39,354 nucleotides of DNA from Eubacteriales bacterium (GTDB lineage: Bacteria; Bacillota; Clostridia; Oscillospirales; Oscillospiraceae), in assembly GCA_030533415.1 (NCBI GenBank), contig JAUNJE010000028.1:1-39354 (forward strand), in the 5' to 3' direction. Below the pieces are notes generated by a model that worked only from the letters and a program-made list of their open reading frames with translations, had not been told where the DNA came from and searched no databases. Position numbers and translations under genes: made by a program. This document shows, piece by piece, positions 1 through 39,354 of this stretch (position 1 is its first letter; every line of letters starts with the position of its first letter).

Positions 1-104
1 CCCCAATCCCGGGGCCTGCCACTTTTTTACCCCCGGTAGGTTGTTAAGCGCTTACTGACAAAAGGTTCAAACAATGCTTCCGTGCCTATTTTCTTGAAAT
101 AGGC

Positions 105-485
105 GTGAACCTCAAAGAAGATACGGATGTCTTTGATGACATAACAGAATCCTACGAAAAGGAAAATATGCGTACCTTTGTGATTGAGGAAGAAAAAGAG
201 TTTGTAGGCTTTATTATGCTTCAACCCGATTATTTAATAGGAGGTTTCTTTGAAGAGCGAGTAGGCTTTATTCGTGAACTTTGGGTTTCACCATCATTTC
301 GACGGGTAGGATATGGTAAGCGGCTAGTCGAAATAGCGGAGGCTTACTTCAAAGAGAAGGGAATATCGAAGATTATCTTAACTTACGAAGATAATGCACT
401 GGTATTTTACCAAAAATTGGGGTTCAATCTTGATGGTTCATATAAAGCTAAGAATGACTTGAATGTTGTTATTAAATACTTTTAG
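105..485 (+). CDS. GNAT-family N-acetyltransferase, N-terminally truncated
   Basis: Predicted acetyl-CoA-dependent N-acetyltransferase of the GNAT fold; the substrate is unknown. The acetyl-CoA binding motif RRVGYG (residues 66-71) follows the strand ELWVSPSF, and the C-terminal ALVFYQKLGF segment is typical of GNATs. The assigned start is a GTG with no Shine-Dalgarno. The frame is open back to about position 48 without ATG and its residues read as GNAT-like (FRAYFLEIGV), so the first strand and helix of the domain are probably missing. The gene is AT-richer than the rest of the window and stands alone. Best read as an imported, 5'-truncated gene that may not be expressed. Confidence 0.6.
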   Translation: MNLKEDTDVFDDITESYEKENMRTFVIEEEKEFVGFIMLQPDYLIGGFFEERVGFIRELWVSPSFRRVGYGKRLVEIAEAYFKEKGISKIILTYEDNALVFYQKLGFNLDGSYKAKNDLNVVIKYF

Positions 486-847
486 GTGATAGCGATATTC
501 GCCGAGAGCCAGATCCCTAGCTATGAGGGAGAACCGCCCCAGTCTCTGCGAACAGTACAAAAGCGCACGCTATGTGAACTATTAATTTTTAAGCGGAGTG
601 GCGCTGCGTTAGCGGCGCCACTCCAGTTTTCCGCTGGATATGTTCATGGTTATAGAAATGAAGTTTCTGTCAATCCCTTCATTCGCCTCCTAGAATGGTT
701 CGGCTCAAGATTTGTAACTCTTTATCCAAACAAAAATCACGATTACTGTTGTGATAAGTAATTCCGTAAAAATTACAGAGGCATTCCATATTTCAAAATA
801 GAAATCATCTTGACCGCCCGCTAGTTCGGCTGGGTTTGCTATCTGAT
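486..847. other. Intergenic stretch with no supported gene
   Basis: These 362 bases contain a perfect inverted repeat (595-624, listed separately) but no reading frame with a credible start, ribosome binding site or recognisable protein. A 91-codon frame at 486-761 is open but reads straight through the inverted repeat and resembles nothing I know. Base composition matches the AT-richer truncated GNAT upstream, so this may belong to the same foreign segment. Confidence 0.6.
595..624. repeat. Perfect 10-bp inverted repeat with 10-nt loop
   Basis: GGAGTGGCGC at 595-604 is the exact reverse complement of GCGCCACTCC at 615-624, with a TGCGTTAGCG loop. It is much more GC-rich than its surroundings. 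No T-run follows on the plus strand, so it is not a classical intrinsic terminator. It could be the tip of a mobile-element end, a recombination hairpin or a transcript-processing structure; the sequence alone does not decide. Confidence 0.7.
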
Positions 848-1306
848 TTATGAAACGACTCTTATCGGCAAATACAGATAGTCCTTTCCTGTAGATGGGT
901 CGGTATAATCATGAACCGCTCCGACCAGAGAAATCCCCTCCTCATTCATTCGTCCAATGGTTTCTTCAAACGCTCCATTATGGTTTTCAACAACCAGATA
1001 CTCATAACCTGGTATTGTCCATTTTGTCCATCCATCCGGCGCTTGTGCATTCTCAACACATTCCACTCCCGCCAGATATAAGCCTTTGTGAAAGCCATCT
1101 TCCCAAGGCTGAAATGCGTGAGAAATATCAGACATAGCACCCCATATTCCCACAATATTCCCGTTTTCGTCTTTCTTTGCCAGATGTGCTACTTCACGAA
1201 AATGCGCGTTTGCATCATTCCACAATTTCTGAATAAATCCCTCGCCGTCTAATGTTGAGCCTTCTTTGCCAATGACAACAAATTCTTCCTTTATCACCTT
1301 AATCAT
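848..1306 (-). CDS. GyrI-like / AraC effector-binding-domain protein
   Basis: 152-residue stand-alone protein resembling the GyrI-like small-molecule-binding domain found at the C terminus of AraC-type regulators. No helix-turn-helix is present. Family-like features are the middle segment WTKWTIPGYEYLVVE and the late segment GKDYLYLPI. The start is the ATG at 1306, because GGAGG lies 6 bases upstream of it; an in-frame ATG 15 bases earlier lacks such a site. Members of this superfamily bind or hydrolyse hydrophobic small molecules, but no specific ligand can be read here. Monocistronic, with an operator-like palindrome just upstream (1351-1365). Confidence 0.75.
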   Translation of the reverse strand: MIKVIKEEFVVIGKEGSTLDGEGFIQKLWNDANAHFREVAHLAKKDENGNIVGIWGAMSDISHAFQPWEDGFHKGLYLAGVECVENAQAPDGWTKWTIPGYEYLVVENHNGAFEETIGRMNEEGISLVGAVHDYTDPSTGKDYLYLPIRVVS

Positions 1307-1350
1307 AGGATACCTCCGCAATGACGATTTGCCATTCGGTAATTGGAATT

Positions 1351-1365
1351 AAGTATATCATACTT
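1351..1365 (-). promoter_or_regulatory. Palindrome AAGTAT-ATC-ATACTT upstream of the GyrI-like gene
   Basis: Perfect 6-bp arms around a 3-bp centre, about 45 bp before the GyrI-like start. On the minus strand the palindrome contains TATACT, which could serve as a -10 element, but no convincing -35 lies 17 bp upstream. It may be an operator or simply AT-rich promoter DNA. Confidence 0.35.
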
Positions 1366-1519
1366 CCAGTCGTTTTTCTATCTATTTCTCCTTTATTTTA
1401 CGCAACAGCAGGGGTGAGCAAATTCTTGCGGGATTTTCCCCAAAAAACAGTTTTCCCGTGATATTCTCCCCGAACTGACGCCTATATAGGTGAGATCTCA
1501 AAAAAGAAAGGAGCACCGT

Positions 1520-2077
1520 ATGGAAGACGAAGCCATCGTTCAACTCTTTTATGCGCGCTCACAGGATGCCCTGATCATGACCGCACACAAATACGACAGG
1601 CTCTTGCACCGGATCGCCGGCAATATCCTGTGTGATCCCAGAGACGCGGAGGAAGCCGTGGAGGACGCGTATCTACGGCTTTGGAACAGCATTCCGCCAA
1701 ACCGCCCGAAGCAGTTCCAGGTCTACGCCATAAAGCTGTGCCGCAACGCCGCCCTGGATATCCTTCGCCATACCCGCCGGCACAAACGGGATGGCCGCAG
1801 GGATATTCTGTTTTCTGAGCTGGACGCATGCCTGCCCTCCCCCGGGGAAATCGGGGCCCGGCTGGAGGAGCAGGAACTGGCGGCAATGATCAACCGCTAC
1901 CTGGGGACATTGGACAGCGCCTCCCGGCAGCTGTTCGTCCGGCGCTATTTCTTCCAGGAACCGCTGGAGGACTTGGCAAGGGAAGCAGGTCTTACGAAGC
2001 ATGCCGTATCCGCGCGGCTGTACCGCATCCGCCAAGGACTGCAAAAATACTTGAAAAAGGAAGGGGTTGCAATATGA
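1520..2077 (+). CDS. RNA polymerase sigma factor, sigma-70 family (ECF-type)
   Basis: 185-residue ECF-like sigma factor directing RNA polymerase to a small regulon. Region 2 spans roughly residues 22-90 (helices around RDAEEAVEDAYLRLWNSI and a basic RHTRRHKRD end). Region 4 spans about 130-182 with a helix-turn-helix LAREAGLTKHAVSARLYRIR. There is no region 1 or 3. The ATG at 1520 is chosen because AAAGGAG lies 7-8 bases upstream; an earlier ATG at 1490 lacks a site. The stop overlaps the next start (ATGA), so the downstream gene is translationally coupled and is probably its regulator. CCTATATAGG at 1481-1490 lies in the leader and may be part of the promoter. Confidence 0.85.
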   Translation: MEDEAIVQLFYARSQDALIMTAHKYDRLLHRIAGNILCDPRDAEEAVEDAYLRLWNSIPPNRPKQFQVYAIKLCRNAALDILRHTRRHKRDGRRDILFSELDACLPSPGEIGARLEEQELAAMINRYLGTLDSASRQLFVRRYFFQEPLEDLAREAGLTKHAVSARLYRIRQGLQKYLKKEGVAI

Positions 2078-3033
2078 ACAAGGTCCACTGGGACGCCGTA
2101 CTGGGACAGCTTGACGACCGTTACATCCAAGAAGCGGCATCCGGCTATCGCCGTTCTGCCCGCCCCGCCTCCCCAAGAAAGGAGAATCTGATTATGAAAA
2201 CCATTAAAATCCGCAGAATTGCCGTCCTGGCTGCGGCATTGGTTCTGGTCTTTGCCCTGAGCATCGCCGCTTATGCCACCGGTCTGTTTGGCATTCTGGA
2301 CATGAAGGCGGAACTTGAGCACCGCCCGGAGGACGAACTCATCAACATCACCGGCTACCATGACTCCACGCAGTACCAGGCAAACATCGAATGGCAGAAT
2401 TACCTGGACGAAGCGGATGCAAACGGCACCAATGAATTCACTCCGGAGCAGGAGTTGGACGAATATGCGAATTACCGCGCTTACTCCCAGGAGGCCAAGG
2501 ACCGTCTGGACGCCCTGCTGGAAAAATACGGCCTGAAAATGTACAAAAGCAGTGAAAGCGTCTCCGGCCAAGAGGGGCTGTACGCCGCCGTAGGCGTGTC
2601 CGGCTTTCTCCCCGCCTCCGGCGGCCTGAAGGAAATGGAGATGGAGCCTTTCGGCACGGTGATCGATGGAAAATCCATCTACAGCTTCTGTGATTCCGCA
2701 AACCTCGCCAACGGGAAAAACTTCTACTACGACCTGTTCCGCATCCAGGCAGATACCTTCATTTACACCGGCTTCCTGCGGGGAAATGTGGAGGACTTCG
2801 AGGAGTGGACGTACACCGCAGGGGATGGCTCGACGGTAAGCCTGTGCCTGGGGAAGATACAATCCGCGCTGATTGCCCCGCTGGATAACTGCTTTGTCTT
2901 CTTCAACATCCGCACAGGCTCCGCCAACGACGACCCCAACCGCAGCTCCTACGGCAGGGATACGCTGACGAAGGCCGATCTGGAGGAATTCGCGGGAATG
3001 ATCGATTTTTCCGCCCTCAACAACATTGGATAA
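2074..3033 (+). CDS. Putative membrane-anchored anti-sigma factor with extracytoplasmic domain
   Basis: 319 residues starting at an ATG that overlaps the sigma-factor stop by four bases. A short cytoplasmic N terminus (about 1-46, beginning MNKVHWDAVLGQLDDRYI) precedes one hydrophobic segment (about 47-69), then roughly 250 residues predicted outside the cell. Clostridial sigma genes are often paired with proteins of this layout, whose cytoplasmic part holds the sigma factor. I do not recognise a named domain in the outer part and see no zinc-binding ZAS motif, so the anti-sigma role rests on gene order, coupling and topology. Followed by a strong terminator. Confidence 0.65.
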   Translation: MNKVHWDAVLGQLDDRYIQEAASGYRRSARPASPRKENLIMKTIKIRRIAVLAAALVLVFALSIAAYATGLFGILDMKAELEHRPEDELINITGYHDSTQYQANIEWQNYLDEADANGTNEFTPEQELDEYANYRAYSQEAKDRLDALLEKYGLKMYKSSESVSGQEGLYAAVGVSGFLPASGGLKEMEMEPFGTVIDGKSIYSFCDSANLANGKNFYYDLFRIQADTFIYTGFLRGNVEDFEEWTYTAGDGSTVSLCLGKIQSALIAPLDNCFVFFNIRTGSANDDPNRSSYGRDTLTKADLEEFAGMIDFSALNNIG

Positions 3034-3040
3034 AGCACGC

Positions 3041-3072
3041 AAAAAGCGAGAGGCATAAGCCCCTCGCTTTTT
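3041..3072. terminator. Bidirectional intrinsic terminator
   Basis: AAAAAGCGAG pairs with CTCGCTTTTT around a short loop, extended inward by a mismatch and two more pairs. Runs of T follow the stem on both strands. It ends the sigma/anti-sigma unit on the plus strand and transcription arriving through the galE-end copy on the minus strand. Confidence 0.85.
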
Positions 3073-3098
3073 CTGCCTAACATGGCATACAGTAACGG

Positions 3099-3437
3099 TT
3101 ACTCCCCGTAGCCCATAGGATTCTGGCTCTGCCAGCGCCAGGAATCCCGGCACATGTCCACCAGGTTCTTTTCCGCCTTCCAGCCCAGCACCTCCGCGCT
3201 CTTGGAAGGATCGGCATAGCAGGTCGCCAGGTCGCCGGGACGGCGCTCCACGATCTTGTAGGGCAGGGTCAGGTTATTGGCCTGCTCAAAGGCCTTCACC
3301 ATATCCAGCACGCTGTAGCCGGTGCCGGTGCCCAGATTGAATACCTCACAGCCCTGGTTCTCCACCACATACTTGACGGCGGCCACATGGCCCTTCGCCA
3401 GGTCCACCACATGGATGTAGTCCCGGACGCCGGTACC
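3099..3437 (-). pseudogene. Duplicated 3' fragment of galE
   Basis: This fragment encodes the last 112 or so codons of UDP-glucose 4-epimerase, in frame and ending in its own stop, but has no 5' portion. Positions 3103-3437 match 5127-5461 at 334 of 335 bases (the difference is G at 3402 versus A at 5426). The matches stop at the final codons: here GAG TAA, in the intact gene GAA TGA. It lies next to the bidirectional terminator, so it may be the original gene end left behind when the intervening segment was inserted. An internal GTG could start a short peptide, but function is unlikely. Confidence 0.9.
3103..3437. repeat. 335-bp direct repeat, copy 1 (galE 3' end)
   Basis: First copy of a direct repeat that is 334/335 identical to 5127-5461. 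The two copies are offset by exactly 2,024 bp and bracket the glucosyltransferase gene. Identity ends abruptly on both sides (next to the stop codon and at GGTACC). Confidence 0.95.
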
Positions 3438-3500
3438 CGCTTATCACATTTCGAAGCATCTCCTCAAAAAGTGGGAGCTTTTGCGTACTCGTGTTTTACA

Positions 3501-5048
3501 TTAGGCTTCAGTACCAAGGTGATCTTGGAACTTGATTACGACCCAATTGTCAATTACCTTAATAGAACCCTCGTCCGGCCAGCATGGCATGGCTTGTATT
3601 TCTTCTCTCTGGCATAGATACAAAAGGGTTTTTTCGTCTGCCAGTGGTGGCGAATAACCAATATAATTACGGAGCCATTCATAGCGACTGTATCGGTTCA
3701 ATAGGCTTTGGGCGTCCTCATTGCCGCCATATCTGTTTTCATACTGCCAGTAACTGCGTAGCATCGGGTCTTCAACGTCCCCAATAAAGGCCCATTCTTT
3801 TTCCTTGTCAAATCCTTCGGTCATACGAACCTGCACAACAATGGAATTTAGATAGTTTTCAACTTGCCGATTTGCGTAAAACATGGACGTATAGCTAATA
3901 TTTGCTTCATAGCTATAGCAGAAAATAATTGTACTGACTAACAGTGCAGTAAATTTGGTAAGCATCCTATTACATTTTGTCATGGTTTTCGAGAAAGGGA
4001 TACACTCTGCTACTACAAATGGAACACATGGGATTAGAACAAATGAATAGACCATCAGCGTATAAATCCACGAGTCCGGGCACATGATAACGATGAAATT
4101 AACCGCGATCGGAAATATTGCGCATAGAAGCAACACAATCACGGAGGTACCAATCTTTCGGAGTTTCCAGATGATGTAGCAAATCGAAAAAACGGATACT
4201 CCGTTCAGAAGTAGGTAGCTTAGTTTAATCAACCGCATGCCTGCCAGCCCGCAGTAATCCTTCACGGGAAACATACAGACGGAATAAGCCGCTTCCTTAA
4301 TCAGCTTGGGAAGGTCTGCCCAGACGATTTTTCCCATGCTATCAATACCCTGATAATCGCTGAGACTAGTGTTGTAAAGCCATAGAAATATTTTAAGGAA
4401 TAAAAAATATAGCAATAATCCCAATATTAGTGATGCGCACATGGATAGTACAGAGTAAATCAACTCCTTGATCTGTTTACCATCCATCGTCAAACGAAGC
4501 AATTGCAAAACAAAAATACCAATGGTCATTGGAGCATAGGCCTGATACAACCCCAAGGAAAAAGCGAGACACAATGCAGAGAGCAACATCCCCGAGTGAC
4601 CCTTTTCCAGTACCCAAGCCGCTATTACCGCTAGAAGCAAGCCAATACCATAGTATACCGATGTATAACGGAAATACAATGTAGAAGTTGCAGATGGAAA
4701 CACTACGAAAAGTATGCCAATTAGAATGCAGGAGGATTTCTTCTGGATTTTTAGTGCAGAAACCAAAAAACCGGCAGAAATAGCCACAATTAAAATAAAC
4801 AATACACCGTTTACAAAAGGTAAATTGTAATTTCCACCCCAAAAACCGACAAAATCACCAAGCCCGGTCAAAAACCATCTGCCAGAAGTGATACCAGTAC
4901 CATAGCCATAGGGCTGCTGAGCAATGTCGTCACAGCCGTGTATAGTGTTTACCAATCCATAAAAGTGGGTAAGTATTCCACATGTGGCTGCGCTAAAAAC
5001 TGCTGCGACGCTTCCCGAAGTACTTAAAAAATTTTTTATTGTTTTCAT
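3501..5048 (-). CDS. GtrII-type glucosyltransferase domain membrane protein
   Basis: 515-residue polytopic membrane protein resembling the glucosyl transferase GtrII family (Glucos_trans_II). About ten to twelve hydrophobic segments fill residues 10-375, followed by a soluble tail of about 140 residues. The first outer loop holds the adjacent acidic pair D40-D41 and the GRW motif (56-58) seen in the family. Relatives transfer glucosyl groups from a lipid-phosphate donor to surface polysaccharide. No gtrA/gtrB partner is nearby. GC content is clearly lower than in the flanks and the ribosome binding site is weak (GGATG), which suggests recent transfer. It lies downstream of galE with no terminator between, so it is probably read from the galE transcript. 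Confidence 0.75.
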   Translation of the reverse strand: MKTIKNFLSTSGSVAAVFSAATCGILTHFYGLVNTIHGCDDIAQQPYGYGTGITSGRWFLTGLGDFVGFWGGNYNLPFVNGVLFILIVAISAGFLVSALKIQKKSSCILIGILFVVFPSATSTLYFRYTSVYYGIGLLLAVIAAWVLEKGHSGMLLSALCLAFSLGLYQAYAPMTIGIFVLQLLRLTMDGKQIKELIYSVLSMCASLILGLLLYFLFLKIFLWLYNTSLSDYQGIDSMGKIVWADLPKLIKEAAYSVCMFPVKDYCGLAGMRLIKLSYLLLNGVSVFSICYIIWKLRKIGTSVIVLLLCAIFPIAVNFIVIMCPDSWIYTLMVYSFVLIPCVPFVVAECIPFSKTMTKCNRMLTKFTALLVSTIIFCYSYEANISYTSMFYANRQVENYLNSIVVQVRMTEGFDKEKEWAFIGDVEDPMLRSYWQYENRYGGNEDAQSLLNRYSRYEWLRNYIGYSPPLADEKTLLYLCQREEIQAMPCWPDEGSIKVIDNWVVIKFQDHLGTEA

Positions 5049-5122
5049 TTTCTACATCCAGTCTTGTACAAAACAATCAATATCCCCTTATGAGATGGGA
5101 AGCGGGTAAACTCAAACAGAGG

Positions 5123-6139
5123 TCATTCCCCGTAGCCCATAGGATTCTGGCTCTGCCAGCGCCAGGAATCCCGGCACATGTCCACCAGGTTCTTTTCCGC
5201 CTTCCAGCCCAGCACCTCCGCGCTCTTGGAAGGATCGGCATAGCAGGTCGCCAGGTCGCCGGGACGGCGCTCCACGATCTTGTAGGGCAGGGTCAGGTTA
5301 TTGGCCTGCTCAAAGGCCTTCACCATATCCAGCACGCTGTAGCCGGTGCCGGTGCCCAGATTGAATACCTCACAGCCCTGGTTCTCCACCACATACTTGA
5401 CGGCGGCCACATGGCCCTTCGCCAGATCCACCACATGGATGTAGTCCCGGACGCCGGTACCGTCGTGAGTGTCATAGTCATTGCCGTACACGCTCAAAAA
5501 TTCCCGGCGGCCAATGGCCACTTGGGTGATGTAGGGCATCAGGTTGTTGGGGATTCCCCGGGGGTCCTCCCCGATTTTGCCGGACTCATGGGCGCCAATG
5601 GGATTGAAATAGCGAAGCAGCACGATGCTCCAATCCTTGTCCGCATGGGCCATGCCGGAAAGGATCTGCTCTGTCATGTACTTGGTCCAGCCGTAGGGGT
5701 TGGTGCAGTTGCCGGTGCGGCTGGTCTCCCGCAGGGGCATTTCGTTATCACCGGAATAAACGGTAGCGGAGGAAGAGAAGATGATGCGCTTTACGCCGGC
5801 TTCCTCCATGGTCTTGGTCAGCACCAGGGTGGAATTTAAGTTGTTGTCATAGTAGCGCCAGGGCTGGGCCACCGACTCTCCCACGGCTTTCAGCCCGGCA
5901 AAGTGGATGACCGCGGAAATTTCGTTCTCCGCGAAGATTTTGCGCATCAGGGCCTCGTCCCGGACATCGCCTTCATAGAACCTGACCTTCCTGCCGGTCA
6001 GGGCCTCTACCCGGTCCAGGCTCTTGGGGTTGGAGTTGCACAGGTTATCCACTACGACGACGCCATAGCCGCTGTTCAACAGCTCCAGGCAGGTATGGGA
6101 GCCGATATATCCGGCGCCACCGGTAACTAAGATGTTCAT
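5123..6139 (-). CDS. galE: UDP-glucose 4-epimerase
   Basis: 338-residue short-chain dehydrogenase-type epimerase that interconverts UDP-glucose and UDP-galactose (often also the N-acetyl forms) using bound NAD. The N-terminal Rossmann motif GGAGYIG, the SSSATVY segment with the catalytic serine (about 124) and the Y149-x3-K153 pair in NPYGWTKY are all present. The ATG at 6139 is used because GGAGGT sits 7 bases before it; an ATG 15 bases earlier has no site. It lies 71 bp downstream of the hexosamine-kinase-like gene, forming a likely two-gene unit for galactose or N-acetylhexosamine use. Its 3' third is duplicated downstream. Confidence 0.95.
   Translation of the reverse strand: MNILVTGGAGYIGSHTCLELLNSGYGVVVVDNLCNSNPKSLDRVEALTGRKVRFYEGDVRDEALMRKIFAENEISAVIHFAGLKAVGESVAQPWRYYDNNLNSTLVLTKTMEEAGVKRIIFSSSATVYSGDNEMPLRETSRTGNCTNPYGWTKYMTEQILSGMAHADKDWSIVLLRYFNPIGAHESGKIGEDPRGIPNNLMPYITQVAIGRREFLSVYGNDYDTHDGTGVRDYIHVVDLAKGHVAAVKYVVENQGCEVFNLGTGTGYSVLDMVKAFEQANNLTLPYKIVERRPGDLATCYADPSKSAEVLGWKAEKNLVDMCRDSWRWQSQNPMGYGE
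5127..5461. repeat. 335-bp direct repeat, copy 2 (within intact galE)
   Basis: Second copy of the repeat, forming the C-terminal third of the intact galE. See copy 1 at 3103-3437. One base differs (A at 5426). Confidence 0.95.
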
Positions 6140-6210
6140 AAGAATTACCTCCAATATATAATATCCTGCAATCGTACTTTCCTGTATGACATTTTTATAA
6201 AGAAACAGGA

Positions 6211-7335
6211 TTACTTCGCGTATTTTGCCACCACAGCCGCCATCTGTTCAAACTGCGCTTCCATGTCCTTCACAAGCTTGAACTGGGTGCGGGTGCGGTC
6301 CAGGTTCTGCCGGGGATAGTGGATGTGGAAATAGCGGTCGCCGTCCAGGTAATCCGTCAGGAAGCGGATCCCGCATTCCAGCGTCATGAGCCGTGCGCCC
6401 CAGGGCAGGTATTCCAGCTCCGCCGGGGTCAGGCTGCCCTGGGCGCCTTCCAGGAAGCCCCGGGTGAAAACCTCGTAAAGGGAGATATCAAAATTGACCT
6501 TGGAAAGGTCCGTTTCATCCTCCTTGGAATGGTTGGCGCCAAACCGGATGGAATCGCCAAAATCGTTCATGCTCAGCCCCGGCATGGTGGTGTCCAAATC
6601 AATAACGCAGATGCCCTCCCCGGTTTCCCGGTCGATGAGGATATTGTTCAGCTTGGTGTCATTGTGGGTGACCCGCAGGGGCAGCTTGCCCTCCCGCAGG
6701 GCCTGCAGCGCCACGGAGCAGTCCGCCTTGCGTTCCAGCACGAACCGGACCTCCTCCGGAACATCCTTCGCACGGTCCATTTTGTCCGCTTCCAGCGCCG
6801 CCAGGAACTTGGCATACCGGTCCTCTGTATTGTGGAAGTTCACAATGGTCTCATTAAGGGTTTCGGCGGGATAGTCCTGGAGCATATACTGAAACCGGCC
6901 AAAGGCCCGGGCGGAAGCCTCAAACAGTTCAGGCGTCGCGGACTGGAAGCAGTCCGTGTTTTCAATAAAGGGCATCAGGCGCCAGACCTGGCCTTTGGAG
7001 TCCGTATAGAAGTCCCTTCCGTCCCTGGTTTTGACCAGGCTCAGCGTCTCCCGGAGGGGGTCCCCGCCATTTGCGCTGACCTTTTCCCGCAAAAAAGAAG
7101 TGATGCCGATAAAATTCTCCATCAGCTCCCCGGGATGGGGAAATGCCGCGCTGCTCAACCCCTGGAGAATAAAGCGGACGCAGTCTCCTTCCTGGGGCTG
7201 GCAGAGAACGCAGAACGTATCATTGATATGCCCCTGTCCGTACCGGACAGCGCCAATCAGGGTATCCGGAAAGCTGTATGCTCCCAGTACCTCAGCGAGA
7301 ATCGGGTCCTCTTCAGGAATAAAAAACTGACGCAT
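6211..7335 (-). CDS. nahK: APH-family sugar kinase, probable N-acetylhexosamine 1-kinase
   Basis: 374-residue phosphotransferase of the aminoglycoside/choline kinase fold. The catalytic loop THNDTKLNN (H224, D226), the magnesium-binding IDLDT (245-249) and the following DFGD (258-261) are intact. The stretch from the catalytic loop through DSIRFGAN and FLEGAQG closely resembles NahK, which phosphorylates GlcNAc/GalNAc at C1 in the lacto-N-biose/galacto-N-biose pathway. The adjacent galE supports a role in host-glycan sugar use. The phosphorylase and uridylyltransferase of that pathway are not in this window. Substrate is inferred from similarity and context; another hexose remains possible. 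Confidence 0.75.
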   Translation of the reverse strand: MRQFFIPEEDPILAEVLGAYSFPDTLIGAVRYGQGHINDTFCVLCQPQEGDCVRFILQGLSSAAFPHPGELMENFIGITSFLREKVSANGGDPLRETLSLVKTRDGRDFYTDSKGQVWRLMPFIENTDCFQSATPELFEASARAFGRFQYMLQDYPAETLNETIVNFHNTEDRYAKFLAALEADKMDRAKDVPEEVRFVLERKADCSVALQALREGKLPLRVTHNDTKLNNILIDRETGEGICVIDLDTTMPGLSMNDFGDSIRFGANHSKEDETDLSKVNFDISLYEVFTRGFLEGAQGSLTPAELEYLPWGARLMTLECGIRFLTDYLDGDRYFHIHYPRQNLDRTRTQFKLVKDMEAQFEQMAAVVAKYAK

Positions 7336-7437
7336 GATCAGGCTTCCCCTTTATATTAAAAATCTGTCAGGCAGTATTTCCGCAAATTGGGAATTGAAAT
7401 ATGCAAAGCTTCTAAATATACCACCTTACTTTTCTTC

Positions 7438-7466
7438 AGTATAGCACACCATGTCTCTGCTTGCAA
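7438..7466 (-). promoter_or_regulatory. Sigma-A promoter for nahK-galE
   Basis: On the minus strand TTGCAA (7466-7461), a 17-bp spacer and TATACT (7443-7438) form a good vegetative promoter about 100 bp before the nahK start. No obvious operator is seen. Confidence 0.65.
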
Positions 7467-7731
7467 TATCTTTCGGAGGTTTTTTCTGGGAAATTTTCCG
7501 CAAAAAATGTGTATAATTTGGAATCGTTTTCATCGTGAGATCATCTAATTTTGTTGATTTGTCCCAAAAAGCGAACTTTCAAACCGTTATTTAATTAACT
7601 TCTCTCAAATTTCCTGTATGCTGGAAATAGATATCATCTGTTATGCAAAATGGCAAATGCCATGGCAGCTGTTTTCCACAGCCTCCGTATTCAAACGATC
7701 ATTCAGCTGCTATTGTTTCGAAAGGCTGTTC
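7467..7731. other. AT-rich intergenic DNA, possible plus-strand promoter
   Basis: No protein gene is supported here. A TATAAT hexamer around 7511-7516 on the plus strand could be a -10 element, but the -35 region 17 bp upstream matches poorly. If active, its transcript would cover the 18-codon frame at 7732-7788 and run into the hairpin at 7805-7829. Confidence 0.35.
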
Positions 7732-7788
7732 ATGTCTATCGAGAAGAATCTGACCAGCGGCCTGACCGCAGGCGGCGTCAAGGGCTGA
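7732..7788 (+). CDS. Possible 18-residue peptide (MATE-like N terminus remnant?)
   Basis: An ATG preceded by AAAGG at a 6-base distance opens an 18-codon frame, MSIEKNLTSGLTAGGVKG, using the GC-rich codons of this genome. A strong hairpin follows 16 bases after the stop. The first ten residues resemble the start of many MATE exporters (pattern KNLTSG), so this may be the scar of a deleted transporter gene that kept its leader and terminator. It could also be a genuine small peptide, or chance. Confidence 0.25.
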   Translation: MSIEKNLTSGLTAGGVKG

Positions 7789-7796
7789 TTCCCAAA

Positions 7797-7835
7797 AGCA
7801 AAAAGCGGGCCGCGCTGTACGCGGCCCGCTTGTCT
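7797..7835. terminator. Strong GC-rich intrinsic terminator
   Basis: GCGGGCCGCG (7805-7814) pairs perfectly with CGCGGCCCGC (7820-7829) around a 5-nt loop. On the minus strand the stem is followed by CTTTTTGCTTTT, making a good terminator for the tandem-GNAT gene ending at 7899. The plus-strand side has a weaker T-rich tail. Confidence 0.85.
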
Positions 7836-7898
7836 TATGTCCAGCTTCTCCTGTAATGCTTCTGCGCAAAGGTGTTTTATCCCACCATCCTATTTCTT

Positions 7899-9092
7899 TC
7901 AAAACTCCCCATAATATTCATATACCGTTTCCACAATTTCAAAGCCCATCTTGGCATACATGTCTTTGGGTGTCTGGGAGGCGTCAGCATGGAGATACAT
8001 AACTCCGTCCAAAGTTTCAGCAATGTGCTTCATAATGGTGGTGGCAATGTACCGATTTCTGAACGCTTCCTCCACCCACAAATCATCCACCTCCACACAG
8101 CCCGCATGACACAGCGCATAGGCATTCCCAACGCGCCTGCCATCCTGATAGGCGCAATACCAGTGGTATTCCGGATGTGTCTTGGCCACTTCCAGCACCA
8201 TGCCCATGTTTCGGCAAGCTGCATCCCGGTATTTCTCCGGAACGGACGATACGTCCACCAGGTCTGCGCTAATATCGCTGGACTGAATATCCCGAATTTC
8301 AATTGCGGGATTTTTCTTCCAACGGAAGCTTTCATTCTTTGTCAGCGCCATGACATAGGTAACGGTTTCTTCCAGGCCAAAGTCTTTCTGTAAAGGCCGC
8401 TCCAGTGGCGTCTGCGTGCGCAGAAGGAAATACTGCAAGCCCCGGCTTTTTTGCAGTTCGATAGCTTCCTTGATGTCTTCCCGGTTCAGCGGCGCTATGG
8501 AGAAGAAAAAATTGTTGTTCTCCTGATCCGGGCGCGCATCGCTGTGCCAGCGGCAAAGGCGGTCATGGAAGGGCTTGCAGACAGCCCCGAATATTTCCCG
8601 CTCATGGTCATTGGTCCTGTGGACCGCCCTCAGCAGGGCTTCCCTGGAAGCGGGCAAAACCAGTTCCTGCACCGGATAGCCAAATTCCTCAGCTGGCGCG
8701 CCTTCCTCAAATCCGAAGCGCCAGTACAGCGCCCTGGGGGCAATCCCCCGTTCATCCCCGGCCCGGAAGGTCTCAACGGTAATGTCCCGTCCCCTGTTCA
8801 GACGGTTCAGTGCTTCCCGCAGCAGCATGGAACCGATTCCCTGCCGGCGGGCTTCCGGCAAAACCGCAAGGAAGCAGATTGTGTTGTGTTTTTCGGAAAA
8901 GAGCAGCACGCCAAGAATATCCTCCCCACGCCGGACGCACAGCGCCCGCTGCTCCTCCATGAAACGCAGCACCGTCTGCCTGTGCGCCTCCAGCGCCGCT
9001 TCTGTTTCCAGACCCGGGAAGCTGGCACTGACGCTGCGCACAAGCGTCATCCAGCGGGTGATATCCTCCCGCTTTCCGGTCTCCACCTTCAT
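7899..9092 (-). CDS. Tandem-domain GNAT N-acetyltransferase
   Basis: 397-residue protein with two GNAT modules. The N-terminal one (about 1-150) has a canonical acetyl-CoA motif RRQGIG (82-87) after FLAVLPEA. The C-terminal one (about 245-397) has WYCAYQDGRRVGNAYAL and then VDDLWVEEAFRNRYIATTIM, with a degenerate RNRYIA in place of RxxGxG/A. A linker of about 95 residues joins them. The intact first motif and altered second suggest one catalytic and one structural or divergent domain. Substrate unknown. AGGAGGGG lies 5 bases before the ATG. It is single-gene, divergent from the M42 peptidase, and ends at a strong terminator. Confidence 0.8.
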   Translation of the reverse strand: MKVETGKREDITRWMTLVRSVSASFPGLETEAALEAHRQTVLRFMEEQRALCVRRGEDILGVLLFSEKHNTICFLAVLPEARRQGIGSMLLREALNRLNRGRDITVETFRAGDERGIAPRALYWRFGFEEGAPAEEFGYPVQELVLPASREALLRAVHRTNDHEREIFGAVCKPFHDRLCRWHSDARPDQENNNFFFSIAPLNREDIKEAIELQKSRGLQYFLLRTQTPLERPLQKDFGLEETVTYVMALTKNESFRWKKNPAIEIRDIQSSDISADLVDVSSVPEKYRDAACRNMGMVLEVAKTHPEYHWYCAYQDGRRVGNAYALCHAGCVEVDDLWVEEAFRNRYIATTIMKHIAETLDGVMYLHADASQTPKDMYAKMGFEIVETVYEYYGEF

Positions 9093-9183
9093 CTATGCCC
9101 CTCCTTTGCTTCTTCATGGGTCACATATGTTCAATGCCGGGCCGCAAATTGGCCAGCGCTTTCAGTCCTGTCAAATCTGCATA

Positions 9184-9242
9184 AAAGGAGCAAGTTTTCC
9201 GCAATTTACCGGCAAAATAGACTTCATAACGCCTGCTCCTTT
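9184..9242. repeat. Nested intergenic inverted repeat
   Basis: AAAGGAGCA (9184-9192) pairs with TGCTCCTTT (9234-9242). Inside, TTTTCCG (about 9195-9201) pairs imperfectly with CGGCAAAA (about 9209-9216). The structure lies in the 265-bp divergent gap between the tandem GNAT and the M42 peptidase. It may be a short dispersed palindromic element or a regulatory structure; no coding role is seen. Confidence 0.5.
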
Positions 9243-9288
9243 CCAAAACGATAGGAAAATCATACCATCCCTTAACCGGTTTGTCAAC

Positions 9289-9318
9289 TTGACTTTTCCC
9301 CTGTCCGGCATATATAAT
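9289..9318 (+). promoter_or_regulatory. Sigma-A promoter for the M42 peptidase
   Basis: TTGACT (9289-9294), an 18-bp spacer and TATAAT (9313-9318), about 40 bp before the start codon. A strong vegetative promoter by sequence. Confidence 0.8.
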
Positions 9319-9357
9319 GGATTTTATCGAAATTTGCAGAATTGGAGCTGAAAGCCT

Positions 9358-10395
9358 ATGAACAAAGAATTCCTCTATACCCTGCTGGACAGCATGTCCG
9401 TTTCCGGCCATGAGATTCCCCTGCAGAAGAAGGTTATTGCGGAGATGACCCCCTATTGCGATGAGATCCGCACGGATTACACCGGCAATGTCATCAGCAT
9501 TCTCAACCCCGGTGCCCCCTTCAAGGTGATGCTGGCGGCCCACATCGATGAGATTGGCCTGATTGTCACCCATATCCAGGAGGATGGGCTGCTTCGGGTG
9601 GCAAAGTCCGGCGGGATTTACCCCAGCCTGTATCCCGGCCACCAGGTGGTGGTGCACGGATACGCCGGCCCCATTTACGGCGCCGTGGTACACTCCAAGG
9701 ACACGGAAAAGGCCGAGCTGAAGGTGGGCGACCTGCACATTGACATCGGCGCCAAGGATGCCGAAGACGCCCGGAAATATGTCCAGGAGGGCGACCCCAT
9801 CCACCTGAATACTTACCATGCGGAAATGCCCAACAGCTTTCTCTCCGCCCGGGCGGTGGATGACCGGGGCTGTGCCTTCATCATCCTGGAAGCCCTGAAA
9901 CGGGCAAAGGAGCGGGGCTGCCGCATCGGCGTCTACGCCGCCACCACTGTAGGGGAGGAGACCACCATGCGGGGCGCTTACTGGGCGGCCAGTGCCGTAA
10001 AGCCCGATGTGGCCATCGCCGTGGATGTGACCTTTGCCTTCGACTATCCCGGCACCGATCCCAAGGAGTCCGGAAATGTGCGGCTGGGAAAAGGCCCCGT
10101 CATCTGCAACAGCTCCATTGCCAACCGGAAGGTCAATGAACTGCTGAAATCCTGCGCCAGGGACAAAGGCCTCCCCTACCAGATGGAGTCCTACATGGGC
10201 AGCACCCACACCGACGCGGATAAGATCCACTTCTCCGGCACCGGCGTGGTCACCGCCCTGCTGTCTCTGCCCCTGCGGTACATGCACTCCCCCAGCGAAG
10301 TGTGCCACATGGATGACATCGAAAACGCCATCGAGCTGCTGGCGGAATTCCTGTGCCGCATCAACGAAAGCACCGATCTGGACCCCTTTCATTAA
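9358..10395 (+). CDS. M42-family metalloaminopeptidase
   Basis: 345-residue cytoplasmic peptidase of the M42 family (PepA/FrvX/YsdC type), which forms large tetrahedral complexes that trim N-terminal residues from peptides. Family metal-binding and catalytic segments are present in order: AHIDEIG (H62, D64), SARAVDDRGC, TVGEETTMRGA and a late GSTHTDADKIH. Length is normal for the family (about 340-360). GGAG precedes the ATG. Relatives prefer acidic or broad substrates; specificity cannot be read here. Expressed alone from a strong promoter and followed by a terminator-like palindrome. Confidence 0.9.
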   Translation: MNKEFLYTLLDSMSVSGHEIPLQKKVIAEMTPYCDEIRTDYTGNVISILNPGAPFKVMLAAHIDEIGLIVTHIQEDGLLRVAKSGGIYPSLYPGHQVVVHGYAGPIYGAVVHSKDTEKAELKVGDLHIDIGAKDAEDARKYVQEGDPIHLNTYHAEMPNSFLSARAVDDRGCAFIILEALKRAKERGCRIGVYAATTVGEETTMRGAYWAASAVKPDVAIAVDVTFAFDYPGTDPKESGNVRLGKGPVICNSSIANRKVNELLKSCARDKGLPYQMESYMGSTHTDADKIHFSGTGVVTALLSLPLRYMHSPSEVCHMDDIENAIELLAEFLCRINESTDLDPFH

Positions 10396-10440
10396 AACCG
10401 GATGCGGCTTTCAGCGTAATGCGTCTCATTATGATCTTCC

Positions 10441-10480
10441 CATTAAAAAGTTCCATTCTGGCGAATGAAACTTTTTAATG
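10441..10480 (+). terminator. Terminator-like palindrome after the M42 peptidase
   Basis: CATTAAAAAGTT pairs with AACTTTTTAATG, with an inner CATT/AATG pair and one mismatch around CTGGCG. The run of T is inside the descending arm. It probably terminates the peptidase transcript, and the symmetry would also allow it on the minus strand. Confidence 0.6.
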
Positions 10481-10504
10481 GAACATCAGTATCAAAATTC
10501 CCCC

Positions 10505-10532
10505 TTGCACTTTTCGAAAAAGGTACTATAAT
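10505..10532 (+). promoter_or_regulatory. Sigma-A promoter for the MATE exporter
   Basis: TTGCAC (10505-10510), a 16-bp spacer and TATAAT (10527-10532). The expected start of transcription is at about 10538-10540, exactly where the following hairpin begins. Confidence 0.75.
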
Positions 10533-10537
10533 GCGTA

Positions 10538-10571
10538 CTGAACAACGCATGGCTTTTCATGCGTTGTTCAG
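10538..10571 (+). promoter_or_regulatory. Perfect 14-bp hairpin at the 5' end of the MATE mRNA
   Basis: CTGAACAACGCATG (10538-10551) pairs perfectly with CATGCGTTGTTCAG (10558-10571) around a 6-nt loop GCTTTT. It starts at the predicted transcription start and ends about 22 bases before the ribosome binding site. No T-run follows, so it is not a terminator. It could be a dyad operator for a repressor or a 5' stabilising stem in the mRNA. Confidence 0.7.
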
Positions 10572-10608
10572 GTGCGTTAATATATATATTATAAAGAGGT
10601 GCTTTTTC

Positions 10609-11994
10609 GTGAAAGGTCTGAACAAGGACATGCTGCACGGGCCTCTGTTCTCCAGCATCGTCCTTTATACCATTCCCATCATTTTGACGAGCCTTTTGCA
10701 GCTGCTGTTCAATGCGGCAGATCTGGTGGTGGTGGGCAGGTTCTGCGGCAGTGTTTCCGTAGCCGCCGTCGGCGCCACCGGCGCCATCACCAACCTGATC
10801 ATCAACCTGTTTATCGGCCTGTCCGTGGGCTGCGGCGTCTCCGTGGCCCACGGCCTTGGCAGCCGGGAAAACAACGTGGTGCACCGCACGGTACACACCG
10901 CCCTGCCCACGGCACTGGTCAGCGGCGTGATTCTGACGGTCGTAGGCATCGCCTTCTCCGAAACCTTCCTGCGGCTCATGGGAACGCCGGACACTGTGCT
11001 GCCCCTGTCCGCCGTGTACATGAAAATCTACTTTGCGGGCATCACCTTCAACATGGTGTATAACTTCTGCGCCGCCATCCTGCGGGCGGCGGGGGATACC
11101 AAAAGTCCCCTGGTCTTTCTGCTGTTTGCCGGCATCGTCAATGTGGTGCTGAACATTCTTTTTGTCACGGTGTTCCACATGAATGTGGCGGGTGTGGCCC
11201 TGGCTACCACGGTCTCTCAGGCCATCTCCGCCGTTCTGGTGGTGCTGGCCCTGATGCGCCGAACCGACGCCTGCAGGCTGACCCTGTCCAAAATCCGAAT
11301 CTACAAGCCCCAGCTGCAGAAGATCCTCCGCATCGGCCTTCCCGCCGGTATTCAAGGCTCTCTGTTCTCCATTTCCAATGTGCTGATCCAGTCCTCGGTC
11401 AACTCCTTCGGCGATGTGCTGATGTCCGGCAATGCCGCTGCCGCCAATATTGAAGGCTTTGTCTATGTGAGTCTGAACGCTTTCCAGCAGACGGCGGTGA
11501 ATTTCATCGGGCAAAATGCCGGCGCAAAGCAGTATAAACGGGTCCTGCGGACGCTGCTGATCTGCCTTGGCTGTGTCTGCGTGGTGGGCCTGTCCACAGG
11601 CTTCCTGGCCTATTCCTTTGGGCCTACCCTGCTGTCCATTTATATCACGGACTCCCCGGAAGCCATCTCCTACGGCATGATCCGCCTGGGTTTCATCTGC
11701 CTGCCCTATTTCCTGTGCGGGCTGATGGATGTGGCCACCGGCGCCCTGCGGGGCATGGGGGCGTCCTTTATCCCCATGGTCATCTGCGTTCTGGGTGTCT
11801 GTGGCATCCGCATCGGCTGGATCTACACCATTTTCCAGCTGCCCCAGTTCCATACGCCCCAATGCCTGTATTTTTCCTATATGTTCTCCTGGTCGGTGAC
11901 CTTCCTGTGCGAGATTACAGCATTTTTCGCCGTGTACCGAAGGCATGTCAAAGAAGAATCCACGCCGCTTCTTTCCGAATCCATGTCCCAATAA
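10609..11994 (+). CDS. MATE-family efflux transporter
   Basis: 461-residue membrane protein of the multidrug and toxic compound extrusion family, exporting cations or drugs by Na+ or H+ antiport. Twelve hydrophobic segments form two related halves, beginning with the typical KGLNKDMLHGPLFSSIVLYT lead-in and the segment NAADLVVVGRF in the first helices. The GTG at 10609 is the start because AAGAGGTG lies 7 bases upstream; the frame is open further up, but that stretch is promoter and hairpin. Substrates cannot be predicted. It stands alone between its own promoter and a bidirectional terminator. Confidence 0.9.
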   Translation: MKGLNKDMLHGPLFSSIVLYTIPIILTSLLQLLFNAADLVVVGRFCGSVSVAAVGATGAITNLIINLFIGLSVGCGVSVAHGLGSRENNVVHRTVHTALPTALVSGVILTVVGIAFSETFLRLMGTPDTVLPLSAVYMKIYFAGITFNMVYNFCAAILRAAGDTKSPLVFLLFAGIVNVVLNILFVTVFHMNVAGVALATTVSQAISAVLVVLALMRRTDACRLTLSKIRIYKPQLQKILRIGLPAGIQGSLFSISNVLIQSSVNSFGDVLMSGNAAAANIEGFVYVSLNAFQQTAVNFIGQNAGAKQYKRVLRTLLICLGCVCVVGLSTGFLAYSFGPTLLSIYITDSPEAISYGMIRLGFICLPYFLCGLMDVATGALRGMGASFIPMVICVLGVCGIRIGWIYTIFQLPQFHTPQCLYFSYMFSWSVTFLCEITAFFAVYRRHVKEESTPLLSESMSQ

Positions 11995-12000
11995 AAAAGC

Positions 12001-12034
12001 CCGCCGCTGCAAGCAAAATGTCTTGCAGCGGCGG
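12001..12034. terminator. Bidirectional terminator between MATE and hisIE
   Basis: CCGCCGCTGCAAG (12001-12013) pairs perfectly with CTTGCAGCGGCGG (12022-12034) around 8 nt. On the minus strand GGGCTTTTTTATT completes a strong terminator for the his operon. The plus-strand side has a weaker T-rich tail for the MATE gene. Confidence 0.85.
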
Positions 12035-12042
12035 ACTTTCTG

Positions 12043-12687
12043 TTATTTTGTCATTTTTTCCTGTTTGACCTTGTGGTCAATGACATGGCGTCCGGCAAGC
12101 TCCTTGCGGACATCTTCCACCGTAATACCCATCTGCGCCATTAAAACCAGGACATGATAGGCAAGATCCGCAATCTCATAGATGGTTTCGGCCTTGTCGT
12201 CAGCCTTTCCCGCGATGATGACCTCCGTGCTCTCCTCGCCCACCTTTTTCAGGATTTTATCCACACCCTTCTGAAACAGGTAGGTGGTGTAAGACCCCTC
12301 GGGAAGCTTCTTTTTCCTGTCCAGAAGCAGCTGGTACAGTCCCTCCAGTTGGAACTTGTCCGCATTTTCCCCCAGGACCGGATTGGTAAAGCAGGAATCC
12401 GTCCCCAAATGACAGGCCGGACCATCCTTCTTCACCCGGACCTCCAGGGCGTCATAGTCGCAGTCGGCGGTAATGGAAACGATGTGCTGGTAATTGCCGC
12501 TGGTCTCTCCCTTCAGCCACAGCGCCTGCCGGGAGCGGCTCCAGAAGCAGGTCAGCCCCTTTTCCATGGAAATTGCCAGGCTCTCCCGGTTCATGTAGGC
12601 CAGGGTCAGCACCTTTCCCGTCTCATCGTCCACCACAATGGCGGGGATAAGCCCTTTTTCGTCAAATTTCAGTTTTTCAATATCCAC
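12043..12687 (-). CDS. hisIE: Phosphoribosyl-AMP cyclohydrolase / phosphoribosyl-ATP diphosphatase
   Basis: 214-residue bifunctional enzyme for histidine steps 2 and 3. The N-terminal HisI domain (about 1-105) has the [26 protein letters not shown] and DCDYDAL segments with the metal-binding acidic residues and cysteines. The C-terminal HisE domain (about 110-205) is an all-helical pyrophosphatase with the [11 protein letters not shown] motif. The start is GTG with a GAGG about 10 bases upstream, only 4 bases after the hisF stop. Last gene of the his operon, directly before the bidirectional terminator. Confidence 0.95.
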
Positions 12688-12691
12688 CGTA

Positions 12692-13450
12692 TCACAACCT
12701 CACCAAAATATTGTTGTCCCGCAGGGTTTGTTTCAGGTCGGGGATCTGCACTTGTCCAAAGTGGAAAATGGAGGCGGCCAGCCCCGCGTCCACCTTGGGT
12801 AATGTTTTGAACAGGGTAATAAAATCCCCCTTACAGCCCGCACCGCCGGAGGCGATGACCGGGACCTCCACCGCATTGCTGACAGCTTCCAGCATTTCCA
12901 GGTCGAAGCCCTGCTTCACGCCGTCGGTGTCGATGGAATTCAGCACCACCTCTCCGGCGCCGTTGGCAACGCACCGCTTGATCCAGGAAATGGCTTCCAT
13001 CCCCGTATCCTCCCGTCCTCCCTTGGCAAATACCCGGAATTCCCCGTTTACCCGCTTCACATCGGCGGAAAGCACCACACACTGGTCTCCATAAAGCCGC
13101 GCGGCGTCACGCACCAGGTTTGGGTCCCGGATGGCGCCGGAATTGACGCTGACCTTGTCGGCGCCGCATTTGAGCACCCGGTCAAAATCCTCCACCGTAT
13201 TGATGCCGCCTCCCACCGTCAGGGGAATGAAGATGGTGGAGGCCACCTGGGTCAAAATGTCCGTAAACAGCCTGCGCCCCTCGGCAGAGGCCGTGATGTC
13301 GTAAAACACCAACTCGTCCGCGCCGTTATCGCTGTAAAATTTCCCAAGCTCCACGGGAGAGGAAACATCCCGCAGGCCCTGAAAATTGGTTCCCTTCACC
13401 ACCCGTCCATCGCGGACATCCAGGCAGGGAATGATGCGTTTCGTAATCAT
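12692..13450 (-). CDS. hisF: Imidazole glycerol phosphate synthase, cyclase subunit
   Basis: 252-residue (beta/alpha)8 barrel. With HisH it converts PRFAR and ammonia to imidazole glycerol phosphate and AICAR. Catalytic aspartates D11 ([12 protein letters not shown]) and D130 ([10 protein letters not shown]) are both present, as are the phosphate-binding GGGI and ASGGAG loops. Length is normal. The start overlaps the hisA stop by 4 bases, so translation is coupled. Confidence 0.97.
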
Positions 13451-14160
13451 AGCGCCACCTCAATCGCGGTTTTTAAGTCAATGGCGCCAATATAATAGGC
13501 CTTGCCGATGATGGCGCCGTGAAGGTTCATGTCCCGCAGTGCCGCCACGTCCTCCAGGGTCGATACCCCGCCGGAGGCAATCAGGTCAATGGCATACCGT
13601 TGAGACAGCGCCCGGTACAGCTCCCGGTTGGTGCCCTTCATGGCCCCGTCCCGGGAGATATCGGTGCAAATGACGGTTTTCACGCCTAGACGCTGCATTT
13701 GTTCAAAAAAGTCCGGGGCCGTGATTTGGGATTTCTCCGTCCAGCCTTTAATGGCCACGAAGCCATCCTGAATATCCACGCCGACGGCAATTTTTTTGCC
13801 GTATTGGGCAAGGGCGGCTTCCAGAAAGGCGGGGTCTGTGACGGCGGCGGTGCCTAAGATCACCCGGCCGACGCCGATGGCAAGGTAGCTTTCCACCGTG
13901 TCCAGGGTGCGGATGCCGCCGCCGACCTCGGTAAAGAGGGGGGCCGCGTCCATAATTTCCCGAATCGCGGCAAGGTTCGCGGGCTTTCCGGTCTTTGCGC
14001 CTTCCAGGTCAACCAGATGGATGTGCTTCGCCCCGGCGGCGGCAAAATCCCTTGCAACATTTGCGGGGTTCTCGCTATAGACCGTCATCCGGGCATAGTC
14101 GCCCTGGTACAGCCGCACGGCCTTGCCCCCATACAGGTCAATAGCAGGATAAATGTACAT
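13447..14160 (-). CDS. hisA: ProFAR isomerase
   Basis: 237-residue (beta/alpha)8 barrel isomerase that opens the ribose ring of ProFAR to give PRFAR (step 4). General acid/base residues D8 (PAIDLYGGKAVRL) and D129 (VGVDIQDG) are in place, along with the phosphate loops GGGIRT and ASGGVS. Length is that of a dedicated HisA. It follows hisH by 12 bases and overlaps hisF by 4. Confidence 0.96.
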   Translation of the reverse strand: MYIYPAIDLYGGKAVRLYQGDYARMTVYSENPANVARDFAAAGAKHIHLVDLEGAKTGKPANLAAIREIMDAAPLFTEVGGGIRTLDTVESYLAIGVGRVILGTAAVTDPAFLEAALAQYGKKIAVGVDIQDGFVAIKGWTEKSQITAPDFFEQMQRLGVKTVICTDISRDGAMKGTNRELYRALSQRYAIDLIASGGVSTLEDVAALRDMNLHGAIIGKAYYIGAIDLKTAIEVAL

Positions 14161-14172
14161 GCTTTGTCCCCC

Positions 14173-14775
14173 CTACATACTGCAGAATGCCCGCAAAATG
14201 GACAGCCCCACGCTGCCGCTTTTTTCCGGGTGAAATTGACAGCCAAAAACATTGCCCCGCTCCACGGCCGCAGTAATGGGAACGCCATATTCCGTCACGG
14301 CGGCAAGGGAATCGTCACAGCCATCGGCAAAATAGGAGTGAACGAAATACACATATTTTCCGTCCATGGCTTGCAGCAGCCTGCCGCTTCTGACCTCCAG
14401 ACGGTTCCAGCCCATGTGGGGGATCTTCAAGCCGGCGGGGAGCCTTCCCTCCATGGGAATCACCCGGCCCTTCAGCAGGCCCAGTCCTTCATGCTCGCCG
14501 TATTCAAAGCTCTTCTCAAACAGCAGCTGCATCCCCAGGCAGATGCCAAGCAGCGGCTTTCCGGCTGCGGCCTGTTCCCGGACAAATCTGTCCAGCCCGG
14601 ACTGGTGAAGCTTATTTGCCGCATCCCCGAAGGCGCCGACGCCGGGCAGCACCAGCCGGTCGGCGGCCGCCAATTGTTCCGGCCCGCCGCTGACAAAGGC
14701 CTCCTCCCCGATGGCGCCGAAGGAGGAGCGCAGGGAAAACAGATTCCCCACACCGTAATCGATGATGCCAACCAT
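14173..14775 (-). CDS. hisH: Imidazole glycerol phosphate synthase, glutaminase subunit
   Basis: 200-residue class I glutamine amidotransferase that supplies ammonia to HisF. The catalytic triad is visible: nucleophile C79 in GICLGMQLLF, and H182 and E184 in CQFHPEKSG. The oxyanion strand LPGVGAFGD is also present. Its ATG shares one base with the hisB stop, giving tight coupling. Confidence 0.96.
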   Translation of the reverse strand: MVGIIDYGVGNLFSLRSSFGAIGEEAFVSGGPEQLAAADRLVLPGVGAFGDAANKLHQSGLDRFVREQAAAGKPLLGICLGMQLLFEKSFEYGEHEGLGLLKGRVIPMEGRLPAGLKIPHMGWNRLEVRSGRLLQAMDGKYVYFVHSYFADGCDDSLAAVTEYGVPITAAVERGNVFGCQFHPEKSGSVGLSILRAFCSM

Positions 14776-15356
14776 TACAGGACCCCCTTGGTGGAAGGGA
14801 TTTCGCCGGTACCGTCCAGGGCCACTGCCATTTTCAGTGCCCGGGCCACGGACTTAAAGGCCCCTTCTACAATGTGGTGGGCGTTTTTGCCTGCCAGCTG
14901 CCGCAGGTGCAGGCTCATGGGGCAGTTTCTAGTAAAGGCAAGGAAGAATTCCTCCACCAGCTCGGTATCAAAGGTGCCGATCTTTTCCGTGGGGATTTCC
15001 AGACCATAACACAGGCAGCTCCTGCCGGAAATGTCCACGGCGGAAAGGATCAGGGCCTCGTCCATGGGCAGCAGGAAGCTGCCATAGCGGGTGATGCCCC
15101 GCTTGTCCCCCAGCGCCTCCCGAAAGGCAGTGCCCAGGCAGATGCCGATGTCCTCCACACTGTGGTGGTCGTCCACGTCGGTATCGCCCACGCATTTCAC
15201 CGTCAGGTCAAATTTTCCATGGGCCGCAAACAGGGTCAGCATGTGGTTCAGAAAGCCGCAGCCGGTATCAATGCTGCTTTTTCCGGTGCCGTCCAGCTTC
15301 AGGCTCAGCCGGATGTCGGTTTCCGCGGTTTTGCGGGTGATCTCATAGCTTCTCAT
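14775..15356 (-). CDS. hisB: Imidazoleglycerol-phosphate dehydratase (monofunctional)
   Basis: 193-residue manganese-dependent dehydratase that forms imidazole acetol phosphate. Two histidine-rich metal motifs are present: DDHHSVEDIGI and the later KNAHHIVEGAFKS. It lacks the HAD-type histidinol-phosphate phosphatase domain of the enterobacterial bifunctional HisB, so that step must be encoded elsewhere. Its start lies 14 bases inside the hisC 3' end. Confidence 0.96.
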   Translation of the reverse strand: MRSYEITRKTAETDIRLSLKLDGTGKSSIDTGCGFLNHMLTLFAAHGKFDLTVKCVGDTDVDDHHSVEDIGICLGTAFREALGDKRGITRYGSFLLPMDEALILSAVDISGRSCLCYGLEIPTEKIGTFDTELVEEFFLAFTRNCPMSLHLRQLAGKNAHHIVEGAFKSVARALKMAVALDGTGEIPSTKGVL

Positions 15357-16404
15357 AAAGCACCTCTTTTACGGTGTCGATAAAGGCCGCCATCTGTTCC
15401 GGCGTGCCGATGGTAATGCGGTTGAACCGGTCAATTCTGGGGTTTCCAAAATGGCGCACCAGAATGCCCCGGTTTTTCAGTTCCAGATACAACGCCATAC
15501 CGTCCATTTTGGGAGTCCCGGCAAACAGGAAATTGGTTTGGCTGGGCAGCACCTGGAATCCCAGTTCCTGCAGCTTTTCCGCCGTCCAGTTCCGGGTCCG
15601 GATGATCTCCCGGCATTTTTCCCGGTAGTAGTCCTCCGCGTCCACCGTGGCCTCGCCCAGGCGGAGGGTCAGGCGGTTGATGTTATAGGGATTGGTGGAA
15701 AATTTGATTTTTTCCAAATCGGCAATCAGCCGGGAATCCGCAAAGGCATAGCCCAGGCGGCCGCCGGCCAGGCAGCGGGACTTGGAAAAAGTGCGGGTCA
15801 CCAGAAGATTGTCATACTTTTGTATCAGGGGCAGGGCGGTCTGGCCGCCAAAGTCCACATACGCTTCATCAATGAGGACAACCGACTCCGGGTTGCTTTT
15901 GACGATCTGCTCAATCTGCCAGACAGGGATACTCATGCCGGTGGGGGCATTGGGGTTGGCAATCACCACCAGCTTTCCCTTGCCGCAGTAGTCCCTGTAA
16001 TCCACGGAAAAGTCCGCTTTCAGGGGAATTTTCTCATAGTCAATGCCGTAAAGGCCGCCATAAACCTCATAAAACCCGTAGCTGATATCCGGGAACACGG
16101 CCTCCTTGCCGCCGAAAGCCATAAAGGCGAAATTCAGCACCTCGTCAGAGCCGTTGGACAAAAACACGTTTTCCGGCTCCACATCATAGAGCTTTGCCAG
16201 TTTTTCCTTCAGCGTCCTGGCGGTGGGATCGGAATACAGCCGCAGCAGCTCCACCTGCTCCCTCGTCATGGCCTCCACCACGCTGGGAGCCGGAGGGTAT
16301 GGGGATTCGTTGGTGTTCAGCTTGATATAGCGCATGTCCCGGGGCTGTTCTCCGGGGGTGTAGGCCTCCAGGGACTGATAGCACTGGTTTAGGAACCGGC
16401 TCAT
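15343..16404 (-). CDS. hisC: Histidinol-phosphate aminotransferase
   Basis: 353-residue PLP-dependent class I/II aminotransferase using glutamate to make histidinol phosphate. The lysine that binds PLP is K208 in TRTFSKSRCLAGGRLGY; NPNAPTG (about 150-156) and the IDEAYVDF aspartate contact the cofactor. The N terminus YIKLNTNESPYPP is typical of HisC. It overlaps hisD upstream by 4 bases and hisB downstream by 14. Confidence 0.96.
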   Translation of the reverse strand: MSRFLNQCYQSLEAYTPGEQPRDMRYIKLNTNESPYPPAPSVVEAMTREQVELLRLYSDPTARTLKEKLAKLYDVEPENVFLSNGSDEVLNFAFMAFGGKEAVFPDISYGFYEVYGGLYGIDYEKIPLKADFSVDYRDYCGKGKLVVIANPNAPTGMSIPVWQIEQIVKSNPESVVLIDEAYVDFGGQTALPLIQKYDNLLVTRTFSKSRCLAGGRLGYAFADSRLIADLEKIKFSTNPYNINRLTLRLGEATVDAEDYYREKCREIIRTRNWTAEKLQELGFQVLPSQTNFLFAGTPKMDGMALYLELKNRGILVRHFGNPRIDRFNRITIGTPEQMAAFIDTVKEVLYEKL

Positions 16405-17681
16405 TTCCCCTCCTCCTTCCGGATCATGACGCTTCTGCCATGGGCCTGCAGTCCCTCCTGATTGGCAAAATAGGCGATATCCTGCGCCACACCGGCCAGA
16501 GCGCCGGCGGTATAGTAGGTAAACTGGCTTTTCTTCACAAAATCATCCACGCTGAGGGGACTGGAGAACCGGGCCGTGCCGCTGGTGGGCAGAGTGTGGT
16601 TGGGGCCTGCGAAGTAGTCGCCCAGCGCTTCCGGACAGCTTCGGCCCATGAAGATGGAGCCGGCGTTTTTCACCGCGTCCAGATAGGCAAAAGGATCATC
16701 CACCATCAATTCAAGGTGCTCCGGCGCGATCTCATTGGCAATGTCGATCCCCGCCGCCAGGCTCTGCGCCACAATGATCTTGCTGCCATTGTCGATGGAG
16801 GCCCGGGCGATCTCCGCCCGGGGCAGCTGCGGGATCTGCTTTTCCAGCTCGGCGCTGACCGCTTGGGCCAGGGCTTCACTGTCCGTCACCAGCACGGCGC
16901 TGGCCAGTTTGTCATGCTCCGCCTGGCTGAGCATGTCGGCGGCCACATGGACAGGGTTGCTCTTCCCATCGGCAATGACTAAGATCTCACTGGGGCCCGC
17001 GATCATATCGATGGACACCCTGCCGAAAACCTGCTTTTTCGCCTCCGCCACGAAGGCATTGCCGGGGCCGACGATCTTATCCACCTTGGGGATGCTTTCG
17101 GTGCCGTAGGCCAGCGCCGCCACCGCCTGGGCGCCGCCAACCTTAAAAATCTGGTCCGCACCGGCAATTTTCGCCGCCGCCAGAATGACGGGATTGATTT
17201 TCCCATCCCTGCCGGGAGGCGTCACCATCACGATCCGGGAACAGCCCGCGATTTTGGCGGGGATAATATCCATCAACACCGTGGAAGGGTAAGCGGCGGT
17301 GCCGCCGGGGACGTAGACGCCCACCCGTTCAATGGGCGTCACCTTCTGACCCAGGATGATTCCGGGACGGTCCGCAATCACAAAGCTGCTGCGCACCTGC
17401 CTTATGTGAAAGGCCCGGATGTTCTCCGCAGCCCGTTCCAAAATGGCCAGAAATTCCGGCTCCACGCTGGCCATGGCCGCATCCAGCTCCTGCCGGGATA
17501 CCAGAAGGGAGTCCAGCTTCGCGCCGTCAAATTTTTCGTTGTATTCCAGCACGGCCCGGTCTCCCCCGGCCCGCACATTGGCCAGGATTTCCGAAACCAC
17601 CGCCGCCACATCCGCCTTGGGCGCGACCCGGGCGAAAATTTCAGAATTCGGCACCTGGCCGTACTTCATAATCTTAATCAT
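16401..17681 (-). CDS. hisD: Histidinol dehydrogenase
   Basis: 426-residue zinc enzyme that oxidises histidinol to histidine with two NAD+ (last two steps). Family stretches include VPGGTAAYPSTVLM, VGPGNAFVAEAKKQVFG, DMIAGPSEILVIAD and GDYFAGPNHTLPTSGTARF, the last carrying conserved zinc/catalytic residues. Length is normal. It overlaps hisG by 4 bases upstream and hisC by 4 downstream. Confidence 0.97.
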   Translation of the reverse strand: MIKIMKYGQVPNSEIFARVAPKADVAAVVSEILANVRAGGDRAVLEYNEKFDGAKLDSLLVSRQELDAAMASVEPEFLAILERAAENIRAFHIRQVRSSFVIADRPGIILGQKVTPIERVGVYVPGGTAAYPSTVLMDIIPAKIAGCSRIVMVTPPGRDGKINPVILAAAKIAGADQIFKVGGAQAVAALAYGTESIPKVDKIVGPGNAFVAEAKKQVFGRVSIDMIAGPSEILVIADGKSNPVHVAADMLSQAEHDKLASAVLVTDSEALAQAVSAELEKQIPQLPRAEIARASIDNGSKIIVAQSLAAGIDIANEIAPEHLELMVDDPFAYLDAVKNAGSIFMGRSCPEALGDYFAGPNHTLPTSGTARFSSPLSVDDFVKKSQFTYYTAGALAGVAQDIAYFANQEGLQAHGRSVMIRKEEGK

Positions 17682-18316
17682 AGTTTGTCCTCCACCTGCT
17701 GCAAAAGTCCGTTTCGAATGGCATTGATCTCGCCGTCCTTGAATTGATAGCTTGCAATATTAGCGATCAGCCGGGCGCTGATGGGGACGATCTCCTCGTA
17801 GACCGTCAGGTCATTTTCCCTCAGCGTCGTTCCCGTCTCCACGATGTCCACGATGACATGGCTCAGTCCCAGAATGGGAGCCAGCTCAATGGAGCCGTTT
17901 AAGTGAATGATGTCGATGTCCCGGCATTTTCCGCTGTAATAGTTCCGGGTGATGTTGGGGAATTTGGTGGCCACCTTCAAGGTCTGCCCCACAGGGTCCC
18001 GGAAGTCCTTTTTCCCTGCCACGGCCATACGGCATTTTCCCATGTGCAGGTCCAGCAGCTCATACACATCCGGCTCGTATTCCAGCAAGATATCCTTGCC
18101 CACGATGCCCATGTCCGCCGCGCCCCGCTCCACATAAATGGCAACATCCGAGGGCTTTACCCAAAAGTAGCGGACACCTTTCTTCGGATTTTCAAAAATC
18201 AGCTTTCTTCCCGGCTCCTCGATGGCCGGGCAGTCATAGCCGCTGTTTTTCAGCAGGGCATAGGCCTTTTCTCCCAGCCGCCCCTTGGGAAGGGCAATAT
18301 TGATCATGGAATTCAT
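17678..18316 (-). CDS. hisG: ATP phosphoribosyltransferase, short form
   Basis: 212-residue catalytic subunit of the first enzyme of histidine synthesis, joining ATP and PRPP. It has the KGRLGEKA start, the AADMGIVGKDIL segment and the C-terminal DIVETGTTLRENDL phosphate-binding loop. The short form lacks the C-terminal regulatory domain and needs HisZ for activity and histidine feedback; hisZ is directly upstream with a 4-base overlap. Confidence 0.96.
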   Translation of the reverse strand: MNSMINIALPKGRLGEKAYALLKNSGYDCPAIEEPGRKLIFENPKKGVRYFWVKPSDVAIYVERGAADMGIVGKDILLEYEPDVYELLDLHMGKCRMAVAGKKDFRDPVGQTLKVATKFPNITRNYYSGKCRDIDIIHLNGSIELAPILGLSHVIVDIVETGTTLRENDLTVYEEIVPISARLIANIASYQFKDGEINAIRNGLLQQVEDKL

Positions 18317-19389
18317 TCTGACGCCTCCCCGTTTTCAAAGCGTATCAGACGCTTCCAATTTCTTCCCTGGGGCAGGGTGCCGGTCACCAGGACGCTGCCC
18401 TCCTTCGCCGCCGCTTCGGCGGCGGCTGTCAGCCTGACCGTGTCCACGGTGCCGTCGTGGAGGATCACCGTGTCCACATCAAAGTCGTTTTCCTCCTGCT
18501 TCAGTTCCTGCAGCATATCCAGGTAAATGGCAAATCCAATGGCCCGGCTGTGCTTTCCCATTTTCTGGGCCAGCCTGTCGTACTGTCCCCCGGAAAGGAT
18601 GCTGGAAGGTATCCCCTCCAGATAGCCCCGGAACACCACGCCGCTATAATAGTGCATGTCGCTGCCTACAGAGAAATCCAGCCGGACGCTGCCGCCGCAG
18701 CCGCTGCTTTCCAGAATGCTCCACAGGGTCTGCAGTTCCTCCAGGGCCTGCCGCTCGGCATCGGTGGTCAGGACCTCCTCCACTGCGACCAGCACCTCCC
18801 CGCCGCTGCCGCGGCATTCGGAAAGCACCTGCAATTTTCTCCAGGCAGTGCCGTTTTCCGCGCAGAGCGTCCTCAATTCGTGGGTATTTTTCCGCCGCAG
18901 GCACTCCATAGCCTGCCGTTTGGCCCTGGCCCCCAGGCCGCAGCTGTTCAGCACCGCCGCGATCAGCCCCATGTGGGAAATATTCAGCACGAAGTGCTCC
19001 CCCAGCAGCTTCAGGCTTTTGGCCGCCAGCAGCACCACCTCCGCAATCTCGTAGTCCCCCAGGTCGCCCACGCATTCCAGGCCGGCCTGCAATATCTCCC
19101 GGTAATCCCGGTAGACATTCTCGTTATAATATACCTTCTGCACCACCCCGGGCGCATCCGGAGCATTTTTTACAATGGACAGCGTCACGTCGGGCTTTAG
19201 CGCCATCAGCCGCCCGCCGCTGCCGGAGAAGGTAATGATCTGATCGGACACAAGAAAATCCTTGTTGCGCACATACAGGTCATATTCTTCAAACCGGCTC
19301 ATTTTATAGGGGGCGTACCCATAGCGCCGGTAAAGGCTGCGCAGGGTAAAAACCGCCCGTTCCTCACTCTTCCATATCACATCCGTCAT
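18313..19389 (-). CDS. hisZ: ATP phosphoribosyltransferase regulatory subunit
   Basis: 358-residue paralogue of histidyl-tRNA synthetase without aminoacylation function. It forms a hetero-octamer with short HisG and senses histidine. Class II synthetase-like segments are seen (LMALKPDVTLSIVKN near motif 1/2, YYSGVVFRGYLEGIPSSILSGGQYDRL near motif 3), but the anticodon-binding domain is missing, as expected. The ATG at 19389 overlaps the end of the TrpR-like gene by 26 bases. Confidence 0.93.
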   Translation of the reverse strand: MTDVIWKSEERAVFTLRSLYRRYGYAPYKMSRFEEYDLYVRNKDFLVSDQIITFSGSGGRLMALKPDVTLSIVKNAPDAPGVVQKVYYNENVYRDYREILQAGLECVGDLGDYEIAEVVLLAAKSLKLLGEHFVLNISHMGLIAAVLNSCGLGARAKRQAMECLRRKNTHELRTLCAENGTAWRKLQVLSECRGSGGEVLVAVEEVLTTDAERQALEELQTLWSILESSGCGGSVRLDFSVGSDMHYYSGVVFRGYLEGIPSSILSGGQYDRLAQKMGKHSRAIGFAIYLDMLQELKQEENDFDVDTVILHDGTVDTVRLTAAAEAAAKEGSVLVTGTLPQGRNWKRLIRFENGEASE

Positions 19390-19684
19390 TGCTGATCTTT
19401 CCCGCTTTCTTCAAGTAATTCAGAGCCGTACGGTATCCGCTGCCATAGTGCAGGCACCGGTTCACCCGGCTGATGGTGGCCGAACTGGCGCCGGTGGCGT
19501 CGGACACCTCGATATAATTGCGGCCCTCATCCAGCAGGCAGGCCACCCGGAACCGCTGGGCCATGGCCTGCAGTTCCTTGATGGTACTGATATCCTCAAA
19601 AAAGGCCCGGCATTCCTCCGCCGTCCGCAGAGACAAAACAGCCTCGTAAAAAACATCCTCTCCGGGGTGTCGAATCTGATCCAT
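19364..19684 (-). CDS. YerC/YecD-type TrpR-family regulator (candidate his repressor)
   Basis: 106-residue protein of the Trp-repressor superfamily (YerC/YecD group). A first helical part (about 1-45) precedes AMAQRFRVACLLDEGRNYIEVSDATGASSATISRVNRCLHYG (helix-turn-helix about 53-85, recognition helix ATISRVNRCL). It heads the his operon and overlaps hisZ by 26 bases. TrpR-family HisR/YerC proteins have been proposed as histidine-pathway repressors in Firmicutes, and palindromes overlap the promoter just upstream. AAAGGAA lies about 10 bases before the ATG. Repressor and autoregulator function is inferred. Confidence 0.85.
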   Translation of the reverse strand: MDQIRHPGEDVFYEAVLSLRTAEECRAFFEDISTIKELQAMAQRFRVACLLDEGRNYIEVSDATGASSATISRVNRCLHYGSGYRTALNYLKKAGKISNDGCDMEE

Positions 19685-19715
19685 CGCAGTTACATTCCTT
19701 TCCCAATTCTTGTTT

Positions 19716-19746
19716 GTGATACTTTATCACTTTAGCTTGATAAAGT
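19716..19746. promoter_or_regulatory. Candidate operator for the TrpR-like his regulator
   Basis: Two overlapping dyads share a half-site. GTGATA-CTT-TATCAC (19716-19730) covers the -10 element, and ACTTTATCA (19721-19729) is inverted as TGATAAAGT (19738-19746) in the spacer. Bound protein here would block RNA polymerase. Assignment to the adjacent regulator is by position and symmetry. Confidence 0.6.
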
Positions 19747-19749
19747 CAA
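19721..19749 (-). promoter_or_regulatory. his operon promoter
   Basis: On the minus strand TTGACT (19749-19744), a 17-bp spacer and TAAAGT (19726-19721), about 37 bp before the first start codon. The -10 matches the consensus at 4 of 6 positions, which fits a regulated promoter. Confidence 0.6.
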
Positions 19750-19838
19750 GGCATATTCTATAAATTCCGCATTTATTTTTTGTAGGTTTTCTCCATGCAG
19801 ACATCTGTTCCCATCTCAAAAACATTTTCTTTCGACTC

Positions 19839-19867
19839 TTGACCTGCGGGCCTTACAGTGCTAGAAT
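19839..19867 (+). promoter_or_regulatory. ilvE promoter
   Basis: TTGACC (19839-19844), a 17-bp spacer and TAGAAT (19862-19867). The leader is only about 28 bases, with no room for a T-box, so ilvE is controlled separately from the operon behind it. Confidence 0.75.
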
Positions 19868-19901
19868 AAAAAAATCAACAACTGCAGAGAGGTGCTTTGC
19901 T

Positions 19902-20912
19902 ATGGAAAAAAAGAATATTGATTGGAGCGGCTTGGGCTTCAACTATGTCCAGACCGACATGCGTTATGTCTCCAACTTCAAAGACGGAGCCTGGGACGAC
20001 GGCTGCCTGACCGATCAGGCCACCGTCACAATGAGCGAATGCGCCTGCGTGCTGCAGTACGCCCAAACCTGCTTCGAGGGCATGAAGGCCTATACCACCG
20101 AGGACGGCCGCATCGTCTGCTTCCGTCCCGACCTGAACGCCCAGCGTATGGCCGATTCCTGCCGGCGGCTGAAAATGCCCGTGTTCCCGGAGGACCGCTT
20201 TGTGGAAGCCGTTGTGGAGACCGTCCGGGCCAATGCCCAGTGGGTTCCCCCCTACGGCTCCGGCGCTTCTTTATACGTACGGCCCTTTATGTTTGGCAGT
20301 GACGCCATCATCGGCGTCAAGCCCGCTACGGAATACCAGTTCCGGGTCTTTGTTACGCCGGTAGGTCCTTACTTCAAAGGCGGCGTAAAGCCCCTGACGG
20401 TCCGTATCTCGGACCTGGACCGGGCTGCCCCCAGGGGCACTGGCCATGTGAAAGCGGGCCTGAACTACGCCATGAGCCTGTATAACATCGTGGATGCCCA
20501 CGAGCAGGGCTATGACGAAAATGTCTATGTGGATTCCGCCACCCGCACCTACATTGAGGAGACCGGCGGCGCCAACATCATCTTCGTGGACGGCAATACC
20601 CTGGTCACCCCCAAATCCAGCACCATCCTGCCCTCCATTACCCGCCGCTCCCTGATTCAGGTGGCCAAGGATTACCTGGGCATGGAGGTCCAGGAGCGGG
20701 AAGTGGCCCTGTCCGAGATTGGAAGCTTCAGCGAATGCGGCCTGTGCGGCACCGCTGCGGTGATCTCCCCTGTGGGCACCATTGTGGATCACGGCAAGGA
20801 AATCCATTACGCCGGTATGGGTCCCACCATCCAGAAGCTGTACGATACCCTGACCGGCATCCAGATGGGCCGCCTCCAGGCTCCCGAGGGCTGGATCCAG
20901 GTCATCGGCTAA
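19902..20912 (+). CDS. ilvE: Branched-chain amino acid aminotransferase
   Basis: 336-residue fold-type IV PLP aminotransferase that carries out the last step of isoleucine, valine and leucine synthesis. The PLP lysine is K184 in GTGHVKAGLNYAMSLYN, followed by the family segment YIEETGGANIIFV and the phosphate loop CGLCGTAAVISPVG. The ATG at 19902 has GAGAGGTG 7 bases upstream; an earlier in-frame ATG overlaps the promoter. It lies divergently from the his operon and directly before the T-box-controlled ilv-leu operon. Confidence 0.95.
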   Translation: MEKKNIDWSGLGFNYVQTDMRYVSNFKDGAWDDGCLTDQATVTMSECACVLQYAQTCFEGMKAYTTEDGRIVCFRPDLNAQRMADSCRRLKMPVFPEDRFVEAVVETVRANAQWVPPYGSGASLYVRPFMFGSDAIIGVKPATEYQFRVFVTPVGPYFKGGVKPLTVRISDLDRAAPRGTGHVKAGLNYAMSLYNIVDAHEQGYDENVYVDSATRTYIEETGGANIIFVDGNTLVTPKSSTILPSITRRSLIQVAKDYLGMEVQEREVALSEIGSFSECGLCGTAAVISPVGTIVDHGKEIHYAGMGPTIQKLYDTLTGIQMGRLQAPEGWIQVIG

Positions 20913-20954
20913 AAAAAGGATGTGCCGGAAGGAAAGACTTTTGTTTTTCCAGGC

Positions 20955-20983
20955 TTGACACCCGGCAAAAGAAGTGGTATAAT
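20955..20983 (+). promoter_or_regulatory. Promoter of the ilv-leu operon
   Basis: Consensus TTGACA (20955-20960), a 17-bp spacer and consensus TATAAT (20978-20983). A near-perfect vegetative promoter; control is therefore expected at the T-box downstream rather than at initiation. Confidence 0.9.
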
Positions 20984-20989
20984 CTTCGG

Positions 20990-21274
20990 CAATAGAGTGA
21001 ACGCGAAGAAGGGGAAAAAGCAGCTTCATTTCCCGATTGCAGAGAACCGCCGGTTGATGCGAGGCGGCGACGGAGAAGCTGTATACTGGCCTCTGAGCGG
21101 CCGATCTGAACGATTTTTCCAGTAGGACGGACGGAGCCCGACCGATACAGCGGGAGGCGATTGCCAGATCGCCATGAGTGGCCGCCAACGGCGGCAAAAA
21201 GAGTGGTACCGCAAGGTTTTTATGCAGTGTAAAAGCCCTGTCTCTTTGCCTAACGGAAAGAGACAGGGCTTTTT
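20990..21274 (+). promoter_or_regulatory. T-box riboswitch leader of the ilv-leu operon
   Basis: A cis-acting RNA that reads the charging state of a tRNA. The invariant T-box sequence AGAGTGGTACCGC is at 21200-21212. Stem I begins at AGAGTGAACGCG (about 20994) and includes an AGAGAA bulge next to a CCGCC/GGCGG apical stem, and an 8-bp GCAGCTTC/GAAGCTGT helix. A GCCGCC-AAC-GGCGGC stem precedes the antiterminator. The specifier codon should lie near 21083-21090; CTG (leucine, followed by G) is one fit, but ACT or ATA cannot be excluded. Uncharged tRNA would favour the antiterminator and allow ilvA-ilvD transcription. Confidence 0.9.
21231..21274 (+). terminator. T-box regulated terminator
   Basis: AAAAGCCCTGTCTCTTT (21231-21247) pairs perfectly over 17 bp with 21257-21273, ending in TTTTT. 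It is the default-off terminator of the T-box leader, about 35 bases before ilvA. Confidence 0.93.
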
Positions 21275-21308
21275 CTATAACTTGTACAACCCGAAAGGAA
21301 AAAAAGAA

Positions 21309-22502
21309 ATGGTGACTATCGACAAAATCTTTCACGCCTCTGTTGTGCTGAAAGACATCATCCGCCCCACCCCCCTGGCCAAGGCCTACGGCATCGCCCC
21401 GGAATGCGAACTGTACTTAAAGCCGGAAAACCTGCAGAACACCGGCTCCTTCAAGCTCCGCGGCTCAGGCTACAAAATCGCCATGTTGTCTGATGAGGAA
21501 AAGCAGAAGGGCGTCATCGCCTGTTCCGCAGGCAACCACGCCCAGGGCGTGGCGCTGGCCGCGTCCAAGTGCGGCATCAGCTCTCTGATCTGCCTTCCGG
21601 ACTCTGCCCCCATCTCCAAGGTGGAGGCCACCAAAAGCTACGGCGCCCAGGTCTGCCTGGTGCCCGGGGTTTACGACGATGCCTACAACAGGGCTTTGGA
21701 GCTGAAGGAAGAAAAGGGCTATACCTTCGTACATCCGTTTGACGACGAATACGTCATTGCCGGCCAGGGCACCATCGGCCTGGAGATCATGAACGAAATG
21801 AACGACGTGGACGCCGTCATCGTCCCCATCGGCGGCGGCGGATTGATTTCCGGTGTGGCCTGCGCCATCAAGTCCATCAGCCCCCACGTCAAGGTCTACG
21901 GCGTGCAGGCCGCCGGCGCCCCCAGCATGTACAACGCTGTCCGCAGCGGACGGGCGGACGCCCTGTCCTCCGTTTCCACCATCGCCGACGGCATCGCCGT
22001 GAAGAAGCCGGGTGATCTGACCTTCCAGATGGTGAAGGAATATGTGGACGACATTGCCCTGGTCACCGAGGACGAAATTGCCGCAGCCATTCTGGCCCTG
22101 ATCGAGAAGCAGAAAATGATCGCCGAGGGTGCCGGCGCGGTCTCCGTGGCCGCGGCCATGTTCCATAAATTCCCCCTTGAGGGGAAACGGGTGGTCAGCC
22201 TGATCTCCGGCGGCAACATCGACGTCACCAGCCTGTCCCGGGTCATCGAACGGGGCCTGATGAAATCCGGCCGCACCTCCAACCTGCTGATCGAGCTGGT
22301 GGACAAGCCCGGCCAGCTGAAGGACGTTTCCCGCATTATCGCCGACTGCGGCGGCAATGTCACCAGCGTCCACCACGAGCGCAACGGGGAGACCGAATCC
22401 ATCAATGGCTGCTACCTGCGCCTGACCCTGGAGACCCGGAACTATGACCATGTTCAGCAGATCACCCAGGCGCTGCGCAGCGAGGGCTTCAAAATCGTAT
22501 AA
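21309..22502 (+). CDS. ilvA: Threonine ammonia-lyase (threonine deaminase)
   Basis: 397-residue PLP enzyme that deaminates threonine to 2-oxobutanoate, the entry to isoleucine synthesis. The PLP lysine is K49 in GSFKLRGSG, and GGGGLISG binds the phosphate. A single ACT domain fills about 325-397 (LLIELVDKPGQLKDVSRIIA). This short form is shared by anabolic and catabolic enzymes; its place first in an ilv-leu operon behind a T-box points to biosynthesis. The start is the ATG at 21309 after the terminator, with AAAGGAAAAA upstream. Confidence 0.93.
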   Translation: MVTIDKIFHASVVLKDIIRPTPLAKAYGIAPECELYLKPENLQNTGSFKLRGSGYKIAMLSDEEKQKGVIACSAGNHAQGVALAASKCGISSLICLPDSAPISKVEATKSYGAQVCLVPGVYDDAYNRALELKEEKGYTFVHPFDDEYVIAGQGTIGLEIMNEMNDVDAVIVPIGGGGLISGVACAIKSISPHVKVYGVQAAGAPSMYNAVRSGRADALSSVSTIADGIAVKKPGDLTFQMVKEYVDDIALVTEDEIAAAILALIEKQKMIAEGAGAVSVAAAMFHKFPLEGKRVVSLISGGNIDVTSLSRVIERGLMKSGRTSNLLIELVDKPGQLKDVSRIIADCGGNVTSVHHERNGETESINGCYLRLTLETRNYDHVQQITQALRSEGFKIV

Positions 22503-22529
22503 CACAAAATGCAAAGGAGAAAACAGCAC

Positions 22530-24194
22530 ATGGATACCAGAAAATATGCAATCGGCTACTACCCCGCTCCGGGTAACCACTATAAATGGGTGCACAAGGA
22601 CCACATCGAGAAGGCTCCCCAATGGTGCAGCGTTGACCTGCGCGACGGCAACCAGAGCCTGGTGATCCCCATGAGCCTGGAAGAAAAACTGGAATTTTAC
22701 CATATGCTGCTGCGGGTGGGCTTCAAGGAGATTGAGGTCGGCTTCCCGGCTGCCTCCGAAACGGAATATGAGTTCCTGCGCACTTTGATCGAAAACAACA
22801 TGATCCCCAAAGATGTGACCGTACAGGTGCTGACCCAGTGCCGGGAGCACATTATCCGCAAGACCTTCGACGCCTGCAAGGGCGCCCCCAGCGCCATCAT
22901 CCATTTTTACAATTCCGTATCCGTTGCCCAGCGGGAACAGGTTTTCCGCAAGAGCAAGGAGGAAATCAAGCAGATCGCCGTGGACGGAGCCAAGCTGGTG
23001 AAAAAGCTGGCTGCTGAGTATGAGGGCAATTTCCGCTTTGAGTACTCCCCCGAAAGCTTCACCGGAACGGAGCCGGAATACGCCCTGGAGGTCTGCAACG
23101 CCGTTTTGGATGTGCTGGAGCCTTCGCAGACCAACAATGTCATCATCAACCTTCCCGTCACCGTGGAAATGAGCCTGCCCCACGTCTATGCCAGCCAGGT
23201 GGAGTACATCAGCGAAAACCTGAAATACCGGGAGCATGTGACCCTCTCCCTGCACCCCCACAATGACCGGGGCACCGGTGTGGCGGATACGGAGCTGGCG
23301 CTGCTGGCAGGGGCCGACCGGGTGGAGGGCACTCTCTTCGGCAACGGCGAACGCACCGGCAATGTGGATATCGTCACCCTGGCCATGAATCTGTACTCCC
23401 ACGGCGTGGAGCCTGAACTGGACTTTTCCGATATGCCCGCCATCTGCAAAACCTACGAAGAGTGCACCCGGATGCACGTTTATGAGCGAAGCCCCTATGC
23501 CGGCGCTTTGGTCTTTGCCGCCTTCTCCGGTTCCCATCAGGACGCCATCGCCAAGGGCATGACCTGGCGGAAGGAAAAGAACCTCTACCAGTGGACCGTG
23601 CCCTACCTTCCCGTGGATCCCCGGGACATCAACCGCACCTATGACGCCGACGTCATCCGGGTCAACTCCCAAAGCGGCAAGGGCGGCATCGGCTACCTGC
23701 TGGAGCAGTCCTACGGCTATATCCTGCCCCCCAAGATGCGGGAGCACTTAAGCTACCAGTGCAAGAGCGTTTCCGACCACGACCACCGGGAGCTGAAAAG
23801 CGAGGATGTGCTGGCGATCTTTATGGACTGCTACCTCAATGTCCACAATCCCCTGGCGATTTCCGATATGCACTTTACCCAAAAAGAGGGCGGCGTAGAC
23901 GCCGTGGTGACCTTCCTGCGCCATGGCCGGCAGACCACCATACACTGCAGCGGCAACGGCTCTCTGGACGCCGTCAGCAACGCCCTGAAAGAATACACCG
24001 GCAGGCGCTACACCCTGAAGGTCTACACTGAGCACAGCGTTCAGGAGCGAAGCTCCGGCTCCACCGCCGCGGCCTACATTGGGCTGGAAAGTGAAAGCGG
24101 CGCCATGAGCTGGGGTGCCGGCACCGATACCGACATCATCAAGGCCAGCGTCAACGCGTTGCTCAGTGCCTACAACAATATGACACGGGAATAA
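22530..24194 (+). CDS. leuA: 2-isopropylmalate synthase (long, LeuA2-type)
   Basis: 554-residue synthase that condenses acetyl-CoA with 2-oxoisovalerate, the first leucine-specific step. The catalytic barrel has DLRDGNQSL (R38, metal-binding D39), GFPAASETE and the metal-binding [11 protein letters not shown]-terminal domain (about 430-554) matches the LeuA dimerisation/leucine feedback region. Its extended N terminus ([20 protein letters not shown]) is typical of the long type known from actinobacteria and some clostridia. AAAGGAG lies 10 bases before the ATG at 22530. The 27-base gap to ilvA fits one operon. Confidence 0.93.
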
Positions 24195-24208
24195 AGGAGG
24201 AACCTTCC

Positions 24209-25468
24209 ATGGGAATGACAATGACACAGAAAATTCTGGCCGCCCACGCGGGGCTGGAATCCGTCAGCGCCGGGCAGCTGATCAGCGCCAAGCTGGACAT
24301 TGTCCTGGGCAACGACATCACAACCCCCGTTGCCATCAACGAATTCAACAGAAACGGCTTCCAGCAGGTTTTCGACAAGGACCGCATCGCCATTGTACTG
24401 GACCACTTCGTCCCGAATAAGGACATCAAGGCGGCCCAGCAGAGCAAGCAGTGCCGGGAATTTGCATGCAACCACTGCGTCAGCCATTTTTATGACGTGG
24501 GAAAAATGGGCATCGAGCACGCACTGCTTCCGGAGCAGGGCATCGTCACCGCCGGGGACTGCATCATCGGCGCGGACAGCCACACCTGCACCTACGGCGC
24601 TCTGGGCGCCTTCTCCACCGGTGTCGGCAGTACCGACATGGCCGCCGGTATGGCCACCGGAACCGCCTGGTTCAAGGTTCCCTCCGCCATCCGGTTTGAA
24701 CTGGCCGGGAAGCTGCCCGCCAATTGCAGCGGCAAGGATGTGATCCTGACCATCATCGGCATGATCGGTGTGGACGGGGCGCTGTATAAGAGCATGGAAT
24801 TTACCGGGGAAGGCGTCGCCAGCCTTACCATGGATGACCGGCTGTGCATCTGCAACATGGCCATCGAGGCCGGCGCCAAAAACGGCATTTTCCCCGTTGA
24901 CGAGGCCACCAGAAACTATATGGAAGGCCGCTGCGAGCGTCCTCCCGTCATTTACACCGCAGACCCGGACGCCGAATACGAGCAAACCATTGTTCTCGAT
25001 CTGAACAAAATCGTCCCCACTGTGGCCTGTCCCCATCTGCCCGAGAACACCAAGCCCGCCGAAGCGCTGGGGGATATCCAAATCGACCAGGTGGTCATCG
25101 GCAGCTGCACCAACGGCCGCATGGAGGATATGGAAACCGCTTACCGCATTCTAAACGGCAAAACCGTGGCGGAGGGCGTCCGCTGCATCATCATCCCCGC
25201 CACCATGCAGATTTACCGGGAATGTGTTCAGCGGGGCTACGTCACCGCCTTTATTGACGCGGGTGCCGTCGTCTCCACCCCCACCTGCGGGCCGTGCCTC
25301 GGCGGCTACATGGGCATTCTGGCAGCGGGAGAACGCTGCGTTGCCACCACCAACCGGAATTTTGTCGGCCGCATGGGCCATGTGGACAGCGAGGTATATC
25401 TCGCCAGTCCCGCCACCGCCGCAGCCAGCGCCCTGACGGGCCGCATCACCGCTCCCAAGGAGGTTTGA
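24209..25468 (+). CDS. leuC: 3-isopropylmalate dehydratase, large subunit
   Basis: 419-residue aconitase-family subunit that, with LeuD, isomerises 2- to 3-isopropylmalate. The 4Fe-4S cluster cysteines are in GSCTNGR and in [10 protein letters not shown], and [13 protein letters not shown] lies in the active site. GGAGG is 8 bases before the ATG. The length fits the LeuC type of clostridia and archaea, shorter than the roughly 465-residue enterobacterial enzyme. Confidence 0.95.
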
Positions 25469-25470
25469 TC

Positions 25471-25956
25471 ATGAAAACCCAAGGACATGTTTTCAAGTAT
25501 CCCGACAATGTGGATACCGACGTTATCATCCCCGCCCGGTACCTAAACACCGCCGATGCCGCCGAGCTTGCCAAGCACTGCATGGAGGACATCGACGCCT
25601 CCTTCGTGGGGAAAGTCCAGCCCGGAGATATCATGGTGGCCGGCTGGAACTTCGGCTGCGGCTCCTCCCGGGAGCACGCCCCCCTGGTCATCAAGACCTG
25701 CGGCACCGGCTGCGTCATCGCCAAGAGCTTTGCCAGAATTTTCTACCGCAACGCCATCAACATCGGCATGCCCATTCTGGAATGCGAGGCGGCCGCCGGG
25801 GAAATCCAGGCCGGGGATGAGGTCGCCATTGATTTCGATTCCGGCATCATCTCCGACCTGACCACGGGCAAGACCTATCAGGCGGAGCCTTTTCCGGAGT
25901 TTATCCAAAATATCATTCGCAAGGGCGGATTGCTTGCTTCTTTGAAGGAGATGTGA
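25471..25956 (+). CDS. leuD: 3-isopropylmalate dehydratase, small subunit
   Basis: 161-residue swivel-domain partner of LeuC. It has the opening [16 protein letters not shown], the substrate-contacting [11 protein letters not shown] loop and the following [13 protein letters not shown]. The ATG at 25471 follows AAGGAGG and lies 2 bases after the leuC stop; an upstream open stretch in the same frame is inside leuC. The short length is normal for this LeuD group. Confidence 0.95.
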
Positions 25957-25960
25957 TATA

Positions 25961-27049
25961 ATGCAAAAGAATATCGCGGTCATCCGCGGCGACGGCATCG
26001 GCCCGGAAATCGTGGAACAGGCCCTGCTGGTTTTGGACAAGGTGGCCCGGCTGTACGGCCACACCTTTACATACACCGATGTGGACATGGGCGGCTGCGC
26101 CATTGACAAATGGGGCGATCCCCTGCCCCAGGCAATGCTGGACAAGTGCACCGCCTCCGACAGCGTCCTTTTGGGCTCCGTCGGTGGCCCCAAATGGGAC
26201 AATGTTCCGGGCCACATGCGTCCGGAAAAGGGCCTGCTTCGGCTCCGGGCGGGAATGGAAGTCTACAGCAATAACCGTCCCGCGAAAATCTGGCCCCAGC
26301 TGGCCGCCGCTTCTCCCCTGAAGCGGGAGGTCGTGGACAAGGGCATCGACTTCATCATCGTCCGGGAGCTGATCGGCGGCATTTACTTCGGCAGGCATGA
26401 GACAGTCTGCGAAAACGGGGAACAGGCCGCCATCGATGAGCTTCGCTATTCGGAAAGCGAAATCCGCCGCATCGGCCGGATCGGCTTTGAAACCGCCCGG
26501 AAGCGGAACAAGAAGCTGTGCTCCGTGGAAAAGAGCAACGTCCTCGATTCCTCCCGGCTTTGGAAGAAGGTCATGCACGAGCTGGCCGCGGAATACCCCG
26601 ACGTCGCTTTAAGCGACATGCTGGTGGACAACTGCGCCATGCAGATCGTCAAGGATCCCAGCCAGTTCGACGTAATCGTGACGGAGAACATGTTCGGCGA
26701 TATTCTCTCCGACGAAGCCTCCATGATCACCGGTTCCATCGGTATGATTCCCTCCTCCTCCCTGGGCCGGTCCTCCTGCGGCCTGTACGAGCCAATCCAC
26801 GGCTCCGCCCCGGACATCGCGGGCAAGGACATTGCCAACCCCATCGGCACCATCCTGGCTGCCGCCATGATGCTGCGCTTCTCCTTTGACATGGTAGCGG
26901 AAGCGGACGCGGTGGAAGCAGCCGTCTCCGCTGTTCTGGACAAAGGCTACCGCACAAGAGACATTCTCCCCACCGATGCCGCCGGCTGCACCCTGGTCGG
27001 CTGCAGGGAAATGGGCAGATTGATTATAGAAAACCTAAAGAAAGGATGA
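25961..27049 (+). CDS. leuB: 3-isopropylmalate dehydrogenase
   Basis: 362-residue NAD-dependent beta-decarboxylating dehydrogenase that forms 2-oxoisocaproate. It has the RGDGIGPEIVEQ start, the substrate arginines in MRPEKGLLRLRAGM, the MLVDNCAMQI segment, the metal-binding NMFGDILSDEASM aspartates and the nucleotide loop EPIHGSAPDIAGKDIANP. The last also fits isopropylmalate rather than isocitrate as substrate. It starts 4 bases after leuD. Confidence 0.96.
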   Translation: MQKNIAVIRGDGIGPEIVEQALLVLDKVARLYGHTFTYTDVDMGGCAIDKWGDPLPQAMLDKCTASDSVLLGSVGGPKWDNVPGHMRPEKGLLRLRAGMEVYSNNRPAKIWPQLAAASPLKREVVDKGIDFIIVRELIGGIYFGRHETVCENGEQAAIDELRYSESEIRRIGRIGFETARKRNKKLCSVEKSNVLDSSRLWKKVMHELAAEYPDVALSDMLVDNCAMQIVKDPSQFDVIVTENMFGDILSDEASMITGSIGMIPSSSLGRSSCGLYEPIHGSAPDIAGKDIANPIGTILAAAMMLRFSFDMVAEADAVEAAVSAVLDKGYRTRDILPTDAAGCTLVGCREMGRLIIENLKKG

Positions 27050-27053
27050 TGGC

Positions 27054-28724
27054 ATGAAACTATCCGGTTCCGATATCATCGTTCGCACCCTGATCGAGCA
27101 GGGTGTCCAGGTGGTCTTTGGCTACCCCGGCGGCCAGGTCATCAACATTTATGACTCTCTTTACAAATACCGTGAGGAATTAAAGCACGTCCTCACCGCC
27201 CATGAGCAGGGCGCGTCCCACGCCGCCGACGGCTACGCCCGGGCCACCGGGCAGGTGGGCGTGGTCATTGCCACCTCCGGCCCCGGCGCCACCAACCTGG
27301 TTACGGGCATTGCTACCGCTTATTTGGATTCTGTCCCCCTGATCGCCATTACCGGCAACGTGTCAAATACCGTCATTGGCACCGATGGTTTTCAGGAAAT
27401 CGACATCACAGGCATTACGCTGCCCATTACCAAGCACAACTATTTCATCGGCTCTATTGAAGTACTGGCAGATACCATCCGGGAGGCCTTCCGCCTTGCC
27501 AAATCCGGCCGCCCCGGCCCCGTGCTGATCGACGTGCCCAAGGATGTGCAGGTGGCCATGTACGACTACGAACCTCAGCCGGTGGTTGCCGCCGACGAGG
27601 TCTGTGCCGCCAAGGATATCCGCATTCAGCAAGCCGCCGCCTGCATCAACGCCGCGCAAAGGCCCTTCCTCTACTTCGGCGGCGGCCTGATCACCAGCGG
27701 CGCCCAGGACGAACTGCTGCAAATGGCGGAAATCATTGACGCCCCCATGGGCTGTTCCTTAATGGGCATTTCCGGCGTTCCCACCAATCATCCCCGCTTT
27801 CTGGGGATGCAGGGTATGCACGGCCACTACGCCTGCTCTATGGCCATGCACCATGCCGATGTGATCATCGCCATGGGCGCCCGGTTTAATGACCGGGTCA
27901 CCGGAAACCGGGCCAAGTTTGCCCGCACCGCCAAGATCGTCCATATCGACATCGACGGCGCCGAGCTGGGCAAAACCGTAAGTCCCACCCATGGCCTGCG
28001 GGGCGACGTGAAGAAAACCCTGCAAAAGCTACTCCCTCTGCTGGAAAAATCCCAGCATCCTGAGTGGCAGGCATCCATCGCGAAGCTGCGTGAGGAGGAG
28101 GCCGCCGGGCTGGATTGCCGGGACGGCATGACGCCCCGGAACATCATCACCATGCTGAACCGCTATCTGGGGGAAAACACCCCGGTGGCCACCGATGTGG
28201 GCCAGCACCAGATGTGGGCCGCCCAATATTTGAATCTGAAAAACAGCCGCCGTTTTATCTCCAGTGGCGGTCTGGGCACCATGGGCTTCGGCATGGGTGC
28301 GGCCATCGGCGCCTCCATGGGCACGGGAGAGCGTTCCGTGCTGGTTACGGGAGACGGAAGCTTCGGCATGAACCTGAACGAGCTGGCTACCGCCGTGGCC
28401 AACAGAGTCCCCCTGGTGATCCTGCTGCTGAACAACAGCGTGCTTGGCATGGTGCGCCAGTGGCAGACCCTGTTCTTTGATAAGCATTACTCCAACACGG
28501 TGCTGACGGACCGCCAGACCGACTTTGTGCAGCTGGCCCAGGCCTTCGGCGCCCAGGGCAGCCGGGCGCTGACCTTGGAGGAATTGGAGGCCTCCTTTGA
28601 CAAGGCTTTTGCCTGCGATGGCCCTTATCTGATCGACTGCGCCATCGACAAGGACGAGTTCGTCCTTCCCATGCTGCCCCCCGGCGGTTCCATGGATGAC
28701 ATCATTGTAAGGATCGGAGACTGA
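27054..28724 (+). CDS. ilvB: Acetolactate synthase, large (catalytic) subunit
   Basis: 556-residue ThDP- and FAD-dependent enzyme that makes acetolactate or acetohydroxybutyrate, common to valine, leucine and isoleucine. Visible are the catalytic glutamate E51 in TAHEQGASHAADGYARA, the GTDGFQEIDITG segment, the FAD domain around GARFNDRVTGN and the ThDP/Mg motif GDGSFGMNLNELATA. AAAGGATG precedes the ATG, 4 bases after leuB. It is biosynthetic (AHAS) rather than catabolic because ilvN follows directly. Confidence 0.96.
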   Translation: MKLSGSDIIVRTLIEQGVQVVFGYPGGQVINIYDSLYKYREELKHVLTAHEQGASHAADGYARATGQVGVVIATSGPGATNLVTGIATAYLDSVPLIAITGNVSNTVIGTDGFQEIDITGITLPITKHNYFIGSIEVLADTIREAFRLAKSGRPGPVLIDVPKDVQVAMYDYEPQPVVAADEVCAAKDIRIQQAAACINAAQRPFLYFGGGLITSGAQDELLQMAEIIDAPMGCSLMGISGVPTNHPRFLGMQGMHGHYACSMAMHHADVIIAMGARFNDRVTGNRAKFARTAKIVHIDIDGAELGKTVSPTHGLRGDVKKTLQKLLPLLEKSQHPEWQASIAKLREEEAAGLDCRDGMTPRNIITMLNRYLGENTPVATDVGQHQMWAAQYLNLKNSRRFISSGGLGTMGFGMGAAIGASMGTGERSVLVTGDGSFGMNLNELATAVANRVPLVILLLNNSVLGMVRQWQTLFFDKHYSNTVLTDRQTDFVQLAQAFGAQGSRALTLEELEASFDKAFACDGPYLIDCAIDKDEFVLPMLPPGGSMDDIIVRIGD

Positions 28725-28725
28725 T

Positions 28726-30274
<1,549 letters not shown>

Positions 30275-30456
30275 ATGGATAATTGAAAATTGAGAATTAA
30301 AAATTAAGGTATCCCCTGTGGGGATGATTCAAAAAATCACATTTTTACTCTGAATATATCCTTTCAAACGCAGGCTCATCATAATGCCCATTTTTCAATT
30401 TGTCCCCGAAGGGGACACCACAATTTTCAATTATCAATTTCCAATTTTCAATTCAT
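30275..30456. repeat. MITE-like inverted-repeat element between ilvC and ilvD
   Basis: 182 bp of AT-rich DNA bounded by related inverted arms: 30275-30309 (ATGGATAATTGAAAATTGAG start) and 30418-30456 (reverse complement starts ATGAATTGAAAATTGG). Inside are two small perfect hairpins, ATCCCC-TGT-GGGGAT (30311-30325) and GTCCCC-GAA-GGGGAC (30402-30416). No transposase is encoded. The make-up fits a non-autonomous miniature transposon or palindromic repeat family; target-site duplication is not clear. It lies inside the operon, so its RNA could fold or be processed between ilvC and ilvD. Confidence 0.7.
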
Positions 30457-30506
30457 CTTTTGTCATCATCCCTTTTTCCAATTTTCAAGAAAGCAGGAAT
30501 CCTGTT

Positions 30507-32165
30507 ATGATAAAAGACACCATCGTCAACGGTCCCCAGAATGCCCCTCACCGCAGCCTGTACCACGCCCTGGGCCTGACCAAGGAAGAGCAGCAGCGGC
30601 CCCTGATCGGCATTGTCAGCTCCTATAACGAGATCGTCCCCGGCCACATGAATCTGGATAAGATCGTGGAAGCCGTAAAGCTGGGCGTGGCCATGGCCGG
30701 CGGCACCCCCATCGTTTTCCCCGCCATTGCCGTCTGTGACGGCATCGCCATGGGCCACGAGGGCATGAAATATTCCCTGGTCACCCGGGACCTGATTGCC
30801 GACTCCACCGAGGCCATGGCCCGCGCCCACGGCTTTGACGGCCTGGTCATGGTCCCCAACTGTGACAAAAACGTGCCGGGCCTGCTGATGGCCGCGGCCC
30901 GGGTCAATATCCCCACCATTTTCGTCAGCGGCGGCCCCATGCTGGCGGGCCGGGTGAACGGCAAGAAAACCAGCCTTTCCAGTATGTTCGAGGCCGTGGG
31001 CGCCTTCTCCGCCGGGAAAATCGACGAAGCACAGCTGACCGTCTGCGAGGAAAATACCTGCCCCACCTGCGGCTCCTGCTCCGGCATGTACACAGCCAAC
31101 TCCATGAACTGCCTGACGGAGGTTCTGGGCATGGGCCTTCGGGGCAACGGCACCATTCCCGCCGTGTATTCCGCCCGCATTGAGCTGGCAAAGCACGCCG
31201 GTATGCAGGTCATGGAACTGGTCCGCAAGAATATCCGGCCCCGTGACATCATGACTGCCTCCGCCATCCGCAACGCCCTGACCGCCGACATGGCCCTGGG
31301 CTGCTCCACCAACTCCATGCTCCACCTGCCCGCCATTGCCAACGAGTGCGGCGTGGAATTCAACCTTGACATGGCCAACGAAATCAGCGCTGTCACCCCG
31401 AACCTGTGCCACCTGGCCCCTGCCGGTCCCACCTATATGGAGGACCTGAACGAGGCCGGCGGCGTCTACGCCGTGCTGAAGGAACTGACCAAGCGGAATC
31501 TGCTGGATACCTCCGTCATGACGGTCACGGGCAAGACCCTGGGGGAGAACATCGCCTCTGCCGTCAACCGGGACACCTCCGTCATCCGGCCTGTGGAAAA
31601 TCCCTACTCCCCCACCGGCGGCATTGCCGTGCTCCACGGCAACCTGGCCCCCGAGGGCAGCGTGGTCAAGCGCAGCGCCGTTCTGCCGGAGATGCTGGTG
31701 CACGAAGGCCCTGCCCGGGTCTTTGAATGCGAGGAGGATGCCCAGGCGGCCATCAATTCCGGGAAGATTCAGCCCGGCGATGTGGTGGTCATCCGCTATG
31801 AAGGCCCCAAGGGCGGTCCCGGTATGCGGGAAATGCTGAACCCCACCTCCGCCATTATGGGCATGGGCTTGGGCAACAGCGTGGCGCTGATCACCGACGG
31901 ACGGTTCAGCGGCGCCACCCGGGGCGCCTGTATCGGCCATGTCTCCCCCGAAGCCGCTTCCGGCGGCCCCATCGGCGTGGTTCGCGACGGTGACATCATC
32001 AGCATCGACATTCCCAGCAACCGTCTGGAGCTGAAAATCAGCGATGCGGAACTGGAACAGCGTATGGCCGCCTTTGCGCCTAAGAAGAAGGAACTGTCCG
32101 GCTATCTGAAACGCTATGCCGCCCTGGTTTCCAGCGGCGCAAAGGGCGCGATTTTGAACGTATGA
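30507..32165 (+). CDS. ilvD: Dihydroxy-acid dehydratase
   Basis: 552-residue Fe-S dehydratase forming 2-oxoisovalerate and 2-oxo-3-methylvalerate. Cluster cysteines are in [10 protein letters not shown] (about C118) and [17 protein letters not shown]; the C-terminal [21 protein letters not shown] is diagnostic. The ATG at 30507 begins the family-typical [20 protein letters not shown]. The open frame upstream is inside the MITE-like repeat and is not part of the gene. The preceding AAAGCAGGAAT is a modest ribosome binding site. The stop overlaps the next start (ATGA). Confidence 0.96.
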
Positions 32166-33424
32166 CCAAGCGGACTGCTGACACCGCTCCTTCCGCGGAA
32201 TTCCCCCCGGCGGAGCCTGTAACCCAACGCACAGCCCTGGAGCGCCTGAATATCCGGCTCCATTCCCTGTCCATTTTTCGTGCGCTGCTTCGTGACCCCG
32301 TGATCCTCGGTCTGAGCGCTTATCTCGGCACTTTGCAACATGGGCCTGTGGAGGAGTCCGTAAACCAGTATGGCAATTTTGTATGCCAGCTTTACAACAC
32401 GGACAAGCGTACACTGGCAGGCTACATCCAGCACATCGTCAACAATGACGAAAACGCCTATATCCGTATGATCGGCAAAGCCGCCGCTCCCTGGCCGGAA
32501 ATGGAAGCCGCAGTCAGGGAAGAACTGGCCGTGCTGCAGGCCGTGGCTGACCTGACCCCGGAGTCCCTGCGGCAGGGGCTTGATTGGGACGGATACCTGC
32601 CTGGCTTCGCCACCAAAACGCTGGACATCGCGGAAAGCTACCGGGAACGCTGTGCCAATATCAGCCGTTATGGCTACGGCATCTACGCCAAGCACCGGAT
32701 GTTCTACATCAATGCGGAAAACCGGATCGTCCCCGTTCACAATCCCGATCAGACCCGGCTGTCCTCCCTCATCGACTACAAGCGGGAGCAGCAGATCATT
32801 CTGGACAACACCCTGGCGCTGCTGGAGGGAAAGCCCGCCGCCAACATCCTGCTGACCGGCGACGCCGGTACCGGCAAATCCTCCACCGTCAAGGCCGTGG
32901 TCAACGAGCTGGCCCATAAGGGCCTGCGGATCCTGGAAGTCCGCAAGGAACAGCTCCACGCCATCCCCGCCATCTTAGACGAGCTGAACGGCAATCCGCT
33001 GAAATTCATCCTGTTCATTGACGATTTGTCATTTCAGAAGGACGACGATAATTTCAGCGCCCTGAAAGCCATTCTGGAGGGCAGTGTCTCCGCCAAATCC
33101 CGGAATGTGGTGATTTACGCCACCTCCAACCGCCGCCATCTGGTGAAGGAAAGCTTCTCCGGCCGGGACGGGGACGACGTCCACCGCAACGACACCATGC
33201 AGGAGATTCTCTCCCTGTCGGAGCGGTTCGGCATCCAGGTCACCTTCCAGAAGCCGGACAAAACGACCTATCTCGGCATCGTTCACCATCTGGCCCGGGA
33301 AAAGGGTGTACAGATGACGGACAGCGAGCTGGACATGCTGGCCGAGCGGTTTGCCCTGGGACGGGGCGGCCGCAGTGCAAGAGCCGCCACCCAGTTCATT
33401 GACAGCCTGCTGGCAAAGCAGTAG
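32162..33424 (+). CDS. DUF815-type AAA+ ATPase
   Basis: 420-residue protein resembling the DUF815 family of P-loop ATPases. The N-terminal helical region (about 1-200) is followed by an ATPase core: Walker [10 protein letters not shown] (233-241), Walker [10 protein letters not shown] (282-290), and a sensor-1-like [15 protein letters not shown] (about 318-332). A small C-terminal helical lid has [20 protein letters not shown]. The biochemical role of DUF815 proteins is not established to my knowledge. Its ATG overlaps the ilvD stop, so it is translationally coupled to the branched-chain operon and shares its T-box control. It is followed by a strong terminator. A chaperone-like or regulatory ATPase is possible; no direct evidence. 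Confidence 0.8.
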
Positions 33425-33426
33425 AA

Positions 33427-33460
33427 GAAAAAGCACGGTCCTGCCCGGACCGTGCTTTTC
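33427..33460. terminator. Bidirectional terminator after the ilv-leu operon
   Basis: AAAAGCACGGTCC pairs with GGACCGTGCTTTT around TGCCC, with T-rich tails on both strands. It separates the converging DUF815 gene (plus) and the small membrane protein gene (minus). Confidence 0.88.
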
Positions 33461-33465
33461 TTCTC

Positions 33466-33897
33466 TTACGCGTAACCCCAGTCCCGCAGTATCCACGCCC
33501 CACTACCGGTCTGAGATAAAATCCACTCCCAATTGCGGTAGGTGCTGTTAGGATTCAGGCTGCCATCTCCGCCGGACCCATCTACCTCAAAGCTGGAGGT
33601 AATGACCACGATCCGGTCAGCTTCATACTGTTCCGCCCACGCCTGGCTATGCTGGTTTCCAAAGGATGTTTCGTCGTATACCAGCTCCGTCAGCGTGCAC
33701 CCGCTGAAGTCCCGCCGGAACTTCTTTTCCACAATATCCATCATTTTTTCGATTTCCCGCTCCGTATACAGGTCACTGTCCCCAATGACCCGGCGCACAT
33801 GGGATGTATCGCCGCCTCCCTGCCGCATAAATACAAGCAGGGCCACTGCGGCCGCCAAAAGAATGCCGGCTGCAAAAACTGCTTTTTTCTGCATCAT
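33466..33897 (-). CDS. Small membrane-anchored protein of unknown function
   Basis: 143 residues with a basic start and one hydrophobic segment (about 5-24), then about 115 residues probably outside the cell. The C terminus is tryptophan-rich (YRNWEWILSQ and WILRDWGYA) and looks like a compact beta-domain. No lipobox cysteine is seen, so it is likely a signal anchor rather than a lipoprotein. I do not recognise a named family. Two ATGs are adjacent (33897, 33894); GGAGGT is best spaced for the second. Monocistronic, convergent with the ilv-leu operon and divergent from the nitroreductase gene. Confidence 0.65.
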   Translation of the reverse strand: MMQKKAVFAAGILLAAAVALLVFMRQGGGDTSHVRRVIGDSDLYTEREIEKMMDIVEKKFRRDFSGCTLTELVYDETSFGNQHSQAWAEQYEADRIVVITSSFEVDGSGGDGSLNPNSTYRNWEWILSQTGSGAWILRDWGYA

Positions 33898-33966
33898 AAC
33901 ACCTCCTTTTTCAAAGATAGCACAGATTTCCGGACTTGTAAAATTAAGAATTCCTTAATGCCGCAA

Positions 33967-33995
33967 TTGACGCGGCGCTTCCCGAACGGTATAAT
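33967..33995 (+). promoter_or_regulatory. Promoter of the nitroreductase gene
   Basis: TTGACG (33967-33972), a 17-bp spacer and TATAAT (33990-33995), leaving a leader of about 17 bases that is mostly ribosome binding site. Confidence 0.8.
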
Positions 33996-34018
33996 GAAAG
34001 AAAAAAGGAGGCATCTTT

Positions 34019-34546
34019 ATGGATTTTTTAGAAATCGCCAAAGCCCGGCAGTCCTGCCGCAGCTATGACGAAACAAAGCCCGTGGAGCAGGAGAAATTGG
34101 ACGCCATTCTGGAAGCCGCCCGCCTGTCTCCCTCCGCCTGCAACGGCCAGCCCTACCACTTCACGGTCTGCCGGGGCGGCACTGCCAAGGCTGTCGCCGC
34201 CGCCACCGCCGGCATGGGAATGAACAAATTCGCGGCCCAGGCCCCGGTTCTGATCGTAATATCCGAGGCACCCTATGTCAAATCCGCCGCAGTGGGGTCG
34301 CGGCTCAAAAAAATCGACTACCGCTCCATTGACATCGGCATTGCCGCCGCCTACCTCACCGCCGAGGCCAACACCCAAGGACTGGCCACCTGTATTCTGG
34401 GCTGGCTGGATGATGGAAAAATCCGGGAAATCTGCGGTCTGGACGCTCCCGTCCGGCTGGTCGTCACCCTGGGCTACGCCAAGGAAGGCGATCCTGTCCG
34501 CCCGAAAAAGCGGAAGTCTCTTTCCGAACTGGTGACGGAAAAATAG
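34019..34546 (+). CDS. Nitroreductase-family flavoprotein
   Basis: 175-residue FMN-dependent oxidoreductase of the nitroreductase superfamily. The phosphate-binding segment ARQSCRSYDETKPVE near the N terminus, AARLSPSACNGQPYHF (about 32-47) and the C-terminal LGYAKEGDPVRPKKRKSLSE match the compact clostridial subgroup. Members reduce nitro compounds, quinones or other acceptors with NAD(P)H; the natural substrate is unknown. AAAGGAGG is 7-8 bases before the ATG. Single gene with its own promoter and terminator. Confidence 0.88.
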   Translation: MDFLEIAKARQSCRSYDETKPVEQEKLDAILEAARLSPSACNGQPYHFTVCRGGTAKAVAAATAGMGMNKFAAQAPVLIVISEAPYVKSAAVGSRLKKIDYRSIDIGIAAAYLTAEANTQGLATCILGWLDDGKIREICGLDAPVRLVVTLGYAKEGDPVRPKKRKSLSELVTEK

Positions 34547-34607
34547 TCCCGGATATTTTAAGGGTACTGGTGCAAACCCGGTCATAATGTTTTAAGAAAC
34601 TCTCACG

Positions 34608-34646
34608 GTCTGCCATCCTCATTGCCGGATGGCAGACTTTCCTTTC
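34608..34646 (+). terminator. Terminator after the nitroreductase gene
   Basis: GTCTGCCATCC (34608-34618) pairs perfectly with GGATGGCAGAC (34627-34637) around an 8-nt loop, followed by TTTCCTTTC. Confidence 0.8.
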
Positions 34647-34660
34647 GGGCGAAAATCCTC

Positions 34661-34689
34661 TTGACACCGGCGCTGCACTATGCTACAAT
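34661..34689 (+). promoter_or_regulatory. Promoter of the sdpR-yhfC-sdpI operon
   Basis: TTGACA (34661-34666), a 17-bp spacer and TACAAT (34684-34689). The operator palindrome starts 3 bases after the -10, covering the transcription start. Confidence 0.85.
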
Positions 34690-34691
34690 AC

Positions 34692-34718
34692 ATTTAACAA
34701 TTAAGTTAATTGTTAAAT
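34692..34718. promoter_or_regulatory. Perfect 13-bp-arm operator palindrome for the SdpR-like repressor
   Basis: ATTTAACAATTAA (34692-34704), one central G, then TTAATTGTTAAAT (34706-34718). The symmetry is perfect and it lies on the transcription start, as expected for ArsR/SdpR autorepression. It ends about 22 bp before the regulator's ATG. Confidence 0.85.
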
Positions 34719-34740
34719 AAGCAGCAAAGGAGGTGGTGCC

Positions 34741-35013
34741 ATGGGCTTGCAGCAAACCCTGAAAGCACTCTCTGACCCCACCCGGCGGGAAATTCTGAAC
34801 CTTTTGAAAACCGGGAAGCGCTCCGCCGGTGAAATCTGCGGCCATTTCAATATCACCGCCGCCGCCATTTCCCGGCACCTGTCCGTCCTCAAGGATGCCG
34901 ACCTGATCAGCGACACCCGGGAGGGAAAGTACATTTTCTATGAGCTGAATGTCTCCGTCCTGGAGGAAATCATGCTCTGGATCACCGACTTGAAAGGAGA
35001 AAGTGAAACATGA
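34741..35013 (+). CDS. sdpR: ArsR-family autorepressor (SdpR-like)
   Basis: 90-residue winged-helix regulator. The start LQQTLKALSDPTRREILNLL and recognition helix in ITAAAISRHLSVLKDADLI (about 38-56) are typical of the SdpR group of ArsR proteins; there are no metal-binding cysteine motifs (ELCVCDL absent). In Bacillus subtilis SdpR represses its own operon with sdpI until SdpI sequesters it at the membrane. Here a perfect palindrome sits on the promoter and SdpI-like genes follow. AAAGGAGG lies 7 bases before the ATG. It overlaps the next gene by 4 bases. Confidence 0.88.
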   Translation: MGLQQTLKALSDPTRREILNLLKTGKRSAGEICGHFNITAAAISRHLSVLKDADLISDTREGKYIFYELNVSVLEEIMLWITDLKGESET

Positions 35014-35855
35014 TCCCCACTGCTACCATTCTGGCCTGCTTCATCACCCTGTTTGTCAGCCTGATTCTGCCCGTCCTGATTCTGATTGGATACTGTGTCA
35101 AAAATAAAGGCCAGGGAATTTTCTCCGCCTGGCTCCTCGGAGCGGCAGGCTTCCTCGTGACACAAATGATGATCCGCCTCCCCCTGCTGAACATCCTGTC
35201 GGCAAGCAGCGGATTCCTTGTCTTCGCCCAGGCGCACCCGTTTCTGTACTACCTGTTTCTGGCCTTCACCGCCGCCCTGTTTGAGCTGGTGGGGCGGTTC
35301 ACCGTGGCGCGGCTGCTGGGCACGAACCGAACCTTTTCCCGTTCCTTGGCCGCGGGCCTGGGACATGGCGGAATTGAGGCCATGCTGCTGATCGGTTTGA
35401 CCTATGTCAACAATCTGATCTATCTGTTTATGATCCGCTCCGGTTCCTTTGACGCCCTGATCGCCCAAACCGCCGCAGCAGGGGCCGACGTCAGCCAGCT
35501 TACGCTTCTCCGGGACTCCCTGCTTCAAACCTCCAGCGCTATGTTTCTTCTGGCCGGGCTGGAACGGCTGCTGACCATGATTATCCAGACAGCTATGTCA
35601 GTCATCGTCTGCTATGCCGTTCATACCCGGCGCACCGTTCCCGGACTACTGATATGCCTGGGCATCCACACCCTTTTGGACCTCTCCACATTCATTGCGG
35701 CGCTCTCCACGGAATCCATGGGCAGCGTGCTCTCCCAAACCGCCGCTTACGGCATCGTTTACGCATTGCTTACAATCATCGCGCTGGCGTCGCTGCAGGT
35801 ATTGAAAAATATCCGGGCACGTTGGAACACCGCCCCCACAGGAGGCAGCCTATGA
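35010..35855 (+). CDS. YhfC-family putative intramembrane peptidase
   Basis: 281-residue membrane protein with seven or eight hydrophobic segments, resembling the YhfC family (DUF2324, putative glutamic-type intramembrane protease). Polar residues within membrane helices are family-like: AALFELVGRF (E, R), LGHGGIEAMLL (H, E) and a late CLGIHTLLDL histidine. The ATG overlaps the sdpR stop and the TGA overlaps the sdpI start, so the three genes are translationally coupled. Protease activity is proposed for the family but not shown by this sequence; in this operon it could process a signal or toxin peptide, or act in relief of SdpR. Confidence 0.78.
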   Translation: MIPTATILACFITLFVSLILPVLILIGYCVKNKGQGIFSAWLLGAAGFLVTQMMIRLPLLNILSASSGFLVFAQAHPFLYYLFLAFTAALFELVGRFTVARLLGTNRTFSRSLAAGLGHGGIEAMLLIGLTYVNNLIYLFMIRSGSFDALIAQTAAAGADVSQLTLLRDSLLQTSSAMFLLAGLERLLTMIIQTAMSVIVCYAVHTRRTVPGLLICLGIHTLLDLSTFIAALSTESMGSVLSQTAAYGIVYALLTIIALASLQVLKNIRARWNTAPTGGSL

Positions 35856-36931
35856 TTCGCCGCAACAAAAAGAAGCTGATCCTCACATCCCTCCTCATCC
35901 TGCTGCCCATTGCGGTGGGCCTGCTGCTTTGGGACTGCCTGCCGGAAGCCATTGCCACCCACTGGGGCTTTGACGGTCAGGCCGATGGCTTCCGCAGTCC
36001 GGCCTTCGCCGTGTTTGTCCCGCCCCTGATTCTGTTGGCGGTCCACTGGCTGTGCATATTCGTCACCGCCAGGGATCCCAAAAACCAGGACCGGAATTAC
36101 AAGCCCTTCGGTATGGTGCTGTGGATCATTCCGGTTATCTCCAATTTTAGCAGTGGAGTGACGTTTGCCCTGGCCTTGGGGGCCGAATTCTCCATCTCCA
36201 GTGTCATGCTGGCGGCCATGGGCCTGCTGTTTGTCATTCTGGGAAACTATCTGCCCAAATGCCGCCAGAATAATACCATCGGCATCAAGGTCCCCTGGGT
36301 CTATACCAGCGAGGAAAACTGGAACGCCACCCACCGCTTTGGCGGCCGGGTCTGGGTGGTCGGCGGCCTGGTTATCCTGGTGTCCTCCCTCTTGCCCGGT
36401 GCTTTCGGGATCCCGCTGATACTCATTGCCATTGTCGTGCTTGCAGCCATCCCCGTTATTTACTCCTACCTTTACTATTGCAGGCAGAAAAAGCAGGGCA
36501 TTGCCCTGGTATCCGTATCCGCCATGGCCAGAAAACGGGGCAAATTCACTTTCATTTTTACAGCCGTCACCCTGGTTCTCGTGGCTGTTCTGCTCTTCAG
36601 CGGAAGCATCCACATCCGTTTTGAGGAAACCGGTTTTACCATCGAAGCCAGCTACTACAGCAGCCTGACGGTAGATTACGGCGCCATTGAGGGCATTGAA
36701 CTCCGGGAGGGCGATGTAGAAGGGGTACGCACCATGGGCTTTGGCAGCTTCCGGCTTCTCATGGGGACTTTTGAAAACGCAGAATTTGGCAGTTACACCC
36801 GCTATACGTACTATGCCCCAGACGCCTGTGTTGTATTGACAGTAAATGGCAAAATTCTGGTCATCAGCGGCAGGGACGCAGAACAGACCCGGGCAATTTA
36901 CCAGGAGCTGCTGCTGAGAACGGAGGGGTGA
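35852..36931 (+). CDS. sdpI: SdpI-family immunity-type membrane protein with C-terminal soluble domain
   Basis: 359 residues. The N-terminal DUF1648 segment (LPEAIATHWGFDGQADGF, about 30-47) is followed by the SdpI domain (about 95-215) with GIKVPWVYTSEENWNATHRF. After a seventh hydrophobic segment (about 230-250) there is an extra C-terminal domain of about 100 residues, probably a beta-rich PH-like fold. SdpI in Bacillus subtilis gives immunity to the SdpC toxin and recruits SdpR to the membrane. GGAGG precedes the ATG at 35852. Confidence 0.85.
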   Translation: MIRRNKKKLILTSLLILLPIAVGLLLWDCLPEAIATHWGFDGQADGFRSPAFAVFVPPLILLAVHWLCIFVTARDPKNQDRNYKPFGMVLWIIPVISNFSSGVTFALALGAEFSISSVMLAAMGLLFVILGNYLPKCRQNNTIGIKVPWVYTSEENWNATHRFGGRVWVVGGLVILVSSLLPGAFGIPLILIAIVVLAAIPVIYSYLYYCRQKKQGIALVSVSAMARKRGKFTFIFTAVTLVLVAVLLFSGSIHIRFEETGFTIEASYYSSLTVDYGAIEGIELREGDVEGVRTMGFGSFRLLMGTFENAEFGSYTRYTYYAPDACVVLTVNGKILVISGRDAEQTRAIYQELLLRTEG

Positions 36932-36932
36932 T

Positions 36933-37310
36933 GTGGCACACTGGATCGTGATGTTTGCGGTCAATCTGGTCATCCCTGCCACCATGATTGGCTTCGGCAG
37001 GTTATTTCTGAAAAACCCACCCCGGCAAATCAATGAATTCTATGGCTACCGGACCGCTATGTCCATGAAGAATCAGGACACCTGGGACTTTGCCCATCAA
37101 TGTAATGGCAGGATCTGGCGCAAGTGGGGCAGGGTCCTCTTGGCAATAACCATTATCGTCATGCTTGCCATCCTGCCACAGAGCGAAACCACCGTGTATA
37201 CCATTGGTTTCGTGCTCACGGGCCTGCAGGTGGCGGCGCTGCTGGGTACCATTCCCATCATTGAAAAAGAACTGCATAAAACCTTCGATCAGAATGGGAA
37301 CCGGAAATAG
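36933..37310 (+). CDS. Second, short SdpI-like membrane protein
   Basis: 125 residues with three hydrophobic segments and the core signature NEFYGYRTAMSMKNQDTWDFAH of the SdpI C-terminal domain. It lacks DUF1648. The start is a GTG one base after the preceding stop, with GGAGGGG upstream; translation is almost certainly coupled. A second SdpI-type protein may broaden immunity or form a hetero-complex with the longer one. Confidence 0.8.
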   Translation: MAHWIVMFAVNLVIPATMIGFGRLFLKNPPRQINEFYGYRTAMSMKNQDTWDFAHQCNGRIWRKWGRVLLAITIIVMLAILPQSETTVYTIGFVLTGLQVAALLGTIPIIEKELHKTFDQNGNRK

Positions 37311-37336
37311 CTGCTGCAAAAAATCGGAAAATTTCC

Positions 37337-37365
37337 TTGACTGTAGGGTAAAATTCCACTATAAT
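37337..37365 (+). promoter_or_regulatory. Promoter of greA-lysS
   Basis: TTGACT (37337-37342), a 17-bp spacer and TATAAT (37360-37365), about 40 bp before greA. No terminator separates it from the SdpI-like gene upstream, so some read-through is possible. Confidence 0.85.
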
Positions 37366-37408
37366 ATTCAAAGCTATGGATATTTTGATCTAGAAAGGAT
37401 TTTTGAAT

Positions 37409-37885
37409 ATGGCTAAGGAATACAAAATTACAAGTCTGCGTCTTTCCGATCTGGAAAAGGAACTGAACTACCTGAAGACCACCCGGGAGCGGGAAGTGGC
37501 TGCCATGATCGCCGAAGCCCGTTCCTACGGCGACTTGTCCGAAAACTCCGAATATGATGCCGCGAAAAATGAGCAGGCCAAGCTCTACGGCCGCATTGCC
37601 GAAATCGAGGACATCCTGTCCCACGCCGTCGTCATTGAGGACGAAAATGAAGCCACCGGCCGGGTGGGCCTGGGCTGCACCGTCCTGGTGGAGGACGAAA
37701 ACGGCAATCAAACCGAATACCGCATCACCGGCTCCCAGGAGGCAAATCCCATGGAGCATAAACTTTCCGACGATTCCCCCTTTGGCCGCGCAGTTGTCGG
37801 TACGGCTGCTGGCGAGACTTTTACCGTCAACGCTCCTGCCGGTTCCTTCACCATGAAGGTTATCCGTGTCTCTCGTGAGGGGTAA
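37409..37885 (+). CDS. greA: Transcript cleavage factor GreA
   Basis: 158-residue elongation factor that rescues backtracked RNA polymerase by stimulating RNA cleavage. The N-terminal coiled coil (about 5-75) carries the acidic tip in ARSYGDLSENSEYDAAK (D and E residues), and the C-terminal FKBP-like domain ends the protein. The ATG at 37409 is preferred over a TTG 6 bases earlier; AGAAAGGAT is correctly spaced. lysS starts 3 bases after its stop, a pairing common in Firmicutes. Confidence 0.95.
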   Translation: MAKEYKITSLRLSDLEKELNYLKTTREREVAAMIAEARSYGDLSENSEYDAAKNEQAKLYGRIAEIEDILSHAVVIEDENEATGRVGLGCTVLVEDENGNQTEYRITGSQEANPMEHKLSDDSPFGRAVVGTAAGETFTVNAPAGSFTMKVIRVSREG

Positions 37886-37888
37886 GGT

Positions 37889-39354
37889 ATGGCCAAGTTT
37901 GTACCCCAGTCTGAAATGCCCCTGAGCGACCAGGTCCGGGTCCGCCGGGAGAAGCTGGAAAATCTGCGGGCCGAGGGGTTTGACCCCTTTGTGCAGACCC
38001 AGTTCGCGGTTACCTCCGACTCCGCCGCCATCAAGGACAATTATGAGGCCATGGAGGGCAAGTCCGTCCGTCTGGCCGGCCGTCTCATGAGCAAGCGCGG
38101 CATGGGTAAGGTTTCCTTCTGCGACCTGCAGGACAACACCGGCCGCATCCAGCTGTATGTTAAGTTTGATGAAATGGAGGAAGCCTCCTTCAAGCGCTTC
38201 AAGAAAAACGACATCGGCGACATCGTAGGCGTTGTTGGCGATGTGTTCAAAACCGAGCGGGGCGAAATCTCCGTCCGTGTGCATGAAGCCACCCTGCTGG
38301 CAAAGTCTCTTCTGCCCCTGCCCGAAAAATTCCATGGCCTGACCAATGTGGAAACCCGTTACCGCCAGCGCTATGTTGACCTGATCGTGAATCCCGAGGT
38401 CAAGGCCACCTTCGTCAAGCGCAGCCTGATTCTGCGGGAGCTGCGGGCCTTCCTGGACAGCAAGGGCTTCCTGGAGGTGGACACTCCCATTCTGACCCCC
38501 TTTGAGATTGGCGCCGCCGCCCGTCCCTTCTATACCCACCACAACACCTTGGATATGGATATGGTGCTGCGTATCGAGACGGAGCTGTACCTGAAGCGGC
38601 TGATTGTCGGCGGTATGGATAAGGTCTATGAGGTAGGCCGTATCTTCCGTAATGAGGGCATGGACCCCACCCACAACCCAGAGTTCACCACCATTGAGCT
38701 GTATCAGGCCTACACCGATTTCCGCGGCATCATGGATTTGGTGGAGGAAATGATGAAGACTGTGGCCATGAACGTCTGCGGCACTCTGCAGATCACCTAC
38801 CAGGGCAAGGAGATTGACTTGAGCCACTGGGAGCGCATGACCATGATCGAGGCTGTCAAGAAATATTCCGGCGTGGATTTTGCCGGGATTGCGTCCGACG
38901 AAGAAGCCATTGCCATCGCCAATGAAAAGCATGTTCCGCTGCCTGAAATCCCCACCAAGGGTGCCATTCTGGCAGAATTCTTCGATGCCTTTGTGGAAGA
39001 GAACCTGATCCAGCCCACCTTCATTTACGACTATCCCGTGGAAAACTCCCCCCTGGCCAAGCGCAAGCCGGAGGATCCCGCCTTTACGGAGCGGTTTGAG
39101 TACTTCATCAACGCCATGGAATTCGGCAACGCTTTCTCCGAGCTGAACGATCCCATTGATCAGAAGGCCCGCTTTGAAAAGCAGGTCGCCGACCGCAAGG
39201 CTCTGGAGCCCGATTCCCGTGCGCAGGTAGACTACGACTATGTTACCGCCCTGGAATACGGCCTGCCCCCCACGGGCGGTTTGGGCTTTGGCGTTGACCG
39301 TCTGGTCATGCTGCTGACGGACTCCGCCAGCATCCGGGATGTGCTGCTTTTCCC
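37889..39354 (+). CDS. lysS: Lysyl-tRNA synthetase, class II (3' end outside the window)
   Basis: 488 codons are present and the frame is still open at the window edge; the complete enzyme is about 490-510 residues. The N-terminal OB-fold anticodon-binding domain (about 55-150, MSKRGMGKVSFCDLQDNTGRI) is followed by the class II core: motif 1 around FLEVDTPILTPFEIGAAARPF, motif 2 YEVGRIFRNEGMDPTHNPEF and motif 3 GLGFGVDRLVML. FEIGAAARPF replaces the more common GGAAARPF, a mild difference. It starts 3 bases after greA and is co-transcribed with it. Confidence 0.96.
   Translation, partial: MAKFVPQSEMPLSDQVRVRREKLENLRAEGFDPFVQTQFAVTSDSAAIKDNYEAMEGKSVRLAGRLMSKRGMGKVSFCDLQDNTGRIQLYVKFDEMEEASFKRFKKNDIGDIVGVVGDVFKTERGEISVRVHEATLLAKSLLPLPEKFHGLTNVETRYRQRYVDLIVNPEVKATFVKRSLILRELRAFLDSKGFLEVDTPILTPFEIGAAARPFYTHHNTLDMDMVLRIETELYLKRLIVGGMDKVYEVGRIFRNEGMDPTHNPEFTTIELYQAYTDFRGIMDLVEEMMKTVAMNVCGTLQITYQGKEIDLSHWERMTMIEAVKKYSGVDFAGIASDEEAIAIANEKHVPLPEIPTKGAILAEFFDAFVEENLIQPTFIYDYPVENSPLAKRKPEDPAFTERFEYFINAMEFGNAFSELNDPIDQKARFEKQVADRKALEPDSRAQVDYDYVTALEYGLPPTGGLGFGVDRLVMLLTDSASIRDVLLF

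Follow-up and report, generated by a model that had tools for sequence, protein, structure and literature searches.

The analysed window, a stretch of 39,354 nucleotides, carries on its minus strand a complete gene for UDP-glucose 4-epimerase, galE (5123-6154). The gene starts with ATG at 6139, a TTG start at 6154 also being possible, and its product matches NCBIfam TIGR01179 (E = 1e-135) and PRK10675. Upstream of galE, on the same strand, lies a gene encoding an APH-fold kinase (6211-7335; PF01636). Such a kinase is also the upstream neighbour in 13 of the 35 galE loci of relatives with a mapped upstream gene, and its context suggests that it is a sugar kinase. In the downstream direction, galE is followed by a spacer of 74 nt (5049-5122, minus strand) and by gtr (3501-5048, minus strand), which runs in the same direction and encodes a GtrII-type glucosyltransferase of 515 amino acids. 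A flank of 63 nt behind gtr (3438-3500, minus strand) meets, between 3437 and 3438, a 5'-truncated second copy of the galE end (3103-3437, minus strand). This stranded tail begins at nt 679 of galE, has GTG at 3410 as its only possible in-frame start, and runs into a TAA stop codon (3099-3101, minus strand), the commonest stop in the genus. An intrinsic terminator (3041-3072, minus strand) is located behind it. The next protein-coding gene (2074-3033) is convergent, on the plus strand, and has no close relatives in the genus; the best genus match of its product at E = 1e-15 or better shares 30% identity.

The two copies of the galE 3' end, 3103-3437 and 5127-5461 (nt 679-1013 of the complete gene, minus strand), are identical in 334 of 335 positions and are offset by 2,024 bp. 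When the repeat is widened to 3097-3437 and 5121-5461, 338 of 341 positions are identical, with divergence beyond. The sole internal mismatch (3402/5426) is synonymous (GAC vs GAT). The stranded fragment corresponds to the final 339 of galE's 1,017 nt, so that an intact galE and a 5'-truncated remnant with its 3' end kept are both present in the window. The complete gene ends with GAA TGA (stop at 5123-5125), then come the 74 nt and gtr. The fragment ends with GAG TAA and is followed by the terminator, which has a 14-bp stem. The region 3020-3110 folds at -33.4 kcal/mol (z = -3.56), and the symmetry of the terminator suggests that it acts both ways, opposing the plus-strand gene at 2074-3033. 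It was missed by a simple terminator scan, probably because its stem extends into the T tract. For the stretch behind the complete galE, the predicted fold is no more stable than that of shuffled sequences (z = 0.32). A loose scan yielded eight terminator-like sites vs 3.7 expected in shuffles, including a weak one with six pairs, three of them G-C, at 5133-5116, where it overlaps the end of the complete galE. The near-identical 335-bp repeat, the two different gene ends and the terminator beside the orphan had all been described in a first-pass annotation of this DNA and were confirmed here, as was its low-GC, GtrII-type gene between the copies.

The survey for similar structures considered direct repeats of at least 80 bp and at least 90% identity within 12 kb. 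One pair was present in the window and none in 20 sampled stretches of the same genome (349,760 of 2,723,851 bases). The genus loci (704,813 bases) contained three pairs, all formed by one intergenic repeat in a single locus (L151), and 80 galE loci of other species (883,620 bases) contained 10 pairs in five loci, mostly local tandem repeats. Since such repeats are rare in these scans, a chance origin of the galE-end repeat is not a serious option. Only direct repeats were detected between positions 1 and 12000, with no inverted pair, and no second copy of the insert or of the tail was found elsewhere in the 88.5%-complete genome assembly.

The gtr product matches PF14264 (Glucos_trans_II), a Pfam family (GtrII) presumably named after the gtr(type) glucosyltransferase genes, with E = 2.9e-61 and 207.8 bits vs a curated cut-off of 30, over positions 1-316 of the 317-position profile. 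It also matches the GtrC-like PHROG 4829 (E = 9.5e-19) and has no match in NCBIfam. The GC content of gtr is 41.6% vs 56.0% for the window, while that of its 13 genus relatives (identity of at least 39%) is 47-61%. The gene tree placed gtr, at no finer resolution, inside a 14-member GtrII clade of the genus (support 100/100); the other GtrII gene of the same genome, on contig C76, is apart from this clade. The closest relatives of gtr share 53-54% identity (G086, G153). A contig search that finds close relatives only confirmed none, and missed the genus relatives of 44-54% identity that were seen in the genome search. Among 400 sampled genomes of the family, which include few of this genus, the only match at 1e-100, a threshold at which weaker relatives are not visible, was the genome itself. 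Phages gave no match, plasmids a single relative of 25% identity, and viral contigs no pattern match to the protein in a search that detects close relatives only. Judged by composition and similarity, gtr is foreign to the locus, with its closest detected kin within the genus and not in phages, and was probably acquired horizontally between the galE copies.

The surroundings of the gtr relatives are diverse. In G002, the relative stands after four GT2 genes, near smc, and the loci in G153, G086, G048, and G047 resemble this one by gene size and order only. The relative in G138 and the second copy in G002 adjoin a large gene, identified as glutamine synthetase in G138. The remaining loci stand apart, and no galE was found in 12 chosen stretches around other GtrII loci (L202-L213). 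Adjacent gtrA and gtrB genes were not found in the insert, which consists of gtr alone; genes of the GtrA family are located on other contigs (C60, C72, and C73).

The question of which galE end is native was addressed using galE loci from chosen matches in the genus: 48 stretches were mapped, 40 of which, from 39 related genomes, contained the 3' end. The stop codon is TAA in 36 and TGA in four of these ends, and a terminator-like hairpin occurs within 150 nt in 32. By the same filter, the stranded fragment has a terminator and the complete galE has none. TAA with a terminator is thus the usual form in the genus, and TGA without a strong one is not, which supports the view that the stranded copy is the old native galE end and that the complete gene has a replacement end. 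The first-pass annotation had attributed the arrangement to a single crossover with a circular molecule. The part of that proposal in which the old end is stranded and the new one completes galE agrees with the stops and terminators of the genus; a circle is only one possible vehicle. The position of the internal mismatch is C in 16 and T in 13 of 29 relatives, and a single SNP does not allow the kinship of the two tails to be traced.

The explanation we favour, held tentatively and at slightly less than an even chance, is a single, recent, additive capture composed of one homologous event in galE and one non-homologous joint at nt 679. Incoming DNA from a close relative would have contained a galE end (GAA TGA) followed by gtr. 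A homologous crossover in the galE tail at one end would have kept galE whole. At its other end, this DNA would have become attached to nt 679 of the resident galE without homology, a joint that would have cut off the native tail with its TAA and terminator and left it behind gtr. At the inner joint (3437|3438), a comparison of 23 nt showed no evident homology of the insert flank to the part of galE that precedes nt 679. The kinship of the donor, the order of events, and a linear rather than circular donor molecule are what we infer for this capture. The explanation has its weaker sides: eight of the 40 ends in relatives lack a clear terminator, the loose scan assigns a weak terminator-like site to the complete galE, and the inner joint falls in a stretch where assemblies of the genus often break.

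These breaks bear on the rival that survives best, although we regard it as unlikely: an assembly artefact or unresolved graph, in which two strains, or a chromosome and a free 2,024-bp molecule, were joined through the 300-bp exact repeat. The genome (2.72 Mb) is 88.5% complete and divided among 80 contigs. In relatives, 15 of 18 examined breaks of galE at contig edges fall within nt 509-762, the quarter of the gene that holds the breakpoint at nt 679 (binomial tail of 3.4e-7 vs an even spread; the 18 breaks come from 13 genomes and are therefore not all independent). The loci were chosen for being partial, with the partial matches in G046 and G054 left out. Breaks at nt 670 (G043) and nt 675 (G153) are both within 10 nt of the breakpoint in the window. 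In this part of galE, stretches are highly conserved at the nucleotide level and share k-mers among species, and the conservation is probably the cause of the breaks. Several points speak against an artefact. With 99.7% identity to the galE of its own genome, the fragment is not the tail of another species. The SNP lies 35 nt inside the joint, so the sequence on the joint side is distinct, and the contig passes both copies, leaving about 3 kb of further sequence at one end and 34 kb at the other. A repeat of 300 bp is also longer than the usual short-read k-mers.

If a pre-formed circle with gtr and a galE tail had entered by Campbell-type integration, the outcome would be exactly the product observed, including the 335-bp repeats in direct orientation and of correct polarity. 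We nevertheless consider it rather improbable. Neither the gtr protein, in a search limited to close relatives, nor the joint gave a pattern match in viral contigs, and the searches of phages and plasmids returned nothing closer than the plasmid relative mentioned above. The same non-homologous joint must also pre-exist in the circle; if the circle already had a galE tail, the origin of that joint is merely moved elsewhere.

Template switching within one cell is somewhat less probable again. A polymerase would have left galE at its stop codon, copied gtr from elsewhere, and returned at nt 679, which would produce near-identical tails without a second strain and an inner joint without homology. 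However, the assembly, 88.5% complete, offers no second gtr copy as a template, and the match between the tails resumes past two differences at the stop codon (338/341), a hint of a real second galE end.

We assign a low probability to a site-specific element, a prophage or island, that integrated in galE, supplied a new 3' end and was later deleted down to gtr. The anatomy is that of the e14 prophage in icd, with a new end supplied and the old one stranded on the far side; the breakpoint is inside nt 661-720, a 60-nt stretch that ranks among the best conserved in galE; and PHROG 4829 classes GtrC-like genes as phage morons. On the other hand, all open reading frames of at least 70 amino acids in the insert (3438-5122) are gtr or overlap it, which leaves no space for an integrase, although one could have been lost earlier. 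In our judgement, an independent element would not usually supply a tail 99.7% identical to that of its host, and at E = 1e-38 the other genomes of the genus lack a second tail on the galE contig. Template switching and a degraded e14-like element would both yield the arrangement observed; they rank below the homology-anchored capture. Plain tandem duplication was rejected, since the sequences diverge just behind the stop codons, and the stranded copy has an end of the native type.

The first-pass annotation had further proposed that the galE tail serves as an integration site for swapping surface-glycan genes. In its strongest form, the tail would be a reusable docking and release site, with 2,024-bp circles of a tail and a glycosyltransferase gene exchanged by RecA recombination. 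If this were true, cells in a gut population could change a surface sugar without galE ever being disrupted. We give this idea very little credence. The galE tail search in 136 genus genomes (E = 1e-38, which misses tails too short for this threshold) revealed a match in 110 genomes and two matches in six, and only the genome studied here has both on one contig; in the other five (G044, G053, G135, G148, and G154) they are on separate contigs. The fetched partial tails stop at contig ends and therefore provide no demonstrated further example. One second match, with 23% identity, came from the 80 galE loci of other species. The genus sample comprised one genome per species, a design in which exchange between strains and switching within a species are not visible.

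The same annotation had suggested comparing the galE 3' region of related genomes for other cargo between copies of the galE end. One downstream protein was classified in each of 31 of the 40 loci with a galE end, L165 included, taking the second or third gene in L141, L145, and L218, where the first is small. The genes downstream of galE vary widely across species and are mostly ordinary, and six of the 31 proteins have no Pfam match at 1e-5. The sole glycan-synthesis neighbour is CpsB/CapC in L218 (1/31), and none belongs to GtrII (0/31). A hotspot for glycan cargo was accordingly rejected. In five genomes (G009, G030, G053, G138, and G145), a common block of genes stands behind galE, with a terminase in G009 and G138 and a head protein in G138. 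A prophage at the galE tail was also rejected: the four of these genomes that were followed further yielded no second tail of galE coding sequence. In G009 (26 bp) and G145 (27 bp and 46 bp), however, parts of the sequence behind galE recur as short intergenic repeats at distances of up to about 13 kb, so an attachment site may exist there.

As read from its sequence, galE keeps a full-length protein. It is likely to be co-transcribed with gtr, because the two genes have the same direction, at most a weak terminator lies between them, and a strong one is now located behind gtr. If RecA recombined the two 335-bp repeats, gtr would be lost and a native galE end regained, so the present state may be unstable. 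The galE-gtr arrangement looks like the scar of one recent capture. If real, it gives a fresh, nearly undecayed view of a surface-sugar gene bolted onto a housekeeping gene without harm, in a genus of gut Clostridia known here mainly from metagenomes. None of the papers listed by our literature search deals with the galE tail in this genus.

Parts of this arrangement are known from other bacteria. The serotype-converting clusters of Shigella are described as sets of three genes, gtrA-gtrB-gtr(type) (PMC3259042); here, gtr stands alone, and the GtrA family is on C60, C72, and C73. The e14 prophage in the icd gene of Escherichia coli is reported to supply a new 3' end and to strand a 163-bp icd' (PMC6379469), but it is a prophage with site-specific integration, while the galE insert has no room for an integrase. 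In natural transformation, incoming DNA anchored by homology can give partial duplications (merodiploids), according to an account that also cites work on illegitimate recombination in Acinetobacter and Pseudomonas (PMC3784515). Those merodiploids concern other species, and the pneumococcal case, as presented there, requires repeats in both donor and host (PMC3784515).

The galE1/galE2 scar of Neisseria meningitidis is the closest published case that we found. The meningococcal capsule island is described as having an intact galE1 and a 5'-truncated galE2 in Regions D and D', with galE2 comprising the last 615 nt of the gene (PMC5349592, PMC6202450). In that account, galE2 is taken as the old galE of the recipient, and the event is modelled as illegitimate recombination into galE (PMC5349592); Region D' has been argued not to be a duplication of meningococcal Region D (PMC6619384). 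Like our locus, the meningococcal one has surface-glycan genes of lower GC content, there acquired horizontally and here probably so, between an intact galE and a 3'-end remnant (PMC5349592). The remnant is the last 615 nt in the meningococcus (PMC5349592) vs the last 339 of 1,017 nt here. The meningococcal repeats are described as inverted, as including rfb genes and as flipping a part of the 24-kb island, whereas those in our window are direct. Our case further differs in its cargo of one gene, its Clostridia host, and its occurrence in one genome only. If the capture is real, its resemblance to the older meningococcal scar could make it useful for testing the model in which a single homologous joint is combined with a single illegitimate one.

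Among 18 galE fragments lying at contig edges in genomes of the genus, 15 break within nt 509–762 of galE (stretches L158–L177). The conserved middle of the gene is a frequent contig end in metagenome assemblies of the genus, and such ends may skew the interpretation of gene-end duplications in these assemblies. Two contigs of genome G028 carry separate pieces of galE. The 5' part, codons 1–166, is followed by unrelated sequence on one of them (L166; G028:C67, about 327–950), while the other begins within the gene and carries it from codon 97 onward (L165; start of G028:C43). At 86% identity across their 204-nt overlap, these pieces belong to distinct alleles, copies, or strains.

Phage head/packaging-like genes form a conserved block directly 3' of galE in five species: G009 (L141), G030 (L143), G053 (L170), G145 (L175), and G138 (L215). 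The block is about 10.5 kb long in the four species traced further. Terminase was identified in G009 and G138, and the major head protein in G138; the rest of the assignment relies on clustering. In G009 and G145, the block has short intergenic repeats that occur more than once along its length. Also, an intergenic repeat of 114–171 bp occurs at three places 3' of galE in G033 (L151: 9099–9214, 12652–12822, and 14432–14602), with 90–97% identity.

The stretch at 105–1321 of the window has a low GC content (39–44%); one of its genes encodes a GNAT acetyltransferase, and another a Cass2-like effector-binding protein. It is adjoined by genes for an ECF sigma factor and a partner protein, the latter without close relatives in the genus.

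Four GT2 genes, one more glycosyltransferase gene, and three GtrII genes are clustered beside smc in G002 (L205; G002:C35). This cluster is apparently a variable surface-glycan locus.
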